A stretch of DNA of 64,000 nucleotides from Streptomyces sp. NBC_01451 (GTDB lineage: Bacteria > Actinomycetota > Actinomycetes > Streptomycetales > Streptomycetaceae), in contig NZ_CP109479.1 in NCBI RefSeq assembly GCF_036227485.1, positions 4,340,001 to 4,404,000 on the forward strand, in the 5' to 3' direction. The notes under the pieces were generated by a model that was not told where the DNA came from, did no database searches, and saw only the letters and a program-made list of their open reading frames with translations. The translations under genes were made by a program, and so were the position numbers. Shown here piece by piece: positions 1 to 64,000 of the stretch (its first letter is position 1; each line of letters starts with the position of its first letter).

Positions 1-536
1 GCCTTGTTGTTGGCCAGCCGGACGACCCGGTCCGCACGATGGATCAGGTGCCGCAGGAAGGCCCGGCTGTCGTCGCCCGACGGCCAGCCCGCCGGCAGCG
101 GGGGCAGCTTTTCGAGGGGCACCGACGTCAGGCTTGCCTGGATGCCGACCATCGCCGCGATCACCTCACGGTCGACGGGGGTCCCTCGGGGGGAGGTGCC
201 GGACAGCGGCCGGCCGGGCACGAAGTCGAACAGCCCGGACTTCCCGAAGACCTCCGCCAGGCAGCGCGGCACGCCCGGCACGGTGCTCCTGATCGCGTCC
301 AGGATCCTCGCCTCCTCGTCCGGCCAGGTCTTCACCGCCACGACCGGCAGATCGTGGCGGGGTATCCGGACCATGACCGGCCTGCCCGCCTGGCAGCGGA
401 GGACCTGCGCCAATTCAGGAGTGAGTGCGAGTACGTAGTTCGAGTTGTGGTGCCCTTCGAGCAACTCCCCCTCTTCGCACGCCAGGTCGACGAACTGGCC
501 GTACACGGTGGGGTGCGGGGCAAGGGGTGTGCTCAA
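1..536 (-). CDS. APH-fold small-molecule phosphotransferase (3' end outside window)
   Basis: About 178 N-terminal residues are visible on the minus strand; the catalytic half lies beyond the left edge. The start is a TTG at 534-536, preceded by AGGAA at a sensible distance; no ATG fits better. The N-lobe reads GHHNSNYVLAL near residue 30, like the nucleotide-binding loop of aminoglycoside/choline-kinase-fold enzymes, followed by VAVKTWPDEEARIL, which can supply the conserved Lys. Substrate cannot be inferred. It lies just downstream of a second kinase of the same fold on the same strand (gap 88 bp) and may share its transcript. The family call rests on the N-lobe alone. Confidence 0.55.
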   Translation of the reverse strand, partial: MSTPLAPHPTVYGQFVDLACEEGELLEGHHNSNYVLALTPELAQVLRCQAGRPVMVRIPRHDLPVVAVKTWPDEEARILDAIRSTVPGVPRCLAEVFGKSGLFDFVPGRPLSGTSPRGTPVDREVIAAMVGIQASLTSVPLEKLPPLPAGWPSGDDSRAFLRHLIHRADRVVRLANNK

Positions 537-624
537 TGGAGTTCCTGTGCCTCGTGCGCTTGGTGCTGGATACCGACTGTAGAACATTCGTGTGACCAAC
601 GAGGCGAGAGTCACTCAAATGAGT

Positions 625-1761
625 TTAGGGGAAAGCGATTTCCGCATCCCGGTGATCATTTCCCTGTCCACTGCTCCGATCCCGGTCCCGTCGCTCGCGA
701 TGCCACCGCACCAGGGATGTCATGACATACCGAAGAGTTGGTACACCCATAAGCCCCAGAGGCTCCGCTCCGCCCAGCAGAGCCCCGTGCACCTTCGAGG
801 CCTCGCGATAAAGCTGCGGCCAGTTGAACCTGGCACCGGAACCGAGAATCTGAGTGGCGCGGATCACGTCGGTGAAAACCGATTGCGCGCGCTTGAAATC
901 CAGGATTTTCGGGAGATCGCTCTCCCAGTTCTTCGCACTGCCCGGCCTGACGTCCTCCGCGAGCGAACTCCAGCGCTCGGCAAGGGAATCGCGCTGCTTT
1001 TCCGGATAGCGCATGAGGTAGAGATGCGTGGCCAGGTCGTAGAGCGGGTCCCCGAACATCGCCAGCTCCCAGTCGATGGTCCAGAGCCGGCCCGCACGGT
1101 CCAGGACGAAGTTCTCCCGGTGCAGGTCGGCATGGAGCAGACAAAAGGGACGTTCGGTCAGGTCAGAAACGTTCTTTCTGAGCGTCTTGAAAGAGTCCGC
1201 GTCGACACCGAGGGCCTCGAAGAGCGACTGGAAGTCCGCCAGGTTCCGCCGGTAGACGCGCTCCTCGGCGAAGGCGATGAGCCGTTCCAGGAATTCCGAG
1301 CTGTTGGGGTCGGTGGCCCGGTCCGCGATCTCGCACCGGCGTTCCGTGTCGAGGGTGTCCGCCGAGATGGCGAGCATCTGCCCGAAGAGCCTGAGGACCT
1401 GGTCGACCACCTCGCCGGGGACCTTCTGGCCCGATCGGTGGCGCGCGGCCAGCGTCCGCCCCTCGATGAACCGCTGCAACCGCATGTCCCCGGCCGGGAT
1501 GAGCTCGGGAATGCCGTCGACGCGCCCCTGGAGGTCCGCCAGGAGCTGCTCCTCCGAGAAGAAGCAACGCCGGTCGAACCAGAGCAGGTTGCCGCGCGGC
1601 TCGCGGACCTTGCCGCGCACCCGGCTGCCGTCCGGGGCAGGCCCGGGAAGCGAGATCACGTGCGTGACATGGTGGTAGCCCTGGAACGTCTCCTCGGCGG
1701 CACTCGCGGGGGTCACATCGACGGCTCGCTCCGGAGCCGGAGACACTCGTTCGGCTGACAT
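625..1761 (-). CDS. APH-family (aminoglycoside/choline kinase fold) phosphotransferase
   Basis: A 378-residue kinase-fold protein. The catalytic loop HADLHREN gives His210, Asp212 and Asn217, and the metal-binding IDWELAMFGDP motif follows about 15 residues later, so the active site looks intact. An N-terminal GYHHVTHVI loop matches the position of the nucleotide loop in the adjacent kinase. Start is the ATG at 1759-1761 beginning MSAERV; an open frame continues upstream but has no supporting ribosome site. The substrate may be a sugar, an amino alcohol or an antibiotic; nothing in the sequence decides. It sits back to back with a HAD phosphatase gene, so a kinase/phosphatase pair acting on one metabolite is possible (inference). 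Confidence 0.8.
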   Translation of the reverse strand: MSAERVSPAPERAVDVTPASAAEETFQGYHHVTHVISLPGPAPDGSRVRGKVREPRGNLLWFDRRCFFSEEQLLADLQGRVDGIPELIPAGDMRLQRFIEGRTLAARHRSGQKVPGEVVDQVLRLFGQMLAISADTLDTERRCEIADRATDPNSSEFLERLIAFAEERVYRRNLADFQSLFEALGVDADSFKTLRKNVSDLTERPFCLLHADLHRENFVLDRAGRLWTIDWELAMFGDPLYDLATHLYLMRYPEKQRDSLAERWSSLAEDVRPGSAKNWESDLPKILDFKRAQSVFTDVIRATQILGSGARFNWPQLYREASKVHGALLGGAEPLGLMGVPTLRYVMTSLVRWHRERRDRDRSSGQGNDHRDAEIAFP

Positions 1762-1901
1762 CGCCCGCTCTCTTGCCTGAGGACACGTGAGGATCCCTGA
1801 GGACCCGCCTCGCCCCACCAGAGCCCGCGGGGCCCTTTCACAGCGCCCCTCGTGACCCGCGACGACGGTCCCGCACCAACGGCCCCACGGGGCCCACATC
1901 C

Positions 1902-2021
1902 ATGGTGGAGGAGAGATGCACGGTACTCCTCCGCTCCTCCGTGAATGAGCATGTTGCCAGAAAGCCGATGAGCGCGAGGTGCGCGCCCTACGTACATCCC
2001 GACGAACGAGGAGACTCATGA
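1902..2021 (+). CDS. Possible 39-aa leader ORF overlapping the HAD phosphatase start
   Basis: A short frame begins MVEERCTVLLRSSV and ends in a TGA that overlaps the ATG of the next gene (ATGA at 2018-2021), the arrangement seen in translational coupling. It has no convincing ribosome site of its own. The GGAGGAG just after its start can pair with two CTCCTCC copies (1926-1932 and 1934-1940). It could be a leader peptide, a control hairpin in the 5' untranslated region, or chance. Confidence 0.25.
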   Translation: MVEERCTVLLRSSVNEHVARKPMSARCAPYVHPDERGDS

Positions 2022-2893
2022 GTGGCGCCCCCGGTGACCCCCGCGCCCAGGACCCGCACCGTCTGCGCGCCCTGTTGCGCGACATACAAGCGGTGTTGAT
2101 CGACTTCGACGGCCCCGTCTGTGACCTGTTCGGCCCCACCTCCACGGCGCACATCGCCGACGAGGTCAAGGCACATGCGGAACAGGCTTGGCCAGGCACC
2201 GAGTTGGACCCGGCCGTCCGCGACTGCGCCGACTCGCACGGCATCCTCCACGAGCTCGCCGCCATGGCCGACCGGCACGCGCCCGCCCTCGACGGGCCCC
2301 TCGACTGGGCGGACGGGATCGTGGAGAAGTACGAGTACTCCGCGGTGCGTTCGGCTCTGAGTTCGGCCCGGGAGACCCCCGGCGCGAGCGACCTCGTCGA
2401 AGCGCTGCACGCCCGCGGCAGGCCCCTGGCGATCGTGAGCAACAACGCGGAGGGTCCCGTACGGGAATACCTGCGACATGTCGGTCTGCTCAGTCGGTTC
2501 GAGGCGATCTGCGGACGCGATCCGCACGATCCCCGGCTGATGAAACCCCATCCGGATTCGCTCCGCCGCGCGTTACGCCTTCTCGGCGATCCGATACCCG
2601 GTCATGTCCTGCTCATCGGTGACCAGTTGACGGATCTGACGGCGGCGGCCGAAGCGGGCGTACGTTTCCTGGGATTCACCCCGTACGACGACCGGGCGCG
2701 CGAAATGCTGCGCCGGGGAGCGGATTTCGTGGTCGCCTCGCACGCACCGGTGGTCGAGGCGGTCGAGGAATCGCCCGTTTCCGCGACCGGGGGCGGTCAG
2801 TCCTCCGAGATGAATTCCCAGACCGAGTCGAACCACGACTGCATGCTGTCCACGAACACCGACCCCTCGGATTCCGCACCACCGGAATCCTGA
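2018..2893 (+). CDS. HAD-superfamily hydrolase (subfamily IA-like phosphatase)
   Basis: A 291-residue protein with the HAD motifs in order: nucleophile motif LIDFDGPVCDLF (Asp29, Asp31; Pro replaces the usual Thr of DxDGT), motif II IVSNNAE, motif III Lys in LMKPHPDS and motif IV IGDQLTD. This is consistent with phosphate-monoester hydrolysis. The ATG at 2018 has GAGGAG 5 bases upstream. It is a paralogue of the HAD gene at 4117-4890, sharing DFDGP(V/I)C and the KPxP and IGD motifs. Its last roughly 47 residues are Ser/Thr/Glu-rich, lie beyond the HAD fold and are antisense to the 3' end of the GntR gene, so this tail may be read-through rather than function. Confidence 0.8.
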   Translation: MSGAPGDPRAQDPHRLRALLRDIQAVLIDFDGPVCDLFGPTSTAHIADEVKAHAEQAWPGTELDPAVRDCADSHGILHELAAMADRHAPALDGPLDWADGIVEKYEYSAVRSALSSARETPGASDLVEALHARGRPLAIVSNNAEGPVREYLRHVGLLSRFEAICGRDPHDPRLMKPHPDSLRRALRLLGDPIPGHVLLIGDQLTDLTAAAEAGVRFLGFTPYDDRAREMLRRGADFVVASHAPVVEAVEESPVSATGGGQSSEMNSQTESNHDCMLSTNTDPSDSAPPES

Positions 2894-3768
2894 CCCTCCG
2901 CACCCCGCACACCGTGCATAAGACTGGCGCCGATCCCGATGACGTCGATCGCGGCAAGCGGTTTCGTCTCGTCCTCCAGCACGATGGGACGCTCGACCAC
3001 CTCGTACATTCCGAGCAGCGCGTCCGTGCCGTTGAGCAGATAGAGCTTGAACGCCGGAACGATCGGCACCCGCCTGATCGCCACCTCGACGTTTTCCACC
3101 AGCCCTTCCGCCCGCAGCATGCCCAGCACATGCCGCAGCGAGGTCGCGTGCCGGCTGGTGATGGCCCGGAGCCGGTCCACGGGGCGGGTGTCGGCCGGGT
3201 CGGCGATGGCCCGCGGATAGGGCAGCGGCAGATCGTCGGTGGGCAGCAGCATGCGCAGGGTGATGCTGCGCGGGGCGGCGATCTCCCCGGTCCTGATCCG
3301 TTCCGCCTGGAGCCAGATGTGCCCCTGGAGCGACTCGGACGTCAACGTGAAGACGTCCAGGGTGACTTCGGGCTTCGTGAACGCCTCGCGGATGTGCGGC
3401 GCCAGGGACGTGCGCCCGGGACGGGCGAGCCGCACCGCGCCGCCCGGCCGGCCGCCACTTCCCTGCTGGGCGCCGGCCGTACGCGGCGCGGGCGCGGGCT
3501 CCGGTACGGCGATCACCCGGGAGCCGCTGCCCTGCCGGGACTCGATCAGATGCCGGTCGGTGAGCACGCGCAGCACCCGCTGGACGGTGTCCCTGGACAC
3601 CCCGAACTCGTGGGCGAGTTCACGCTGGGGCGGCAGCAGCGTCCCCAGCGGATAGACCGCGGCCGTCGCCTCGTCACCGGACATCCGGAGGATCAGTTCG
3701 GCGAGGATCCGCTCGAACTCCCTGCCGCCGCCCTCGGTGCCACGCTGGTTGTCCTGTTGCTCACCCAC
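2797..3768 (-). CDS. GntR-type winged-helix regulator, paralogue 1
   Basis: A 323-residue regulator. An N-terminal GntR wHTH (about residues 15-90) contains LLPPQRELAHEFGVSRDTVQRVL, the helix-turn-helix plus recognition helix. The C-terminal 200 residues lack recognisable FCD, UTRA or aminotransferase signatures. They share with the two other GntR genes nearby the segments IxxRxLLPxxD, LYLLNGT(D/E)AL and a final WFDxxWE. The chosen start is GTG 3768 with AGAGG upstream; a GTG at 3801 is an alternative. It is divergent from a 60-aa membrane protein gene and overlaps the HAD gene tail to tail by 97 bp. The effector is unknown. Confidence 0.75.
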   Translation of the reverse strand: MGEQQDNQRGTEGGGREFERILAELILRMSGDEATAAVYPLGTLLPPQRELAHEFGVSRDTVQRVLRVLTDRHLIESRQGSGSRVIAVPEPAPAPRTAGAQQGSGGRPGGAVRLARPGRTSLAPHIREAFTKPEVTLDVFTLTSESLQGHIWLQAERIRTGEIAAPRSITLRMLLPTDDLPLPYPRAIADPADTRPVDRLRAITSRHATSLRHVLGMLRAEGLVENVEVAIRRVPIVPAFKLYLLNGTDALLGMYEVVERPIVLEDETKPLAAIDVIGIGASLMHGVRGAEGQDSGGAESEGSVFVDSMQSWFDSVWEFISED

Positions 3769-3886
3769 AAATCGACCGTACCTCTTCCGGACCGCCGACA
3801 CACCAATTTGCGTCAACCAACCAACCACTTGAGCAGGGCAGTTAAGGGATCTCCACTCCCGGGAAGACCAATCCCGAAGGCAACCA

Positions 3887-3898
3887 GTCCAATTGGAC
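3887..3898. promoter_or_regulatory. 12-bp perfect palindrome in a divergent promoter region
   Basis: GTCCAATTGGAC is self-complementary. It lies between GntR paralogue 1 and the small membrane-protein gene, 46 bp before the latter's ATG. It is a plausible operator for a dimeric regulator. It differs from the AGTTGG-N3-CCAACT repeats upstream of paralogues 2 and 3. Confidence 0.35.
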
Positions 3899-3943
3899 AG
3901 CAAGTTGAGTGATTGACCGCTGTGGAAGGTGCGGGTGGGGGAC

Positions 3944-4126
3944 ATGCTTCTTCTTCAAGTGCTGTGGGCGTTGTGCCAGTTAGGGCTGAGCATGCTGGCA
4001 CAGCTGAGGCTCGGGCTCTTCGGCCTGATCCTGCTGAGCGCGATCTTCGTGGGAATCAGGTCACGCCACAGCGGGCTGGCCGTCGGGGCGGCCGTGGTGT
4101 TCGCGGTGCTGATGACTCAGGCCTGA
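3944..4126 (+). CDS. Small hydrophobic two-helix membrane protein, 60 aa
   Basis: A 60-residue protein with two hydrophobic stretches (about residues 2-30 and 38-57) separated by the basic turn GIRSRHSG; it should insert in the membrane as a hairpin. The ATG at 3944 follows GGTGGGGG; a GTG at 3929 is in frame. No domain is recognised. It resembles in size, layout and position the 62-aa protein at 5945-6133; both are divergent from a GntR gene. Its last 10 bp overlap the end of the convergent HAD gene. Function is unknown; a membrane partner, toxin-like peptide or transporter accessory are all possible. Confidence 0.55.
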   Translation: MLLLQVLWALCQLGLSMLAQLRLGLFGLILLSAIFVGIRSRHSGLAVGAAVVFAVLMTQA

Positions 4127-4890
4127 GGCCCTGAACCAGGATCTCTGACCGTGCGCAGCACTCTCAGTACGGGTTCCAGCGAACCCACGACCGTCTCGGC
4201 GCCCGCGTCACGGAGCAGCTTCTCCTTGTCCTCGTGACGCGCGTAGCCGAGGAACGGAACACCGGCCTCCTGGGCGGCGAGGAAGTCCGAGGGGGTGTCG
4301 CCGATCATGAGCGCTGACGCCGGCGCCGCCCCCATCGCGTTCAACGCGCGGTTGAGACAGTGGGGGTCGGGCTTGAGGAGGCTGAGTTCCCGCGTGCGGC
4401 CGTAGACGTGCGGGGCGAAGCACGAGTTCAGACCACGGCTCGCCAGGTACTCGCGGACCACGAGTGGGGAGTTGTTCGTCGCGATGGCAAGCCGGGAACC
4501 CACGGCCGTCCAGGTGCGTATCAGGGGGTCGGCGTAAGCGGTCGGCATCGCCGAGGACGCGGCGCGCAGTTCCTCCTGCGTGAGACGCTCCTCCAGTTCC
4601 GCGACCAGGTCGCTGCCCGGGTGCCGGGCGTCGACGGCGCGCAGCACGAGATGCGGGTCCAGGCTCTCCCGCTCCCCCTCGGTGACGAGACCGTGCAGGC
4701 CGCGCCCCTCCAGCCACTCCACCAGCTCCGTGGCCACTTTCTCCGCCGAGTGCCCGGAGAACAGGCTGCAGATCGGCCCGTCGAAGTCCCAGAGCACGAC
4801 GCGCGCCCGGGCGATCAGGTCCCGCAGTTTTCCGGTCTCGTTCTCGGTGTCCGATGCCACATGCTCGGTCCGTGTCGTATCAGGGGTCAC
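4117..4890 (-). CDS. HAD-superfamily hydrolase, paralogue of the 2018-2893 gene
   Basis: A 257-residue phosphatase-like protein. Motif I is VLWDFDGPICSLF (Asp35, Asp37, again Pro for Thr); motif II is AIATNNS; the motif III Lys is in LLKPDPHC; motif IV is MIGDTPSDF. The GTG start at 4890 shares one base with the TAG stop of the upstream GntR gene (TAGTG), so translation is probably coupled and the two genes form an operon. Unlike its paralogue it ends soon after the HAD fold, which supports reading the other copy's long tail as an add-on. The substrate is unknown. Linkage to APH-fold kinases suggests opposing phosphorylation and dephosphorylation (inference). Confidence 0.8.
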   Translation of the reverse strand: MTPDTTRTEHVASDTENETGKLRDLIARARVVLWDFDGPICSLFSGHSAEKVATELVEWLEGRGLHGLVTEGERESLDPHLVLRAVDARHPGSDLVAELEERLTQEELRAASSAMPTAYADPLIRTWTAVGSRLAIATNNSPLVVREYLASRGLNSCFAPHVYGRTRELSLLKPDPHCLNRALNAMGAAPASALMIGDTPSDFLAAQEAGVPFLGYARHEDKEKLLRDAGAETVVGSLEPVLRVLRTVRDPGSGPQA

Positions 4891-5747
4891 TAGGAGAGTG
4901 TCAGGTCCGTCGTGATGGTTTCCCAGAGGGCGTCGAACCACTTCTGGGATTGCTCGACGAACGCGGTGTCCCGTTCCCCGGCGCCCTTCTCGAACGAGAA
5001 GAGGAGCGACTCGGTCCCCAGGGTGTCGTACATGTCGAGCGTCCCGCTCTCCATCGGCTCCTCGCGGCGGGCGATCATGTAGTACGCGATCAGCGCCTCC
5101 GTCCCGTTGAGCAGGTACAGCTTCACCGGCGGCGTGAACGGCAGCGCCCTGAACGTCACCCGTACGTCGATGCCGTGCGACGAGCGCAGGGCCAGCAGGT
5201 TGTGGCGGAGTACGTGCCCCTGGGCGTTGCGCTGGGCCAGCCAGCGCTGGTGGACCGGGGCCTCAGCGGCGTCGCCGCTGTCGTCGACGGGGACCGGGAA
5301 GGCCAGCGTGATGTCCCGGGACGGCAGCAGGATGCGTACGTCGATCGACTCGGGGCGGATACGGCCCTCGTGGATCAGCCGGACGGGTTCGCCGACGGCC
5401 AGCATCAGGGTCTCCGCGGTGAGGCAGGCCGCGTCGATACTCACGTGCGGGGCCGAGAACGCCTCCGTCAGACGCGGCGCCAGCCCCACCATCGTCGGCT
5501 GGGGCCCCACCCGGGAGGGGGGCACCGCGGCGACGCGCGGCGGGCTGCCCTTGCTGACGTTGGTGAGTAGTTGCTCGGCGTGCAGGATGCGCAGCGCCTC
5601 GCGTACTGCACCCCGCTCGACGCCGAACTCCTCGGCCAGGTCGGCCTGAGTGGGCAGGCGGTCGCCAGGTTGCAGATCGCCGGTGCGGATGCGGTCACGC
5701 AGGGCGGTGGCGATCTCCTGGGGCGTCTGTCGTCTGCTGCCGTTCAC
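4890..5747 (-). CDS. GntR-type winged-helix regulator, paralogue 2
   Basis: About 285 residues. The wHTH covers roughly residues 5-75 (RLPTQADLAEEFGVERGAV). The C-terminal domain is clearly homologous to paralogue 3: IDVRxLLPSRDIxLAFPxP, NAQGxVLRHNLLALR, RALPFTPPVxLYLLNGTEAL and FVEQSxxWFDALWETI. GTG at 5747 is preferred because AGGAG stands 9 bases upstream; GTG at 5768 matches the start position of paralogue 3 and is the main alternative. It is translationally coupled to the HAD gene through a one-base overlap and divergent from a 62-aa membrane protein gene, with AGTTGG inverted repeats between them that it probably binds (inference). Confidence 0.8.
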   Translation of the reverse strand: MNGSRRQTPQEIATALRDRIRTGDLQPGDRLPTQADLAEEFGVERGAVREALRILHAEQLLTNVSKGSPPRVAAVPPSRVGPQPTMVGLAPRLTEAFSAPHVSIDAACLTAETLMLAVGEPVRLIHEGRIRPESIDVRILLPSRDITLAFPVPVDDSGDAAEAPVHQRWLAQRNAQGHVLRHNLLALRSSHGIDVRVTFRALPFTPPVKLYLLNGTEALIAYYMIARREEPMESGTLDMYDTLGTESLLFSFEKGAGERDTAFVEQSQKWFDALWETITTDLTLS

Positions 5748-5855
5748 TGCCACGTTCTCCTGAGTCACAGCCAAACGCTACAACTCCGATCCATCTTTGG
5801 GGAGTTGCTTAAAAGTTGTTTATAAGTAGTGACCAAGTGGGGACAACCTAGTCAG

Positions 5856-5882
5856 AGTTGGTAACCAACTTGATGAAGTTGG
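5856..5882. promoter_or_regulatory. Overlapping AGTTGG/CCAACT inverted repeats (GntR operator candidate)
   Basis: AGTTGG-TAA-CCAACT is followed, sharing its right arm, by CCAACTT-gatg-AAGTTGG, giving three half-sites in 27 bp between GntR paralogue 2 and the small membrane-protein gene. The same 6-3-6 repeat stands upstream of paralogue 3. Confidence 0.55.
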
Positions 5883-5944
5883 TGGAAGCCTCCCCTCCTC
5901 TCCACCACCTGCCACCGCCCCTGACGCTTGAAGGAGGAACCACC

Positions 5945-6133
5945 ATGCCCGCCATCGCTCTCCTCGCCGCCGTCTTCATCAGCGGTTTCCAGCAGTTCAT
6001 CAGCTGGCAGTACGGCACCTCCGGCGTCGTCGGCCTGCTGTTGCTCACCATAGGCATCAAAGCCAGGAACGCGACCATCAGCTCCATCGGAGCCGTCGTG
6101 CTCGCCCTGCTGGTCACCGGGCCCACCCTGTGA
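5945..6133 (+). CDS. Small hydrophobic two-helix membrane protein, 62 aa
   Basis: A 62-residue protein. Hydrophobic segments lie at about residues 2-14, 26-38 and 46-59, with the basic connector GIKARNA, so a helical hairpin in the membrane is likely. The start is well supported: GAAGGAGGAA stands 6 bases before the ATG at 5945. It has no known domain. It is divergent from GntR paralogue 2 and runs tail to tail into paralogue 3 (25-bp gap). Like the 60-aa protein at 3944 it is the only gene leaving its divergent promoter, so the GntR proteins may control it directly. Confidence 0.65.
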   Translation: MPAIALLAAVFISGFQQFISWQYGTSGVVGLLLLTIGIKARNATISSIGAVVLALLVTGPTL

Positions 6134-6158
6134 CGGTGGCAGCCGGCCTCGGGAGACC

Positions 6159-7043
6159 TCAGTCCGTGAGCACCAGCTCCGAACTGATCGTCTCCCACAG
6201 CGCGTCGAACCAGAGGTGCGACTGCTCCACGAACGTCGAGTCGCGCAGCCCGGCGCCCCGCTCGAACGCGAACAGCGTCGACCGGACACCCTCGGCGTCG
6301 TACATCTCCACCTGCTCGTGGTCGATCTCCGCCTCGCTCCTCTTCAGCGTGTAGTACGCGAAGAGCGCTTCCGTCCCGTTGAGCAGGTACAACTGCACCG
6401 GTGGCGTGAACGGGAGGGCCCGGAAGGAGACGTGCACGTCGATACCGTGCGTGCCGCGCAGGGCCAGCAGATTGTGCCGCAGGACCTGCCCCTGGGCGTT
6501 GCGGTGGGTCAGCCAGCGGCGCTGGAGCCGGCCGGTGGCCGACGCCCCGGCCGGGGAACCGTCCGCGAGTGCCACCGGCGCCGGGAACGCGAGGTCGATG
6601 TCGCGGCTCGGCAGCAGCACCCGGACGTCGATCCTGGCCGGATTCAGCCGTCCGGCATGGACCTGGCGCAGCGGCTCCCCGATGGCGAGGGTGAGCGAGA
6701 CGGACGTCAGGCACAGGGCGTCGATCGTTACACGCGGCGCCGCGAAGGCAACCGCGATACGGGGCGCGAGGCCCCCGATGGTGGGCAGCGGCGGGGCGGC
6801 AGGGCCGGTCGGCGCCGGTCCGGGATCGAGGGCGACCGTCGCCGGACTGCCCTTGCTGACGTTGGTCAGCAGACGCTCGGTGTGCAGGATGCGCAGCGCC
6901 TCCCGCACGGCTCCCCGCTCGACGCCGAACTCCTCGGCCAGCCTGGCCTGGGTGGGCATGCGCTGGCCCGGCCGCAGCTCACCGGTCCTGATCCGGCTGC
7001 GCAGGGCGTCGGCCACGTCTCGGTGTGACCTATGGGTCTCCAC
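6159..7043 (-). CDS. GntR-type winged-helix regulator, paralogue 3
   Basis: About 294 residues, the closest relative of paralogue 2 throughout. The wHTH has RMPTQARLAEEFGVERGAV; the C-terminal domain shares LLPSRDIDLAFPAP, NAQGQVLRHNLLAL, RALPFTPPVQLYLLNGTEAL and WFDALWETI. GTG at 7043 has AGGG 7 bases upstream. The promoter region also matches that of paralogue 2 (ACAACT, CCATC-TTGGG-AGTT, GTT(A/T)TAAG, CCAAGTGG, then the AGTTGG repeat), so gene and control region were duplicated together. There is no coupled HAD gene here. The effector is unknown; a phosphorylated ligand handled by the neighbouring enzymes is a guess. Confidence 0.8.
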   Translation of the reverse strand: METHRSHRDVADALRSRIRTGELRPGQRMPTQARLAEEFGVERGAVREALRILHTERLLTNVSKGSPATVALDPGPAPTGPAAPPLPTIGGLAPRIAVAFAAPRVTIDALCLTSVSLTLAIGEPLRQVHAGRLNPARIDVRVLLPSRDIDLAFPAPVALADGSPAGASATGRLQRRWLTHRNAQGQVLRHNLLALRGTHGIDVHVSFRALPFTPPVQLYLLNGTEALFAYYTLKRSEAEIDHEQVEMYDAEGVRSTLFAFERGAGLRDSTFVEQSHLWFDALWETISSELVLTD

Positions 7044-7129
7044 AACCAAACCCTACAACTTCCCGCCATCCTTGGGCAGTTCAAGGAAAGGTGGTTATAA
7101 GACGCTTCCAAGTGGAGATAAGCACAGTG

Positions 7130-7146
7130 AAGTTGGCTACCAACTT
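7130..7146. promoter_or_regulatory. AAGTTGG-CTA-CCAACTT operator candidate
   Basis: A perfect 7-3-7 inverted repeat about 90 bp upstream of GntR paralogue 3, matching the element upstream of paralogue 2 in sequence and in distance from a shared CCAAGTGG box. Confidence 0.5.
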
Positions 7147-7255
7147 CCACAACATGGTCAGGCATTCGACAGGTTGGCCGACGAACTCTCTTCCGGAGGG
7201 GAGCCTGGAGCTCGGCAGCCACCACGACGGGAAAGGGGGCCGGACCGGAATCGGA

Positions 7256-8560
7256 TCAGAAGATGTCCGGGCACCACGGTCGCCTGGACGTACGCAGCAG
7301 GGCGTCGGCCACACGGGCGGCGCCCGCTCGTTCTTCCCGCACCCGCCCCAGCGCCGCCAGCCGCACCGCCGACTCGTCACCGAGCCACAGCGCCGCCAAC
7401 TCGCTTACATCCAGGGTGATTTCGGCGGCGTCACGAACACCTGACGTGCAGGAGCCGACGCCCGCCTCGGACACGTCGAGCCGGTAGCGTCCCCCGGCGA
7501 ACCCGGCCGGGTCGACGACCTCCAGGACAAGGCTGCGGCTGCCGCCGACCGCCCCACCGGCCGCCCCGCCAGTCACCCCCTCGGCCGTCCCGTCGTACGG
7601 ACGTGCCTCCAGGGCCCGTACGACATCCAGGATCCGCACCCACAGCCAGTCCGCGTGCGTGGTGAGCCTGGCCGCCCGCGGATTCGGCAGGAAGAAGGGG
7701 AGCAGGTCGTCCGGGGCGCGCCAGCCGGTCTTGACCCTGGTGATCCAGTCGATCGAGCAGAGGTACTGCCACAGGGCGCGCTCGGCGGCGGGCGTCGCGG
7801 CGATCAGCCAGTTCACGTCGGCGGTGTTCTGCGGCTGCTTGGCGTCCCACTTGTCCTCGGCCTCGTACGAGACAAGCCCGTCGATCTCGCCGTCCGCCGA
7901 ACGGTGGACGGCGTAGAAGGGCTCGTCCCAGGACTCCCCGAACCGCACCACACCGGTGTTGACCTGCCACCAGCGCTCGTCACGGCTCACGGCACCCGGC
8001 TGCTGCCGCGCGAGCCGCGTGTGCAGCTCCGGCCCCAGCTTCCGTACGTCCGCCGCGTCCACGAGGTCGATACGGCCGCCGTCCGCCGGGCCCGCCCAGC
8101 GGGGGTCGAGGCCCGCCCGCGGTACGTCGATGGTCCACTCCGAGGCCCAGGTGGCGGGCCCGAAGCCGTACCGTCCGTAGATCGGGTACTCGGCGGCGAT
8201 CAGGGTGGCGACGACGTCCCCGCGTTCCTTCGCGGCGGTGAGGTCCTGGGTCATCATCCGGGTGAGGATGCCCCGGCGGCGGTGGGTAGGGGAGACGGTG
8301 ACGTTCGAGATCGCGTCCGCGGGGACGGTCGCGCCGGCGCCCACGCTCAGGTCCTGCGGGAACGAGCGGAACGTCGCCACGCATCGTTCGCCGTCGTACG
8401 CGCCGAGGGTCCGCCCCGGCAGGAAGCCGCCTCGGCGTGCCTCCAGCTCCGTGTCCGTGACCTCGGGCGACCGGAGGAACCCGGTGCTCAGGGCCCTGGT
8501 CCACTCCCGGAGTCCGTCCTCGGTGACGGTGCGTACGTCGATGTCGGCACGGGGGGTCAT
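7256..8560 (-). CDS. Eis-like GNAT N-acetyltransferase
   Basis: A 434-residue protein with the three-part Eis architecture. The N-terminal GNAT domain carries the acetyl-CoA loop [15 protein letters not shown] (about residues 89-103). A second degenerate GNAT-like region follows, then a C-terminal sterol-carrier-like domain (about 330-434) ending in CPDIF; Eis enzymes use the free C-terminal carboxylate in catalysis. Family members acetylate amines on aminoglycosides or protein lysines from the cytoplasm; the substrate here is unknown. A Gly/Ala/Val-rich insertion ([12 protein letters not shown]) lies in the SCP-like domain. It is a single gene on the minus strand. Confidence 0.85.
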
Positions 8561-8666
8561 GGGGTCAGGCTAGGGGGAGGGTGGGTGGCCTGTCGCGCGG
8601 ATTTCCCCCGCCCTCGCCGCCCCTACCCGTCCCCGTCCCGCCCCATCCCGTTGCTGGAGGTTTCCC

Positions 8667-9296
8667 TCAGACCAGCAGGTCCTCCACCTGTGCCTCGCCC
8701 TCCCGGTAGCGGCGGGCGATCTCCCCGCTGCAGTCGTCCGCCGTCCGCTGCAGGCCCTGCCGCCGCTGCGAAACCTGCTGCTCGTACCGCACCAGCCTCC
8801 CCATCGCCGCCGTCAGCTCCGGATCCGTACGCGCGTCCAGGTCCGACAGCTCGACCTCGGCGAGCATCTCCGCCGCGAGCCGCCCGTACTCCTCGCTGTG
8901 CGGCGTCCCCAGCGTCACGTGCCGCGCCGACGACCGGTGGCGCGCCGGCGCGTCCGTCAGGATCTCCGACAGCCGCTCTACGACCGATCCCTCCCCCACC
9001 GCGACCACGGAGGTGGGCCCGCGCCGCGCGAGCTCCGCCCGCAGGATGTCGATGCGCCCCTGAAGCAGCCGCCGTACGTAGCTGAGGTCGGCCTCGTCGC
9101 GCTGGGCCTCCCGGCGCAGGACGCGCAGCTCGGCCAGGCGCAGCACGGTGAGGTCGTGCTCGGGCGGAGCGGGGGCCAGCAGCGAACTGATCGAAGTGAC
9201 CGGAGCAGGTGGAGCGACCGGAGCCGCCGGGCCGACGTCGCGCTGCTCGGGCGGTCGGGCGGCCGTATGAGGCCGCCCGGTACTCGGTGTGCTCAT
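8667..9296 (-). CDS. rsiG: RsiG-type anti-sigma factor (c-di-GMP-responsive, WhiG partner)
   Basis: A 209-residue protein with a disordered Pro/Ala-rich N-terminus (to about residue 45) and two helical hairpins. Each carries the c-di-GMP signature E-x3-S-x2-R-x3-Q-x3-D with exact spacing: E68 S72 R75 Q79 D83, and E172 S176 R179 Q183 D187. In Streptomyces RsiG, both motifs together bind a c-di-GMP dimer and the complex holds the sporulation sigma factor WhiG inactive (known for the family). The ATG at 9296 has GAGGG upstream. It is divergent from dtd. It would couple c-di-GMP level to sporulation timing in this strain (inference from homology). Confidence 0.85.
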   Translation of the reverse strand: MSTPSTGRPHTAARPPEQRDVGPAAPVAPPAPVTSISSLLAPAPPEHDLTVLRLAELRVLRREAQRDEADLSYVRRLLQGRIDILRAELARRGPTSVVAVGEGSVVERLSEILTDAPARHRSSARHVTLGTPHSEEYGRLAAEMLAEVELSDLDARTDPELTAAMGRLVRYEQQVSQRRQGLQRTADDCSGEIARRYREGEAQVEDLLV

Positions 9297-9465
9297 GTGC
9301 CCTCTACCGTCCCCTCGACAGGCGAATGGGTAGCATCGTGCCACCCCCGGTGGCCGCTATGTGACCGAGTGCCCCCGAACGGCCCCAGATGGGGGCTTAA
9401 GGATCAAAAAGAATCCCTCCACAGGCCCTGCGCGACCGCTCCGGACGGCACGGCATGATGGGCCC

Positions 9466-9891
9466 ATGCGTGCAGTGGTGCAGAGGGTGGACGGCGCGAG
9501 CGTCGTCGTGGACGGCGAAGTGACGGGTGAGATCGCGGGCGAGGGCCTGTGCGTCCTCGTCGGTGTCACACACGAGGACACGAAGGAGAAGGCGGCCCAA
9601 CTGGCCCGCAAACTCTGGTCGATCCGCATGCTCGCGGACGAGAGATCGTGCTCCGACATCGACGCCCCGCTGCTCGTCATCAGCCAGTTCACCCTGTACG
9701 GCGACGCCCGCAAGGGCCGCCGCCCCACCTGGAACGCGGCAGCCCCCGGCGACGTCGCCGAGCCGCTCGTCGACGAGGTGGTCGCCCAACTCCGTTCCCT
9801 GGGCGCGACGGTGGCCACGGGCCGCTTCGGCGCCCAGATGCGGGTCACCCTGACGAACGACGGCCCGTTCACGGTCCTCGTGGAGATGTAG
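9466..9891 (+). CDS. dtd: D-aminoacyl-tRNA deacylase
   Basis: A 141-residue protein, the normal Dtd length. It begins MRAVVQRV and carries the two active-site signatures: SQFTLYGD (residues about 78-85) and the C-terminal NDGPFT, the counterpart of the cross-dimer Gly-cisPro motif. It hydrolyses D-amino acids (and glycine) mischarged on tRNA in the cytoplasm, as a homodimer. The ATG at 9466 follows a GC-rich leader without a strong ribosome site. It is convergent with ygfZ (46-bp gap). Confidence 0.95.
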
Positions 9892-9937
9892 CGGCCGAGG
9901 AGCGCACGTACAGGGGGTGGTGGGTCGTGGTCGGGGC

Positions 9938-10903
9938 CTACGGCTCGACCACGACCTCCTGTGCGGCAGCCGTCGTGTCGGCCATCAGCCGCGCGTCCAC
10001 CGCCACGTTCCGCTTCACCAGCGCGAGCGCGACCGGACCCAGCTCGTGGTGCCGTACGGACGTCGTGATGACGCCGATCTTCCGCCCGTCGGGCCCGTCG
10101 TCCGCGAGCCGCAGTTCCGTGCCGGGCGGCGGCAGGTGGACCTCGCTGCCGTCCAGGTGCAGGAACACGAGCCGCCGCGGCGGCTTGCCCAGGTTCTGGA
10201 CCCGGGCGACCGTCTCCTGCCCCCGGTAGCAGCCCTTCTGCAGATGCACCGCGGTGCCGATCCAGCCCAGCTCGTGCGGGATGGTCCGGTGGTCGGTCTC
10301 GAACCCGACGCGCGGCCGGTGCTGCTCGACCCGAAGCGCCTCGTACGCCAGCAGTCCCGCCGCCGGTCCGGCCTTCTCGGCGTACGACTCCAGCTCGGCA
10401 CGGGGGAGGAAGAGGTCACGTCCGTACGCGGTCTCGCGTACGACGACGCCCTCGGGGACTTCCGCGATGGCTCCGGCGGGGAGGTGGACGACCGCGAACT
10501 CGTCTGTCCGGTCGGCGACTTCGACCCGGTAGAAGAACTTCATCGACTCCAGGTAGGCGATCAGCGCCGCCTGGGTCCCCGGCTCCACATGGGCCCAGGT
10601 GGTCGTGCCGTCGTCGACCAGGTACAGCGCGTGCTCGATGTGGCCGTTCGCGGTCAGCACCAGCGCCTCGGTGGCCTGCCCCGCGGGCAGGTCGCTGACG
10701 TGCTGGGTGAGCAGCAGGTGCAGCCAGCTCAGCCGGTCGTCGCCGGTGACGGTGACCACGCCCCGGTGGGAGAGGTCGACGAATCCGATGCCCTCGGCGA
10801 GGGCACGCTGTTCGCGGAACAGTTCGCCGTAATGGGCGGCGACGCCTTCGTCCACCCCCTCGGCGGGGACGGCGCCGGGCAGGAACAGCAGAGGGCTCTT
10901 CAT
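9938..10903 (-). CDS. ygfZ: YgfZ/GcvT-like folate-binding protein
   Basis: A 321-residue member of the YgfZ family, tetrahydrofolate-dependent proteins that help repair or assemble certain Fe-S clusters. The diagnostic KGCYRGQE motif (about residue 240) supplies the conserved redox-active Cys. The N-terminal half has the GcvT-like fold (VDLSHRGVVTVTGDDRLSWLH). It follows nur on the same strand with only a 10-bp gap and may be cotranscribed. Start is the ATG at 10903. Confidence 0.9.
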   Translation of the reverse strand: MKSPLLFLPGAVPAEGVDEGVAAHYGELFREQRALAEGIGFVDLSHRGVVTVTGDDRLSWLHLLLTQHVSDLPAGQATEALVLTANGHIEHALYLVDDGTTTWAHVEPGTQAALIAYLESMKFFYRVEVADRTDEFAVVHLPAGAIAEVPEGVVVRETAYGRDLFLPRAELESYAEKAGPAAGLLAYEALRVEQHRPRVGFETDHRTIPHELGWIGTAVHLQKGCYRGQETVARVQNLGKPPRRLVFLHLDGSEVHLPPPGTELRLADDGPDGRKIGVITTSVRHHELGPVALALVKRNVAVDARLMADTTAAAQEVVVEP

Positions 10904-10913
10904 GGGGACAAGC

Positions 10914-11408
10914 CTACGACTCGGTACTTGAAACCTTGGCCGTCGGGGCGTGCGGGGTTGCCGCGCGGGGGGTCGCGCCCTTGCCGGCGGCGGCCTTGAG
11001 CGCGCAGTCCTTGCAGCGGCCGAAGATCGCGAAGTGCTTCATGTCGGTCTCGAACCCGAAGTCCTCGCGGAGCCTGGCGGTGAAGTCCGCGGCGGCGGCG
11101 ACATCCGTCTCGATCACGTTCTCGCAGTCGCGGCAGACCAGATGGATGTGGTGGTGCCGGTCCGCGAGGTGGTAGGTCGGCGCGCCGTGCCCGAGGTGGG
11201 CGTGGCTGACCAGATCCAGCTCCTCCAGCAGCTCCAGGGTCCGGTAGACCGTGGAAATGTTGACCCCCGACGCCGTCTTCCTCACTTCCACGAGGATGTC
11301 GTCGGGGGTCGCGTGCTCAAGGGTGTCCACGGCTTCGAGGACAAGCTGGCGTTGCGGGGTCAGCCGGTAACCGCGCTGCCGCAGATCACTTTTCCAGTCG
11401 GTGCTCAC
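10914..11408 (-). CDS. nur: Fur-family nickel-responsive regulator Nur
   Basis: About 164 residues. The wHTH (residues 10-80) has RGYRLTPQRQLVLEAV and the recognition segment NISTVYRTLELLEEL; the dimerisation domain contains HHHIHLVC and a C-terminal CKDC pair. The N-terminal STDWKSDLRQRGYRLTPQRQ is, as I recall it, essentially that of S. coelicolor Nur, the Ni-dependent repressor of sodF and nickel uptake. The start is one of two adjacent GTGs (11408 or 11411). C-terminally the protein has an Ala/Pro/Thr/Lys-rich tail beyond the core. Zn- or Mn-type Fur cannot be excluded without structure-based ligand checks. Confidence 0.85.
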   Translation of the reverse strand: MSTDWKSDLRQRGYRLTPQRQLVLEAVDTLEHATPDDILVEVRKTASGVNISTVYRTLELLEELDLVSHAHLGHGAPTYHLADRHHHIHLVCRDCENVIETDVAAAADFTARLREDFGFETDMKHFAIFGRCKDCALKAAAGKGATPRAATPHAPTAKVSSTES

Positions 11409-11440
11409 CACACCAGAGAGTCTAGGTCCACTCGCCCGCT

Positions 11441-12016
11441 TTACTTGAAGAAGGCGATTCCGTCGTCCGGCATATCGTCCGGCAGGGCCTTCGCCCAGCG
11501 TTCGACGTCCTCGGGGGTGACGACCTTCTTCAGGTGCGCCGACATGTACGGGCGCAGCTCGACGTCCGGGGTCTGCTTCTCGCCGACCCACATGAGGTCG
11601 CTGTGCACGTACCCGTAGAGCCGCTTGCCGCCGGTGTACGGCCCGGAGGCCGCCGTCCGCGCCACGGCGTCGGTCACGATGTCGATCTGGGGCTTCTTGG
11701 CGGCCAGCTCGCCGTACCAGACCTCGACGACACCGTCCTGGCGGACCATGACGACCTCGACCTTGCGGTCGGCGTCGACCCGCCAGTAGCCGGACTCGGA
11801 CTCCAGTGGCCGGACCTTGTTGCCGTCGGCGTCCAGCACCCACGAGTGGGAGTGGTACTCCAGGAAGTCACGTCCGTCGTGCGTGAAGGTGACCTCCTGC
11901 CCGAAGTTGCACTTCTCGTCACCGGGGAAGTCATAGACCCCCGCCCCGGCCCACTCGCCGAGCAGGAAGACGAGAGGCACAAGGTCCTTGTGCAGGTCGG
12001 ACGGGATCTCGATCAT
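11441..12016 (-). CDS. FABP-like/nitrobindin (THAP4 heme-binding beta-barrel) protein
   Basis: A 191-residue nitrobindin family protein (DUF1794) with the N-terminal GEWAGAG signature, then a ten-strand beta-barrel region. Relatives bind ferric heme through a C-terminal His and isomerise peroxynitrite or bind NO. It is cytoplasmic, with no signal peptide. ATG at 12016. It lies 32 bp upstream of nur on the same strand and downstream of a 33-aa membrane peptide gene. Confidence 0.85.
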   Translation of the reverse strand: MIEIPSDLHKDLVPLVFLLGEWAGAGVYDFPGDEKCNFGQEVTFTHDGRDFLEYHSHSWVLDADGNKVRPLESESGYWRVDADRKVEVVMVRQDGVVEVWYGELAAKKPQIDIVTDAVARTAASGPYTGGKRLYGYVHSDLMWVGEKQTPDVELRPYMSAHLKKVVTPEDVERWAKALPDDMPDDGIAFFK

Positions 12017-12050
12017 GAGCGACGGTTCCTGTGATTCCTGGAGAAGGGGG

Positions 12051-12152
12051 TCAGCGCTGGCCCTGGTACAGCTTCTTGACCGTCAGACCGGCGAAGGCGA
12101 GAACGCCGACGGCGACCAGAACAAGCAGGGCTTCGAAGAATGCCTCAAGCAC
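12051..12152 (-). CDS. 33-aa single-helix membrane peptide
   Basis: A GTG start at 12152 with GAGGAG 5 bases upstream leads a 33-residue frame: a VLEAFFEALLVLV hydrophobic helix continuing to residue 23, then basic VKKLYQGQR. The clear ribosome site, the membrane-helix pattern and the tight placement 34 bp before the nitrobindin gene argue that it is real. Function is unknown. Confidence 0.6.
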   Translation of the reverse strand: MLEAFFEALLVLVAVGVLAFAGLTVKKLYQGQR

Positions 12153-12221
12153 GGGGTGCTCCTCGGACGATCGGTTGGGCAGTACACGCGGTACAAGGCG
12201 GTACACACGCTACGCAAGGGC

Positions 12222-12250
12222 CGGGCCCCACTCTAGTCGGGTGGGGCCCG
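12222..12250. terminator. Intrinsic terminator hairpin after the membrane-anchored trio
   Basis: CGGGCCCCAC (12222-12231) pairs with GTGGGGCCCG (12241-12250), a perfect 10-bp stem with a 9-nt loop. It lies just downstream of the 12309 stop in the minus direction. Confidence 0.7.
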
Positions 12251-12308
12251 GTGCTCACGGCGAGGTCCGCAGAGGTCCGCAGAGATGCGCGGAGATGCGC
12301 GGAGGTCC

Positions 12309-13229
12309 TCAGTCGAGCAGCTGGCTCTGCAGGGTCACCGTCTGCTGGAACGGTACGTCCAGGGCCTCGCCCTTCCGGGACTGCACGATCAGCGCGATGG
12401 TGTCCCCGGCGGACAGATACGCGTGCCGGACCTGCTCGACGCCGTACGGCTTCGGCTCCACGTACAGCGAGCGTGGGATGTCCCCGAGCAGGGACGCGGA
12501 CGAGAAGCCCTCGTCCGGCTCGGACTCCTCACCGCCGCGGATCGTGTATTCGGGGCCGTCGTAGTGGGCGAGGTCCGCGAACAGCCCGTCGGCGACGGCC
12601 GCGGTGTCGAACCGCGCCAGGTAGATACGGGTGTGCGTGCCGTCCGGTGTGCGCCAGCCGCGCCCGGCGATGTGCCGCAGGCCGTTGTCGGTGAGCACCT
12701 GGCTGAACTCGTCGCGGTCCTCCACGTCCGCGTACTCCGACAGGAGGTCCCCCTTGGCCAGCCAGCCGTCCTCGCCGACGAGCCCCTCGTCGGTCTCGGC
12801 GCCCTTGGGCGCGGGCAGCACCAGGGCGCGCAGGTCGGCGTAGTGGGTGCCGGACGTGTTCACGTCGGCGAAGGGCGCGGGGCTGCCGGCCGGCAACGGC
12901 GGCCTGACCAGCACCGGGTACTCCCACCGTCCGTCGGGCTCGGTCGCCAGCCCTGGTACGTCGGTCCGCTCCATCCGGGTGATGCCGTACGCCGCGGACG
13001 CGCCCACCGCCGCGAAGACGGCCATGGCTGCGGTCCAGCGGAGGGCCGCGCGCAGGACACGGCGGTCCTTCCTGACCGCCGGCACCGGCTCCACCGGAGG
13101 CACCGGGGACTCCTGGTCCGCCTGTGGTGGTACGAGCGGTGGCGCTTGCGGGGCTTCGGGCAGGGAAGGCGCCGGCGCGTCCTCCCGCTGCGGCTCGGTC
13201 AGCTCCGTCTCGGTCCGGTGCTCGCTCAT
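12309..13229 (-). CDS. Membrane-anchored hypothetical protein (third gene of a coupled trio)
   Basis: 306 residues: an acidic Pro/Glu-rich cytoplasmic N-terminus (1-52), one transmembrane helix (about 58-82, AALRWTAAMAVFAAVGASAAY) and an extracytoplasmic domain. The domain shares DLRxLxLPxPKGA, GEDGWL and the following acidic helix with the gene at 14158. Its ATG overlaps the upstream stop (ATGA at 13226-13229). Transcription runs 14158, 13226, 12309, ending at a strong hairpin. No domain is recognised. A surface-exposed partner protein is likely, of unknown role. Confidence 0.75.
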   Translation of the reverse strand: MSEHRTETELTEPQREDAPAPSLPEAPQAPPLVPPQADQESPVPPVEPVPAVRKDRRVLRAALRWTAAMAVFAAVGASAAYGITRMERTDVPGLATEPDGRWEYPVLVRPPLPAGSPAPFADVNTSGTHYADLRALVLPAPKGAETDEGLVGEDGWLAKGDLLSEYADVEDRDEFSQVLTDNGLRHIAGRGWRTPDGTHTRIYLARFDTAAVADGLFADLAHYDGPEYTIRGGEESEPDEGFSSASLLGDIPRSLYVEPKPYGVEQVRHAYLSAGDTIALIVQSRKGEALDVPFQQTVTLQSQLLD

Positions 13230-14161
13230 ACCGCCTCCCCCGGCTCCGTGATGCGGTCGAGCTGCTCGCGCAGCAGCACCGCGACCTGCTTGGTGTTGAG
13301 TGGCTCGGCCGCGTACGCCGTGGCGCTGACGAGCACGTCGCCGACGTAGGCGGAGCAGTACATCGCGTCGAGCTCCATCTCGTCGCTCTTGGGCGGCAGG
13401 AAGCACTTGGCGTTCTTGTGGCCCTCGATCCTCGGGCCCTTGCGGAAGATGTCCAGGGCGTCCATGAACTCGCTCTGGAACCGGGACATGTCCCGGACAG
13501 TCGCCTTGTTCGCCATCTGGGCCAGCACGATGCTCACCGTGAAGGCCTCCTCCGAGTAGGTGGAGGGTTCAGTGCCCCAGCCCACGTAACTGCGCATCGC
13601 CATGCCCTTCACGGGCTGTCGGTCGATCTCCTTCTCCAGCCGCCTGCGCTGGGTGCGGGGCAGGTCGCGCAGCGACTCCTTGCGCAGGGCGGTGGCCTGG
13701 TCCCCGCTGAGCAGGGAGTCGGAGCCGAACTCCCCGATGTCCGGGCCGCGCTCCCAGGTGTCGGCCTCGTACGGCACGAGCAGGCCGGCGAGCCCGGACG
13801 GGGCCGTCTTCCGCTTCTCGTCGGCCGCGGCCTTCGGGAACTTCCAGACGGGGGCGCCCGCGTCCCGGTCCGCGTTGTCGACGGTCACGACGGTGTAGCC
13901 GGTGCCCGCGACGACGGCGCCGACGAGGAGGACGGAGGTGGCGACGGCGGCGATACGGCCGCGCCGCACCGGCTTGCGCGGGGCAGTGAGATCGGGGGCG
14001 GGAGTCACGTCCTGGGGCTCGGGGGTCTCCGAGACCTCCGGAACCGCAGGACTCTCCGCTGCTTCAGGGCTCCCCGAAACGGCAGGACTCGCCGGGGCGT
14101 CGGTGCTCTCCGGGACTTCGGTGCTCTTCCGGGCCTCAGGAGTTTCCGCGTTCTCGCTCAC
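13226..14161 (-). CDS. Membrane-anchored hypothetical protein (second gene of a coupled trio)
   Basis: 311 residues. A Ser/Pro/Glu repeat-like N-terminus (ETPEA, PESTDAP, SGSPEAAESP) of about 60 residues is followed by RRGRIAAVATSVLLVGAVVA, a single transmembrane helix (about 70-92), then an outside domain with two Cys (AKCFLPP, MYCSAYVG) that could form a disulfide. Start is a GTG at 14161 overlapping the upstream TGA (GTGA). The layout matches both neighbours, though sequence identity of the outside domain looks low. Function is unknown. Confidence 0.75.
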   Translation of the reverse strand: MSENAETPEARKSTEVPESTDAPASPAVSGSPEAAESPAVPEVSETPEPQDVTPAPDLTAPRKPVRRGRIAAVATSVLLVGAVVAGTGYTVVTVDNADRDAGAPVWKFPKAAADEKRKTAPSGLAGLLVPYEADTWERGPDIGEFGSDSLLSGDQATALRKESLRDLPRTQRRRLEKEIDRQPVKGMAMRSYVGWGTEPSTYSEEAFTVSIVLAQMANKATVRDMSRFQSEFMDALDIFRKGPRIEGHKNAKCFLPPKSDEMELDAMYCSAYVGDVLVSATAYAAEPLNTKQVAVLLREQLDRITEPGEAV

Positions 14162-14979
14162 AGTCGCTCCATCTGCCGCTCGGCCAGGTCCATGATCTTC
14201 GCCTTGGAGATCGGCTTGGTGTCGTAGAGCCAGATCTCCATGGCGATGTCACCGCGCCAGGCGTGGGCCTCGGCGCTGTAGATCGGCTCGTAGCCGGCCT
14301 CGGTCTCGGGCTTGGTGGTGATGTACACCATGCCGTCGCCCGTGCCGGGGATGGGCCAGCTGCGGGTGCCCTCCACGTTCCAGCCGTCGGCGGATTCCGC
14401 GGCGGCGAGGTACTCCTCCTGGCGGTACTGGACGAGCCGGATCTCGACGCTGTACGTGCTGCCCACCAGCCAGGTGGTGTCGGCCGCGCGCCGGAACTCG
14501 TCCGCGACGAGGTCACCGAAGAAGCCCTTCGAGTCCTCGACCTGATCCGCGTAGTCGGCGACGTCCAGCCAGCCGTCCTCGCCCGGTGGGAACTCCCAGT
14601 CCTTCGCTCCCTTGGGCCGCTTGAGCAACAACTTCCGCAGGTCCCCGTCGGTCCTCACCCGGCGGTCCTGCGAGGCCGGCAGCGGCTCGGGCCCCTCGCC
14701 CTCGGCCTGCGCGAGCACCGGCTGGGAGAGTGAGGGCAGTCCGGTGGGCTCGCGATCGGCCTGGACGAGATAACCGGCGCAGGTTCCGGCGACGAGCCCG
14801 AGCACCGCGGCACCGGCGATCAGCAGCGTCGTACGCCCCCGCCGACGCACCCGCGGTGGAGCGGGTGGCTCCGGCGGGGCCGCAGCGGCCTCCGGCGCGG
14901 CCGGTTCCTCGGCGGCCTCTGCGGCCTCCAGGATCTTCGGCGCTTCGGGTACTTCCGAGACTTCCAAGACGTCCCCCAT
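14158..14979 (-). CDS. Membrane-anchored hypothetical protein (first gene of a coupled trio)
   Basis: 273 residues: a Glu/Ala/Pro-rich N-terminus (1-43), a transmembrane helix (TTLLIAGAAVLGLVAGTCAGY, about 50-70) and an extracytoplasmic domain with DLRKLLLKRPKGAKDW and GEDGWLDVADYADQVED, resembling the third gene of the trio. ATG at 14979. It is the promoter-proximal gene, divergent from the DsrE-family gene. The trio probably arose by duplication; the products may form a heteromeric surface complex (inference). Confidence 0.75.
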   Translation of the reverse strand: MGDVLEVSEVPEAPKILEAAEAAEEPAAPEAAAAPPEPPAPPRVRRRGRTTLLIAGAAVLGLVAGTCAGYLVQADREPTGLPSLSQPVLAQAEGEGPEPLPASQDRRVRTDGDLRKLLLKRPKGAKDWEFPPGEDGWLDVADYADQVEDSKGFFGDLVADEFRRAADTTWLVGSTYSVEIRLVQYRQEEYLAAAESADGWNVEGTRSWPIPGTGDGMVYITTKPETEAGYEPIYSAEAHAWRGDIAMEIWLYDTKPISKAKIMDLAERQMERL

Positions 14980-15092
14980 GCAACGTGGCGCACGGATTCC
15001 CTATCCGCGCGCACAGGAGACCCATGGCGAACGCCCAGAGTTGTAAAGGAGTTGATTACGATTCGGACTCCCGCCCGGCCTACGATGCGGCC

Positions 15093-15455
15093 ATGGCGAA
15101 GAAGCTCGTGATCAAGGTGACGGCGGGGGCCGACGCCCCCGAGCGCTGCTCGCAGGCGTTCACGGTGGCGGCGGTGGCCGTGGCCAGCGGGGTCGAGGTG
15201 TCCCTGTGGCTGACCGGGGAGTCGGCGTGGTTCGCGCTGCCGGGGAGGGCCGCCGAGTTCGAGCTGCCGCACGCCGCGCCGCTGCCAGACCTGATCGACT
15301 CGATCCTGGCGGCAGGCCGCCTCACCCTCTGCACCCAGTGCGCGGCCCGGCGGGACATCACCGAGAAGGACGTCATCGAGGGCGTACGGATCGCGGGCGC
15401 GCAGCTCTTCGTCCAGGAGGCGATGGCGGACGGTACGCAGGCGCTCGTCTACTAG
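15093..15455 (+). CDS. DsrE/DsrF-like family protein
   Basis: A 120-residue DsrE-fold protein (AKKLVIKVTAGADAPERCSQ; GVEVSLWLTGESAW). Cys residues sit at ERCSQ and LCTQCAARR. Family members take part in sulfur relay or act as small oligomeric regulators. ATG at 15093; an upstream in-frame extension lacks support. The stop overlaps the stop of the convergent DUF397 gene by 4 bp. Confidence 0.8.
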   Translation: MAKKLVIKVTAGADAPERCSQAFTVAAVAVASGVEVSLWLTGESAWFALPGRAAEFELPHAAPLPDLIDSILAAGRLTLCTQCAARRDITEKDVIEGVRIAGAQLFVQEAMADGTQALVY

Positions 15456-15733
15456 AGCGAGCCCCCACTGACCGCCCCGACAAAGGCGTCCCAGGCCCCG
15501 GCCGCGAGAATGAGAGCGCCTCGACCGGGGTCCTTACTGTCCCGGACGGGGACGACGGAGGGGAGGTTGGGGGCGACTTCGACGCAGTTGCCGCCGTCCG
15601 AGTTGCTGTAGCTGCTCTTGCGCCAGGCGGCGGAGCGGAGGAGGTCGTCGGAGACCTCGACGCACTGACCGCCGTCCTGGTTGCTGTAGCTGCTCTTGCG
15701 CCACGTCAAGCTGTTCAGGTCGATGGCTCGCAT
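15452..15733 (-). CDS. DUF397 protein with two tandem repeats of the motif
   Basis: 93 residues containing the DUF397 core twice: WRKSSYSNQDGGQCVEV (about 11-27) and WRKSSYSNSDGGNCVEV (about 37-53), followed by the usual VPVRDSKDPGRGAL and a WDAFVGAV tail. DUF397 proteins are small partners of XRE regulators of the WhiJ/Scr1 type in actinobacteria. The ATG at 15733 lies inside the end of the XRE gene (19-bp overlap), so the pair is translationally linked. The internal duplication is unusual; most family members have one copy. Confidence 0.9.
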   Translation of the reverse strand: MRAIDLNSLTWRKSSYSNQDGGQCVEVSDDLLRSAAWRKSSYSNSDGGNCVEVAPNLPSVVPVRDSKDPGRGALILAAGAWDAFVGAVSGGSL

Positions 15734-16557
15734 GAGGCTTCCTCCAACATCCGCCTGATCAACTTCCGCGATTCGTCCGGCGATAGGGCCAAATCGCGTA
15801 CCAGATCGTATCGGAGCTGAAGCCGTTCGACGTCTGCAATCTCCTGGACCAGTTCGCCCGAGTATCCGCTCTCGACCCACGCCACGGTACGGCCGTCGGC
15901 GCCCCGCAGGAACATCACGTCGGTGTTCGTTAGTCCATGGGGTCCAGCGCTCAGCGGCACTACGTGGATAGTGACGTTGTTGCGCTGCTCCATGAGGAGC
16001 AGGTGCTCCAGTTGATCTCGCCACTTGGCGGCATCCCGCAACGGTGTGCGCAGCACGGACTCGGAGAGGATCGTCCGGAACCGTGGGGCACCGTCCGCCA
16101 ACAGCACCGCGCGACGGCCCACGCGCGCGTCGACCTGTACCTCCAACTCGTCCCCGTCGAGCCCGCCCGCCGCGAGCAACTCACGTGCGTATTCAGCGGT
16201 TTGGAGAACACCAGGCAGGTTGGCGGCGGCGTAGTGCCAGAGACTGACCGCCTCGGCCTCCAGCACCATGTACCGCCGATAGCGCTCCTTGAACTGCGTC
16301 GGATCTCCAACTGCCAGCTCCCACAAGGCGAGCAGGAGTCCAGGGGTCCCGTAATGCTGGTCCAGCGCCTGAGCCACCTCCGGGCTCCCCAACGTCGCCC
16401 CGCTCTCCAGTTTGCCGAACAGGGACGCGTCCCACCCCAGCGTCTCCGCGAGCTGCCGCAGGCTCTCCCCTCGCGCGGCCCGGAGTAAGCGCAGCTCCTC
16501 CGCGAACCGTCGCCTGGGCTCCTGGCTGCGCCCGGTGATCACCCTTCGCGACGGCAT
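15715..16557 (-). CDS. XRE-family regulator, WhiJ/Scr1-like (DUF5753)
   Basis: 280 residues: a helix-turn-helix at about 18-75 (LRLLRAARGESLRQLAETLG, SLFGKLESG) and a C-terminal DUF5753 ligand/partner domain (about 95-275) with the typical LPGVLQTAEYARELL and MEQRNNVTIHVVPLSAG. ATG at 16557 has AGGAGGAG just upstream. It overlaps the DUF397 gene. Such pairs modulate development or antibiotic production; the XRE protein represses and the DUF397 partner relieves or modifies this (known for WhiJ-like sets). Confidence 0.9.
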   Translation of the reverse strand: MPSRRVITGRSQEPRRRFAEELRLLRAARGESLRQLAETLGWDASLFGKLESGATLGSPEVAQALDQHYGTPGLLLALWELAVGDPTQFKERYRRYMVLEAEAVSLWHYAAANLPGVLQTAEYARELLAAGGLDGDELEVQVDARVGRRAVLLADGAPRFRTILSESVLRTPLRDAAKWRDQLEHLLLMEQRNNVTIHVVPLSAGPHGLTNTDVMFLRGADGRTVAWVESGYSGELVQEIADVERLQLRYDLVRDLALSPDESRKLIRRMLEEASCEPST

Positions 16558-16735
16558 CGCGCTCCTCCTGTGGAAACCCGTGGAATTTATGGAACTTGCG
16601 ACTCCCCGCACCGAACAACCGCCGGTCAGCGGCGTTTTGGCCGCGCGGATGGGTCATGCTCACCCTGAACCCGAATACGCAGAGTAGTACAAACACCGCA
16701 TTGCATATAGAAGTTGGATGAAAGGAACGGCATCC

Positions 16736-17131
16736 ATGACAACCGAGCCGACGACATCCTTCGAGCCCGGAACCCTGGTCCACGACCCGGTCACCGACAG
16801 GATCGGCGAGTACCGGGCCGCCTCCGGCCCGTACGCGATGCTGCGCCCCGTCGGCGGCGGCCGTGAGTGGCAGGCCGACCCCGGGTCGCTCCGCGCGGCC
16901 ACGCCCGAGCAGCGGCTGAGCGCGGGCGTGCGCGCGGCGAACGAGCGTGCAGAGCGGGCCACTTGGGGCTACCCGGAGCCGAGCCGACCGCCCGCGCCGG
17001 TGCCCGGCTGCGAGACGTGCGCCGAAGTGGACGGGCTGCGGCGGACCGCGGGCGCGGAGTCGGACGCCAGCGCGGTGACCGACGCCGACGTCCTGATGCG
17101 CAGGCACCAGCGGGCGGAGCACGGCTCGTGA
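16736..17131 (+). CDS. Hypothetical protein linked to the XRE/DUF397 locus
   Basis: 131 residues. An N-terminal segment (GTLVHDPVTDRIGEYRAASG, MLRPVGGGREWQADP) resembles short beta-rich proteins often found beside WhiJ-like regulators. The C-terminal half has GCETCAEVDGL and a His-rich end (RRHQRAEHG). ATG at 16736 has AAAGGAA 8 bases upstream. It is divergent from the XRE gene and overlaps the next gene by GTGA. Function is unknown. Confidence 0.7.
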   Translation: MTTEPTTSFEPGTLVHDPVTDRIGEYRAASGPYAMLRPVGGGREWQADPGSLRAATPEQRLSAGVRAANERAERATWGYPEPSRPPAPVPGCETCAEVDGLRRTAGAESDASAVTDADVLMRRHQRAEHGS

Positions 17132-17436
17132 CCCGGCGGGTCTTCCGGTACGTGGCGTACGTGCTCGCGCAGGACCTCACCGCGTACCCGGAGTACTCCG
17201 CGCGCTGCGTCTCGGGCGAGGACGCGGACTGCGGGGCCGAGTCCGGTACGTGGCCGGGGCCGGGGGAGGTCGAGGAGTGGCAGCGCAGGCACACTCAGGA
17301 GACCGGGCACACGCGCTGTCGCCGGGTCTTCGCGGACTACGCGGTCATGGAGCCGGTGGAGCCGACCGAGGGGCCCGACAGTCCGCCCCCGGGCCTGGAA
17401 CCGGCACGCGTGACACCGCCGCTCCGCACGCCATGA
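17128..17436 (+). CDS. Small Cys-containing hypothetical protein (DUF7848-like)
   Basis: 102 residues starting with GTG at 17128, overlapping the previous stop by 4 bp, so coupled to it. It contains CVSGEDADCGAESG and HTQETGHTRCRRV, two Cys and two His that could form a small zinc site, then a Pro-rich tail. It matches my memory of a small Streptomyces family found beside XRE/DUF397 pairs; the family name is tentative. Confidence 0.65.
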   Translation: MTRRVFRYVAYVLAQDLTAYPEYSARCVSGEDADCGAESGTWPGPGEVEEWQRRHTQETGHTRCRRVFADYAVMEPVEPTEGPDSPPPGLEPARVTPPLRTP

Positions 17437-17473
17437 CCCGAGGCACAGGGCAACGGGCACGGGGCACGGGTGT

Positions 17474-17860
17474 TCAGGGCGCGGCTTGCGTCCACAGGCA
17501 GAAGGGATGACCCGCCGGGTCCAGCAGCACTCGTACGTCGTCCTGCGGCTGGTGTTCGTGGAGGCGGGCGCCCTCCGACACCGCCCTCGCCGTCTCCGCC
17601 TCCAGGTCGTCGACCTCGATGTCCAGGTGGAGCATCATCTGCTGGTCGCCGGGGTTCCGGGTGGGCCAGACGGGCGGGACGTACGCGGGTTCCGTCTCGA
17701 AGGCCAGGGAGACGCCCTCGGTGCCGGGCGGGGGGCCGATGAGGACCCAGTCGGATTCCTCGCCGCGGATCTCGTAGCCGAGGAGGCGGCGGTAGAAGCC
17801 GGCCAGTTCGTGCGCGTCATGCGCGTCCAGCACGACGGTGGACACCCTGGTACGCCCCAC
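17474..17860 (-). CDS. VOC-fold (glyoxalase/bleomycin-resistance-like) protein
   Basis: 128 residues with two beta-alpha-beta-beta-beta units: STVVLDAHDAHELAGFYRRLLGYEI at the N-terminus and MMLHLDIEVDDLEAE in the second half, ending RVLLDPAGHPFCLW. His78 of MLHLDIEV and the C-terminal region are typical of metal-dependent or binding-only VOC proteins. Start is a GTG at 17860. The substrate is unknown. It is convergent with the hypothetical gene before it. Confidence 0.85.
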   Translation of the reverse strand: MGRTRVSTVVLDAHDAHELAGFYRRLLGYEIRGEESDWVLIGPPPGTEGVSLAFETEPAYVPPVWPTRNPGDQQMMLHLDIEVDDLEAETARAVSEGARLHEHQPQDDVRVLLDPAGHPFCLWTQAAP

Positions 17861-17890
17861 AGGTCCGCCTCCCCCATCCCGGCTTCCCGG

Positions 17891-18151
17891 CTACTGCCGG
17901 CGCTTCTTGCCGTCCAGCTCGTCCCACCACTCGTCGGACCTGGTGTCGCCGGACGGGTCGTCCCACCAGCGGTCGTCGGGGCCCCGGCGGTTGGCGACCA
18001 TCGCCGCCAGGGGCGGGATCACCATCGCCACCACGCACATGCCGACGGCCACCGGCACCGACCAGAGGCGTACGACCGACCAGGCCAGGACGAAGAGGCC
18101 GATGCACATCCCCATCATGGCGAAGTAGGCGTGGCGCCGTCGCGCGTACAT
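17891..18151 (-). CDS. DUF3099 family membrane protein
   Basis: 86 residues: a short basic N-terminus MYARRRHAYF, two transmembrane helices (about 10-29 and 33-52) and a hydrophilic C-tail with two Trp-Asp clusters (RWWDDP, EWWDELDGKKRRQ). This matches the DUF3099 pattern widely present in Streptomyces. ATG at 18151. Function is unknown. Confidence 0.8.
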   Translation of the reverse strand: MYARRRHAYFAMMGMCIGLFVLAWSVVRLWSVPVAVGMCVVAMVIPPLAAMVANRRGPDDRWWDDPSGDTRSDEWWDELDGKKRRQ

Positions 18152-18175
18152 GCGTCAAGGGTAGTTCCGCGCACG

Positions 18176-18217
18176 GCGAAGGACCGTACCCCCGCGTCGG
18201 GGAGTACGGCCCTTCGG
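18176..18217. terminator. Hairpin terminator after the DUF1416 gene
   Basis: A long imperfect inverted repeat (CGAAGG-CCGTAC-CCCC against GGGG-GTACGG-CCTTCG) closes the sulfurtransferase-DUF1416 operon on the minus strand. It lies 18 bp past the stop. Confidence 0.7.
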
Positions 18218-18235
18218 TTGCTGGTGCTGGTGCCG

Positions 18236-18523
18236 TCAGACGGCGATGGCGACCTCGGAGAGGCCGCCCGTCTGGGCGACGACCGTGCGGTCGGCCGTGC
18301 CGCCGGGGACGAGGGCACGGACGGTCCAGGTGCCCTCGGCCGCGTAGAAGCGGAACTGCCCGGTCGCCGAGGTCGGGACCTCGGCGGTGAACTCGCCGGT
18401 CGAGTCGAGGAGGCGGACGTATCCGACCACCGGTTCGCCGTCGCGGGTCACCTGACCCTGGATCGTGGTCTCACCGGGCTTGATCGTCGAGGCGTCCGGG
18501 CCGCCGGCCTTCGCTCCACACAT
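18236..18523 (-). CDS. DUF1416 protein of the sulfurtransferase operon
   Basis: 95 residues beginning MCGAKAGG, then a carboxypeptidase-regulatory-like beta sandwich (TIQGQVTRDGEPVVGYVRLLD). The N-terminal Cys is a family hallmark. DUF1416 genes follow thiosulfate sulfurtransferase genes in actinobacteria, here with a 39-bp gap, so a sulfur-carrier or accessory role is likely but unproven. ATG at 18523. Confidence 0.85.
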   Translation of the reverse strand: MCGAKAGGPDASTIKPGETTIQGQVTRDGEPVVGYVRLLDSTGEFTAEVPTSATGQFRFYAAEGTWTVRALVPGGTADRTVVAQTGGLSEVAIAV

Positions 18524-18562
18524 GTTCGTTTCCGTCCTTCTGGCCTTGACTGACTTCGAGGG

Positions 18563-19402
18563 TTACTTGTTGGCGCCGAGCTCGATCGGAACGCCGACCA
18601 GGGAGCCGTACTCGGTCCAGGAGCCGTCGTAGTTCTTGACGTTCTCCACGCCCAGCAGCTCGTGCAGCACGAACCAGGTCAGGGCCGAGCGCTCGCCGAT
18701 ACGGCAGTACGCGATCGTGTCCTTCGCCAGGTCGACCTGCTCGTCGGCGTAGAGCTCCTTGAGCTCGTCGTCCGACTTGAAGGTGCCGTCGTCGTTGGCG
18801 TTCTTCGACCACGGGATGTTGCGCGCGGACGGGACGTGGCCCGGACGCTGCGACTGCTCCTGCGGAAGGTGCGCGGGGGCGAGCAGCTTGCCGCTGAACT
18901 CGTCGGGCGAGCGCACGTCGACCAGGTTCTGCGAGCCGATCGCCGCCACGACGTCGTCGCGGAAGGCGCGGATGGCCTTGTTCTGCGGCTTCGCCTTGTA
19001 GTCGGTGGCGGGGCGCGAGGGAACCTCTTCCACCAGCTCGCGGGCGTCCAGCTCCCACTTCTTGCGGCCACCGTCGAGCAGCTTGACGCTGTCGTGGCCG
19101 TACAGCTTGAAGTACCAGTAGGCGTACGAGGCGAACCAGTTGTTGTTGCCGCCGTAGAGGACGACGAGGGTGTCGTTGCCGATGCCCTTGGCCGAGAGGA
19201 GCTTCTCGAAGCCCTCCTGGTCGATGAAGTCACGGCGGACCGGGTCCTGGAGGTCCTTGGTCCAGTCGATCCGGATGGCGTTGCGGATGTGGTTCTTCTC
19301 GTAGGCGGACGTGTCCTCGTCCACCTCGACGATGGCGATGTCGGCGTTGTCGAGGTTGGCCTCGACCCAGTCGGCATCCACCAGTACGTCGCTGCGGCTC
19401 AT
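18563..19402 (-). CDS. sseA: Thiosulfate sulfurtransferase (two-domain rhodanese, SseA/CysA type)
   Basis: 279 residues with an inactive N-terminal rhodanese domain (1-125) and an active C-terminal one (155-279). The catalytic loop is CRIGERS with Cys233, the CRxGxR class that uses thiosulfate. It transfers sulfane sulfur from thiosulfate to thiols or cyanide in the cytoplasm. ATG at 19402 with GGAGGAG 8 bases upstream. It leads an operon with DUF1416 and lies 185 bp downstream of a Cys-containing leader peptide, which suggests attenuation by sulfur supply. Confidence 0.92.
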   Translation of the reverse strand: MSRSDVLVDADWVEANLDNADIAIVEVDEDTSAYEKNHIRNAIRIDWTKDLQDPVRRDFIDQEGFEKLLSAKGIGNDTLVVLYGGNNNWFASYAYWYFKLYGHDSVKLLDGGRKKWELDARELVEEVPSRPATDYKAKPQNKAIRAFRDDVVAAIGSQNLVDVRSPDEFSGKLLAPAHLPQEQSQRPGHVPSARNIPWSKNANDDGTFKSDDELKELYADEQVDLAKDTIAYCRIGERSALTWFVLHELLGVENVKNYDGSWTEYGSLVGVPIELGANK

Positions 19403-19587
19403 GCTTTTTCTCCTCCGGGGCAGTTGCGGCGGGGTGGTGCTCAAGCAGAGGGGGTACGAATGCGGTTGTACCCGGTCGTACCCGCTCGTGTGCGGTCAGG
19501 CCTGTCGCGATTCGCGCACGAGTGCCCTTGGGTGAAGGGCGCCGGGGATGCGGGAGGTGGTGCGCCGCTGATGCCGCGCGCTCCCGC

Positions 19588-19668
19588 TCAGAAAGGGCGA
19601 CAGAGCATGGCGGCGACGCGGCACAGGTCTACTGCCCGCCGCTTCGTGAGATCCGCCTGTCGCTGCAT
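19588..19668 (-). CDS. 26-aa Cys-containing leader peptide of the sulfurtransferase operon
   Basis: The frame reads MQRQADLTKRRAVDLCRVAAM and ends LCRPF, then TGA. Two Cys codons close to the end recall the conserved leader peptides that precede sulfur-metabolism genes in Streptomyces. Stalling at Cys codons when cysteine is short would alter folding of the 185-nt segment before sseA. The frame is far below usual gene-calling length, but its sequence matches a known leader-peptide type as I recall it. Confidence 0.75.
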   Translation of the reverse strand: MQRQADLTKRRAVDLCRVAAMLCRPF

Positions 19669-19891
19669 AGCGTCGATCGTAGGGACGGATTGCCGGGGAT
19701 GTCACCGGCGTGTCGCATGATGAGACGCGATCGTCCGCAATGTGAGATACACGAGGGGAGGGCGCGGTGACCGCGGGGGCGCGGGCGAGGAGGCGGGGGG
19801 TGTGGCCGTCAGCACATCTGCGGTACGGACGGAGTCGTCTCGCCAGTTGGACGCCCGCCGGGGTGTGCGGTCGGTCTCGGCCTGACGCGTC

Positions 19892-20635
19892 CTACCCAGC
19901 CAGGCTGACGTTCGAACCCTGCACCGTGATGTCCACACCGGTCTTCGCCGCCTGGACCGAGTCCAGCTCGATACCGCCGGGCAGGCCGTCGATCTTCTGC
20001 TCGAAGTCCGTCACCGCGCGCATCCTGCCGTCGGCGAGGTCGATGCCCAGGTTGGGCAGCGAGTCCGCCCTCACCTTGACCGTGTCGCCGTCGACCGTGA
20101 CCGTGCTGAGGACCGCCACCGGCTTCGGCAGCTCCTTGCCGAGCACCGTCGCCTCGACCTCGACCTTGATCTTGCCGTTGCCGCCGTCCGACAGGCCCAC
20201 GACCGTGGCGGTCACACCGGGGACGACCTCCGTGGGCCCCGACTCGGCCGACTTGGCCGCCTTCAGCAGTTCGGCGTACGTGATGGTCGCGCTGCCGGTG
20301 GCGGTGGCCGCGGTGGCGGAGCTGTAGTCGCCGGTGAACTTCACGTCGCGCATCCGGGCGCTGAGGTCGTCGATGCGGATGTTCTGGCCGGAGGTTCCGG
20401 TGGCGGCCTCGTAGTCCTTGATGCCGACCTTGACGTCGTCGAGTTCGCCGCCGGCGACCTGGGTGAGGAAGGGGAAGCCGTCGATCGACACATCGGGGGT
20501 GGTGGCCAGGCCCTCGCTGCTCCTGAGGCGGTCCGCCACCTCGTCCTCCGCGAAGCCGACGGCGACGCGGTCGGCGATCACGAAGAGGCCGCCGAGGACT
20601 ACGGCGACGATGAGGAGCATTCGGAGTGCACGCAT
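19892..20635 (-). CDS. LmeA-family (DUF2993) phospholipid-binding secreted/membrane protein
   Basis: 247 residues. An uncleaved signal anchor (MRALRMLLIVAVVLGGLFVI) is followed by DRVAVGFAEDEVADRLRSSEGL and SIDGFPFLTQVAGGELDDVKV, the DUF2993 signature. Mycobacterial LmeA binds phosphatidylinositides in the periplasm and supports lipomannan elongation; the Streptomyces role is not established. ATG at 20635. It is the last gene before the sulfur leader region. Confidence 0.8.
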   Translation of the reverse strand: MRALRMLLIVAVVLGGLFVIADRVAVGFAEDEVADRLRSSEGLATTPDVSIDGFPFLTQVAGGELDDVKVGIKDYEAATGTSGQNIRIDDLSARMRDVKFTGDYSSATAATATGSATITYAELLKAAKSAESGPTEVVPGVTATVVGLSDGGNGKIKVEVEATVLGKELPKPVAVLSTVTVDGDTVKVRADSLPNLGIDLADGRMRAVTDFEQKIDGLPGGIELDSVQAAKTGVDITVQGSNVSLAG

Positions 20636-20748
20636 GTTCGCGACGGTACCCGGCGGGACTCCGACGGGGGCCGGGGCAGGGGCGGTTGTAGATCGCCTGT
20701 GACAGGCGGGGCGGTTTCCCGCCCCCGTCCCTCCCCGCAGGCAGGCCC

Positions 20749-21900
20749 TCAGACCAACGCCCGTCCCACCAGGTACACGGCCGGTGCCGCCGCCGCCAAC
20801 GGCAGGGCCACGCCCGCCGTGAAGTGCACGAACCTCGACGGGTAGTCGTAGCTGGCCACCCGGTGTCCGACGAGCGCGCAGACCCCGGCAGCCACCCCCA
20901 GCAGCGCACCCTCACTTCCCAGGTCGGTCATCCCGCCGACCGCGACACCCGCCCCCGCCGCCGCCAGCAGGGCGACCACCACCGAGGCCGCCGTCGGCAA
21001 CGGCAACGCCCGCGCGAGCACCGCGACGGCGACCGCGGCCGTCCCGACGGTCACCGCGTCCGGATCCGCCGCGAGGTGACCGGCCGCGATGATCGCCAGC
21101 GCCGCCGAGGCGATCGTGGCCATCAGGCCGGACATCCGGGTGTCCGGGTCCGCGTGGGACCGGAGCTGCAGGAACAGGGTCAGCACGACCCAGACCCCGA
21201 GCGTGCCGACGATCGCCGCCGGCGCGTTCTCGCGCCCCGCCGCCAGCAGCGCCACGTCGGCCGTCAGCGCGCCCGCGAAGGCGAGGACGATGCCCTGCCG
21301 GGCGGGCCACATGCCGTTCAGCCGGAACCAGCCCGCCGCCGTGACCGCCTGGAGGACGACGAGGGGTACCACCAGCGCGTACGAGCCGATGGCCGCCGTA
21401 CCGGACAACAGCAGTCCGAGGAGTGCCGTGAGGGCGGCCGGCTGCATTCCCGGCTCGATGATCGGCGAACGTCCCTCCAGCCGGGCCCGCTGCGCGTCGG
21501 TGACACGGGCGTTGCCCGCGACCGTGGCGGGGCCGTACCCGGCACCGGCCGAGGCTCCGCCGTCCCCCTGCGACGGCAGGTACGGGGCCTCCGGCACCTC
21601 CGCCACCGCTGCCGGGGCGGCCGGGGCAGCCGTCACCGGGGCCTGCATCTGGGTCTCCCAGGTCTGCCCCTGCCACTGCTGGGTGTACTGCTGCGCCTGC
21701 CCGTCGTCGTACGCCGGCTGCTGCTGCCCGGGCCAGGCCGGAGGCTGGGACTGGGGTTGAGGCTGGGGCTGGGGCTGGGGCGGCTGTCCCCCGTACTGCT
21801 GCTGTTGCGGGTACTGCTGCTGTTGCGGCTGCCGGTAGGGGTCGTACCCCTCGTACGGCTCGCCGTACTGCTGCTGCCCATATCGCTGCTGGTCGCTCAT
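20749..21900 (-). CDS. Gln/Pro-rich N-terminus plus polytopic membrane protein
   Basis: 383 residues. The first 75 are low complexity (runs of Gln, Tyr and Pro-Gln repeats), followed by a linker with the conserved NARVTDAQRARLEGRSPIIEPG. Then come about eight transmembrane helices with no recognised transporter signature. ATG at 21900. It lies 10 bp downstream of the MoaD-like gene and is probably cotranscribed. A weak GC-rich hairpin (20705-20723) follows the stop. Function is unknown. Confidence 0.75.
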   Translation of the reverse strand: MSDQQRYGQQQYGEPYEGYDPYRQPQQQQYPQQQQYGGQPPQPQPQPQPQSQPPAWPGQQQPAYDDGQAQQYTQQWQGQTWETQMQAPVTAAPAAPAAVAEVPEAPYLPSQGDGGASAGAGYGPATVAGNARVTDAQRARLEGRSPIIEPGMQPAALTALLGLLLSGTAAIGSYALVVPLVVLQAVTAAGWFRLNGMWPARQGIVLAFAGALTADVALLAAGRENAPAAIVGTLGVWVVLTLFLQLRSHADPDTRMSGLMATIASAALAIIAAGHLAADPDAVTVGTAAVAVAVLARALPLPTAASVVVALLAAAGAGVAVGGMTDLGSEGALLGVAAGVCALVGHRVASYDYPSRFVHFTAGVALPLAAAAPAVYLVGRALV

Positions 21901-21910
21901 AGCGCTGCGC

Positions 21911-22165
21911 TCACCCTCCTGCGAACGGCGGGAGCACCTCGACCGTGCCGCCCTCGGCCAGCCGTACCGTCTCATGTTCGCGGGTGCCCACGGGGTCACC
22001 GTCGATGAGGAACGAGCATCGGCGCAGGACCCGGACGAGTTCACCGGGGTGTCGCTCGCGGACCTGGTCCAGCGCCCCGGCGAGGGTGGCCGCGTCGTAC
22101 GGCTCCTCGGCGACCCCGGCCGCGGCCTTCGCGGCGGCCCAGTAGCGCACCGTGACCTTTGGCAT
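21911..22165 (-). CDS. MoaD/ThiS-family ubiquitin-like sulfur carrier
   Basis: 84 residues with the beta-grasp pattern (KVTVRYWAAAKAAAGV; SFLIDGDPVG; VEVLPPFAGG). The C-terminal Gly-Gly is intact, so it can be adenylated and thiocarboxylated by an E1-like enzyme. It could serve molybdopterin synthesis or another sulfur transfer. No MoaE or E1 partner is adjacent. ATG at 22165. It precedes the membrane protein gene by 10 bp. Confidence 0.85.
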   Translation of the reverse strand: MPKVTVRYWAAAKAAAGVAEEPYDAATLAGALDQVRERHPGELVRVLRRCSFLIDGDPVGTREHETVRLAEGGTVEVLPPFAGG

Positions 22166-22213
22166 CTGCCTGTTCTCTGCTTCCTCGGTCGATCGGCTGT
22201 GACAGCACTCAGG

Positions 22214-23089
22214 CTAGCCCGCCCGTGCGACAGCCCAGTCCCCGATGCGCCGCAACAGTTCGTCGTCCGCCGCGTGTTCCGCGTGGCCCATGCCCGGCTC
22301 CAGCCACAGTTCGCCGGTGTCGCCCGCCGCTTCCGCGAGCATCCGCGGATGGTCCAACGGGAAGTAGCCGTCCCGGTCGCCGTGCACGATCAGCAAGGGG
22401 GTCGGCGTCATCCGCGCCACCGCCTCCACCGGGGAGAGGGGTACGGGGTCCCAGTCCTGGTGGTGGATCCGCGTGCGGAGTCCGTAGCGGCCCACCAGGC
22501 GGCCCTCGGGGCGGGTGATCAGCCAGTGCACGCGCCGCATGGGGGCCGTGCCCCGGTAGTACCAACGGGCCGGCGCACTCACCGAAACCACCGCGTCCGA
22601 CGCCGCCCCCGTGCGCCCCCCGTGCTCCGGCCGCCCGGACCCCCCGTACAGGGCCGCGTGCCGCAGTACCACCGAGCCGCCCATCGAGAAGCCGACCGTG
22701 GCCACCCGGGTGTGCCCGAGCTCACGTGCCCAGCGGACCGCGGCGGCCAGATCGAGGACCTCGCGGTCGCCGACCGTCGAGCGTCCGCCGGACGCCCCGT
22801 GCCCCCGGAAGGAGAACGTCACGACGGCCCCGTACTGCGCGAACGCCTCCGCCACCCGTCGAACGTGCGGCCGGTCCGCGTCCCCCGTGAAACCGTGTGC
22901 GACGACGAACGCGAGATGATCGGAAAGTGGCCGGGAGGCGTCGTATACAACGCCTCCCGGCTCGTATACGGCATCGATCGTCACCCCGTCGTCGGTGGTC
23001 AGAAACCTCCGCAGAGGGGTGCGATCGGCCGTCTCAGAGTTCGGGACGGCGAAAGATCGCGTCACATGACCTGCCGGACCAGTGCTCAT
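22214..23089 (-). CDS. Alpha/beta-hydrolase fold protein
   Basis: 291 residues. The nucleophile elbow is VGFSMGGS (G-x-S-x-G), the oxyanion-loop region is [15 protein letters not shown], the acid lies in [10 protein letters not shown] and the catalytic His in GMGHAEHA: a complete triad. There is no signal peptide, so it acts in the cytoplasm as a serine hydrolase of unknown substrate. ATG at 23089 (MSTGPAGH). It is divergent from glnR. Confidence 0.88.
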
Positions 23090-23110
23090 GTGGGCTATTC
23101 TGCTTGGCAG

Positions 23111-23145
23111 AGGACTCGGGCAGCGCAGCCCCCGAGTCCTTTTGT
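23111..23145 (+). terminator. Intrinsic terminator with U-tract upstream of glnR
   Basis: AGGACTCGGG (23111-23120) pairs with CCCGAGTCCT (23131-23140) and is followed by TTTTGT, a textbook Rho-independent terminator pointing toward glnR from 210 bp upstream. No gene precedes it on this strand, so it may attenuate the glnR leader or end a short RNA. Confidence 0.65.
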
Positions 23146-23354
23146 GCTTCCGGTGGCGCTGTATACGAAGCGGGTTACGAAGCGAAACGCTCCAGGAAAC
23201 CGCAGATGTACGCACGTCACGCAGACCGCACAGCACCACAGCAGGACAGCAGTGCCGCAAACGTCCTCGCAGGGACCGAGGAGGAACCAGACGTTATGGG
23301 CGAGCGAAACGTGCACGACCGTATGGCGACGACTATCCGGGTGGGTGGGACGCG

Positions 23355-24155
23355 ATGAGTTCTCTTCTCCTCCTGACCAATGCCCTCCAGCCGTCGACGG
23401 AGGTACTTCCCGCCCTCGGCCTGCTGCTGCACAACGTGCGCGTGGCTCCGGCCGAGGGACCCGCTCTCGTCGACACCCCAGGTGCCGACGTCATCCTGAT
23501 CGACGGCCGCCGCGATCTGCCGCAGGTGCGCAGCCTGTGCCAGCTCCTGCGCTCCACCGGGCCCGGCTGTCCGCTCATCCTCGTCGTCACCGAGGGCGGC
23601 CTCGCGGCCGTCACCGCCGACTGGGGCATCGATGACGTGCTCCTCGACACGGCCGGTCCGGCCGAGGTCGAGGCGCGACTGCGGCTCGCCATGGGGCGCC
23701 AGCAGATCGTCAACGACGACTCCCCCATGGAGATCCGCAACGGCGACCTCTCGGTCGACGAGGCGACGTACAGCGCGAAGCTGAAGGGCCGGGTCCTCGA
23801 CCTCACCTTCAAGGAGTTCGAGCTCCTGAAGTACCTCGCCCAGCACCCGGGCCGCGTCTTCACGCGCGCTCAGCTCCTCCAGGAGGTCTGGGGCTACGAC
23901 TACTTCGGTGGCACCCGGACGGTCGACGTGCACGTACGACGACTGCGCGCGAAGCTCGGCCCCGAGCACGAGTCGCTGATCGGGACCGTCCGGAACGTCG
24001 GTTATCGATTCGTTACGCCCGAGAAGGGCGACCGCACGAGCGACGAGGCGAAGGCCAAGGCGGCCCTCGCAAAGTCGGACGATGCGGGCGGTACGGGCGA
24101 TACGGCGGCCCTGGACGCCGTCACGGAGTCCTCCGAGGTCACCGCCGAGGCGTGA
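23355..24155 (+). CDS. glnR: Global nitrogen regulator GlnR (orphan OmpR-type)
   Basis: 266 residues. The atypical receiver (1-110) has Asp50 in [10 protein letters not shown] but lacks the usual acidic pocket and conserved Lys. The wHTH (about 130-225) has [20 protein letters not shown] and [16 protein letters not shown]. GlnR in Streptomyces activates glnA, glnII, amtB and nitrate/nitrite genes and represses ureA and gdhA under nitrogen limitation, as a phosphorylation-independent homodimer with no cognate kinase. ATG at 23355. The C-terminal tail after the DNA-binding domain is Ala/Asp-rich and probably disordered. Confidence 0.95.
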
Positions 24156-24260
24156 ACGCGGCGGCCGGGTGACGGCGCACGGCATGGTCCGCGCTCCGGG
24201 CGGGTGGAACGAATTCCTTACGCCCTGCCCAGAGCGGGTCCATCCGCGTAGACTCCGCGC

Positions 24261-25286
24261 GTGGCCAAGGTGACTAGGGATGATGTGGCTCGGCTGGCGG
24301 GTACCTCCACCGCCGTCGTCAGCTATGTCATCAACAACGGACCCCGGCCGGTTGCCCCGGCCACGCGCGAGCGTGTCCTCGCCGCTATCAAGGAACTGAG
24401 CTACCGGCCCGACCGGGTCGCCCAGGCGATGGCGTCGCGGCGCACGGACCTCATAGGCCTGATCGTGCCGGACGCGCGCCAGCCCTTCTTCGGGGAGATG
24501 GCGCACGCGGTCGAACAGGCGGCGTCCGAGCGCGGAAAGATGGTGCTGGTCGGCAACTCCGACTACATCGCCGAGCGGGAGGTCCACTACCTGCGGGCCT
24601 TCCTCGGCATGCGGGTCTCCGGACTGATCCTCGTCAGCCACGCCCTGAACGACAACGCGGCGGCGGAGATCGAGGCCTGGGACGCCCGGGTCGTCCTCCT
24701 GCACGAACGCCCCGAGGCGATAGACGACGTCGCCGTCGTCACGGACGACCTCGGCGGCGCCCACCTCGCCGTCCGCCACCTGCTGGAGCACGGCTACGAG
24801 TACGTCGCCTGCATGGGCGGCATCGCCGAGACCCCGGCGGTCGGCGACCCCGTCTCGGACCACGTCCAGGGCTGGCGGCGCGCGATGGACGAGGCCGGTG
24901 TCCCCACGGAGGGACGCCTCTTCGAGGCCCTCTACAACCGGTACGACGCCTACAAGGCCGCCCTGGAGATCCTCGCCGACCCGGCCCGCCGTCCCCCGGC
25001 CATCTTCTGCTCCACCGACGACCAGGCGATCGGCCTGCTGCGGGCGGCCCGCGAACTGCGCATCGACGTCCCCGGCGAGCTGGCCGTGGCCGGCTTCGAC
25101 GACATCAAGGAAGCCGCCCTGGCGGACCCGCCCCTCACCACCGTCGCCTCCGACCGCTCGGGCATGGCCCGCGCGGCCGTGGACCTGGTCCTCGACGACG
25201 GGGTACGGGTGGCGGGCTCGCGCCGGGAGCGGCTGAAGCTGTTCCCGTCGCGGTTGGTGACCCGGCGTTCCTGCGGCTGCGAGTAG
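24261..25286 (+). CDS. LacI-family transcriptional regulator
   Basis: 341 residues. The HTH at 3-25 ([20 protein letters not shown]) and hinge ([14 protein letters not shown]) are followed by a periplasmic-binding-like effector domain (60-330). The C-terminus is RRSCGCE, a Cys-Gly-Cys ending common in one Streptomyces LacI group. It presumably senses a sugar or nucleoside; the ligand is unknown. Start is a GTG at 24261. It is an orphan regulator between glnR and the HtrA-like protease, with no sugar transporter nearby. Confidence 0.9.
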
Positions 25287-25402
25287 CCGGTACGCGGCAG
25301 TACGCGGGCCCCTGACCTCTTTATTTCGGGCATACGAGCTTCTGTCGGGCTTCTCAGGGAGCACTCAGCCAGCTCTCATGCTGGCGGGACAAGCTCTCTT
25401 CC

Positions 25403-26611
25403 ATGACCGAGAGCTTCCGCCGCAGCGGCGAGTACGAGACCCCCCAGGGCCACGAGCCGCAGTCGGCGTACCCCCAGCAGCAGTACGCTTCCGCCCCTCA
25501 GACCTCCTCTCCGGTGAACCCCGAGTGGCCGCCCCCGCCGGCGTACGAACCGCCGACGGTCCAGCAGCCCGCTTACCAGGAGCCGGCCCAGATCCAGGCC
25601 TCGCAGGCCCAGCAGGCTCCGTACGGCCGGCAGGCCGCGGACGAGCAGCCCGCAACCGCGGGTTCGGCCACGGCCACGGCCACCCTCCTCGCGGAGCCCC
25701 CCGCCGATCCCGCCGCCCCCGCCCCGCGCAAGAAGCGTGCGAAGGGCCCCTTCGCCCTCCTCGCGGCCGTGGCGATCGTCGCCGCGGCGATAGGCGGCGG
25801 CACGGCGTACGGCATCCAGGAGCTGACCAACTCGGACTCCGCCGTCACCTCCAGCAGCACCAGCACCAACGTGGTGCCGTCGAGCGCCAAGGGGACGGTC
25901 TCCGGGGTCGCCGCGGCGGTCAGCCCGAGCATCGTCGAGATCAACGCGACCTCGAACGCGGGTTCGTCGACCGGTTCCGGCGTGATCATCACGTCCGACG
26001 GCGAGATCATCACCAACAACCACGTCATCTCCGGCGCCTCGTCGATCAAGGTGTCGACGAGCGACGGCAAGACGTACACCGCGAAGGTCGTCGGCACCGA
26101 CAGCAAGAAGGACCTGGCCCTCATCAAGCTGGAGAACGCCTCCGGCCTGAAGACGGCGACCCTCGGCGACTCCGCCGGCGTCCAGGTCGGCGACGAGGTC
26201 GTGGCGATCGGCTCCCCCGAGGGCCTGACCGGCACGGTCACCAGCGGCATCGTGTCCGCCCTCAACCGTGACGTCACCGTCGCCACGGAGGAGAGCCAGG
26301 GTCAGCAGCAACAGCAGGGCGGCGGCAGCGGCGGCGGCTGGCCGTTCGAGTTCGGCGGCCAGGAGTTCAACGGCGACACCGGCACGTCCACGACGACGTA
26401 CAAGGCCATCCAGACGGACGCGTCCCTCAACCCGGGCAACTCCGGCGGTGCGCTCATCGACATGAACGGCAACATCATCGGCATCAACTCCGCGATGTAC
26501 TCGGCGAGTTCGTCCTCGTCGGACGCGGGCAGCGCGGGACTGGGCTTCGCCATCCCGATCAACACCGTCAAGTCCGACCTGGCGACACTGCGCTCGGGCT
26601 CCACCACCTGA
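25403..26611 (+). CDS. HtrA/DegP-like S1C serine protease, membrane-anchored, no PDZ
   Basis: 402 residues: a Gln/Pro-rich cytoplasmic tail (1-112), KKRAKG then a transmembrane helix (about 115-136), and an outside trypsin-like domain. The triad is His207 (TNNHVIS), Asp237 (KKDLALIK) and Ser347 (GNSGGA). The protein stops right after the protease domain, so the PDZ domain usual in HtrA is missing. A Gln/Gly-rich insertion precedes the final barrel. It probably degrades misfolded surface proteins. The two-component system downstream on the same strand may sense the same stress. ATG at 25403. Confidence 0.9.
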   Translation: MTESFRRSGEYETPQGHEPQSAYPQQQYASAPQTSSPVNPEWPPPPAYEPPTVQQPAYQEPAQIQASQAQQAPYGRQAADEQPATAGSATATATLLAEPPADPAAPAPRKKRAKGPFALLAAVAIVAAAIGGGTAYGIQELTNSDSAVTSSSTSTNVVPSSAKGTVSGVAAAVSPSIVEINATSNAGSSTGSGVIITSDGEIITNNHVISGASSIKVSTSDGKTYTAKVVGTDSKKDLALIKLENASGLKTATLGDSAGVQVGDEVVAIGSPEGLTGTVTSGIVSALNRDVTVATEESQGQQQQQGGGSGGGWPFEFGGQEFNGDTGTSTTTYKAIQTDASLNPGNSGGALIDMNGNIIGINSAMYSASSSSSDAGSAGLGFAIPINTVKSDLATLRSGSTT

Positions 26612-26667
26612 GACCGACACCGGCACGCAGGCACGCACGAGAACCACAGCGAGATGAGGGGTACGTC

Positions 26668-26865
26668 ATGATCAAGCAGGTTTCGCACAAGCTGACCGCC
26701 GGCACGTCGGCCACCGGCCCGGCCGCCCTGGACCTCGCCCTCGGCGTGGCCTTCACCCTGCACCCGCCGACGGCGACGACCCGGGCCGCGGAGATCGCGA
26801 CGGTCACGCGTACGGCCGCCGCCCGCAGGGCAACGACCCGCAGTCGCCGTCCCGCGCTCAGCTGA
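26668..26865 (+). CDS. Doubtful 65-aa ORF between the protease and two-component genes
   Basis: The ATG at 26668 has GAGGGG 7 bases upstream, but the product (Ala/Thr-rich, with basic RRATTRSRRPAL near the end) has no recognisable domain and weak coding character. It may be a real small protein or part of the 352-bp leader before the response regulator. Nothing else is seen in 26612-26963. Confidence 0.3.
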   Translation: MIKQVSHKLTAGTSATGPAALDLALGVAFTLHPPTATTRAAEIATVTRTAAARRATTRSRRPALS

Positions 26866-26963
26866 TCCCCCGCACGGCTGATCCTTTCTCTCCGCAGCAG
26901 ACCGGAAACGTGCGAGGCTGAAGGCGCCCGACACGTCCCACCGCACCCGAGGAATCCACGACC

Positions 26964-27701
26964 ATGAGCCCCGCCGAAGGCGACCGTGAAACCCAGCGCA
27001 TCCTGATCGTCGACGACGAGCCGGCTGTGCGCGAAGCACTCCAGCGCAGCCTCGCCTTCGAGGGGTACGACACGGAGGTCGCGGTCGACGGCGCGGACGC
27101 CCTGGAGAAGGCGACCGCGTACCAGCCCGACCTGGTCGTCCTCGACATCCAGATGCCCAGGATGGACGGCCTGACAGCGGCCCGCCGTATGCGCGGCGCG
27201 GGCACCACGACCCCGATCCTGATGCTGACGGCCAGGGACACGGTCGGCGACCGGGTCACAGGCCTGGACGCGGGAGCGGACGACTACCTGGTCAAGCCCT
27301 TCGAACTGGACGAACTCTTCGCCCGGGTACGGGCCCTGCTGCGCCGCAGCTCCTACGCGGCGGCGGCCGTCGCGGGCAGCCTCCCCGAGGACGAGGCCCT
27401 CACCTTCGCCGACCTGCGCATGGACCTCGCGACACGTGAGGTCACGCGCGGCGGCCGGGCGGTGGAACTGACCCGAACGGAGTTCACCCTCCTGGAGATG
27501 TTCCTGGCACACCCGCGCCAGGTCCTCACCCGTGAGCAGATCCTGAAGGCGGTCTGGGGCTTCGACTTCGAGCCCTCCTCCAACTCCCTCGACGTGTACG
27601 TCATGTACCTCCGCCGCAAGACGGAGGCGGGCGGCGAGCCCCGCCTCGTCCACACGGTCCGGGGCGTGGGGTACGTCCTCCGACAGGGCGGCGCGGAATG
27701 A
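26964..27701 (+). CDS. OmpR-family response regulator (MprA-like)
   Basis: 245 residues. The receiver domain (11-125) has the acidic pair DD17-18, phosphoacceptor Asp61 ([12 protein letters not shown]), Thr of LTARD and Lys of DYLVKPF. The winged helix (150-240) has [14 protein letters not shown] and [14 protein letters not shown]. It is paired with the kinase gene downstream (ATGA overlap at 27698). It follows the HtrA-like protease, as mprA and pepD are linked in mycobacteria, so envelope-stress control of that protease is likely (inference). Confidence 0.92.
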
Positions 27702-29149
27702 GCAGAGTGGGACGCCGGTTCCGTACCCTGCCGATCCGGGCGCGACTGTCGATGCTGGTCGCTGCCGCTGTGGCGTTCGCGGTGGCGGCGGTTTCGGTGA
27801 CTTGCTGGTTCATCGTGCAGGGGAAGTTGTACGACCAGGTGGACAACCAGCTCGACAGCGCTGTCTTCAGACTCAATGAGGGTCAGGTCACGGCTTTGCT
27901 GGCAGCATGCCCGAAAAACGTGACTGAACAGACCGACGCTATGCGGCCCAGGGACTACTTTGTGCAGGTGGTGAAGGCGGACGGCACTGTCTGCGTCTTC
28001 ACCGACTCCGTAGGCGTCATGAAGGCCACAGCCCGAGATAAGAGCATGGCGACGGACCCTGATCTGAGCCTGCGGATCTTCCACAACAGCACCGACAACG
28101 TTGGGAAGGACGTACGAGTACGGACCACCCCCGTCGTGCTGGGGTTTGGCCCCAATGTTGAGATCTACCCAGATGTCGCGCTGATGGTCGGCGTCTCTCT
28201 CAAAGAGACTCAGAAGACGCTGAACGAACTCGCGCTCGTCCTCCTGCTCGTCTCCGGCATCGGAGTCGTCGGCGCCGGCGCGGCCGGTCTGGCCGTGGCC
28301 CGCGCGGGTCTGCGTCCGGTAGACAAGCTCACGGAGGCTGTCGAACACGTCGCCCGCACCGAGGACTTGAGTATCCGCATTCCCGTGGAACAGGAGAGCG
28401 ACGACGAGATCGCCCGCCTCTCTCGCTCCTTCAACTCGATGACGTCTTCGCTGGCCAACTCCCGCGAGCTGCAACAGCAGTTGATCGCGGACGCAGGTCA
28501 CGAACTCCGCACGCCCCTGACTTCCCTCCGCACGAACATCGAACTCCTCACCCGCAGTGAGGAGACCGGCCGCCCGATCCCCGAGGCGGACCGCAAGGCG
28601 CTGCTCGCCTCGGTGAAGGCCCAGATGACCGAACTGGCCGCCCTGATCGGCGACTTGCAGGAGCTGTCCCGCTCGGAGGGCCAGCGTGGCGAACGCGTTC
28701 AGGTGGTCGCCCTGGAGGACACGGTCGAGTCGGCCCTGCGCCGGGCCCGCCTGCGTGGCCCCGAGCTGACGATCACGGCGGACATCCAGCCCTGGTTCGT
28801 CCGGGGGGAACCGTCGGCGCTGGAGCGGGCGGTGGTCAACATCCTGGACAACGCGGTGAAGTTCAGCCCCGAGAGCGGCACGATCGAGGTCCAGCTGAGC
28901 GGCGGTGTCCTGACGGTCCGCGACCACGGGCCCGGCATCCCCGCCGAGGAGATCCCCCACGTCTTCGACCGCTTCTGGCGCTCACCTTCGGCACGCGCCC
29001 TCCCCGGTTCCGGCCTGGGCCTGTCGATCGTCGCCCGTACGGTCCAGCAGGCGGGCGGCGAGGTCACGCTGGCCCGCGCACAGGGCGGCGGCACGGTGGC
29101 CACGGTACGGCTGCCGGGCGCGCCGGTGCCGCCGCCGGAGACGGTTTGA
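27698..29149 (+). CDS. Sensor histidine kinase partner of the MprA-like regulator
   Basis: 483 residues: TM1 (about 17-42), an extracytoplasmic sensor domain (43-170), TM2 (about 176-200), HAMP (200-255), the H-box with His268 in [12 protein letters not shown], the N-box [10 protein letters not shown], and the G boxes DHGPGIP and GSGLGLSIV. Autophosphorylation and transfer to the upstream regulator are expected. The sensor-domain DNA (about 27,830-28,200) uses noticeably more A/T-rich and rare synonymous codons than the rest of the gene, suggesting domain replacement by recombination. The ATG overlaps the regulator stop. Confidence 0.92.
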
Positions 29150-29213
29150 GAGGGCCGGCCCCCGCTACGACCCGGCCCTGACGCCGGTCACGGATCCCGG
29201 TCACGGATCCCGG

Positions 29214-29411
29214 TCACCTACGCCGCCCACGCCCCCCGGCACCGAGGACCAGGGCGGGCCCCTGAGGCGCCTCGCTGTCCCGGGCCGGGACCAGGCCCGC
29301 GCAGCCGTCGGCGACCTCGACGCAGTTGTCCGCCCCTCCCTCGCTGTGGCTCGACTCGCGCCGGGCGGCAGCGCCGAGATCGGAGGTGTGGTTCAGGTCA
29401 GTGCTCCTCAA
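29214..29411 (-). pseudogene. Decayed, partnerless DUF397 gene
   Basis: The frame contains NHTSDLGAAARRESSHSEGG, NCVEVADG and GLVPARDSEAPQGPALVLG, a recognisable DUF397 core, but the normal WRKSS is replaced by RRESS and only a TTG can start it. After GALVLG-type sequence a G6 run shifts the frame: the C-terminus becomes GRGRRR, whereas another frame gives the family-typical GAWAA followed by a stop. No XRE partner gene adjoins it. It looks like a remnant of a WhiJ-type pair. Confidence 0.6.
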
Positions 29412-29627
29412 GTACGTTCCTGAGCAACACCGGCGAGTCCGAGGCGGCCCAACTGGAGTCCGGGGAAAAGGTGTTGAAGGGGGCGCGGGGCCTGCTCGGT
29501 GACCCCGGGGCGGGGGAGCGGGCCGTGCGGTTCGCGCTCACGCGGGCCGCCGAGTCGTTGGCGGGCGTCCTGCGGGTCACGGTCAGCCGGGGCGAGCGGA
29601 TCCCGACGGAGTGGTGATGTCGGATTT

Positions 29628-29718
29628 CCTCGGTCGCGGAGCCGAGAGGAACAGTCCCGCGACCGAGGCTTCCCCCGTTGCAGAAACGACAATGCCCGGT
29701 TTTCGGCCCGTTGTCGTT
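29628..29718. terminator. Two successive hairpins between the kinase and AraC genes
   Basis: CCTCGGTCGCGG (29628-29639) pairs with CCGCGACCGAGG (29657-29668), and AACGACAA (29685-29692) with TTGTCGTT (29711-29718). They end 44 bp past the stop of the minus-strand AraC gene and probably terminate it. The remaining sequence in 29150-29761, including a tandem 13-bp repeat (CGGTCACGGATCC) near 29,190, holds no supported gene besides the DUF397 remnant. Confidence 0.5.
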
Positions 29719-29761
29719 CGCAACCGGTCCACAGTTTCTTGGCGCTGCGTCTACTCGCGTC

Positions 29762-30748
29762 CTACTGGGCCTGCGACACCGTCTGTTGGCGGTAGTCCCT
29801 GGGCGACATCCCGTACGCGCCCCGGAACGCCCTGGTGAAGTCGGAGGGGCGCCGGTAGCCCCAGCGGGCGGCGATGACGTGGATCGGGGTGCCGCGCAGC
29901 GCGGGGTTCGCCAGGTCCCGGTGGGCGTTCTCCAGGCGTCGGCGGCGGATCCAGGCCGCGACGGGTTCGCCCCGCGTCTGCTCCTGGAAGATGCGGTGCA
30001 GGTAGCTGAGCGAGATGTTGTGGGCGGCGGCGATCACCGGCGGGGTCAGTTCGGGGTCGTGCAGGTTCTGCCTGATGTAGTCCTGGACGCGTTGCGCCAT
30101 GGCCCGGCCCCGGGTTTCCGGCGACAACGCGGCTTCCGTTTCCAGCAGTTGGGCGAACCAGGCCGACATGAGGTCGAGGACGACCGTGCCCAGGCGCGGC
30201 GCGTCGGACGGCTGGAGGGTGTGAGCCTGCCGGTCCAGTCCGACGACGAAGTCCGCCAGAAGCGCGCCGACCCCCTCCTCCCCCGGCAGCCGCCGGCCCA
30301 GCAACTCCCGTACCCGGTGCGGCGGCAGGGGAAGCAGTGCCTTGGGGAAGTCCACGGCCATGCCCATGACGAGACCGCCCTGCCGGTCGTCCGCCGATCT
30401 GACGTCGTACGGCTGCGAACTGTCGGCCAGGTGCAGGTCACGTGAGGTGAACGTGCTGGCCCGCCCGGCGTGGTCCAGCGCCAGCCCGCCGTCGATCAGC
30501 AGTGTCAGGTGATACAGCTCGGGGTCGGCCTGGCGCACCATTTTCGGGGTCCGGTGGTAACGCGTCGGCATGAACGACATCCGGCTCACGACCACCGGCC
30601 CCAGCTCCATCAGCCGCTGCTCCGCCCAGAAGTCGGCGGCGTGCTCGCTGACGAGTGCGCTGGAGCGCGTCCGGCCGACCAGTTCCTGCCAGTAGTCGAA
30701 CCTGTCGCCCGCAGGTACGTCGTCCGTACGGAACACCGTCCCGATCAT
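29762..30748 (-). CDS. AraC-family regulator (AraC-like ligand-binding N-domain)
   Basis: 328 residues. The N-terminal AraC-like binding domain (DRFDYWQELVGRT; the SRMSFMPTRYHRTP segment) occupies 1-190. The C-terminal double HTH (about 222-325) has NISLSYLHRIFQEQ and RWGYRRPSDFTRAFRGAYG followed by SPRDYR, the classic AraC signature. It is divergent from the pectin-degrading enzyme gene with a 152-bp gap, so control of that gene is plausible. The ligand is unknown. Confidence 0.92.
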   Translation of the reverse strand: MIGTVFRTDDVPAGDRFDYWQELVGRTRSSALVSEHAADFWAEQRLMELGPVVVSRMSFMPTRYHRTPKMVRQADPELYHLTLLIDGGLALDHAGRASTFTSRDLHLADSSQPYDVRSADDRQGGLVMGMAVDFPKALLPLPPHRVRELLGRRLPGEEGVGALLADFVVGLDRQAHTLQPSDAPRLGTVVLDLMSAWFAQLLETEAALSPETRGRAMAQRVQDYIRQNLHDPELTPPVIAAAHNISLSYLHRIFQEQTRGEPVAAWIRRRRLENAHRDLANPALRGTPIHVIAARWGYRRPSDFTRAFRGAYGMSPRDYRQQTVSQAQ

Positions 30749-30900
30749 TCCGTTTCCCTTCCGGTCCCGGGTCCCCGGTCTTCGTCTCCGCGCGCGGCAA
30801 CCTTTGCCTCCGCAGCTGCAACACCCAAGTGACGTGGTTCCCCTTCCAGTTAATCCCCTCCCGCCCTTCCTCCTGACCTATCACTTGATCGGAAGCAGCC

Positions 30901-33018
30901 GTGAGCGAAACCCGCAGCAAGTCCCGTAGCCGCAGCCGTCACCGCCGCCGCAAGACCGCACTGCTGGCCGGGGTCCCGCTTGCCCTCACCTCCGCCGGAG
31001 CCATGGCCTACGGCGGTGTCTTCGGCGTGTTCGGTGCGGACGCGCAGCCGAAGGCGTCCGCCGCCTCCTCCACCGCCTCCGCCCTCGCCGGTGTCACCGA
31101 CGTCGCCAACGGCTTCGCCTCCGTCAACGCCCTCGGTCAGAACGGGACTTACGGCGGCCGGGACGGCCAGACCGTCACCGTGAAGACGCTCGCCGACCTG
31201 GAGAAGTACGCGACCGCCGCCGAGCCGTACATCATCGTCGTCGCGGCCACCATCAACATGAACCCGGTCGGCAAGGAGATCAAGGTCGCCTCCGACAAGA
31301 CCATCATCGGGTCGGGAACCTCCGGGCAGATCGTCGGCGGCGGGTTCTTCCTCGGTACCGGGGTCCACAACGTCATCATCCGGAATCTCACCATCCGGGA
31401 CGCCTACCAGGGCATCTGGAACGACAAGGAACACGACTTCGACGCCGTCCAGATGGACGGCGCCCATCACGTGTGGATCGATCACAACGACCTGCGGCAG
31501 ATGGCCGACGGTCTGATCGACAGCCGCAAGGACACGACCTACCTGACCGTCTCCTGGAACAAACTGAGCCAGGACAACAAGGCCTTCGGCATCGGCTGGA
31601 CCGAGAACACCACCGCCGACATCACGATCCACCACAACTGGATACGCGAGACCGAGCAGCGCAACCCGTCCACCGACAACGTGGCCCACGCGCACCTCTA
31701 CAACAACTACCTGGAGGACGAGGCGGGGACCACCATCAAGTCCTCGTACGGCAATTACTCCCGCGGCAAGACCAACATGGTGCTGGAGAACTCCTACTTC
31801 CAGGGCATGACCAACCCCGTCGTCCGCGACGCCACCGCCACCCTCGTCCAGCGCGGCAACGTCTTCTCGGGGACGACGGGCAAGAACGAGAGCGGGGGGT
31901 CGGGCGCGGCCTGGGACCCGAAGACGTACTACGGCTACACCCTGGACAAGACGGCCGACGTGCCCGCGCTGCTCAAGTCCGGTGCGGGGCCGCGCAGTTC
32001 CGTGGCCAGGGCGACCGGCACCGCGACCACCACGGCCACCGGCACCACCACGGCCGCCGCCGCGACCACTCTCACCGTCGCCGCCGACGGCTCCGGCCAG
32101 TACCGGACAGTGCAGGCCGCCGTGAACGCCGTACCCGCGAACAACGCCTCCCGGGTGATCATCTCCGTCAAGCCGGGCACGTACCGCGAGCTGGTCAAGG
32201 TCCCGTCGAACAAGCCGCACGTCACCATCCAGGGCAGCGGCGGCAGCCGCAAGGACACCACGATCGTCTACAACAACGCTTCCGGTACGCCGAAGCCCGA
32301 CGGCTCCGGCACGTACGGCACCGGCGGCAGCGCCACCGTCGCCGTCGACGCGGACGACTTCCAGGCCCGCAACCTCACCATCTCCAACGACTTCGACGAG
32401 GCCACGCACCAGGACATCGCCAACCAGGCGGTCGCTCTGCGCACCTCCGCCGACAAGGTGTTCCTCGACAGCGTCATCATCAGCGGCGACCAGGACACCC
32501 TGCTGGTGGACACCGCGTCCAAGGACAAGCTGGGCCGCGTCTACATCACCAACTCCTACGTCGTCGGCAACACCGACTTCATCTTCGGCCGGGCCACCGC
32601 CGTGATCGACAAGTCGGTCATCACGCTGAAGAAGCGCTGGAACGGCACCTCGGCCGGTTACGTCACGGCCCCCAGCACCGCCGCGAACCGCAAGGGCATC
32701 CTGATCGCCAACTCCACGGTCAGCGGCGACGTCTCCGACCGCAGCTTCTACCTCGGCCGCAACTGGCACGCGGGCGGCGACGCGACCCTCGACCCGCAGA
32801 CCACGATCCGCAACACGGCCCTGAGCGCGGCGATCAGGACCACCCCCTGGTCCGACATGGGCGGCTTCTCCTGGAAGGAGGACCGCTTCGCCGAGTACAA
32901 GAACACCGGCGCGGGCTCGGGCGCCGCGAGCAGCGACCGCCCCCAGCTGACCGACGCCCAGGCCACCGCCCAGGAGGTCGCCGACTGGCTGGGCGACTGG
33001 ACACCGTCCGCCTCCTGA
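30901..33018 (+). CDS. Secreted pectate lyase (PL1) - pectinesterase (CE8) fusion
   Basis: 705 residues. A basic, Arg-rich signal sequence (RRRKTALLAGVPLALTSAGA) leads to a PL1 pectate lyase domain (about 60-350; VWIDHNDL, DGLIDS, and the substrate Arg region). A Thr/Ala linker (355-385) follows, then a CE8 pectin methylesterase domain (385-695) with GDQDTLL (Asp532), NTDFIFG (Asp559) and LGRNW (Arg620), the two catalytic Asp and the Arg. The protein would demethylate pectin and cleave the product, a logical pairing. GTG at 30901 has GGAAG upstream. Convergence with plant-associated lifestyles is likely. Confidence 0.92.
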   Translation: MSETRSKSRSRSRHRRRKTALLAGVPLALTSAGAMAYGGVFGVFGADAQPKASAASSTASALAGVTDVANGFASVNALGQNGTYGGRDGQTVTVKTLADLEKYATAAEPYIIVVAATINMNPVGKEIKVASDKTIIGSGTSGQIVGGGFFLGTGVHNVIIRNLTIRDAYQGIWNDKEHDFDAVQMDGAHHVWIDHNDLRQMADGLIDSRKDTTYLTVSWNKLSQDNKAFGIGWTENTTADITIHHNWIRETEQRNPSTDNVAHAHLYNNYLEDEAGTTIKSSYGNYSRGKTNMVLENSYFQGMTNPVVRDATATLVQRGNVFSGTTGKNESGGSGAAWDPKTYYGYTLDKTADVPALLKSGAGPRSSVARATGTATTTATGTTTAAAATTLTVAADGSGQYRTVQAAVNAVPANNASRVIISVKPGTYRELVKVPSNKPHVTIQGSGGSRKDTTIVYNNASGTPKPDGSGTYGTGGSATVAVDADDFQARNLTISNDFDEATHQDIANQAVALRTSADKVFLDSVIISGDQDTLLVDTASKDKLGRVYITNSYVVGNTDFIFGRATAVIDKSVITLKKRWNGTSAGYVTAPSTAANRKGILIANSTVSGDVSDRSFYLGRNWHAGGDATLDPQTTIRNTALSAAIRTTPWSDMGGFSWKEDRFAEYKNTGAGSGAASSDRPQLTDAQATAQEVADWLGDWTPSAS

Positions 33019-33072
33019 CGCGCACAGGTCCCCGCTCTACGATCACCCCATCACAGGCTCTGGGGAGGGTCG

Positions 33073-33804
33073 ATGGGCGGGGACATCGGTGGCCGTGACG
33101 GTGACAGTGACGGGATCGAGCGGGAGTACCGGAAGCGGCGAAAGTTGCCCCGGGGAGTGTTCGTCTACCCCGCCTGCACGATGTCGTACTGCCTGCTCCA
33201 ATTCAACCGGTCGTCCTCCGTGCCCGGTTGGGCGAAGGCCGTACTCCTGGCGGTCATCGTGACGGCCCTCGCGCGGTGGACGGTGTACCTGCGCCGCGGG
33301 CACACGCTGGTCGAAGCGCACGGGATCTCGGTACGCGGGGCCGTGATCGAACGCCGGTGGGCCTGGCACGACATCTACGACATCCGGACCCAGCCGGTCC
33401 CCAAGGGACCCTCCCACAGGCGCAAGTGGCTGGTCCACCTGTACGACACCGACGGCCGGCGGTTTCTCCTCCCGCACGTCGACGACTGGCAGTTGGACGA
33501 CCCACCGGCCGAGGTCGACGAGCTGCGAACCGTCGCCGCCCGGCACCGGGGCATGACCTGGGAGCCGCGCCCGGCGACCGAGGCGCGCATCCGGAGACGG
33601 GCCGCGCACCGCAAGGCCTGGGAACGGGCGGTCACCGGCGCGCTCGTCGTGCTCCTGTGCACCTTCCTGCTCTCGTTGGTGCTGGTGATCACGACGGACG
33701 ACGCACCGGCCCTCCTTCTGCTGCTGTGGATCCCCTTGGCCGCCTTCGCCCTCCTCTCGGCCTTCCTCCACTGGCGCTGCGCACGAACGGTAGCCAACGC
33801 ATAA
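33073..33804 (+). CDS. Membrane protein with bacterial PH-like domain
   Basis: 243 residues: two short hydrophobic segments near the N-terminus (about 32-67), then TLVEAHGISVRGAVIERRWAWHDIYDIRT, a pattern typical of bacterial PH (bPH) domains in small membrane proteins, and two transmembrane helices at the C-terminus (about 188-235). ATG at 33073 has GGAGGG upstream. It lies 54 bp after the pectinase fusion and 44 bp before the response regulator. Function is unknown. Confidence 0.7.
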   Translation: MGGDIGGRDGDSDGIEREYRKRRKLPRGVFVYPACTMSYCLLQFNRSSSVPGWAKAVLLAVIVTALARWTVYLRRGHTLVEAHGISVRGAVIERRWAWHDIYDIRTQPVPKGPSHRRKWLVHLYDTDGRRFLLPHVDDWQLDDPPAEVDELRTVAARHRGMTWEPRPATEARIRRRAAHRKAWERAVTGALVVLLCTFLLSLVLVITTDDAPALLLLLWIPLAAFALLSAFLHWRCARTVANA

Positions 33805-33848
33805 CCGACTGCCAGCCCCAGCACAGCGCTTCGTCAGACCGTATTCAG

Positions 33849-34571
33849 ATGACGCGGAAGATCCTGCTGGCCGACGACGACGCGGCCATACGTGAAGGGC
33901 TCGACCGGGTGCTCAGGTTCGAGGGGTACGAGACCGTGCTCGCCGGGGACGGCCGCGCGGCTCTCGCACTGGTCGCCGAACCGGACACCGCACCCGACCT
34001 CGTGCTCATGGACGTCACCATGCCCGGCCTCGACGGGCTCGCCGCGACCCGGCGGCTGCGGGCCTCGGGGTGCACCGTCCCGATCCTGATGATCACCGGG
34101 CGGGCCGCTGTCGGGGACCGGATCGTCGCGCTCGACAACGGCGCCGACGACTACCTGATGAAGCCCTTCGCCACCGAGGAACTCCTCGCGCGCGTAAGGG
34201 CGTTACTGCGCCGCAGCCCGCGTCGCGAACCCCGGCCGCCCTCGCGGCTCGCGGGCATCAGCTTCCAGGACGTCCTCCTGGACCCGCGGACCCGTACCGT
34301 CACCCGTGCCGACCGCCGACTCGACCTCACCAAGACCGAGTTCAACCTTCTCGAATACCTGCTGCGCCGGCCCGACAGGGTCCTGGGCCGGGTCCAGATC
34401 CTCAAGGACGTCTGGGGCTTCGACTTCGAGCCCACCTCCAACACCCTTGATGTGTACGTCATGTACCTGCGCCGGAAAATGGAGAGCCGGGGCGAACCCC
34501 GGCTCATCCACACCGTGCGCGGGATGGGTTACACCCTCAGGGCCAGCGTCAGCGTCTCCTCCCGCCGATAG
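33849..34571 (+). CDS. Orphan OmpR-family response regulator
   Basis: 240 residues. The receiver is intact: DDD9-11, Asp55 (LVLMDVTMPGLDG), Thr/Ser position in MITGRA and Lys in DYLMKPF. The winged helix has KTEFNLLEYLLRRP and [14 protein letters not shown]. It resembles the regulator at 26964 in the effector domain ([19 protein letters not shown]). No kinase gene is adjacent; the 3' end overlaps the convergent ABC exporter by 43 bp. ATG at 33849. It could respond to the nearby kinase at 27698 or to a distant one. Confidence 0.88.
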   Translation: MTRKILLADDDAAIREGLDRVLRFEGYETVLAGDGRAALALVAEPDTAPDLVLMDVTMPGLDGLAATRRLRASGCTVPILMITGRAAVGDRIVALDNGADDYLMKPFATEELLARVRALLRRSPRREPRPPSRLAGISFQDVLLDPRTRTVTRADRRLDLTKTEFNLLEYLLRRPDRVLGRVQILKDVWGFDFEPTSNTLDVYVMYLRRKMESRGEPRLIHTVRGMGYTLRASVSVSSRR

Positions 34572-36349
34572 CCGTGGTCCGGCACCAGTGGCGCTGAGGC
34601 TGAGGGCGACAGTGGCAGGGGGGCCGCGAGCCTCGCGTACACCCCGCCCCGCGCGATCAGTTCGTCGTGCGTGCCCGTCTCGGCGAGGCGGCCCTCGTCG
34701 ACGACCAGGATGCGGTCCGCGTCCGGGGCGAGACTCAGATCGTGGGTGATCATGATGGTCGTACGGCCTGCCATCAGGCGGCGCAGCGCCGGGACGATCC
34801 GGCGGGCGGCGATCGAGTCCAGGCCGGCCGTCGGCTCGTCGAGGACCAGTACCGGGGCCCGGCGCAGCATGGCCCGGGCGATGGCGATCCGCTGCAACTG
34901 GCCGCCGGAGAGCGTGGCCGTGCCGGGGGCGATCCGCGTGCCGTACCCCTCCGGGAGCGCGGTGACGAAGTCGTGCGCGTCGGCAGCCCGGGCCGCGGCC
35001 TCGATGTCCGCGTCGCTCGCGCCGGGGCGCCCGCACTCGATGTTCTCGCGGATCGAACCGTGCAGGATCAGCGTCTCCTGCGGGAGCAGCGCCACGTTCT
35101 CGCGCAGGAAGGTGAGCGGTACGTCGGTCAGCGGGACGCCGTCCAGGCAGATCACGCCGGCTGAGGGGTCGTAGAAGCGGGTGAGGAGTTTCGACAGGGT
35201 GGACTTTCCGGCGCCGCTGGCTCCGGTGATGAGGACCAGTTCGCCGGGGGCGGCGGTGAAGGTCACCTCGCGCAGCGACGGCCGCCGGCCGGTGTCCTCG
35301 CCCGGGTAGGTGAAGGAGGCGCCGTGGACGCTGACCCAGCCGCGCACGGGCCACTGGGCCACCGGCTCGGCCGGGTCGGCGACGGCGGGCTCGGCGTCCA
35401 GCAGTTCGCCGAGGCGTTCCGCGCCCGCGGTCGCCGCCGTCAGGGTCAGCCCGAGCTGGCCGAGGCTGCGGATCGGCGGGTAGAGGTAGCCGACGAAGGC
35501 CGCGAAGGCGAGAAGGGCGCCCAGTGACATCCGGCCGGCGGAGATCTCCCAGACGCCGAGTCCGATCACCGTGAGGACGCACAGCGTCTCGACGACCTCG
35601 ACGAACTGTTCGTACATCTCGCTCAGCCGCGCCCCGCGCACACTCGCCCGCATCCAGGCGCGGGCCTCCCGGTCGAGGCGCTTCTCCTCGTCTCGGCGGC
35701 GGTTGTAGGCCTGGGTGAGGACGATGTTGCCGAGGGACTCCTCCACCACCGAGGTGATCGCGCCGTCGGCGACGCGCTCGTCCTGGCTCGCCGTCCTGAT
35801 GCGGCCGGCGAAGCGGCGGGCGGCGAGGAGGAAGAGGGGGGCCAGGAAGAAGGTGACGAGGGCCAGGTCCCAGCGCAGCCAGAGGGCGGCGGCGGAGTAG
35901 AAGAGGGCCGAGAAGGCGGCGGAGACCGTACCGACGACACCGGACACGACCATCTGTTCGATGGCTTCGACGTCTCCCGTCAGACGCTCCACCAGGTCGC
36001 CCTGGCGGTGCTTCTGGAAGAAGTCGGGCGGCAGATCCTGGACGTGCCGGAAGACGCCCGCCCGCAGCCGCAGCACGAATCTCTCGGCGGTCCAGGTGGC
36101 GAGCGAGTTTCCGGCGTAGCCGACGAGCGCGCCGAGCACGGCGACGGCCAGCCAGGCGCCGGCCGGGCCCCAGAAGGCGGCGAGGGAACCCGCCTCAAGG
36201 GCGTTGTCCGTCAGCTCCGCGAACAGCAGGATCGCGGCGGTCTCGGCCAGCGCGGACACCACCACGCACGCGACGATCGCCACCAGCCATTTACGGTCGC
36301 CGCGCGTCAGCGGCCAGAACCGGCGGAACGCCTCCCGCACTTCTCTCAT
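34529..36349 (-). CDS. ABC exporter half-transporter next to twin basic peptides
   Basis: 606 residues: six transmembrane helices (about 15-300) and an ATPase domain (350-575) with Walker A ITGASGAGKST, Q-loop LLPQET, signature LSGGQLQRIAIARA, Walker B VLVLDEPT and switch His in ITHDLS. It should work as a homodimer exporting a substrate. There is no N-terminal C39 peptidase domain. ATG at 36349 has AAGGGAG 6 bases upstream. It lies 90 bp downstream of two lysine-rich peptide genes, separated by a 16-bp hairpin, so those peptides are the best candidate cargo (inference). Confidence 0.9.
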   Translation of the reverse strand: MREVREAFRRFWPLTRGDRKWLVAIVACVVVSALAETAAILLFAELTDNALEAGSLAAFWGPAGAWLAVAVLGALVGYAGNSLATWTAERFVLRLRAGVFRHVQDLPPDFFQKHRQGDLVERLTGDVEAIEQMVVSGVVGTVSAAFSALFYSAAALWLRWDLALVTFFLAPLFLLAARRFAGRIRTASQDERVADGAITSVVEESLGNIVLTQAYNRRRDEEKRLDREARAWMRASVRGARLSEMYEQFVEVVETLCVLTVIGLGVWEISAGRMSLGALLAFAAFVGYLYPPIRSLGQLGLTLTAATAGAERLGELLDAEPAVADPAEPVAQWPVRGWVSVHGASFTYPGEDTGRRPSLREVTFTAAPGELVLITGASGAGKSTLSKLLTRFYDPSAGVICLDGVPLTDVPLTFLRENVALLPQETLILHGSIRENIECGRPGASDADIEAAARAADAHDFVTALPEGYGTRIAPGTATLSGGQLQRIAIARAMLRRAPVLVLDEPTAGLDSIAARRIVPALRRLMAGRTTIMITHDLSLAPDADRILVVDEGRLAETGTHDELIARGGVYARLAAPLPLSPSASAPLVPDHGYRREETLTLALRV

Positions 36350-36380
36350 GGTCAACTCCCTTTTCCTGCCCGGCATGCCT

Positions 36381-36429
36381 GAGGCGGGGCCACCGGGACC
36401 GTGTGCGCGTCCTCCGGTGGCCCCGCCTC
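36381..36429 (-). terminator. Strong intercistronic hairpin between peptide genes and exporter
   Basis: GAGGCGGGGCCACCGG (36381-36396) is perfectly complementary to CCGGTGGCCCCGCCTC (36414-36429), a 16-bp stem. It lies 10 bp after the first peptide's stop and 32 bp before the exporter start. A leaky terminator or stabilising stem would keep exporter expression below peptide expression. Confidence 0.75.
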
Positions 36430-36439
36430 ATGTCAGGTC

Positions 36440-36568
36440 TCAGCGCTGGTGCCCGACCGGACGACGCTGCGCCTTCTGGGGCGCCGGCTTCTTCGGAGCC
36501 TTCTTCTTCGGGGCCGGAGCGGCGGGCTTGGCGGCCTTCTTGACGGGGACAATCTTGTGGAAGCTCAT
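36440..36568 (-). CDS. 42-aa Lys/Pro/Ala-rich basic peptide (twin A)
   Basis: The frame starts MSFHKIVPVKKAAKP and ends RRPVGHQR. It is highly basic, Pro/Ala/Lys-rich and has no Cys, Ser-rich core or Gly-Gly leader site. GGGAGGA stands 8 bases before the ATG at 36568. The N-terminal MSF(H/K)KI(V/A)PVKKA and C-terminal RRPV(G/A)H are shared with the neighbouring peptide, while the middle differs in length. It could be an exported leaderless bacteriocin-like peptide, a cationic surface or cell-wall-binding peptide, or a nucleic-acid-binding peptide. No family is recognised. Confidence 0.7.
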   Translation of the reverse strand: MSFHKIVPVKKAAKPAAPAPKKKAPKKPAPQKAQRRPVGHQR

Positions 36569-36671
36569 AGGAATTTCCTCCCGGGTTGTGAATCGGCTGT
36601 TCGTGGATTTCTTTCAGCTGTGACCGCAGCTGCGGGTGCGACTGCGACTGCGACTGGAGAAGTGTTCTGCG

Positions 36672-36788
36672 TCAGTCCTTATGGGCGACCGGGCGACGCT
36701 TGGGAGTGACCTTCTTCGGCGCGGGCTTGTGGGGCGCCGGGACGGCCTTGCGGGCCTTCTTGACCGGGGCGATCTTCTTGAAGCTCAT
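36672..36788 (-). CDS. 38-aa Lys/Pro/Ala-rich basic peptide (twin B)
   Basis: The frame starts MSFKKIAPVKKARKA and ends RRPVAHKD. AAAGGAG stands 7 bases before the ATG at 36788. It is the promoter-proximal gene of the peptide-peptide-exporter set; the 103-bp gap to twin A and the upstream sequence have lower GC than the surroundings. The conserved ends and divergent middle argue for selection at both termini, and a two-peptide product is possible. Confidence 0.7.
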   Translation of the reverse strand: MSFKKIAPVKKARKAVPAPHKPAPKKVTPKRRPVAHKD

Positions 36789-36971
36789 GCTGTTCTCCTT
36801 TGTTTTCCGTGTCGTCCGCCGTTCGCTTTCGACATGGAAAACACTACGGGACGCGGGAAGTGGAAAAAGCCAATTCCGCTTAGACCTCGATTAATTGCAG
36901 CTGAGACCGATTTTCAGGACACCCAGGGAACCGATCCGCATTTCACACAGGACTTATTACGGGCATTACAA

Positions 36972-37000
36972 AGGGCCCAAGGCGAAATGCCTTGGGCCCT
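36972..37000. terminator. Terminator hairpin after the 5'-nucleotidase gene
   Basis: AGGGCCCAAGGC (36972-36983) pairs perfectly with GCCTTGGGCCCT (36989-37000) around a GAAAT loop. It lies 47 bp past the nucleotidase stop on the minus strand and insulates the peptide operon. Confidence 0.85.
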
Positions 37001-37046
37001 CTGCGACGGAACCGCTACTACTAGTGGTGCTGGTGCTGTGCTGGTG

Positions 37047-38870
37047 CTACTTCACGATCGTGATCCGGTTCGCCGCCGGAGGCGCGATCGGCGTCGTGGC
37101 CGTGGAGTTGGCGGTCAGGTAGTCCGCCAGTGCCGCGAGGTCGTCCGTGCCGACCAGGTCGTTCGTGCCCTGGCCCAGCGTCGTGAAGCCGTCGCCGCCG
37201 CCCGCGAGGAAGCTGTTCGTCGCGACGCGGTAGGTGGCGGCCGGGTCGATCGCCGCACCGTTCAGCCTGACCGAGGCGGCGACGAGGCGTTCCGCGCCCG
37301 CCTTCGTCAGGTCAAGGGTGTAGGTGAGCCCCGACGACACCTGGAGCACCTTCGGGGAGGCCGCGTTCGTGCCGCTCACCTGCTCCTGGAGTACGGAGAT
37401 CAGCTGCGCGCCGGTGAAGTCCTGCAGGTTCACCGTGTTGGAGAACGGCTGGACCGTGAAGCCCTCGGCGTAGGTGACGACACCGTCGCCCTCGGCGCCC
37501 TTCGCCGCGTAGGTGAGCCCCGCGCGGATACCGCCCGGGTTCATCAGCGCGAGGTCGGTCTCCGGGTCGAGCTTCTTGCCGTACGCCAGTTGCGCGTCGG
37601 CGATGAGGTCGCCCATCGGGGACTCGGTGCCGGTGTTGTTGATGTCGCCGGAGATGTAGCCGATCGCGCGGTTGCCGATGGGCGCCGCGAGGGTGTTCCA
37701 CCGGGCGATCAGGTCGGTCATGTCCGTGGCCTTGGCGACGGTCCGGGTGACCACGTGGTTCGCGGAGGAGACGGCGGTACGGGCGATGTCACCCGTCCAG
37801 CGGTCGTACGTCAGCGTGGTGTCCGTGTACAGGCGGCCGAAGGACGCGGCCGAGGTGACCGTGCGCGGCTTGCCCGACGGGTCGGGGATCGTGCAGGCGT
37901 ACGCGGCGTGGGTGTGGCCGGTGACCAGCGCGTCGACCTTCGGGGTGACGTTCTTCGCGATGTCGACGATCGGACCGGAGATGCCGGAGCCGGCGCCCGC
38001 CGCGTCGCAGTCGTAGTTGTACGAGCCCGAGGCCGGGAGACCGCCCTCGTGGATCAGCGCGACGACCGACTTGACGCCCTGCTTCTCCAGCTCCTTGGCG
38101 TACTTGTTGATCGTCTCGACCTCGTCCTTGAACTTGAGGCCCTTCACACCGTCGGCGGAGACGACACCCGGGGTGTCCTCAAGGGTCACGCCGATGAAGC
38201 CGATCTTGACGCCGTTCTTCTTCCACACCCAGTAGGGCTTGAGGATCGGCTTCCTGGTCTTCTCGTCGAGCACGTTCGCCGCGAGGTAGGGGAAGTCCGC
38301 GCCCTTGAACTTCTTACCCTTGACGTAGCAGCCGTCCGTCGGGTGGCAGCCGCCGTTCTGGAGGCGGGCCAGTTCCTTGGCGCCCTCGTCGAACTCGTGG
38401 TTGCCGACGGAGGTGACGTCGAGGTCGAGGCCGTTGAGCGCCTCGATGGTGGGCTCGTCGTGGAAGAGACCCGAGATCAGCGGGGAGGCGCCGACCATGT
38501 CGCCGCCGGCCGCCGTGATCGAGTACGGGTTGTCCCCGCGCGCCTCGCGCAGGTGCGTGGCGAGGTACTCGACACCGCCCGCGTCGATCGTCTTCGTCGT
38601 GCCGTCGGCCTGGAGTTCGGTGACCCGGCCGGAGGAGCCGGACGGCGGCTCCAGGTTGCCGTGCAGGTCGTTGAAGGACAGCAGCTGCACGTCCTGGTAG
38701 CGACTCGGCTTGCTGTGCCCCTGACCGGCGGGCTTGTACGAGCTGTCCCCGGCACTGGCCGGAAGAGCGGCGGCGGCGAGAGCGCCGACCGTGGCGATAC
38801 CGGCTACGCCGGCGAGCAGCACGCGCGTACGGCGTCTGCGGCGGTGGTACGGCTGGGGTGTGGCTGGCAT
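37047..38870 (-). CDS. Secreted 5'-nucleotidase/2',3'-cyclic phosphodiesterase (UshA family)
   Basis: 607 residues. The signal peptide has an RRRRRTRVLLAG Arg stretch and cleavage near ALPASAG (about residue 41). The N-terminal metallophosphoesterase domain has SFNDLHGN, GGDMVG, VGNHEFD and GHTHAAY; the C-terminal substrate domain has the nucleotide-stacking region LAGGGDGF. It hydrolyses extracellular nucleotides to release phosphate. ATG at 38870 with AGGGGGG just upstream. No clear PHO box was found upstream, although the orthologue is, as I recall, part of the phosphate-starvation secretome. Confidence 0.92.
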   Translation of the reverse strand: MPATPQPYHRRRRRTRVLLAGVAGIATVGALAAAALPASAGDSSYKPAGQGHSKPSRYQDVQLLSFNDLHGNLEPPSGSSGRVTELQADGTTKTIDAGGVEYLATHLREARGDNPYSITAAGGDMVGASPLISGLFHDEPTIEALNGLDLDVTSVGNHEFDEGAKELARLQNGGCHPTDGCYVKGKKFKGADFPYLAANVLDEKTRKPILKPYWVWKKNGVKIGFIGVTLEDTPGVVSADGVKGLKFKDEVETINKYAKELEKQGVKSVVALIHEGGLPASGSYNYDCDAAGAGSGISGPIVDIAKNVTPKVDALVTGHTHAAYACTIPDPSGKPRTVTSAASFGRLYTDTTLTYDRWTGDIARTAVSSANHVVTRTVAKATDMTDLIARWNTLAAPIGNRAIGYISGDINNTGTESPMGDLIADAQLAYGKKLDPETDLALMNPGGIRAGLTYAAKGAEGDGVVTYAEGFTVQPFSNTVNLQDFTGAQLISVLQEQVSGTNAASPKVLQVSSGLTYTLDLTKAGAERLVAASVRLNGAAIDPAATYRVATNSFLAGGGDGFTTLGQGTNDLVGTDDLAALADYLTANSTATTPIAPPAANRITIVK

Positions 38871-39079
38871 GTGCCCCCCTGAAGTGAGCGAGGTTGGGAA
38901 GACTTTCGGAAGATCTGAGGACGCCCAAGGCAAGGACGACGTAAGAAGAACGTGAGAATTCAGCCCGTCCCGGCGCAGCCTAGGGTCAACGCGCGTAGCG
39001 CGACAGGGGTTCAGGGTTACGGAACGGTTGCCTCCCCGGGAGATTCACCACGAATCGGGCAGGCCTTACCCTCGTAGCC

Positions 39080-40024
39080 ATGACCAGCGACGACACCGCG
39101 CGCCCCGGCTCCCCCGGCTCTCCCGAACTGTCCCGCTCCATCGAGACCCTGGCCGCCCTCACTCCCGAGCAGGCGGACGCCGTCCTCGCACTGCTCGCGG
39201 ACGCCGCCCGGACCGACGGCCAGCAGGCGGTGTCCGAGCAGGGGCGGCTCCAACTGCGCGGGGGCGCCCGCGAGGGCGTGTCGCACTTCCTCCTGATCGT
39301 CGGCGGCGAACTCGTCGGCTACGCGCAACTGGAGGACACCGATCCCGTCGAGGCGCCGGCCGCCGAACTGGTCGTCCACCCGGCCCACCGCGGCCACGGT
39401 CACGGGCGTGCCCTCGGCTCGGCCCTGCTGGCCGCCTCCGGCAAGCGGCTGCGCGTCTGGGCGCACGGCGGCCACTCCGCCGCCCGGCACCTCGCCCAGG
39501 TCCTCGGCCTCGCCCTCTTCCGCGAACTGCGCCAGCTGCGGCGGCCGTTGACCGACCTGGAGCTGCCCGAGCCGAAGCTCCCGGAGGACGTGACGGTACG
39601 GACCTTCGTGCCCGGGGAGGACGACGCGGCCTGGCTCGCCGTGAACGCCGCCGCCTTCGCCCACCACCCCGAGCAGGGCTCCCTCACCCAGCGCGACCTC
39701 GAAGACCGCAGGGCCGAGGCCTGGTTCGACCCGGAGGGCTTCTTCCTCGCCTTCCGCGACGGCGAACTCATCGGCTTCCACTGGACGAAGACGCACGCGG
39801 CGGAGGGCCTCGGCGAGGTGTACGTCATCGGCCTGCGGCCGGGCGCCCAGGGCGGCGGCCTCGGCCGGGCGCTGACGACGATCGGCCTGCGCCACCTGGC
39901 GGAGCGCGGGCTGCCCACGGCGATGCTGTACGTCGACGCGGACAACACGGCGGCGGTGAGCCTGTACGAGCGGCTGGGCTTCGAGACCCACGAGACGGAC
40001 CTCATGTACCGGACCGAGTCCTGA
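39080..40024 (+). CDS. mshD: Mycothiol synthase
   Basis: 314 residues with two tandem GNAT domains: the first (about 1-150) has VVHPAHRGHGHGRALGSALL, the second (170-314) VIGLRPGAQGGGLGRALTTIGL and VDADNTAAVSLYERLGF. The last step of mycothiol synthesis, acetylation of Cys-GlcN-Ins, is carried out by the C-terminal domain. ATG at 39080. It is a monocistronic unit ending in a perfect hairpin and divergent from the nucleotidase gene. Confidence 0.93.
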   Translation: MTSDDTARPGSPGSPELSRSIETLAALTPEQADAVLALLADAARTDGQQAVSEQGRLQLRGGAREGVSHFLLIVGGELVGYAQLEDTDPVEAPAAELVVHPAHRGHGHGRALGSALLAASGKRLRVWAHGGHSAARHLAQVLGLALFRELRQLRRPLTDLELPEPKLPEDVTVRTFVPGEDDAAWLAVNAAAFAHHPEQGSLTQRDLEDRRAEAWFDPEGFFLAFRDGELIGFHWTKTHAAEGLGEVYVIGLRPGAQGGGLGRALTTIGLRHLAERGLPTAMLYVDADNTAAVSLYERLGFETHETDLMYRTES

Positions 40025-40047
40025 GGTAGCTCCCCGGAACACCTGAT

Positions 40048-40074
40048 GGGGGCGGTGATCTTGACACCGCCCCC
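40048..40074. terminator. Terminator after mshD
   Basis: GGGGGCGGTG (40048-40057) pairs perfectly with CACCGCCCCC (40065-40074). Confidence 0.85.
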
Positions 40075-40085
40075 ACTCTTGGTTC

Positions 40086-40115
40086 ACCCTTTCACTACTC
40101 AATTAGTGAAAGGGT
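40086..40115. promoter_or_regulatory. Perfect 12-bp inverted repeat, operator of the YtrA-type regulator
   Basis: ACCCTTTCACTA and TAGTGAAAGGGT flank a 6-bp spacer (CTCAAT), ending 10 bp before the regulator's start. Such repeats bind YtrA-subfamily GntR repressors at their own promoters. It also overlaps the likely ribosome site, so bound protein would block transcription and the early transcript directly. Confidence 0.75.
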
Positions 40116-40125
40116 GGTTGTACGA

Positions 40126-40527
40126 GTGGTCGAGTACCGCATCGACAGGCGCACCGGCGTCGCCACCTATCTGCAGATCGTCCAGCAGACCAAACAGGCC
40201 CTGCGCCTGGGCCTGCTGGAACCCGGCGACAAGCTGCCCACGGCCCGTGAGGTCGTGGAGGCCACCGCCATCAACCCGAACACCGTCCTGAAGGCCTACC
40301 GCGAGCTGGAACGCGAAGGCCTGGTCGAGGCGCGGCGGGGCCTCGGCACGTTCGTCCGCAAGTCGCTGGGGGCCGCCCCGGCGGACTCCCCCTTCGGCGC
40401 CGAACTGGCCGACTGGGCCGACCGGGCCCGCGACGCCGGACTCGAACGGGACGACGTGGCCGCGCTGTTCACTTCCGTACTCGACACACATTTCGCCGAC
40501 ACGCAGTTCAAGGGGGACCAGGGATGA
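40126..40527 (+). CDS. GntR regulator, YtrA subfamily
   Basis: 133 residues: VEYRIDRRTGVATYLQIV at the N-terminus, wHTH (about 15-80) with KLPTAREVVEATAINPNTV and YRELEREGLVEARRGLG, then a short helical dimerisation tail. GTG at 40126 gives the family-typical start; GTG at 40114, inside the operator, is the alternative. It leads a three-gene operon with ATGA overlaps (40524 and 41417) to an ABC ATPase and permease, as is usual for this subfamily, which responds to cell-envelope antibiotics in Bacillus (established there, inferred here). Confidence 0.88.
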   Translation: MVEYRIDRRTGVATYLQIVQQTKQALRLGLLEPGDKLPTAREVVEATAINPNTVLKAYRELEREGLVEARRGLGTFVRKSLGAAPADSPFGAELADWADRARDAGLERDDVAALFTSVLDTHFADTQFKGDQG

Positions 40528-41420
40528 GCGACACCGCCATGGAGGCGGCCGGACTGGGCAAGCGGTTCGGCTGGCGGAAGGACCGGGGCTGGGCGCTGCG
40601 CGAGTGCGCGTTCCGGCTGCCGGCCGGGCGCGTCTGCGCGGTCGTCGGACCGAACGGCGCCGGCAAGTCGACGCTGCTGGCCCTCGCCGCCGGTCTCCTC
40701 AGGCCCACCGAGGGCACGCTCACCGTCCTCGGCACCAGCGCGGCGGCGGCACGTGAGCGCATGGCGTACGTGGCCCAGGACAAGCCCCTGCACCCCCAGC
40801 TCACCGTCGAGGACACCCTCCGGCTGGGCCGGGAACTCAACCCCCGGCGCTGGGACCAGGCCGTCGCCGAGGATGTCGTCGCCGCCGGCGCCCTCGATCC
40901 CGAGGCCAGGATCCGCTCCCTCTCCGGCGGTCAGCGCACCCGGGTCGCGATAGCCCTCGCCCTCGGCAAGCGGCCCGAACTGCTGCTCCTGGACGAGCCG
41001 ATGGCCGACCTCGACCCGCTCGCCCGGCACGAGCTGATGGGCACCCTGATGGCCGACGCCGCCGAGAACGGCACCACGGTTGTCATGTCCTCGCACGTCG
41101 TGGCCGAGCTGGAGGGCTCCTGCGACCACGTCCTCCTCGTCGGCGCCGGCCAGGTCCGCCTCGCCGGCCCGCTGGAGGAACTGCTCGCCGCCCACACCCT
41201 GGTCACCGGCCCGGCCGCCGACCTGGACGGCCACACGGTGATCGAGTCCCGTACGACGGGCCGCCAGACCACCGCCCTCATCCGCCCCGGGGGCCGCCTC
41301 GCCGACACCTGGCGGAGCGCCACCCCCACCCTGGAGGAACTGGTCCTCGCCCACCTCCGCTCCCCCGGGGCACCGTCCCTGCACCTCGACGCGGACGAGT
41401 CGGCGGAGGCCGCCGTATGA
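40524..41420 (+). CDS. ABC transporter ATP-binding protein
   Basis: 298 residues. Walker A VVGPNGAGKST, Q-loop AYVAQDKPL, signature SLSGGQRTR, Walker B LLLDEPMADLD and switch His in VMSSHVV. It is the ATPase of the YtrA-linked transporter, with a C-terminal extension after 210. The ATG overlaps the regulator stop and its stop overlaps the permease start. The likely substrate is a drug or peptide (inference). Confidence 0.92.
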   Translation: MSDTAMEAAGLGKRFGWRKDRGWALRECAFRLPAGRVCAVVGPNGAGKSTLLALAAGLLRPTEGTLTVLGTSAAAARERMAYVAQDKPLHPQLTVEDTLRLGRELNPRRWDQAVAEDVVAAGALDPEARIRSLSGGQRTRVAIALALGKRPELLLLDEPMADLDPLARHELMGTLMADAAENGTTVVMSSHVVAELEGSCDHVLLVGAGQVRLAGPLEELLAAHTLVTGPAADLDGHTVIESRTTGRQTTALIRPGGRLADTWRSATPTLEELVLAHLRSPGAPSLHLDADESAEAAV

Positions 41421-42421
41421 CCGCCACCGCCGCACTCGCGGCCCCCGATCGACCCGCGGCACAGCGCACCGGCCGTCTCCACGGCCTCACCTGGACCCTG
41501 CTGCGCGTACACCGGGGCGCCCTCTGGTTCTGGCTGCTGTACGTCGTCGTGATCGCCGCCGTGCTCCTCTGGGCGTACGGGCCGGGCGCGCACGCGGCCA
41601 TGGACGAACTGGCGCGCTCGGGCTGCCGCGACGGCGGCATACCCAACCCCGGCTGCGACACCCTGGGCCCGCGGGGATCCCGCTGGGACTCGGGGGTCGC
41701 CCTCGGCAGCTCCATGATCGCGCTCGCCCCGGTCCTGATCGCCACCTGGGCGGGCGGTTCGCTCATCGGCCGCGAGCTGGAGGACGGCACGGCCCAGCTG
41801 ACCTGGACCCAGTCCGTGTCCCCGGCGCGCTGGCTGGCCGCCAAGCTCGCCCTGCCCGCCGTGCTGATCATCGCGGGCATGCTCCCGCTCACCCTGCTGC
41901 ACCGCATGATGTGGACGGCCAACCCCGAACTGCGGCGCGACAGCTGGAGCTGGTTCGACAGCCAGATCTTCAACGCCAACGGCATCCTCGCCACCGTCTG
42001 CGCCCTGTTCGGGCTGGCCTTCGGCGTCCTCGTGGGCATGGTCGCGCGCCGCTCGGCGCCCGCTTTCGGCGTCTCCCTGTTCGGCAGCGGATTCGGCCTT
42101 CAGTACTTCCAGTCACTGCGTCCGCACCTGTGGCTGGCCGAGACCCTGCGGAGCCCCGCCGGGTTCACCGACGAGTTCCCCGACGACGGTATGACGGCCG
42201 CCCAGGGCTCCTACACCTCCACCGGCGCCCGCCTCCCCGACCTGTTCTGCGGCGACAGCACCGCCTGCGTCACCCGCAACGACGTCGTCGGCGTCTACCG
42301 CGACTACCACCCCGCCTCCCACTTCTGGCCCCTCCAGCTCGTGGAGACCGGCATCGTCCTCGCCCTTGCCGCCGCCGCTACGGCCGCCGCCTTCTGGCTG
42401 CTGCGCCGCCGCACGGTCTGA
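41417..42421 (+). CDS. ABC transporter permease
   Basis: 334 residues with about six transmembrane helices (33-55, 105-125, 135-155, 195-220, 225-245, 300-325) and a large loop (about 250-295) containing two Cys (LFCGDSTACVT) that probably form a disulfide outside. A second Cys pair lies in SGCRDGGIPNPGCDT near residue 75. Coupled to the ATPase gene. This permease resembles the ABC-2-like transmembrane proteins of YtrA operons. A strong hairpin (42440-42476) follows. Confidence 0.88.
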   Translation: MTATAALAAPDRPAAQRTGRLHGLTWTLLRVHRGALWFWLLYVVVIAAVLLWAYGPGAHAAMDELARSGCRDGGIPNPGCDTLGPRGSRWDSGVALGSSMIALAPVLIATWAGGSLIGRELEDGTAQLTWTQSVSPARWLAAKLALPAVLIIAGMLPLTLLHRMMWTANPELRRDSWSWFDSQIFNANGILATVCALFGLAFGVLVGMVARRSAPAFGVSLFGSGFGLQYFQSLRPHLWLAETLRSPAGFTDEFPDDGMTAAQGSYTSTGARLPDLFCGDSTACVTRNDVVGVYRDYHPASHFWPLQLVETGIVLALAAAATAAAFWLLRRRTV

Positions 42422-42439
42422 CCACCGGCGCACCGACAC

Positions 42440-42476
42440 GCGTACGCCCCTTCCACAGGGGAGAAGGGGCGTACGC
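42440..42476. terminator. Terminator between the ABC operon and ppk
   Basis: GCGTACGCCCCTTC (42440-42453) pairs perfectly with GAAGGGGCGTACGC (42463-42476). Confidence 0.85.
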
Positions 42477-42591
42477 ACCCTCCCCGCCCACCCTCCCCGC
42501 TCACCCGCCCGCACCCGCGAGCCGCCCCCCGATATCCCGCACGTCATGTCCCCGTAACCAGTGATTCAGCCGGGCTTGCGAGGCTCACCCA

Positions 42592-44961
42592 ATGACGCCC
42601 GCCGTGCCTGAGCCTTCGCCGCCCCCAGAGGGCATCAACGGGACCGGCCCGGCCCGGCCCGGCCCCGCCGCGCTCCCGCCCGCGCGCTCCGACGCGCCCG
42701 TACCGGGCGAGGCACGGAACAATGGGGTCATGAGCCAGCCAAACGCCCAGTCGCAGGTACAGCACGCGCAGCCGTCCGTCGGTTCCCTGACGTCCCACCG
42801 CCCGCACACGGTGTCGGCCGTGGTCTCCGACCTGGAACCCGACATCGACGCCGACCTCGACGAGTACGAGGAGGCACCCTACGACGGCGAGCTGCTGCCG
42901 CAGGGCCGCTTCCTCGACCGGGAGCGCAGCTGGCTCGCGTTCAACGAGCGGGTGCTGGAACTGGCCGAGGATCCCAACACGCCCCTCCTCGAACGGGCCA
43001 ACTTCCTCGCGATCTTCGCCAGCAACCTGGACGAGTTCTTCATGGTCCGGGTGGCCGGCCTGAAGCGCCGGATAGCCACCGGCGTGGCCACCCGTTCCGC
43101 GTCCGGACTCCAGCCCCGCGAGGTGCTGGAGATGATCTGGGCCCGTTCCCGCGAGCTGATGGCCCGGCACGCCGCCTGCTACCAGGAGGACGTGGCCCCG
43201 GCGCTCGCCGAGGAGGGCGTGCACCTGGTCCGCTGGAGCGAGCTGACGGAGAAGGAGCAGGCCCGTCTGTTCACCCTCTTCCGCCACCAGATCTTCCCGG
43301 TCCTCACCCCGCTGGCCGTCGACCCGGCGCACCCCTTCCCGTACATCTCGGGCCTCTCCCTGAACCTCGCGGTGATCGTCCGCAACCCGGTGAGCGGACA
43401 CCGCCACTTCGCGCGCGTGAAGGTGCCGCCGCTGCTGTCCCGCTTCCTGGAGGCCTCCCCGAGCCGGTACGTGCCCATCGAGGACGTCATCGCCGCGCAC
43501 CTCGAAGAGCTGTTCCCCGGCATGGAGGTCCTGGAGCACCACGCGTTCCGCCTCACCCGCAACGAGGACCTGGAGGTCGAGGAGGACGACGCCGAGAACC
43601 TCCTCCAGGCCCTGGAGAAGGAACTGATGCGGCGCCGCTTCGGGCCGCCGGTGCGTCTGGAGGTCGAGGAGTCCATCGACCGGTACGTACTCGACCTGCT
43701 GGTACGGGAGTTGAACATCAGCGAGGCCGAGGTGTACCCGCTGCCGGGTCCCCTCGACCTCACCGGCCTCTTCGGCATCTCCTCCCTCGACCGGCCCGAG
43801 CTGAAGTTCCCCAAGTTCATCGCCGGCACCCACCGCGACCTGGCCGAGGTCGAGTCGTCGTCCGCGCCGGACATCTTCGCGGCCCTGCGCGAACGGGACG
43901 TGCTCCTGCACCACCCGTACGACAGCTTCTCCACCTCCGTCCAGGCCTTCCTGGAGCAGGCCGCGCTCGACGACGACGTCCTCGCCATCAAGCAGACCCT
44001 GTACCGGACCTCGGGCGACTCCCCGATCGTCGACGCCCTCATCGAGGCCGCCGAGGCCGGCAAGCAGGTCCTCGTCCTCGTCGAGATCAAGGCCCGCTTC
44101 GACGAGCAGGCCAACATCAAGTGGGCGCGGAAGCTGGAGGCGTCCGGCTGCCACGTCGTCTACGGCCTCGTCGGCCTCAAGACCCACTGCAAGCTGTCCC
44201 TGGTGGTCCGCCAGGAGGGCGACACGCTGCGCCGCTACTCCCACGTCGGCACCGGCAACTACCACCCCAAGACGGCCCGCCTGTACGAGGACCTGGGTCT
44301 CCTGACGGCGGACCAGCAGGTGGGCGCCGACCTGTCGGACCTGTTCAACCGCCTCTCCGGCTACTCCCGCCGGGAGACGTACCGCCGGCTCCTCGTCGCC
44401 CCCAAGTCCCTGCGGGACGGCCTGATCTCGCGGATCAACAAGGAGGTCCAGCACCACCGCGCCGGACGCCCCGCGTATGTCCGTATCAAGGTCAACTCGA
44501 TGGTGGACGAGGCCCTCATCGACTCCCTCTACCGCGCCTCCCAGGCAGGCGTGCCGTGCGACATCTGGGTGCGCGGCATCTGCGCCGTACGGCCGGGAGT
44601 CCCGGGGCTGTCCGAGAACATCCGGGTCCGTTCCGTCCTCGGCCGCTTCCTCGAACACTCCCGGGTCTTCGTCTTCGGCAACGGCGGCGAGCCCGAGGTG
44701 TGGTTCGGCAGCGCCGACATGATGCACCGCAACCTCGACCGCCGCATCGAGGCACTCGTCAGGGTCACGGACCCGGCACACCGGTCCTCGATCAACCGGA
44801 TGCTGGAAACCGGCATGTCCGACACCACGCAGTCCTGGCACCTGGGCCCGGACGGCGAATGGACCCGGCACGCGACGGACTCCGAGGGCCACCCACTGCG
44901 GAACGTCCAGGAGATGCTCATAGACGCCCGGAGGCGTAGGCGTGGCACAGCGACACCTTGA
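42592..44961 (+). CDS. ppk: Polyphosphate kinase 1
   Basis: 789 residues from the ATG at 42592, which has GAGG 8 bases upstream; the first 46 are Pro/Ala-rich and a second start at 42730 (MSQPNAQ) is possible. The core (from about 115) has [20 protein letters not shown] and [14 protein letters not shown] of PPK1, the phosphorylated His551 in HVGTGNYH, and [11 protein letters not shown]. It polymerises ATP gamma-phosphate to polyphosphate, reversibly, at the membrane. In S. lividans ppk represses antibiotic production under low phosphate (known). It overlaps the CHAD gene by 20 bp. Confidence 0.93.
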
Positions 44962-46033
44962 CCCGACCGACCCCACGACGGCCGGACCCGCCGGGCCGGT
45001 GACCCCCGACGCCCTGGCGGACTACCTGCGGGCGCAGGCGACGGAGTTCCTCCGCGCCCTGCGCCTGCACAGGGAGACAGGCACGGGCTCCGCCGCCGCC
45101 CCACCCGGCGAGGAGCCCGTGGACGCGGCCCGCGCCCTGCGCCACGCGGCCCGCCGCATCACGGGCACCCTGCACACCTTCCGCCCGCTCCTCGACCCCA
45201 CCTGGTCGGAGACGATGCACCCCGAACTGGCCTGGCTGTCAGGCACGCTGGCGAGGGAGCACGCGTACGCGGCCCGCCTGGAACGCCTGCTGCTGGCCCT
45301 GCAGCGGCTGTCGGGGGCAGCACCCTTCCCGGCACAGCTGACCGTGGGGTCCGCCAACGCCGGCCCCCGGTCCCACCCGGCGGCCACCACGGACCGCGGC
45401 AACCTCACCGTGGGCGCCGCGAAAGCGGGCGCCCTGCTCGAACGGCAACTGACCCTGGCCCGGACCCGGTCCCACTCGGCGGCCCTCCAGGCACTGGGAT
45501 CGAGCCGCTTCCACGCGGTGGCCGACAACGTCGCGGTCCTCGCGAGCGAAGTCCCCCTCACCCCCACCGCGGCCACCACCCCCATCGACCTGCGCCCCCT
45601 CGCCGCCGCCGCCCACGAACGCCTCTGCGACGCCGTCACCGCCCTCCCCCTCCTCACCGCCGGTCATCCCTACAACGCCGAGGCCCTCGTCCACGGCCTG
45701 TCCCCCGACCCGGCCCCGCACCCCCAGGACGCCCCCTGGCACCACGTACGCCTCCTTCTGCGCCTGCGCCGTTACGCGCACGAGCTCCTGGAGGGCGCCG
45801 AGGCCCGGGACTGCGTCGACGGACGGATGCTGGCTGCCGGGACAGCGCTCAACCGGCACCGGGACGCGGCCGAGGCCGCCGCGGCGGCGGCAGCGGCGGC
45901 CCGCACCCCCCGCATCGCCCCGGCGACGGCGTACGCGCTCGGCGTGCTCCACGCCGACCAGCGTCACGAGGTCGAGGCGGCCCGGTTCGCGTTCCAGCAG
46001 TCCTGGGAGAAGAAGGCGATGAGCACAAGGTGA
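44942..46033 (+). CDS. CHAD-domain protein (polyphosphate-binding)
   Basis: 363 residues. Helical CHAD repeats carry conserved basic positions ([46 protein letters not shown]), which bind polyphosphate in characterised members. Its GTG start at 44942 lies inside ppk (20-bp overlap), and the stop overlaps the NUDIX start by 4 bp, so the three products are made together. It may localise PPK or polyphosphate granules. A C-terminal Ala-rich stretch ([14 protein letters not shown]) precedes the last helix. Confidence 0.88.
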
Positions 46034-46449
46034 CGTCCCTCGGTGAACACCCCGCGCTCGCGGCGGGCTGCGTCCTGTGGCGTCACTCGCCCCTGGACGG
46101 CGGCCTGGAGATCTGCCTCGTCCACCGGCCGAAGTACGACGACTGGTCGCACCCGAAGGGCCACCTGAAGCGCGACGAGGAGCAACTCGCCGCGGCACTG
46201 CGCGAGGTCGAGGAGGAAACGGGCTACCGGGCCACCCCCGGGTCTCCCCTCAGCACGACCCACTACGAGGTCAACGGCCGCCCCAAGCAGGTCAGTTACT
46301 GGGCGGCGGAGGCGACGGCCGGTGCCTTCACCCCGAACGACGAGGTCGACCTCGTCCTGTGGCTGCCCCCGGCGGCGGCCCGCGAACGCCTCACCCAGCC
46401 CCGCGACAAGGACCTGGTCGACGAACTGCTGGCCCTGCCGCGGAAGTAG
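46030..46449 (+). CDS. NUDIX hydrolase coupled to ppk-CHAD
   Basis: 139 residues with a complete Nudix box GHLKRDEEQLAAALREVEEE then TGY (G-x5-E-x7-REVEEE-TG). The active site looks functional; substrates may be nucleotide polyphosphates or diadenosine/inositol polyphosphates. GTG at 46030, sharing GTGA with the CHAD stop. Its stop at 46449 abuts the stop of the small minus-strand gene. Confidence 0.92.
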   Translation: MTSLGEHPALAAGCVLWRHSPLDGGLEICLVHRPKYDDWSHPKGHLKRDEEQLAAALREVEEETGYRATPGSPLSTTHYEVNGRPKQVSYWAAEATAGAFTPNDEVDLVLWLPPAAARERLTQPRDKDLVDELLALPRK

Positions 46450-46698
46450 TCACAGGACCGGCCGGGACGGGTCGCCCACATGCCCCTTGCCGTCCGTCCG
46501 GGCCAGGCTCCGGGCCCGGCGGGCCGGCCCGCGCCACCCGCAGACACATCTGGCGAAGCAGAACGGCCCGTGCTCCACCATGGAAACGGAGTGCTCGTCG
46601 GGGAACTGCGCCTGTTCGCTTCGGTCGTGCTGCGCCACACCCTCAACCGTACCCATCCCCGGGTAAAGCACCGGCATCCGCGTGACGACCTTCCCCAC
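46450..46698 (-). CDS. Small protein with a CxCGWxGP motif
   Basis: Up to 82 residues. The distinctive part is FCFARCVCGWRGPARRARSL with a following TDGKGH, a spacing (C-x3-C-x-C ... H) seen in small Streptomyces proteins that may bind zinc. Start is uncertain: GTG at 46698 or downstream ATGs at 46677 and 46656. It ends next to the NUDIX stop. Function is unknown. Confidence 0.5.
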   Translation of the reverse strand: MGKVVTRMPVLYPGMGTVEGVAQHDRSEQAQFPDEHSVSMVEHGPFCFARCVCGWRGPARRARSLARTDGKGHVGDPSRPVL

Positions 46699-46759
46699 CC
46701 CTCGTTAAGCGGAACGACGGAGGCCGTGGACCGACGGCCCTGCTTGGGGGTGGACGGCG

Positions 46760-47605
46760 ATGGACCGGCGGCGACACTGGCGGGGCGGCGGGGCAGTCGT
46801 CATGGCCGCCGCGACGACCGGTCTCCTGATCTGCGCCACCGGCTGCACACGCGACGACGGGGCCGCCACCACGGACGACCGCCCGCCCGGCGACGCGGTC
46901 CGCGTCCTGCACCGCGCCGCCGCGACCCTGGTCGACGCCGGTACCTCCCGCACCACCACCTCCATGGAGATGGCCACCGGCGGCACCCGCGTCACCATCC
47001 GGGGCAAGGGCGTCTACGACTACACGAAACAGCTCGGCCACCTGCAGGTGCTGCTCCCCCAGGACCCGGCCGGCGCCAGCCCGCACCGGCCGATCACCGA
47101 ACTCCTCGCCCCGGGCGCCCTGTTCATGAAGAACCGGGGCGCGGGCGTCCCCGCCGACAAGTGGGTACGGGTGGACACGGCGACCCTGTCCGACGGCAAC
47201 CTGGTGACCGGCGGCGCCACCGACCCGTTCGCCGCCGCCGAGGTGCTGCGCGGGGCGCGCGAGGCGACGTACGTCGGCCGGACCCGGGTCTCCGGCACCG
47301 AGGTACGGCACTACCGGGGCACCGCCGACCTCGCCGAGGCCGCGAAGAGCGCCTCGCCGGGCAACAGGGGCCCGCTGGAAGCGGCGGCGAAAGGGTTCGC
47401 CACGGCCCGGGTCCCCTTCGACGCCTACCTGGACGACGCGGGCCGCATCCGCAAGGTCCTGCACCGGTTCAGCTTCGTCAACGGGCAGCAGAAGGACACG
47501 GTCGCGGTCGCCTCGACGACACTGCTGTACGACTTCGGGGCCCCCGTGCACGTACGGCTGCCGCGGCCTGCGGACATCTACGCGGGCCGTATCGCCGAAC
47601 AGTGA
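46760..47605 (+). CDS. LppX/LprG-like lipoprotein
   Basis: 281 residues. The signal peptide ends in a lipobox (LLICATGC, Cys about residue 29), followed by an extracytoplasmic domain with THR/Ser-rich start and LVDAGTSRTTTSMEMATGG, resembling the DUF1396/LppX_LprAFG fold that carries lipids. ATG at 46760. It is monocistronic. Function here is unknown; lipid or peptide binding is a possibility. Confidence 0.75.
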   Translation: MDRRRHWRGGGAVVMAAATTGLLICATGCTRDDGAATTDDRPPGDAVRVLHRAAATLVDAGTSRTTTSMEMATGGTRVTIRGKGVYDYTKQLGHLQVLLPQDPAGASPHRPITELLAPGALFMKNRGAGVPADKWVRVDTATLSDGNLVTGGATDPFAAAEVLRGAREATYVGRTRVSGTEVRHYRGTADLAEAAKSASPGNRGPLEAAAKGFATARVPFDAYLDDAGRIRKVLHRFSFVNGQQKDTVAVASTTLLYDFGAPVHVRLPRPADIYAGRIAEQ

Positions 47606-47768
47606 GACCGGCGTACGGAAAACGGGACGGCCGAGGAGAGTGGGCCGGGCGGGCAACCCGGCACGGCCCGGCTGCGTCCGCCGTAGCGCAAGGACTAGCC
47701 CGTCCGTGCCATGCGCGGTGTGTGGCCCGCTACCTACTCTAGGGAGCGGTGACGGCAGAGAAGAGGTG

Positions 47769-47957
47769 ATGCACGTGGCACCGGTCGGCGGTACGGCGGT
47801 TCAGGACCACGTGGCCCTCGCCGAGATCGAGCTGTGCGGAGACCTGATCATCGCGGCCTCGGCGGCCGGCGAGGAAGGGCTCAGCCTGGAGAGCATCGAC
47901 GAGGTGCTGCGGGTGACGGAGGAGCGCGAGGGGCGCAAGCTCACGCCGGGTGGCTGA
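47769..47957 (+). CDS. 62-aa conserved small hypothetical protein
   Basis: 62 residues, acidic, with LAEIELCGDLIIAASAAGEE and SLESIDEVLRVTEERE, a single helix-turn-helix-like pattern without DNA-binding basic residues. The ATG at 47769 has GAAGAGGTG just upstream. It converges with csoR (35-bp gap). It matches a small Streptomyces protein of unknown role, as far as I can recall. Confidence 0.6.
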   Translation: MHVAPVGGTAVQDHVALAEIELCGDLIIAASAAGEEGLSLESIDEVLRVTEEREGRKLTPGG

Positions 47958-47992
47958 AAAGAGACGGACGCCAAGGGGTCGGCCGGGCTGGC

Positions 47993-48382
47993 TCAGGTAC
48001 GCAGCAGACGGCCGATCGCCTTGGTCGCCTCCTCCACCTTCGCGTCGATCTCCGTACCGCCCTTGAGGGCCGCGTCCGCGACACAGTGCCGCAGGTGCTC
48101 CTCCAGGAGCTGGAGCGCGAAGGACTGCAGGGCCTTGGTGGAGGCCGAGACCTGGGTGAGTATGTCGATGCAGTAGACGTCCTCGTCGACCATCCGCTGG
48201 AGCCCGCGAATCTGCCCCTCGATCCGGCGCAGCCGCTTCAGATGCTCGTCCTTCTGATGGTGGTACCCGTGCACACCCCGGTCGTGGTCGGTCACCACCG
48301 CGGTCCCGGCATCAGTGCCCACGCCCGTCCCCACACCGGTCACCACGTCGGGCGTCTCCGCGCCGGCCTCGGTGGTCGTCAT
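47993..48382 (-). CDS. csoR: Copper-sensing repressor CsoR
   Basis: 129 residues. A Val/Gly/Thr-rich N-terminal tail (1-40) is followed by the four-helix CsoR core with the Cu(I) ligands Cys71, His96 and Cys100 at the exact family spacing (25 and 4), with EGQIRGLQRM upstream. Cu(I) binding releases the tetramer from DNA and de-represses copper-export genes. ATG at 48382 has GGGAGGAC upstream. A TATACCC-N5-GGGTATA repeat in its own leader indicates autoregulation. No copZ/copA gene is in the window. Confidence 0.93.
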   Translation of the reverse strand: MTTTEAGAETPDVVTGVGTGVGTDAGTAVVTDHDRGVHGYHHQKDEHLKRLRRIEGQIRGLQRMVDEDVYCIDILTQVSASTKALQSFALQLLEEHLRHCVADAALKGGTEIDAKVEEATKAIGRLLRT

Positions 48383-48423
48383 CGCGTCCTCCCGTTGAAC
48401 AAACATCAGACACAAAAGCGTCA

Positions 48424-48444
48424 ATATACCCCTGCCGGGTATAT
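48424..48444. promoter_or_regulatory. CsoR operator (TATACCC-N5-GGGTATA)
   Basis: A near-perfect inverted repeat, TATACCC then CTGCC then GGGTATA, flanked by A/T, lies 42-62 bp upstream of csoR. A second partial half (GGGTATA) follows at 48461-48467. This is the known CsoR box type. Confidence 0.85.
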
Positions 48445-48596
48445 CGTAACCAACTTTGCTGGGTATAGGGCCGGTGTAGACCACCGTGCAGTCCACGCCG
48501 ACCGATGGGCGACACTGGGGGACGACCCGTTAGCCGTGGCCGGATGTTGCGCCTAGCATCAGCCTGACCGAAACCGAAGGACTCCGAGGACCTCAC

Positions 48597-49217
48597 GTGC
48601 GCTTTCGTCTGACCCCCAGGGAGACGAGCTTCTACGACATGTTCGCCGCGTCCGCGGACAACATCGTCACGGGCTCGCGACTCCTCATGGAACTGCTCGG
48701 GGCGGACGCCTCCGGCCGGGCCGAGATCGCAGAGCGTATGCGGGCCGCGGAACACGCCGGTGACGACGCCACACACGCGATCTTCCACCAGCTGAACTCC
48801 TCGTTCATCACGCCGTTCGACCGTGAGGACATCTACAAACTCGCCTCGCTGCTCGACGACATCATGGACTTCATGGAGGAGGCCGTCGACCTGGTCGTCC
48901 TCTACAACGTGGAGGAACTGCCCAAGGGCGTCGAGCAGCAGATCGAGGTCCTGGCGCGGGCGGCGGAACTGACGGCGGAGGCGATGCCGAACCTCCGCAC
49001 GATGGAGAACCTGACGGAGTACTGGATCGAGGTGAACCGCCTGGAGAACCAGGCGGACCAGATCCACCGGAAGCTTCTGGCCCACCTGTTCAACGGCAAG
49101 TACGACGCGATCGAGGTGCTGAAGCTCAAGCAGATCGTGGACGTGCTGGAGGAGGCGGCGGACGCCTTCGAGCACGTGGCGAACACGGTGGAGACGATCG
49201 CCGTCAAGGAGTCCTGA
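48597..49217 (+). CDS. DUF47/PhoU-like protein linked to Pit
   Basis: 206 residues, all helical, matching the DUF47 (YkaA) family. It has acidic PhoU-like metal motifs (REDIYKLASLLDDIMDFMEE; ENQADQIHRKLL). Such proteins accompany Pit transporters and probably gate them. GTG at 48597. It is followed by pit with a 7-bp gap (operon). Confidence 0.88.
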   Translation: MRFRLTPRETSFYDMFAASADNIVTGSRLLMELLGADASGRAEIAERMRAAEHAGDDATHAIFHQLNSSFITPFDREDIYKLASLLDDIMDFMEEAVDLVVLYNVEELPKGVEQQIEVLARAAELTAEAMPNLRTMENLTEYWIEVNRLENQADQIHRKLLAHLFNGKYDAIEVLKLKQIVDVLEEAADAFEHVANTVETIAVKES

Positions 49218-49224
49218 CCTCTTC

Positions 49225-50223
49225 ATGGACACCTTCGCACTGATCGTGACCATCGCGGTCGCGCTCGGATTCACCTACACGAACGGCTTCCACGACTCGG
49301 CGAACGCGATCGCGACCTCCGTGTCGACCCGCGCCCTCACCCCCCGCGCGGCCCTGGCGATGGCCGCGGTGATGAACATGATCGGCGCCTTCCTGGGCAA
49401 CGGCGTCGCGAAAACGGTCAGCGAGGGCCTGATCGAGACGCCCAAGGGCTCCTCCGGCATGGCGATCCTGTTCGCCGCGCTGGTGGGCGCGATCACCTGG
49501 AACCTGGTCACCTGGTACTTCGGCCTCCCCTCGTCCTCCTCGCACGCGCTGTTCGGCGGCATGGTGGGGGCGGCACTGGCGGGCGGCACCAAGGTCTACT
49601 GGGACGGCGTCCTGGAGAAGGTCGTCGTCCCGATGTTCGTCTCCCCGGTGGTGGGCCTCCTGGCCGGCTACCTGGTGATGACCGCGATCATGTGGATCTT
49701 CCGCCGCGCCAACCCGCACAAGGCCAAGCGCGGCTTCCGTATCGCCCAGACGGTGTCCGCGGCGGGCATGGCCCTGGGCCACGGCCTCCAGGACGCCCAG
49801 AAGACGATGGGCATCGTGGTGATGGCCCTGGTCATCGCCGACGTCGAGGACTACGGCGACCCGATCCCGATCTGGGTCAAGATCTCCTGCGCGGTGATGC
49901 TGTCCCTGGGCACGTACGCGGGCGGCTGGCGCATCATGCGCACCCTGGGCCGCAAGATCATCGAACTGGACCCGCCCCAGGGCTTCGCGGCGGAGACCAC
50001 GGGCGCGTCGATCATGTTCGCCACGGCCTACCTCTTCAAGGCCCCCGTCTCCACGACCCACGTCATCACCTCGGCGATCATGGGCGTGGGCGCGACGAAG
50101 CGGGTGAAGGCGGTCCGGTGGGGAATCGCCAAGAACATCGTCATGGGCTGGTTCATCACGATGCCCGCGGCGGCGGCGGTGGCCGCCGTCGGCTACGGGG
50201 TCGTGCACCTGGCGTTCCTGTAG
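49225..50223 (+). CDS. pit: Low-affinity inorganic phosphate transporter (Pit family)
   Basis: 332 residues with about nine to ten transmembrane helices and the two PHO4 repeats: NGFHDSANAIATSVSTRALTP and the later VSTTHVITSAIMG. The intracellular loop is GFRIAQTVSAAGMALGHGLQD. It carries metal-phosphate by proton symport. It is cotranscribed with the DUF47 gene. Confidence 0.93.
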   Translation: MDTFALIVTIAVALGFTYTNGFHDSANAIATSVSTRALTPRAALAMAAVMNMIGAFLGNGVAKTVSEGLIETPKGSSGMAILFAALVGAITWNLVTWYFGLPSSSSHALFGGMVGAALAGGTKVYWDGVLEKVVVPMFVSPVVGLLAGYLVMTAIMWIFRRANPHKAKRGFRIAQTVSAAGMALGHGLQDAQKTMGIVVMALVIADVEDYGDPIPIWVKISCAVMLSLGTYAGGWRIMRTLGRKIIELDPPQGFAAETTGASIMFATAYLFKAPVSTTHVITSAIMGVGATKRVKAVRWGIAKNIVMGWFITMPAAAAVAAVGYGVVHLAFL

Positions 50224-50354
50224 CGGGTGTTTCGGCCCCTCCGGCGTTCGAGGAGCGGGGTCTGGGGCGGAGCCCCGGAAGGATGGGACGGGCACGGGCG
50301 GCGGGGGCGAGGAACCCCCGGCACACCACCGGCCACCGCCACGCACACACGAAC

Positions 50355-50390
50355 GGGCCCGCCCCCGGAGGAAGCTCCGGGGGCGGGCCC
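50355..50390. terminator. Bidirectional terminator between pit and pstB
   Basis: GGGCCCGCCCCCGGAG (50355-50370) and CTCCGGGGGCGGGCCC (50375-50390) form a perfect 16-bp stem with loop GAAG. It lies between two converging transcription units. Confidence 0.9.
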
Positions 50391-50474
50391 TATTCGACCT
50401 CACGGTGGCACCGCCATGCAGCACCGCGAGGGGTATACGGGAGGACGTACGAAGAACGTCCGGGCGGCGTCGGC

Positions 50475-51251
50475 TCAGCCGAAGCGGCCCGAGATGTAGT
50501 CCTCCGTCGCCTGCACCGACGGGTTGGAGAAGATGCGCTCCGTGTCGTCGATCTCGATCAGCTTGCCGGGCTGGCCGACCGCCGCGAGGTTGAAGAACGC
50601 CGTACGGTCCGAGACACGCGCCGCCTGCTGCATGTTGTGCGTCACGATGACGATCGTGAACCGTTCCTTCAGCTCACCGATCAGGTCCTCGATCGCGAGC
50701 GTGGAGATCGGGTCGAGGGCCGAGCAGGGCTCGTCCATCAGCAGCACCTTGGGCTCGACGGCGATCGCCCGCGCGATGCACAGACGCTGCTGCTGGCCAC
50801 CCGACAGGCCCGAACCGGGCTTGTTCAGGCGGTCCTTGACCTCGTTCCAGAGGTTCGCGCCCTTCAGCGACTTCTCCACGATGTCGCTCAGCTCGGACTT
50901 CTTGTACGAGCCGTTCAGCCGCAGCCCCGCCGCCACGTTGTCGTAGACCGACATCGTCGGGAAGGGGTTCGGGCGCTGGAAGACCATGCCGACCTCACGC
51001 CGTACCGACACCGGGTCGACCCCGGTGCCGTACAGGTTCTCGTCGTCGAGCATGACCTTGCCGTCGACGCGCCCGCCGGGAGTGACCTCGTGCATGCGGT
51101 TCAGAGTGCGCAGGAAGGTGGACTTGCCGCAGCCGGAGGGGCCGATGAAGGCCGTCACCGAGCGCGGTTCGACCGTCATCGAGATGTCCTCGATCGCGCG
51201 GAAGGAGCCGTAGTAGGCGCTGAGGCCGCTTACGTCGATTCGCTTGGCCAT
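50475..51251 (-). CDS. pstB: Phosphate ABC transporter ATPase
   Basis: 258 residues: Walker [13 protein letters not shown]-loop VFQRPNPFP, signature [14 protein letters not shown], Walker [14 protein letters not shown], switch His TVIVTHNM type. It energises high-affinity phosphate uptake as part of PstSCAB. ATG at 51251. It lies 71 bp after pstA and is the last gene of the operon. Confidence 0.97.
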
Positions 51252-51322
51252 GGGTATCACTGCTTCTTTCGAGGGGCGGCCGGCCACCTGGCCGACGCGA
51301 GGTCGCTGTCGAAACGGCCGCG

Positions 51323-52381
51323 TCAGCGACCTGTCTTCGGAGCCTTCCAGCGGGCGATACCGCGAGCTCCGAGGTTGAGGATCATCACGAAGGCGATCAG
51401 CGTGAGCGACGCCGCCCAGGCGCGGTCGTACGCCGCCTCCGCACCACCGCTGTTCGCGTACTGCTGGTAGATGTACAGCGGCAGCGAGGCCTGCGCACCC
51501 TCGAACGGGTTGTTGTTGATGAAGGGGTTGCCGAAGACCAGGAGCAGCACGGGGGCCGTCTCGCCGGCGATACGCGCCACCGCCAGCATGATGCCGGTGG
51601 TGATACCGCCGATGGCGGTCGGCAGGACCACCTTCAGGATGGTGCGCCACTTCGGGATGCCGAGCGCGAGGGACGCCTCGCGCAGCTCGTTCGGTACGAG
51701 CTTCAGCATCTCCTCCGTCGAACGGACGACCACCGGCATCATCAGGATCGCCAGGGCCAGCGAACCGGCGAAGCCGAACGGCTGCATGTCGAACTGCAGC
51801 ATGAGGCTCAGGATGAAGAGGCCCGCGACGATCGACGGGATGCCCGTCATGACGTCCACGAAGAACGTGACCGCCTTGGCCAGCGAGCCGCGCCCGTACT
51901 CCACCAGGTAGATCGCGGTGAGTACGCCGATCGGCGCGCCCATCGCGGTGGCCAGTCCGACCTGCTCCAGGCTGCCGATGATGGCGTGGTAGATGCCGCC
52001 GCCCGGCTCGTTGTCGGAGACGACGCCCATCGAGTGGGTCAGGAAGAAGACGTCGAGTACCTTCACACCGCGCGAGACGGTCGTCCACAGCAGGGAGACC
52101 AGCGGCACGAGGGCGAGCAGGAAGGCGACCCAGACCAGCGAGGTCGCGATGCGGTCCTTGGCCTGCCGGCTGCCCTCGACGCGCGAGGCGATGACGTACG
52201 TACCGACGACGAAGAGGATCGCGGCGATCAGGCCCCACTGGATGCTGCTGTCCAGGCCGGCGGCGAAACTGATGCCGACCCCGAGCGCGACGGACGCGCC
52301 GGCCAGGGCCCAGGGGAACCACTTGGGGAGCCTGGCGCCCTGGAGAGTGCTGGGGCGCTTCTCGGCTACGACGGTGCTCAT
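51323..52381 (-). CDS. pstA: Phosphate ABC transporter permease PstA
   Basis: 352 residues with about eight transmembrane segments; the first two (30-80) are an N-terminal extension relative to typical PstA. The binding-protein-dependent loop [25 protein letters not shown] is present (written without gaps here as [12 protein letters not shown]). Its ATG overlaps the pstC stop (ATGA at 52378-52381), so translation is coupled. Confidence 0.95.
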
Positions 52382-53388
52382 GCGTTGGCCCCCGAGTACT
52401 CGGCGCGGCGGGCGATGATCGCGCGGGCCGCGCCGTTGACCACCAGAGTGATGACGAACAGGACCAGACCGGAGGCGATGAGCGCGTCACGGCCGTACTC
52501 CGACGCCTCACCGAACTTGGCGGCGATGTTCTGCGCGAAGGTGCCGCCGCCCGGGTCGAGCAGGCTGGTCTGGATGAGGAAGCTCGGGGACAGGACGGTG
52601 GCGACGGCCATCGTCTCGCCCAGCGCGCGGCCGAGGCCGAGCATCGACGCGGAGATCACACCGGAGCGGCCGAAGGGCAGTACCGCCATGCGGATGACCT
52701 CCCAGCGCGTGGCGCCGAGGGCCAGCGCGGCCTCCTCGTTCATCCGCGGGGTCTGCCGGAACACCTCACGGCTGACGTTCGTGATGACCGGGAGGATCAT
52801 GATCGAGAGCAGGATGCCCACGGTCAGCATCGAGCGGGGCGCGCCCTCTTCCCAGGAGAAGATGCCGGTCCAGCCGAGGTAGTCGTTCAGCCAGCCGAAG
52901 AGGCCGTTCATGTTCGGTACGAGGACCAGGGCGCCCCACAGGCCGTACACGATGGACGGTACGGCGGCGAGCAGGTCGATCACGTATGCGATGGGACCGC
53001 TCAGCCTGCGCGGGGCGTAGTGCGTGAGGAACAGCGCGATGGCGACGGCGACCGGGACCGCGATGGCCATGGCGATGATCGAGGAGACCACCGTGCCGAA
53101 GGCCAGGACCGCGATGCCGAACACCGGCGGGTTGAGGTTCGCGTTCCACTCGAAGGTGGTGAGGAAGTTGCCGTCGTCCTTGTTGATGGCGATGAACGCG
53201 CGATAGGTGAGGAAGATCGCGATCGCGGCCATGATCGCCAGCAGCAGGATGCCCGAGCCGCGGGAGAGACCGAGGAAGATCCGGTCACCGAGGCGGGTGG
53301 CGCCGCGGGCGGCGCGCTTCTCCTCGGCCGTGGGCGGCTGCGGGGCTGCGGGTGGGGTGGTCTCTGGGTTCTTGGTGGTTATGTCCAT
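52378..53388 (-). CDS. pstC: Phosphate ABC transporter permease PstC
   Basis: 336 residues: a Pro/Ala-rich N-terminus (1-40), six transmembrane helices and the EAA loop [21 protein letters not shown] near residue 232. ATG at 53388 has GGAGAA 5 bases upstream. It lies 122 bp after pstS; the stop overlaps pstA. Confidence 0.95.
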
Positions 53389-53510
53389 CGGGTTCTCCGG
53401 TCTGCGGGGCCGCACCCGGGGATGCGGCTCCTGGCGGCGGTGCACCGGACGGTGCGGTCAGGTCCCGCCGGCAGCGGAAGCCGGCGGCGGAACCCGACCG
53501 CACTCTCAGA

Positions 53511-54638
53511 TCAGGCCAGGCTCTCGACGGTGGTGCGAACCTTGGCGATGATGTCGGCGGGGATCGGCGCGTAGTCGATCCCGCTCAGGATTCCCTGGCC
53601 CTCTTCGCTGGTGATGTAGCGGAGGAAGGCCTTCGTGGCGGGCAGGGTGTCCGCCTTGTTGCCCTTGTCGCAGGCGATCTCGTACGTCACCAGGGTGATC
53701 GGGTACGCGCCCTCGGCCTTGGTCTTGTAGTCCAGCTTCAGCGACAGGTCGCTGCCGGTGCCGACCACCTGGGCGGCCGCGATGGCCTTGGTGGCGGAGT
53801 CCGAGGAGGGCTTGACCGGGGCGCTGGCGCCGGTCGCGATGCCCACGGTCGACAGGTCCTTGGCGTACGACAGCTCCATGTAGCCGATCGCGCCCTCGGT
53901 CTGCTTGACCTGCGCCGCGATGCCGCTGGAACCGGAGGCCGCCTGGCCGCCCTTCGCCTGCCAGGCCTTGCCGCCCTCGTACTTCCAGTTCTCGGGGGTG
54001 GTGGCGATCAGGTACTTGGTGAGGTTGTCCGTGGTGCCGGAGTCCTCGGAGCGGTGGAACGCCTGGATCTTGGTGCTCGGCAGCGTCGCGGTCGGGTTGA
54101 GCGCCTTGATCGCGGCGTCGTCCCACGTCTTGATCTTGCTGTCGAAGATCTTCGCGAGGGTGGGCGCGTCCAGGACCAGGTTGTCGACACCCGGGAGGTT
54201 GTAGGCGAGCGCGATGGCTCCGCCGACCGCCGGGAGGTCGATACCGGTGCCGCCGGTGCAGACCTGCTTGGAGGCGGTGACCTCGTCGGGCTTCAGCGGC
54301 GAGTCGGAACCGGCGAAGGCGACCGTGCCCTGCGTGAACGCGGTGACGCCGGCGCCCGAGCCGCCGCCCTTGTAGTTGATCTGCACACCGGGGCAGGCGG
54401 CCGTGAAGGCCTTGACCCAGGCGTCGATCGCGTTCTTCTGCGCGGAGGAGCCGTCTGCCAGCAGCTGACCCTTGGCGTCGTCACACTTGATGGAGCTGTT
54501 GGCCGCCGTGGAGGCGCCGCCGCTGGCGCTCGTGTCGGTACCGGTGTCGTCGGAGCCGCACGCCGTGAGGGCCAGGGCGCCGGAGACGGCGAGAGCACCG
54601 AGGGTGAGGGCCCGCCGGTTCATGCGCTGAAGCTTCAC
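53511..54638 (-). CDS. pstS: Phosphate-binding lipoprotein PstS
   Basis: About 375 residues from a GTG at 54638. The signal peptide ends with LALTAC (lipobox Cys about 28). The binding protein has the phosphate motifs GSSAQ, GSGAG, AGSDSPL and RSEDSGTT. It captures phosphate outside the membrane for PstCAB. A PHO box of four repeats lies upstream (54764-54807), so PhoP activates it at phosphate limitation. Confidence 0.96.
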   Translation of the reverse strand: MKLQRMNRRALTLGALAVSGALALTACGSDDTGTDTSASGGASTAANSSIKCDDAKGQLLADGSSAQKNAIDAWVKAFTAACPGVQINYKGGGSGAGVTAFTQGTVAFAGSDSPLKPDEVTASKQVCTGGTGIDLPAVGGAIALAYNLPGVDNLVLDAPTLAKIFDSKIKTWDDAAIKALNPTATLPSTKIQAFHRSEDSGTTDNLTKYLIATTPENWKYEGGKAWQAKGGQAASGSSGIAAQVKQTEGAIGYMELSYAKDLSTVGIATGASAPVKPSSDSATKAIAAAQVVGTGSDLSLKLDYKTKAEGAYPITLVTYEIACDKGNKADTLPATKAFLRYITSEEGQGILSGIDYAPIPADIIAKVRTTVESLA

Positions 54639-54763
54639 TGTCGAGTGTTTCCTTCCAGGAGCCGCCGTCCTGAAATCCGGCGGCGTGCGAGGTCGCGAAG
54701 AATGAGTGGCGCAGGGGCGCCCAGGAGGACACACGCAGCACCGGTAAGGCCGAAAGTAGGCAG

Positions 54764-54807
54764 ATCAGGTGAAGCCACCTACGGGCGCGGGTGAACGGAG
54801 GGTGAAC
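54764..54807 (-). promoter_or_regulatory. PHO box (PhoP operator) of pstSCAB
   Basis: Read on the minus strand, four 11-bp direct repeats run GTTCACCCTCC, GTTCACCCGCG, CCCGTAGGTGG and CTTCACCTGAT. The first two match the PhoP consensus GTTCACC best and the third is degenerate, the usual pattern of the Streptomyces core operator. The box ends about 126 bp upstream of pstS. Confidence 0.93.
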
Positions 54808-55033
54808 CCCTGCGGTCGGTGCGGTGAGGTCACGGAATGCTCACGGGGAGAACACGTGTGGGTCCCGACCAGGGGATCGGCCCCGGCCAACCGGATTCTG
54901 TTGTACAAGCCCGGAATACCGCCTTCCCCTTCCTTCCGCAAACGCGACGGCCGAGGGAACCCACCATGCATGGAACCCGTCTCGTTCGACGGGAGCCGAC
55001 ACGGGCCCAAACGGAGGAACCGAGGGGAGCACC
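54808..55033. other. Intergenic region before the BBE flavoprotein gene
   Basis: Part of the 395-bp gap between pstS and the divergent flavoprotein gene. Apart from the PHO box on its left, no further gene, repeat or clear operator is supported. A/T-richer stretches around 54,900-54,930 may contain the flavoprotein promoter. Confidence 0.4.
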
Positions 55034-56593
55034 ATGCACCGGCGTATGTTCATGGGAGGCGGCGTGGCCGCCCTGGCGGCGATGACGACGGCGACGGCGT
55101 GCACGGCCGCGAAGGGAAACGCCGACGACACGGCCGCCACCTCACCCCGCAGGACGACCCCCCTCACCGCCACGAGCGCCTCGGCCCCCGCCGGCTGGAC
55201 GGCCCTCGGCCGCGACCTCGACGGCCCGCTCGTCCGCCCCGGGGACGCCTCCTGGCCATCGGCCCGGCAGCTCTACAACACCCGCTTCGACGGACTCCGG
55301 CCGGCCGCGGTGGCGTACGTCGCCCACGCCGACGACATCCGTACGGTCCTGTCGTACGCCCGTGCCCACTCGGTCCCCGTGGCGATCCGCAACGGCGGCC
55401 ACTCGTACGCGGGCTGGTCCTCGGGCAACGGCCGCCTGATCGTCGACGTGTCGAAACTGAACCGCGTCCGCGCGGCCGGCGGCACAGCGGTAGTAGGAGC
55501 GGGCTCGAAACTGATCGACGTCTACCGCGCCCTGACAGCGAAGGGCGTCACGATCCCGGCGGGCTCGTGCCCGACGGTCGGAGTCTCGGGCCTGACGCTG
55601 GGCGGCGGCCACGGAGTGGTGTCCCGTGCATACGGTCTGACCTGCGACAGCCTCACCCAGGCAACGCTGATCACGGCGGACGGCCGCGAGCTGACGGCGA
55701 ACGCCACAACCAACAAGGACCTGTTCTGGGCCCTGCGAGGCGCGGGCAACGGCAACTTCGGCATCGTCACGGAACTCCACTTCCGCACCCACCCCGCCCC
55801 CCAGGCGGTGGCGGCGTACATGTCCTGGCCGTGGCGGAAGGCGGCGGCGGTGATGAAGGCCTGGCAGGAGTGGGGTCCGACGCAGCCGGACGAGATCTGG
55901 TCGTCCCTGCACGTGGCGAACGCGGCCGGCGGCACCCCGACCATCTCCGTCTCGGCGTTCTCCCTCGGCACGTACACGGAGCTGCAGAACGCGGTGGACC
56001 GCCTGGCGGACAGAATCGGTTCCTCGGCCACGAGCGTCTCCCTGAAGCGCCGCTCGTACGAGGAGGCGATGGAGGTGTACGCGGGCTGCTCGTCCTTCGC
56101 GACGGACGCCCAGTGCCACCTGCCGGGCCGAACCCCCGGCCGCTCCCCGCAGGGCGCACTCGGCAGGGAGACCTACGCGGCCCGCTCGGACTTCTTCGAC
56201 CGCTCCCTCTCCCCGGCGGGCATCCAGACGCTCCTCTCCCGCATCACCTCGGTCCAGGGCGGCTCGGGCAGCATCGCGTTCACGGCACTCGGGGGCGCGG
56301 TGAACAGGGTCTCGCCCACGGCGACGGCATTCGTCCACCGGCGCAGCCGCATGCTGGCCCAGTACATCGTGTCCTGGCGCGCGGGTACGGAGGGCAGGGC
56401 GGCCCAGTCCTGGCTGACATCGGCCCACACCGCCATGGCCCCGCACGCCTCGGGCGCCGCCTACCAGAACTACACGGACCCCACCCTCCGAAACTGGCGC
56501 AAGGCGTACTACGGCGACGCGGCACCCCGCCTCCAGCAACTGAAGCACCAGTACGACCCGAACCGGGTGTTCACCTACCCCCAGGCCCTGTAA
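55034..56593 (+). CDS. Secreted BBE-type FAD-linked oxidoreductase
   Basis: 519 residues. The signal peptide starts MHRRMFMGGG (twin-arginine-like) with a Cys near residue 23. The FAD domain has NGGHSYAGWSSG (His123) and GSCPTVGVSGLTLGGGHG (Cys179), so bicovalent flavin attachment (8-alpha-histidyl and 6-S-cysteinyl) is likely. The C-terminal BBE motif YQNYTDPTLRNWRKAYYG is complete. Such enzymes oxidise sugars or alkaloid-like compounds; the substrate is unknown. ATG at 55034 follows GAGGGGAGC. Confidence 0.92.
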   Translation: MHRRMFMGGGVAALAAMTTATACTAAKGNADDTAATSPRRTTPLTATSASAPAGWTALGRDLDGPLVRPGDASWPSARQLYNTRFDGLRPAAVAYVAHADDIRTVLSYARAHSVPVAIRNGGHSYAGWSSGNGRLIVDVSKLNRVRAAGGTAVVGAGSKLIDVYRALTAKGVTIPAGSCPTVGVSGLTLGGGHGVVSRAYGLTCDSLTQATLITADGRELTANATTNKDLFWALRGAGNGNFGIVTELHFRTHPAPQAVAAYMSWPWRKAAAVMKAWQEWGPTQPDEIWSSLHVANAAGGTPTISVSAFSLGTYTELQNAVDRLADRIGSSATSVSLKRRSYEEAMEVYAGCSSFATDAQCHLPGRTPGRSPQGALGRETYAARSDFFDRSLSPAGIQTLLSRITSVQGGSGSIAFTALGGAVNRVSPTATAFVHRRSRMLAQYIVSWRAGTEGRAAQSWLTSAHTAMAPHASGAAYQNYTDPTLRNWRKAYYGDAAPRLQQLKHQYDPNRVFTYPQAL

Positions 56594-56777
56594 GAGGACC
56601 GGCCCCCCCGGCGGCCGCTCCAGCCCAGGCCCAGGCATCCCAGCCCAGGCTGGGGCATTCCAGCCCGTCCGGCGCTTGAGGACAAGGCCCCTTCAGGGCC
56701 GACAGCGGGGGCCCGGGGGTGCAGCGCCCAGGAACAGGACGGGACGGGTAGGGGCGGCGGGGGCGAGAAACACCCCG

Positions 56778-57509
56778 TTACGCCGCCAAGCCCCGTTCCT
56801 CAGCCCCAGCCTCCGCCCCAGCCCCCCGAGCTCCAGGAACCACAGCAGCCCCATCACCCGCACCCACACCCGATCCCGACCCCGCCCCCCGAGCCCGAAT
56901 CAGCACCCCACCCCAACTCGACCCCTCAACAGCCCGGGTGACCGGAGTAAGAAGACCCATAGCCAGCGGCGACAACAGCAACACCACAGCCGTCCCGAGC
57001 GCGAACCCACCCACCACGTCCGTCGGGTAGTGCACCCCCATGTACACCCGGCAGAACCCCTCGACCACCGCGAGCCCTATCCCCACCAGCCCGAACTTCC
57101 GGTTGGCGACGAACAGTCCGACGCCCATCGCCATGGTGATCGTCGCGTGATCGCTCACGAACGAGTAGTCGGTCTTCCCGGAGACAAGAACCTCAAGCCC
57201 CTGATGATCCAGAAAGGGGCGGGGCCGCTCCACGAACCCCCGTATCGGAATGTTCACGAGCACGGCGACCGCCGCACCGAGCGGCGCCCAGATCAACGCG
57301 GCCACGGACACGGCCGCATCGTCCGCACCCCGCCGCCGCACACTCCACCAGCACCAGACCACGACGAGCACCATGGCGACCAACAGCCCGTACTCGCCCA
57401 CGATCTCGACCACGCGGTCGAACCACCGGGGCGCGTCCTTGGCCAGGCCGTTGATGTCGTAGAGCAGGTCGACGTCGGGGTTCGACCCGGTTTCGGCGAG
57501 TCCAGCCAT
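56778..57509 (-). CDS. PAP2-family phosphatase (undecaprenyl-diphosphatase-like)
   Basis: 243 residues with five to six transmembrane helices and the PAP2 motifs VERPRPF, SFVSDHAT (in place of PSGH) and YMGVHYPTDVVGG. BcrC-type enzymes of this group dephosphorylate undecaprenyl diphosphate on the outer membrane face. The C-terminal 45 residues are Gly/Ala-rich and probably disordered. ATG at 57509. Confidence 0.88.
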   Translation of the reverse strand: MAGLAETGSNPDVDLLYDINGLAKDAPRWFDRVVEIVGEYGLLVAMVLVVVWCWWSVRRRGADDAAVSVAALIWAPLGAAVAVLVNIPIRGFVERPRPFLDHQGLEVLVSGKTDYSFVSDHATITMAMGVGLFVANRKFGLVGIGLAVVEGFCRVYMGVHYPTDVVGGFALGTAVVLLLSPLAMGLLTPVTRAVEGSSWGGVLIRARGAGSGSGVGAGDGAAVVPGARGAGAEAGAEERGLAA

Positions 57510-57820
57510 GGTGCTACGGCCCCTTCGTCGTGATGTTCCGGAGCGCACTGATTCCGTGCGCCACTCCTGCTCGCTCACCCCGTGATGCAGGGACCCACCG
57601 CCGCCAACTCTTGACACGTGCCACAAGGACCACGGGGACCACAAGGACCACACGAACAAGAACGACAAACGCGACGCCCGATCAGGGCACCGGCGAATCC
57701 ACTACTCCAACAGGAACGCACGGACTCCGTTAATACGTTCCACTCTCCACCGAATGATCACGCAGACGTTATCGAAGAGAGACACATCGCCGCAGCTCAG
57801 GGCTTGGTTTCACGCTGCGC
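57510..57820. other. 311-bp intergenic region with no gene
   Basis: This segment between the PAP2 and cell-wall hydrolase genes has lower GC and short tandem ACCACA/GGACCACA-like runs near 57,625-57,660. No gene, hairpin or recognised operator is supported. It should hold the PAP2 promoter. Confidence 0.4.
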
Positions 57821-58822
57821 TCACACCGCCGTGGGCAACGCTTTCGCGCCATCTTCGGTGACCCGCGTCGCTCCGAAGTAATCGGGGGTGTCGATCGGAT
57901 CGAACCGAATGACCGCCCCGGTCCGCGGCGCGTCGATCATGTAGCCGCCGCCCACATAAATCCCGACATGGCGGATGGCCCGGGAGTTGGTGAGATCGTC
58001 GGAGAAGAAGACAAGGTCACCCGGCAGCAGCTCGTCCCGCGAGGGATGCGCCCCGGCGTTGTACTGATCGTTGGCGACGCGCGGCAGCTGGATGCCGACG
58101 CTGTCGTAAGCGGCCTGTGTGAGCCCGGAGCAGTCGAAGCGTCCGCCCTGCTCAGCGGTACCGGTGCCACCCCAGAGGTAGGGCGTGCCGAGCTTCTCCT
58201 GGGCGTAGTTGATCGCCCCGGCCGCCTGCTCTGAGGGGTCGACGCGGCCCACAGGGGCCGCAAAACTCGTCTGTAGCGTGGTGATGGTCTTCACATAGTT
58301 CTGGGTCTCCGCATACGGCGGTACGCCCCCGTATTTGATGACGGCGTACGCCCCCGCGTTGTAGGCGGCGAGCATGTTGTGCGTGGGGTCTCCGGGCGCG
58401 TCCTTCACATAGGAGGCGAGCTCGCAGTCGTAGGACGCGGCCGATGGAATCGCGTCATTCGGGTCCCATACATCGCGGTCGCCGTCACCGTCGCCGTCGA
58501 TTCCGTGCGAGGCCCAGGTTCCGGGGATGAATTGCGCTATCCCTTCCGCCTTTGCCGGACTCTTCGCATTCGGATTGAATCCGCTCTCCTGGTACAGCTG
58601 TGCGGCGAGGAGGGCGGGATTGATGGCGGGGCACAGATTGCCCCACTTCTGCACGAGCGCCGAATAGGCGGCCGGCACGGCCCCCTTGGCCAGCGCGACG
58701 CTTCCGCTCCCGACCCCGCCGGCGACGTTCCCGGCGACGAGGTAGACACCCACGACGAGCAGCATCACGAAGCTGAGGGTGCCACCGACGGCAACGCTCG
58801 CCACGATCCATGCCTTACGCAC
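57821..58822 (-). CDS. Cell-wall hydrolase: lytic transglycosylase + NlpC/P60 peptidase
   Basis: 333 residues. An N-terminal signal anchor (about 8-32) is followed by an SLT-like domain (45-190) with catalytic Glu in YQESGFNPNA, and an NlpC/P60 domain (205-330) with Cys in RFDCSGLTQAAY, His in RHVGIYVG and a polar third residue. The two activities would cut glycan and peptide bonds of peptidoglycan. GTG at 58822 has GAGGGG 8 bases upstream. Similar two-domain proteins occur in conjugative elements, but no transfer genes are here. Confidence 0.9.
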   Translation of the reverse strand: MRKAWIVASVAVGGTLSFVMLLVVGVYLVAGNVAGGVGSGSVALAKGAVPAAYSALVQKWGNLCPAINPALLAAQLYQESGFNPNAKSPAKAEGIAQFIPGTWASHGIDGDGDGDRDVWDPNDAIPSAASYDCELASYVKDAPGDPTHNMLAAYNAGAYAVIKYGGVPPYAETQNYVKTITTLQTSFAAPVGRVDPSEQAAGAINYAQEKLGTPYLWGGTGTAEQGGRFDCSGLTQAAYDSVGIQLPRVANDQYNAGAHPSRDELLPGDLVFFSDDLTNSRAIRHVGIYVGGGYMIDAPRTGAVIRFDPIDTPDYFGATRVTEDGAKALPTAV

Positions 58823-58915
58823 CGTCAACCGCCCCTCACCGCCCGGGAGTACGCCCACGTCAGTGTAGAGGGGCTACCCACACCCGGGGATGATCACGAC
58901 GAAACACGCCGCACG

Positions 58916-59725
58916 TCAGGAGGAGCCGGAAGGGTCGGAAGAGCCGGAGGAGTCGGAGTAGCCGGTGGCCTCCCCGTACAACAAGGCAGCCGCATGCCCC
59001 AGAACCGCGCTGTAGGACACGTCATCGGTCGAGCCGCCCTGCTCGAACCCCCCGAGCACGCCCACGACCTCACCCTCCCTGTCCACCCAGGGACTTCCAC
59101 TCGTACCGTCGGTGAAGCCAGGACAGTCGATGCGCTGCTGCGTACGGCTCTGCCCGGTGGGCCGGTTGGTACAGCTGAGGGGCGCCTCCAGCACGTTGGG
59201 ATACCCAGTGACGACGACATCGCTGACCCCGGTCGCCCGCCCGGTGACAAGGACGTTCGCCCCCACGGCGTCCTCAAGATCGCGCCCGCCCTTCGACGCG
59301 ACGACGGCAAAGGCGAAGTCGCTGTCCTCGTCGGACCGATCGCTCCAGGCCCTCGGCACGTAGGTCCTGGTCACCCGCCACAGTCCGTAGGGCGCCCGCC
59401 CGTTCCGATACCCGGGCGCGAAGACGACATCGGTGTCCCCGTCTCCGCTGAGACAGTGAGCGGCGGTAAGAATCAGATCCCGCCCACCACTGCGCACGAC
59501 GGAAGCCGTACAGAAGTGCCCGCCCTCCAGATCCCCGCTGAACAGGGCCCCCACCCGGGCACTGCGCGGCACTGTATGGGCGGCACGGGCCGAACCGGCA
59601 ACACCGAGGGGCTCGGTGACGGCACTGCCGTGGGCCGCACCTGAGACGGAGGTGACGGCGAGCAGCGCGACGACGGGAAGCAGAGCGTGCCACCGGTTGC
59701 CACGGGGACGAGTGAGGCGCTTCAT
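58916..59725 (-). CDS. Secreted trypsin-like serine protease
   Basis: 269 residues. A signal peptide (MKRLTRPRGNRW, then a hydrophobic core to about 34) precedes an S1-family domain with TAAHC, DSDFAFAVV and GTSGSPW (the His, Asp and Ser triad). The C-terminus is a Ser/Gly-rich tail. Two Cys pairs (TAAHC region; CTNRPTGQSRTQQRIDC) should form disulfides. ATG at 59725. It may act on extracellular proteins. Confidence 0.9.
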   Translation of the reverse strand: MKRLTRPRGNRWHALLPVVALLAVTSVSGAAHGSAVTEPLGVAGSARAAHTVPRSARVGALFSGDLEGGHFCTASVVRSGGRDLILTAAHCLSGDGDTDVVFAPGYRNGRAPYGLWRVTRTYVPRAWSDRSDEDSDFAFAVVASKGGRDLEDAVGANVLVTGRATGVSDVVVTGYPNVLEAPLSCTNRPTGQSRTQQRIDCPGFTDGTSGSPWVDREGEVVGVLGGFEQGGSTDDVSYSAVLGHAAALLYGEATGYSDSSGSSDPSGSS

Positions 59726-59801
59726 CAGGGGCAACTGTGACGCGCGAACGCAAGAGGGGCACGGCTCCTCGCTGAGAATTCGCCGTGAACCCGTATAAGG
59801 G

Positions 59802-60422
59802 TCATCCCCCGGATCTGTGGACCGCCCGCGGAGCCGCGCCGTACACGGGAAAGCCGTCGGTCACGATCTCGACGCCGAACGGCTCGGGCAGCGGAACGGA
59901 CTCCCCGAACTTGCCCGGCAGCACATCACGGTAGGCGCCGTTGTCCGGGTGGGTGTGGAGGGCCCAGGTGCCCTTTCTGGGATCGATGACGAAGAGAACA
60001 GGCACGCGAACGACGGCGTACCAGTCGGCCTTGTCCCTGATGTCCCGGGACTTCTCGGACTGGGAGATGACCTCGACGGCGAGTGCGGCGTCCGCGGCGT
60101 CGGCCAGCCAGTCGTCGTCCTCCTCCCATTCGACGGGCAGCACGATCAGGTCCGGCGTCGCGTAGTCGTCCGGATCCTCGGGCAGCGCGATCGAGGACAC
60201 CTCGTACACGTCCAGACCGTCAGGCAGAGCCACCGCCTCAAGCTGCCGACGCACCTGCTTGACCACACCCGCGTGTTTTCCACGCGGAGTAGGGGACATC
60301 ACGAGCTTTCCTCCCAGGATCTGCACCCGCAGACCCGTCGCGTCCTCGATCTTCTCGGCGATCTCGCGCAGATTCCCCGGCCGGGGGCGCGGATACATGG
60401 AGGCACCAGGCGACACGGACAT
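59802..60422 (-). CDS. Uma2-family endonuclease-like protein
   Basis: 206 residues with the PD-(D/E)xK-like Uma2 fold: PDLIVLPVEWEED, then ALAVEVISQSEKSRD and KADWYAVVRVPVLFVIDPRKGTW. The acidic and Lys residues of the nuclease core are visible, although enzymatic activity is unproven for the family. ATG at 60422 has GGAGG 9 bases upstream; the longer frame upstream is not supported. These proteins are expanded in actinobacteria and cyanobacteria, of unknown role. Confidence 0.88.
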   Translation of the reverse strand: MSVSPGASMYPRPRPGNLREIAEKIEDATGLRVQILGGKLVMSPTPRGKHAGVVKQVRRQLEAVALPDGLDVYEVSSIALPEDPDDYATPDLIVLPVEWEEDDDWLADAADAALAVEVISQSEKSRDIRDKADWYAVVRVPVLFVIDPRKGTWALHTHPDNGAYRDVLPGKFGESVPLPEPFGVEIVTDGFPVYGAAPRAVHRSGG

Positions 60423-60630
60423 GGCTCGCTGCCTCCGTTCCTCCACCTCTGCGGCTGCGCGAACGGGGTCGGTGGGAGGTCCGACATCCCGCTCAGCGTC
60501 GAATCCACCGTACTGTGCGGCTCCTTCCCCCGCCTCGACCTCAGGGCCCGTACGTGCGCACGGGGCCCCCTTGCGCCGCTGTTCGGCCTGCTTCACACCG
60601 CCCCCTCAATCACACTCCGATCGGAATTCA

Positions 60631-61077
60631 TCACTCTAGGTCACCCCACTGACACTCCGCCCAAAGCAGCTTCCCGCCCTTCGAGGCCCCCAGTTCCCGC
60701 AGCACGGACACACCCAACGAGTCAGCGCAGGCCCGCACGAGATGAAGCCCCCGGCCGCATTCACCGTCCGCCGGAGGTACGACGACGGGGGCGCCGTCGG
60801 CCCCGAACCCGGGCGGGATCCTCGGATCGGTGTCCCAGACGGCCACCCGGAACCGGCCCGGCTCGCCGAGCTGGACGATGCGCAGGGCGTACGGCCCCTT
60901 GGTGTGCTGATGGGCGTTGGTGAGCAGTTCGGACGCGACAAGTTCGGCGGCAGGGATGGCTTCGCCGAGCCCGAGGACGGCCGGTACGGTCCGCACGGTC
61001 GCGCGGCCGATACCCGGTGAGCGTGGATCGCGCGGGAGTTGAAGGGTGTAGTTGCAGGGCGGCGATACGGTGGCCAT
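60631..61077 (-). CDS. HATPase domain protein (RsbW/AbaA-like anti-sigma kinase family)
   Basis: 148 residues with an N-box SELLTNAHQHTK, the G1-type VWDTDPR and the GRGLHLVRACADSLG motif of the HATPase_c_2 family. In Streptomyces these proteins occur in clusters with XRE and DUF397 genes, acting as regulators. ATG at 61077 follows GGAGAT. It is divergent from the XRE gene (186-bp gap). Confidence 0.88.
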   Translation of the reverse strand: MATVSPPCNYTLQLPRDPRSPGIGRATVRTVPAVLGLGEAIPAAELVASELLTNAHQHTKGPYALRIVQLGEPGRFRVAVWDTDPRIPPGFGADGAPVVVPPADGECGRGLHLVRACADSLGVSVLRELGASKGGKLLWAECQWGDLE

Positions 61078-61263
61078 CGGAAATCTCCGATCACTGAGGG
61101 GAGTTGGACGGTTGCCCAGTGACTTCGTCGCTCCGTCGAGCGGTGTGCTTCTGGGTGGGGGCGCCTGAGATGCAAAGTAGCGCGATCCATAAAAGGTCTT
61201 ATACGAATCTCGTGAAAGCACTGATCAATCACCCGTGCGGGTGACGAGGAGGGCGGGACACCC

Positions 61264-62109
61264 GTGAGAAGCAACCCGACGGGTCGTCAACTTCGCTTGG
61301 GCACCGAGCTGCGCAAACTCCGAGAGCGCGCCGGCCTGTCCTCGACTCAGGCGAGCCGACTGCTGGGTGTGCAGCAGAACCAGATCAGCAACGTCGAAGC
61401 CGGACGAGCCGGGGTAAGTCCGGACCGCGTCCGCACTCTGGCCTGCCACTACGACTGCGGCGACAAGGCCCTCGTAGAGGCACTCAGCGACATGGCAACC
61501 GAACGAGGGCGGGGCTGGTGGGAGGAGTACCGGGAGATTCTCCCCGCCGTACTGCTCGACCTCGCCGAGGTCGAGCACCATGCAACACACCTGCGCACCG
61601 CCGTGACCGTACACATCCCTGGCCTATTCCAGACCACGGACTACGCACGCGAGATCTTCCGCCAGGACGTACCAGAGATGTCACCCCCGGACATCGAGCA
61701 CCGTGTGTCGTTCCGCGTGAAACGCCAGGCAGTGCTCTACCGGGAGCCCCCGACACCGCAGCAGGCGATCATCCACGAAGCCGCCCTACGCATGAAGTTC
61801 GGCGGCACCTCCGTGACCCGCAAACAGCTTCAGCACCTGTTGGACATGAGCGATCGGGCACACATCACCATCCATGTGATCCCGTTCGACGCGGGCACGT
61901 TCCCCGGTTCGGGCCAGTCCGTCTACTACTCCATGGGCCCGGTGCCACAGCTCGCCACCGTCAACCTCGACCAGTCCCACGGCCCGGCGTTCCTCGACTC
62001 CGAAGCCCAACTCGACAAGTACCGCGTACTCCTCGACCGCATGGAGGCCAGCGCACTCTCGCCCGCAGAGTCGCGGGACTTCATCCACAAGATCACCATG
62101 GACCTGTGA
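61264..62109 (+). CDS. XRE-family regulator, WhiJ/Scr1-like (DUF5753), second copy
   Basis: 281 residues: HTH (about 10-65; LRKLRERAGLSSTQASRLLG, NQISNVEAGR) and a DUF5753 domain (about 90-275; IPGLFQTTDYAREIF, HITIHVIPFDAG). GTG at 61264. It is followed 7 bp later by a DUF397 gene. With the HATPase gene it completes the abaA/whiJ-type triad. It resembles the protein at 15715 in layout but is clearly a different lineage. Confidence 0.9.
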   Translation: MRSNPTGRQLRLGTELRKLRERAGLSSTQASRLLGVQQNQISNVEAGRAGVSPDRVRTLACHYDCGDKALVEALSDMATERGRGWWEEYREILPAVLLDLAEVEHHATHLRTAVTVHIPGLFQTTDYAREIFRQDVPEMSPPDIEHRVSFRVKRQAVLYREPPTPQQAIIHEAALRMKFGGTSVTRKQLQHLLDMSDRAHITIHVIPFDAGTFPGSGQSVYYSMGPVPQLATVNLDQSHGPAFLDSEAQLDKYRVLLDRMEASALSPAESRDFIHKITMDL

Positions 62110-62116
62110 GGAATCA

Positions 62117-62479
62117 ATGGCACCAGAGCTCACCTGGCAGAAGTCGTCCTACTGCGCTCAGGGCAATTCCTGCATACACATCGCCGCCACCCCCACCACC
62201 CCCCGCAAAATCCACCTCACCGAATCCGGCGACCCCACCGGAGCGATACTCACCACAACCCCCGCCGCCTTCCACACCCTCCTCACCACCCTGAAGGCGG
62301 ACACGCCCCCACCTGGGGCAACCGTCCCCGCGATCGAAGTCACCCTCGGCGAAGCCCTCGACGCCCCTGTCCGTGTCCGCTCGACCACCGCCCCCGACAC
62401 GGTCGTCACCACCGACCGCCGCAAATGGCACACCTTCGTCCTGGGCGTACAAGCAGGCGAGTTCGACCACTTCGCCTGA
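62117..62479 (+). CDS. DUF397 protein with C-terminal extension
   Basis: 120 residues. The DUF397 core (LTWQKSSYCAQGNSCIHIA) is followed by KIHLTESGDPTGAILTTTPAAF, the normal end of the family. The last 60 residues (ATVPAIEVTLGEALDAPVRV and onward) form an added segment of unknown fold. ATG at 62117 overlaps no gene but lies 7 bp after the XRE stop, so they are coupled. It is a partner for the XRE protein. Confidence 0.88.
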   Translation: MAPELTWQKSSYCAQGNSCIHIAATPTTPRKIHLTESGDPTGAILTTTPAAFHTLLTTLKADTPPPGATVPAIEVTLGEALDAPVRVRSTTAPDTVVTTDRRKWHTFVLGVQAGEFDHFA

Positions 62480-62692
62480 GCCGCCCCCCTAGGACTCCTC
62501 GGGCTCGCCCAGCTCCCCCCGCACCCGAGCCCACGTACGTCCTGGGCTCTCCGTGCGCAATGGCCCGGCAGGGAGCTTTGCGGATGCCCTCAGTGCGCCG
62601 GGCATTGGTACATCTCTGTGTTCGCTGCCCTGCGAGTAAATGCGCACGTCATTGCGTCCCCTCAGCGCATCGTCGTAGGTCGGGCTCGGGGT

Positions 62693-63142
62693 CTACCAGG
62701 GTGGGCGGGTGTCGCGGAGTGCTGCCGGGGTCTGGTCGGGCAGGGCTCTGTCTTGGTCGGTGCGCAGCAGCATGCCCGGGTCGGGTTCGAAGTCTTCGTT
62801 GGGCGGTGCCGGCTGGTGGAAACGTTCGGTGCGCGAGATCGTGACTTCCACCAGCCGGTCCTCCTGGAACATCCACAGCCCGAAACAGTCGTCGTCCTGG
62901 TCACGAAGCAGCACTTGCACCGTGTGCGGATGCGGCCACGGCAGCGACTCCAGGTGCTTGAGCAGACCCTTGCGGGCGCGCACCTTCTCGAACTCCAGGG
63001 CCCACCCGAACTCATAGCCCCAGTGCCCCGCGATCGGGACGAAGCGGCCTCGCCACGTGCGTTCCGGGTCGTCCTGGGTCAGCGGTTCCATGACCTCGTC
63101 CGACCAACGGGCAAGCACGATGACCTCGGCATCTCTACTCAT
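62693..63142 (-). CDS. Hypothetical protein, 149 aa
   Basis: A cytoplasmic, acidic alpha/beta protein with Trp-rich segments (TWRGRFVPIAGHWGYEFGWALEF; LPWPHPHTVQVLLRDQDDDCFGLW), resembling the size and composition of immunity-like or small-molecule-binding proteins. No toxin gene adjoins it. ATG at 63142. The family is not recognised. Confidence 0.6.
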   Translation of the reverse strand: MSRDAEVIVLARWSDEVMEPLTQDDPERTWRGRFVPIAGHWGYEFGWALEFEKVRARKGLLKHLESLPWPHPHTVQVLLRDQDDDCFGLWMFQEDRLVEVTISRTERFHQPAPPNEDFEPDPGMLLRTDQDRALPDQTPAALRDTRPPW

Positions 63143-63328
63143 GACGGAGTATCACCGCATCCGCACAATCTTCCGCAACCAAATTCCTCAGCCGGCCGAC
63201 GCAGACTGCAGTGGGTCGAGCGAGTCGACACATTCCGGGTTGCGGTCCCCGTCCATCGTTCTCATAAACGGCCCTTTCCCAGAGCAAGATCAACAGGGTT
63301 CCGGAGAGACCGCACCGGCGCCAGATCT

Positions 63329-63394
63329 GTTCTCACAACCCGTTCTCACGCAAGAGCGGCCGACACCACGTTCTGAGAACTGAGTTGTGAGAAC
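63329..63394. promoter_or_regulatory. Array of four GTTCTCA/TGAGAAC half-sites
   Basis: GTTCTCACAAC (63329-63339), GTTCTCAC (63342-63349), GTTCT-G-AGAAC (63370-63380) and GTTGTGAGAAC (63384-63394). The first and last are exact inverted copies. The array ends 10 bp before the ATG at 63405 and looks like a multi-site operator. Confidence 0.6.
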
Positions 63395-63404
63395 GTCCGG
63401 GGTC

Positions 63405-63899
63405 ATGGCGGACCCTCACGACCCCGCGCCGGCCGCCCCGGCCCCTGAGCTTCCGGTCATCCTCGACACGCCAGGCAAGGTGGCCGACTTCCTCCGCGCC
63501 GCCGAACTGGAGCCCGCCGAGCACGCCGTCCTCGACCAGGGCGTGACCGTACGGCGCGGCCAGGGCTACACCCTGCGCAGCACCGCCGTGCCCGCGATCC
63601 ACCGCCGGCTCCTCGGCCTCTGCCAAGCCCTCGACGGCACAGAGGCGGTCCCGGCCCAGCGCAAGGCCCGCCACGAGTTCGAGAACCGCGTCAACCTGCA
63701 TGCCCCTGCTACGGACTTCGGAAGTCAGTCACGCTCCGCTACAGAACGGGTAACGGCAGCTTCACGAGGACAGGGCCGTCGAACCGGCGTTCGCCGACGA
63801 GGATGTGGCCGACATCCGTCCCCAAATACGCCTGAACGCAGGCGATCCACAGAGCCGTTTCGATGGAGCGCGGCGGATCGAGCCGCCGGCCGAGGCTGA
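63405..63899 (+). CDS. Hypothetical protein (C-terminus doubtful)
   Basis: The first about 100 residues (ILDTPGKVADFLRAAELEPAEH, GYTLRSTAVPAIHRRLL, AQRKARHEFENRVNLHA) show good coding character. After about 63,715 the frame becomes basic and low-complexity and runs antisense to the minus-strand gene at 63739, so the true 3' end may have been lost. The ATG at 63405 is used; GTG at 63387 is inside the operator-like array. No family is recognised. Confidence 0.45.
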   Translation: MADPHDPAPAAPAPELPVILDTPGKVADFLRAAELEPAEHAVLDQGVTVRRGQGYTLRSTAVPAIHRRLLGLCQALDGTEAVPAQRKARHEFENRVNLHAPATDFGSQSRSATERVTAASRGQGRRTGVRRRGCGRHPSPNTPERRRSTEPFRWSAADRAAGRG

Positions 63900-64000
63900 G
63901 CGACCCCGAGCCGCCGCGAACCTCGATCACGTCGACATCGGCGCCGGCTGGACCGTCCACCGAAGAACCGGCCCCCCTCCCCCCAGGGACCGTCACCGCC
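63739..64000 (-). CDS. Hypothetical protein (5' end at or beyond window edge)
   Basis: At least 85 residues are open on the minus strand, with the plausible body PRSIETALWIACVQAYLG then TDVGHILVGERRFDGPVLVKLP, ending in LPVL. A GTG at 63996 could start it, but the frame may continue outside. Overlap with the plus-strand frame is unresolved. Function is not recognised. Confidence 0.4.
   Translation of the reverse strand, partial: AVTVPGGRGAGSSVDGPAGADVDVIEVRGGSGSLSLGRRLDPPRSIETALWIACVQAYLGTDVGHILVGERRFDGPVLVKLPLPVL

Follow-up and report, generated by a model that had tools for sequence, protein, structure and literature searches.

A family of paired peptide and exporter genes hints at an undescribed route by which bacteria may secrete disordered peptides

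Closest described systems and the peptide–exporter locus

In the aureocin A70 system, a dedicated ABC exporter is encoded beside tandem peptide genes, and RiPP precursors combine a leader/core layout, in which a short constant N-terminus is followed by a variable body, with a hairpin before the next gene. Aureocin A70 and garvicin KS are described as several cationic, leaderless and unmodified peptides of 30–34 aa, leaderless multi-peptide bacteriocins have positive hydropathy values of 0.40 to 0.71 (PMC6131525), and the two-peptide leaderless bacteriocin enterocin DD14 depends on PH-domain proteins for its export (PMC8657885).

To these systems we compare a locus in a 64,000-nt stretch (the window) of a 10.27-Mb, single-contig genome. 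On the minus strand, the order of transcription is a 5′-nucleotidase-like gene, two peptide genes (P1 and P2), an inverted repeat and an exporter:

37047–38870, minus strand: 5′-nucleotidase-like gene, before P1 in transcription order
36820–36889, minus strand: promoter-like or 5′-leader block upstream of P1, TAGTGTTTTCCATGTCGAAAGCGAACG, conserved in KPA-type loci
36672–36788, minus strand: P1, a 38-aa Lys/Pro/Ala peptide, MSFKKIAPVKK...RRPVAHKD (from sequence and homologues)
36440–36568, minus strand: P2, a 42-aa paralogue of P1, MSFHKIVPVKK...RRPVGHQR (from sequence and homologues)
36380–36430, minus strand: hairpin (inverted repeat) with a 17-bp stem, in the gap between the last peptide gene and the exporter (from sequence)
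34529–36349, minus strand: MsbA-like half-size ABC exporter of 606 aa without a peptidase domain (from Pfam)

A preliminary description of this DNA had reported two tandem small genes with good ribosome sites ahead of a half-size, peptidase-free exporter, and the details bear this out. Shine–Dalgarno sequences precede P1 (AAGGAG) and P2 (GGAGG), and P1 has the same residue as P2 at 26 of its 38 positions. The P1/P2 alignment scores 114; shuffling P2 1000 times gave 28.5 ± 9.5 and never more than 60, too little for the likeness to come from composition alone. The peptides carry net charges of +12 and +13, respectively. The exporter has the two Pfam domains (ABC_membrane and ABC_tran), the Walker and signature motifs and the half size of an MsbA-type half exporter, with no peptidase among its Pfam matches. 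New to the picture is the gap of 90 nt that separates the stop codon of P2 from the ATG of the exporter and spans the inverted repeat; a search of 36300–37100 against Rfam gave no match.

The layout, in which small leaderless peptides adjoin an ABC exporter, is reminiscent of leaderless bacteriocins such as aureocin A70 and garvicin KS. Unlike those bacteriocins, the peptides of the wider family described below have negative hydropathy in 134 of 134 cases (median −1.37), some are net acidic, and their bodies contain almost no Ile, Leu, Val or Met; membership among the leaderless bacteriocins thus fails on the peptide side, given the opposite sign of hydropathy and the acidic members. As a possible parallel to enterocin DD14, a gene for a bacterial PH-domain protein (bPH_6, 33073–33804) lies near the exporter, though on the opposite strand, and relatives occur in 10 of 37 fetched KPA-type loci. 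The short constant N-terminus, the variable body and the hairpin ahead of the next gene recall RiPP precursors. In contrast to RiPP loci, when ORFs of at least 90 aa, few of them annotated, were clustered across 71 neighbourhoods of the genus, no cluster except that of the exporter was present in all subgroups and could supply a modifying enzyme or leader protease, and none of the RiPP models reached cut-off for the peptides tested. The locus likewise differs from double-glycine systems, as the preliminary description had held, since the peptides have no GG leader and a Pfam scan found no C39 peptidase domain in the exporter. The observation that P1 and P2 contain no Cys also stands, yet 22 of 134 relatives do contain it. 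Finally, the exporter belongs to the same family as MsbA/ABCB-type exporters but scores below the curated cut-off of each of the best 25 of 203 matched families.

Linkage of peptides and exporters across genomes

We searched whole genomes for homologues of the peptides with a two-row profile (E ≤ 1e-3). Peptides of the P1/P2 type were found in at least 38 of 295 genomes of the genus (at least 36 of 288 of good quality), a lower bound because 25 candidates per genome were scored. Across the other 37 peptide loci, which were fetched for comparison, there are one to five copies per locus, among them several complete tandem copies with their own ribosome sites. The exporter directly follows the peptides in 35 of these 37 loci and, with the window, in 36 of 38 genomes; homologues lying mostly apart from an exporter, which would have spoken against the preliminary description's dedicated exporter, are thus not what is seen. 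Together with the nearly complete linkage in the reverse direction shown below, this adjacency strongly supports that reading. It persists where the other neighbours differ (loci L066 and L072–L075). Two loci (L053 and L063) have peptides without an adjoining exporter, and both genomes carry another exporter of the family elsewhere; in L041 the exporter reads as two pieces.

Among 72 peptides of the window type, M1, S2, F3 and P8 are invariant, although the selecting pattern itself demands these four residues; K5 is present in 72, and R5 in one L063 peptide. Uncorrected pN/pS is 0.38 over codons 2–11 and 0.12 over the C-terminal RPV (last copies, 44 loci); for whole peptides, compared in 121 pairs of equal length and more than 70% identity, it is 0.43. 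These values show purifying selection on both ends and point to proteins that are translated and selected. P1, P2 and the relatives tested (seven with Pfam, eight with NCBIfam) all stayed below the cut-off of every Pfam and NCBIfam model; below the NCBIfam cut-off, a His-rich body matched HxsA4 (19.2 of 55 bits) and SclA, and a poly-Arg body matched SCO2400. Because these are genes of 32–69 aa for which no model reaches cut-off in the members tested, ordinary annotation may miss them. A phage search with P2 and a plasmid search with the exporter each gave no match, and a literature search covering a minority of subscription journals and no preprints turned up nothing about the peptide–exporter unit among the matches listed.

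Searching from the exporter side, we found the exporter in at least 78 of 295 genomes of the genus (E ≤ 1e-150), about a quarter, in at least 60 of 245 genomes of the order (E ≤ 1e-120), and in at least 15 of 346 genomes of the phylum, spanning 10 genera; these counts are lower bounds from three to five scored candidates per genome, and the three genome sets overlap. Many, not all, of the exporter loci were fetched and pooled with the peptide loci, giving 145 unique ABC loci; 135 of these could be used, with at least 700 nt upstream and the exporter 5′ end present. The ten excluded loci include L053 and L063 (no family exporter there), L041, L069 and L174 (all with peptides), and contig ends. 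Each usable locus was scanned automatically, within 900 nt upstream of the exporter, for ORFs of 33–75 aa with an ATG start, a Shine–Dalgarno sequence, and either the N-terminal motif or low entropy.

Such a candidate was present in 131 of 135 loci. Requiring both the motif and entropy ≤ 3.4 retained 115 of 135 loci and 0 of 74 generic ABC exporters, while the motif alone gave 122 of 135 versus 1 of 74, and low entropy alone 124 of 135 versus 4 of 74. The comparison favours the family, since the motif was written after its members had been seen, and the generic exporters (28–39% identity, found via Walker-motif patterns) are imperfect controls, coming from many phyla with few high-GC actinobacteria. 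A second and closer comparison used 404 other genes of the same loci: an upstream low-entropy ORF (≤ 3.3) was found for 20 of them and the motif in addition for two, compared with 118 of 140 and 107 of 140 exporters in the same test (duplicates still included). Read by eye, a step applied to the four misses of the scan and not to the controls, L109, L167 and L202 have an intact peptide with a weak site or a GTG start, and L127 retains only a C-terminal peptide remnant and the hairpin, joined to or behind another ORF, through either recombination or an assembly fault. The peptides and their exporters form an unnamed family, which is real, conserved, and both wider and stranger than the preliminary description had it.

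Peptide bodies and the exporter clade

By rules of our own making, the peptides at the 135 loci fall into Lys/Pro/Ala (KPA, the window type; 53), PPKP (18), Gly/Arg/Tyr (16), His/Asp-rich (24), polyarginine (6), other Arg-rich (8) and other (9) types, with one locus lacking a peptide; at L205 the wrong ORF entered the upstream scan and the type and charge counts, and the correct peptide there is also Arg-rich. Lengths run from 32 to 69 aa. Most peptides share a short N-terminus, M-S/A-x-F...P, with F, V, I or L at position 3 or 4 in 131 of 134 and Pro at positions 7–11 in 120 of 134. Behind it, the bodies of the 134 peptides consist to 81% of K, R, H, P, A, G and D and are almost free of I, L, V, M and E. 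Arg-rich bodies predominate at the loci that belong to other classes of the phylum, and the six polyarginine peptides have 9–14 unbroken Arg. One peptide, the Gly-Asn-Trp-rich ORF of L166, lacks the motif and is a doubtful member.

Median net charge is 13 in the KPA type, 16 in the polyarginine type and 0 in the His/Asp type, the extremes being +18 and −10, and glycine-rich members go as low as +1. Strong positive charge is thus not found family-wide, the His/Asp type having a median of 0 and a minimum of −10. The description of P1 and P2 as a cationic peptide pair proves too narrow: copies number one to five, and within a single exporter clade the bodies range from +18 to −10, so charge is not the defining trait. 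Nor does a cationic antimicrobial fit the whole family, some of whose bodies carry a net negative charge.

In a tree of 96 family and 35 generic exporters, the family falls on one branch with support of 100, so that, unlike MsbA/ABCB-type exporters, its members form a clade of their own, with diagnostic residues that include E131 and E254. Peptide type follows the exporter tree, on which it changes 16 times, versus 69.3 times for shuffled labels; the tree was made by a quick method, with long branches among the controls and with the His/Asp and Arg types represented by four and three rows, and clustering of the Arg group does not exceed that of shuffled labels. Single genomes can hold several units of differing type (L062 and L189 in G084; L057 and L118 in G181). 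The window's own genome has a second unit (L106, G000:C1:1182000-1196000), whose exporter is 68% identical and whose own upstream peptide, MSFRVVAPLTPRRNANTDPNANRFPQPP..., is of another type.

We also asked whether the charge of the exporter is related to that of the peptide, which would be a possible sign of export. The charge of the transmembrane domain declines with increasing peptide charge (Spearman −0.47, n=135), versus −0.12 for the ATPase domain; with phylogenetic contrasts the relation falls to r=−0.13 (p=0.12; rank p=0.03). A charge matching of pore and cargo, clear in the raw data and weak after phylogenetic correction, is not established.

Gene neighbours differ between the subgroups. 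KPA and its nearest kin have syntenic neighbours in common, PPKP has a separate set, and clusters c19, c25, c31 and c35 each join three to five loci from two or three subgroups; neither a protease nor an immunity gene is implied by the neighbours that are shared. Outside the genus, clustering places a Ser/Thr kinase gene immediately behind the exporter in 8 of 12 loci (L309, L311, L312, L315, L316, L317, L318 and L320), starting at or within a few bases of the exporter's stop codon, and Pkinase was confirmed in the two kinases scanned; the kinase is possibly a third component. A sensor kinase and a response regulator lie upstream in 5 of these 12 loci, with one sensor confirmed. Cluster c9, DMT/EamA-like from its sequence, stands behind the exporter in 13 loci, mostly of the PPK type, and seems to be a chromosomal neighbour and not a part of the unit. 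Binding of polyphosphate, considered on account of a ppk-like gene (labelled from its sequence) about 6 kb away, was dropped for lack of constancy.

A candidate export unit and its alternatives

We favour, at a probability of roughly 0.6, a dedicated export unit in which unmodified, disordered peptides are the cargo of the adjoining exporter and the N-terminus serves as their address. P1 and P2 would be made in excess over the exporter; the MsbA-like exporter, acting as a homodimer, would take up the peptides via their N-terminus (M-S/A-x-F-x-x-h-x-P) and then expel them unmodified and disordered; and the low-complexity body would work outside the cell, either forming a coat that binds wall, polyanions or metal or serving as an antagonist. 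The excess of peptide is suggested because a strong hairpin would end or trim most transcripts after the peptide genes.

The layout of the stems is in accordance with such an excess. Folding energies of the gap after the last peptide have a median of −44.9 kcal/mol, compared to −33.5 kcal/mol when shuffled (10 single-base shuffles each), and the stem is stronger than shuffled (z below −2) in 95 of 130 loci and not clearly so in the remaining 35. At loci with tandem copies, the best stem has a median of −49.6 kcal/mol after the last copy (n=24) versus −16.0 kcal/mol between copies (n=34), the gaps measuring 110 and 81 nt, respectively. Judging from sequence, the window's hairpin at 36380–36430 is probably a partial terminator or an mRNA 3′ end, and the stem layout would fit many peptide and few exporter transcripts, as for cargo and carrier.

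If the peptides are exported, roughly one in four of the genus genomes sampled carries an undescribed secretion unit that also extends to other classes of the phylum, and the cargo of this unit consists of polymers (poly-Arg, PK, RG and HGD) that are usually designed by hand in biotechnology. The combination of one exporter clade, one short N-terminus and many bodies makes both the export signal and an outside role of low-complexity sequence directly testable. More tentatively, and at somewhat below even odds, the clade could constitute a private secretion route for disordered peptides across several classes of the phylum (inferred to be Actinomycetota), in which a constant N-terminal address of ∼10 residues precedes a freely exchangeable low-complexity body (Lys-Pro, PPKP, RG/GY, His-Asp-Gly or poly-Arg) that co-evolves with the exporter. 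It would then act as a general means of depositing designer-like disordered polymers on the cell or outside it, possibly to coat the envelope, to bind polyanions or metals, or for antagonism; in some lineages a Ser/Thr kinase would control it. The kinase behind the exporter outside the genus is left unexplained by the export reading itself.

The same linkage could arise if the peptides were accessory subunits or plugs that bind or regulate an exporter whose true substrate is a lipid, a drug or a wall precursor. Nearly one-to-one linkage and a common N-terminus, with a body that seems hardly to matter, are what such a role predicts, and the best 60 solved sequences listed for the exporter consist for the most part of exporters of drugs, lipids and hormones and include a single peptide exporter, that of a-factor. 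We consider this unlikely: arrays of up to five copies and, in the window type, conserved C-termini are odd for a subunit, and the stem after the last copy suggests more peptide than exporter.

Quite unlikely, in turn, are intracellular proteins that bind nucleic acid or polyphosphate, in the manner of histones or protamines, with the exporter as a co-regulated neighbour. The preliminary description had named a histone-like role as its alternative, and Lys/Pro/Ala and polyarginine bodies do resemble histone tails and protamines; the Ser/Thr kinase gene outside the genus would also suit protamine-like phosphorylation. This role is weakened by the exporter, which alone is constant across the subgroups, and by the acidic His/Asp and glycine-rich members.

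Regulatory leader ORFs, in which stalling on PPP, poly-Arg or poly-Lys would control read-through of the hairpin into the exporter, are very unlikely despite stall-prone runs in the bodies and the strong stem before the exporter, given several complete tandem copies with their own ribosome sites, conservation of both ends at the protein level, and no overall excess of pairing between the hairpin arm and upstream coding sequence, although in this coarse antiterminator test (median z −0.44) z does fall below −2 in 6 of 47 loci.

Upstream of the first KPA peptide lies the conserved block TAG/ATGTTTTCCATGTCGAAAGCGAACG (36820–36889 in the window, and its relatives), with the promoter-like block GTTTTCCA present in 37 of 47 KPA-type loci and in 0 of 73 loci of four other groups. 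A leaderless mini-ORF (MSKAN...) could begin at the ATG that directly follows a possible −10 box, but its frame is seemingly not kept in the few sequences compared. At the other end of the locus, a gene for an OmpR/PhoB-type response regulator (33849–34571) is convergent with the exporter and overlaps its 3′ end. Farther along, a 705-aa protein (30901–33018) matches both pectate lyase and pectinesterase families and is adjoined by an AraC-type regulator (29762–30748).
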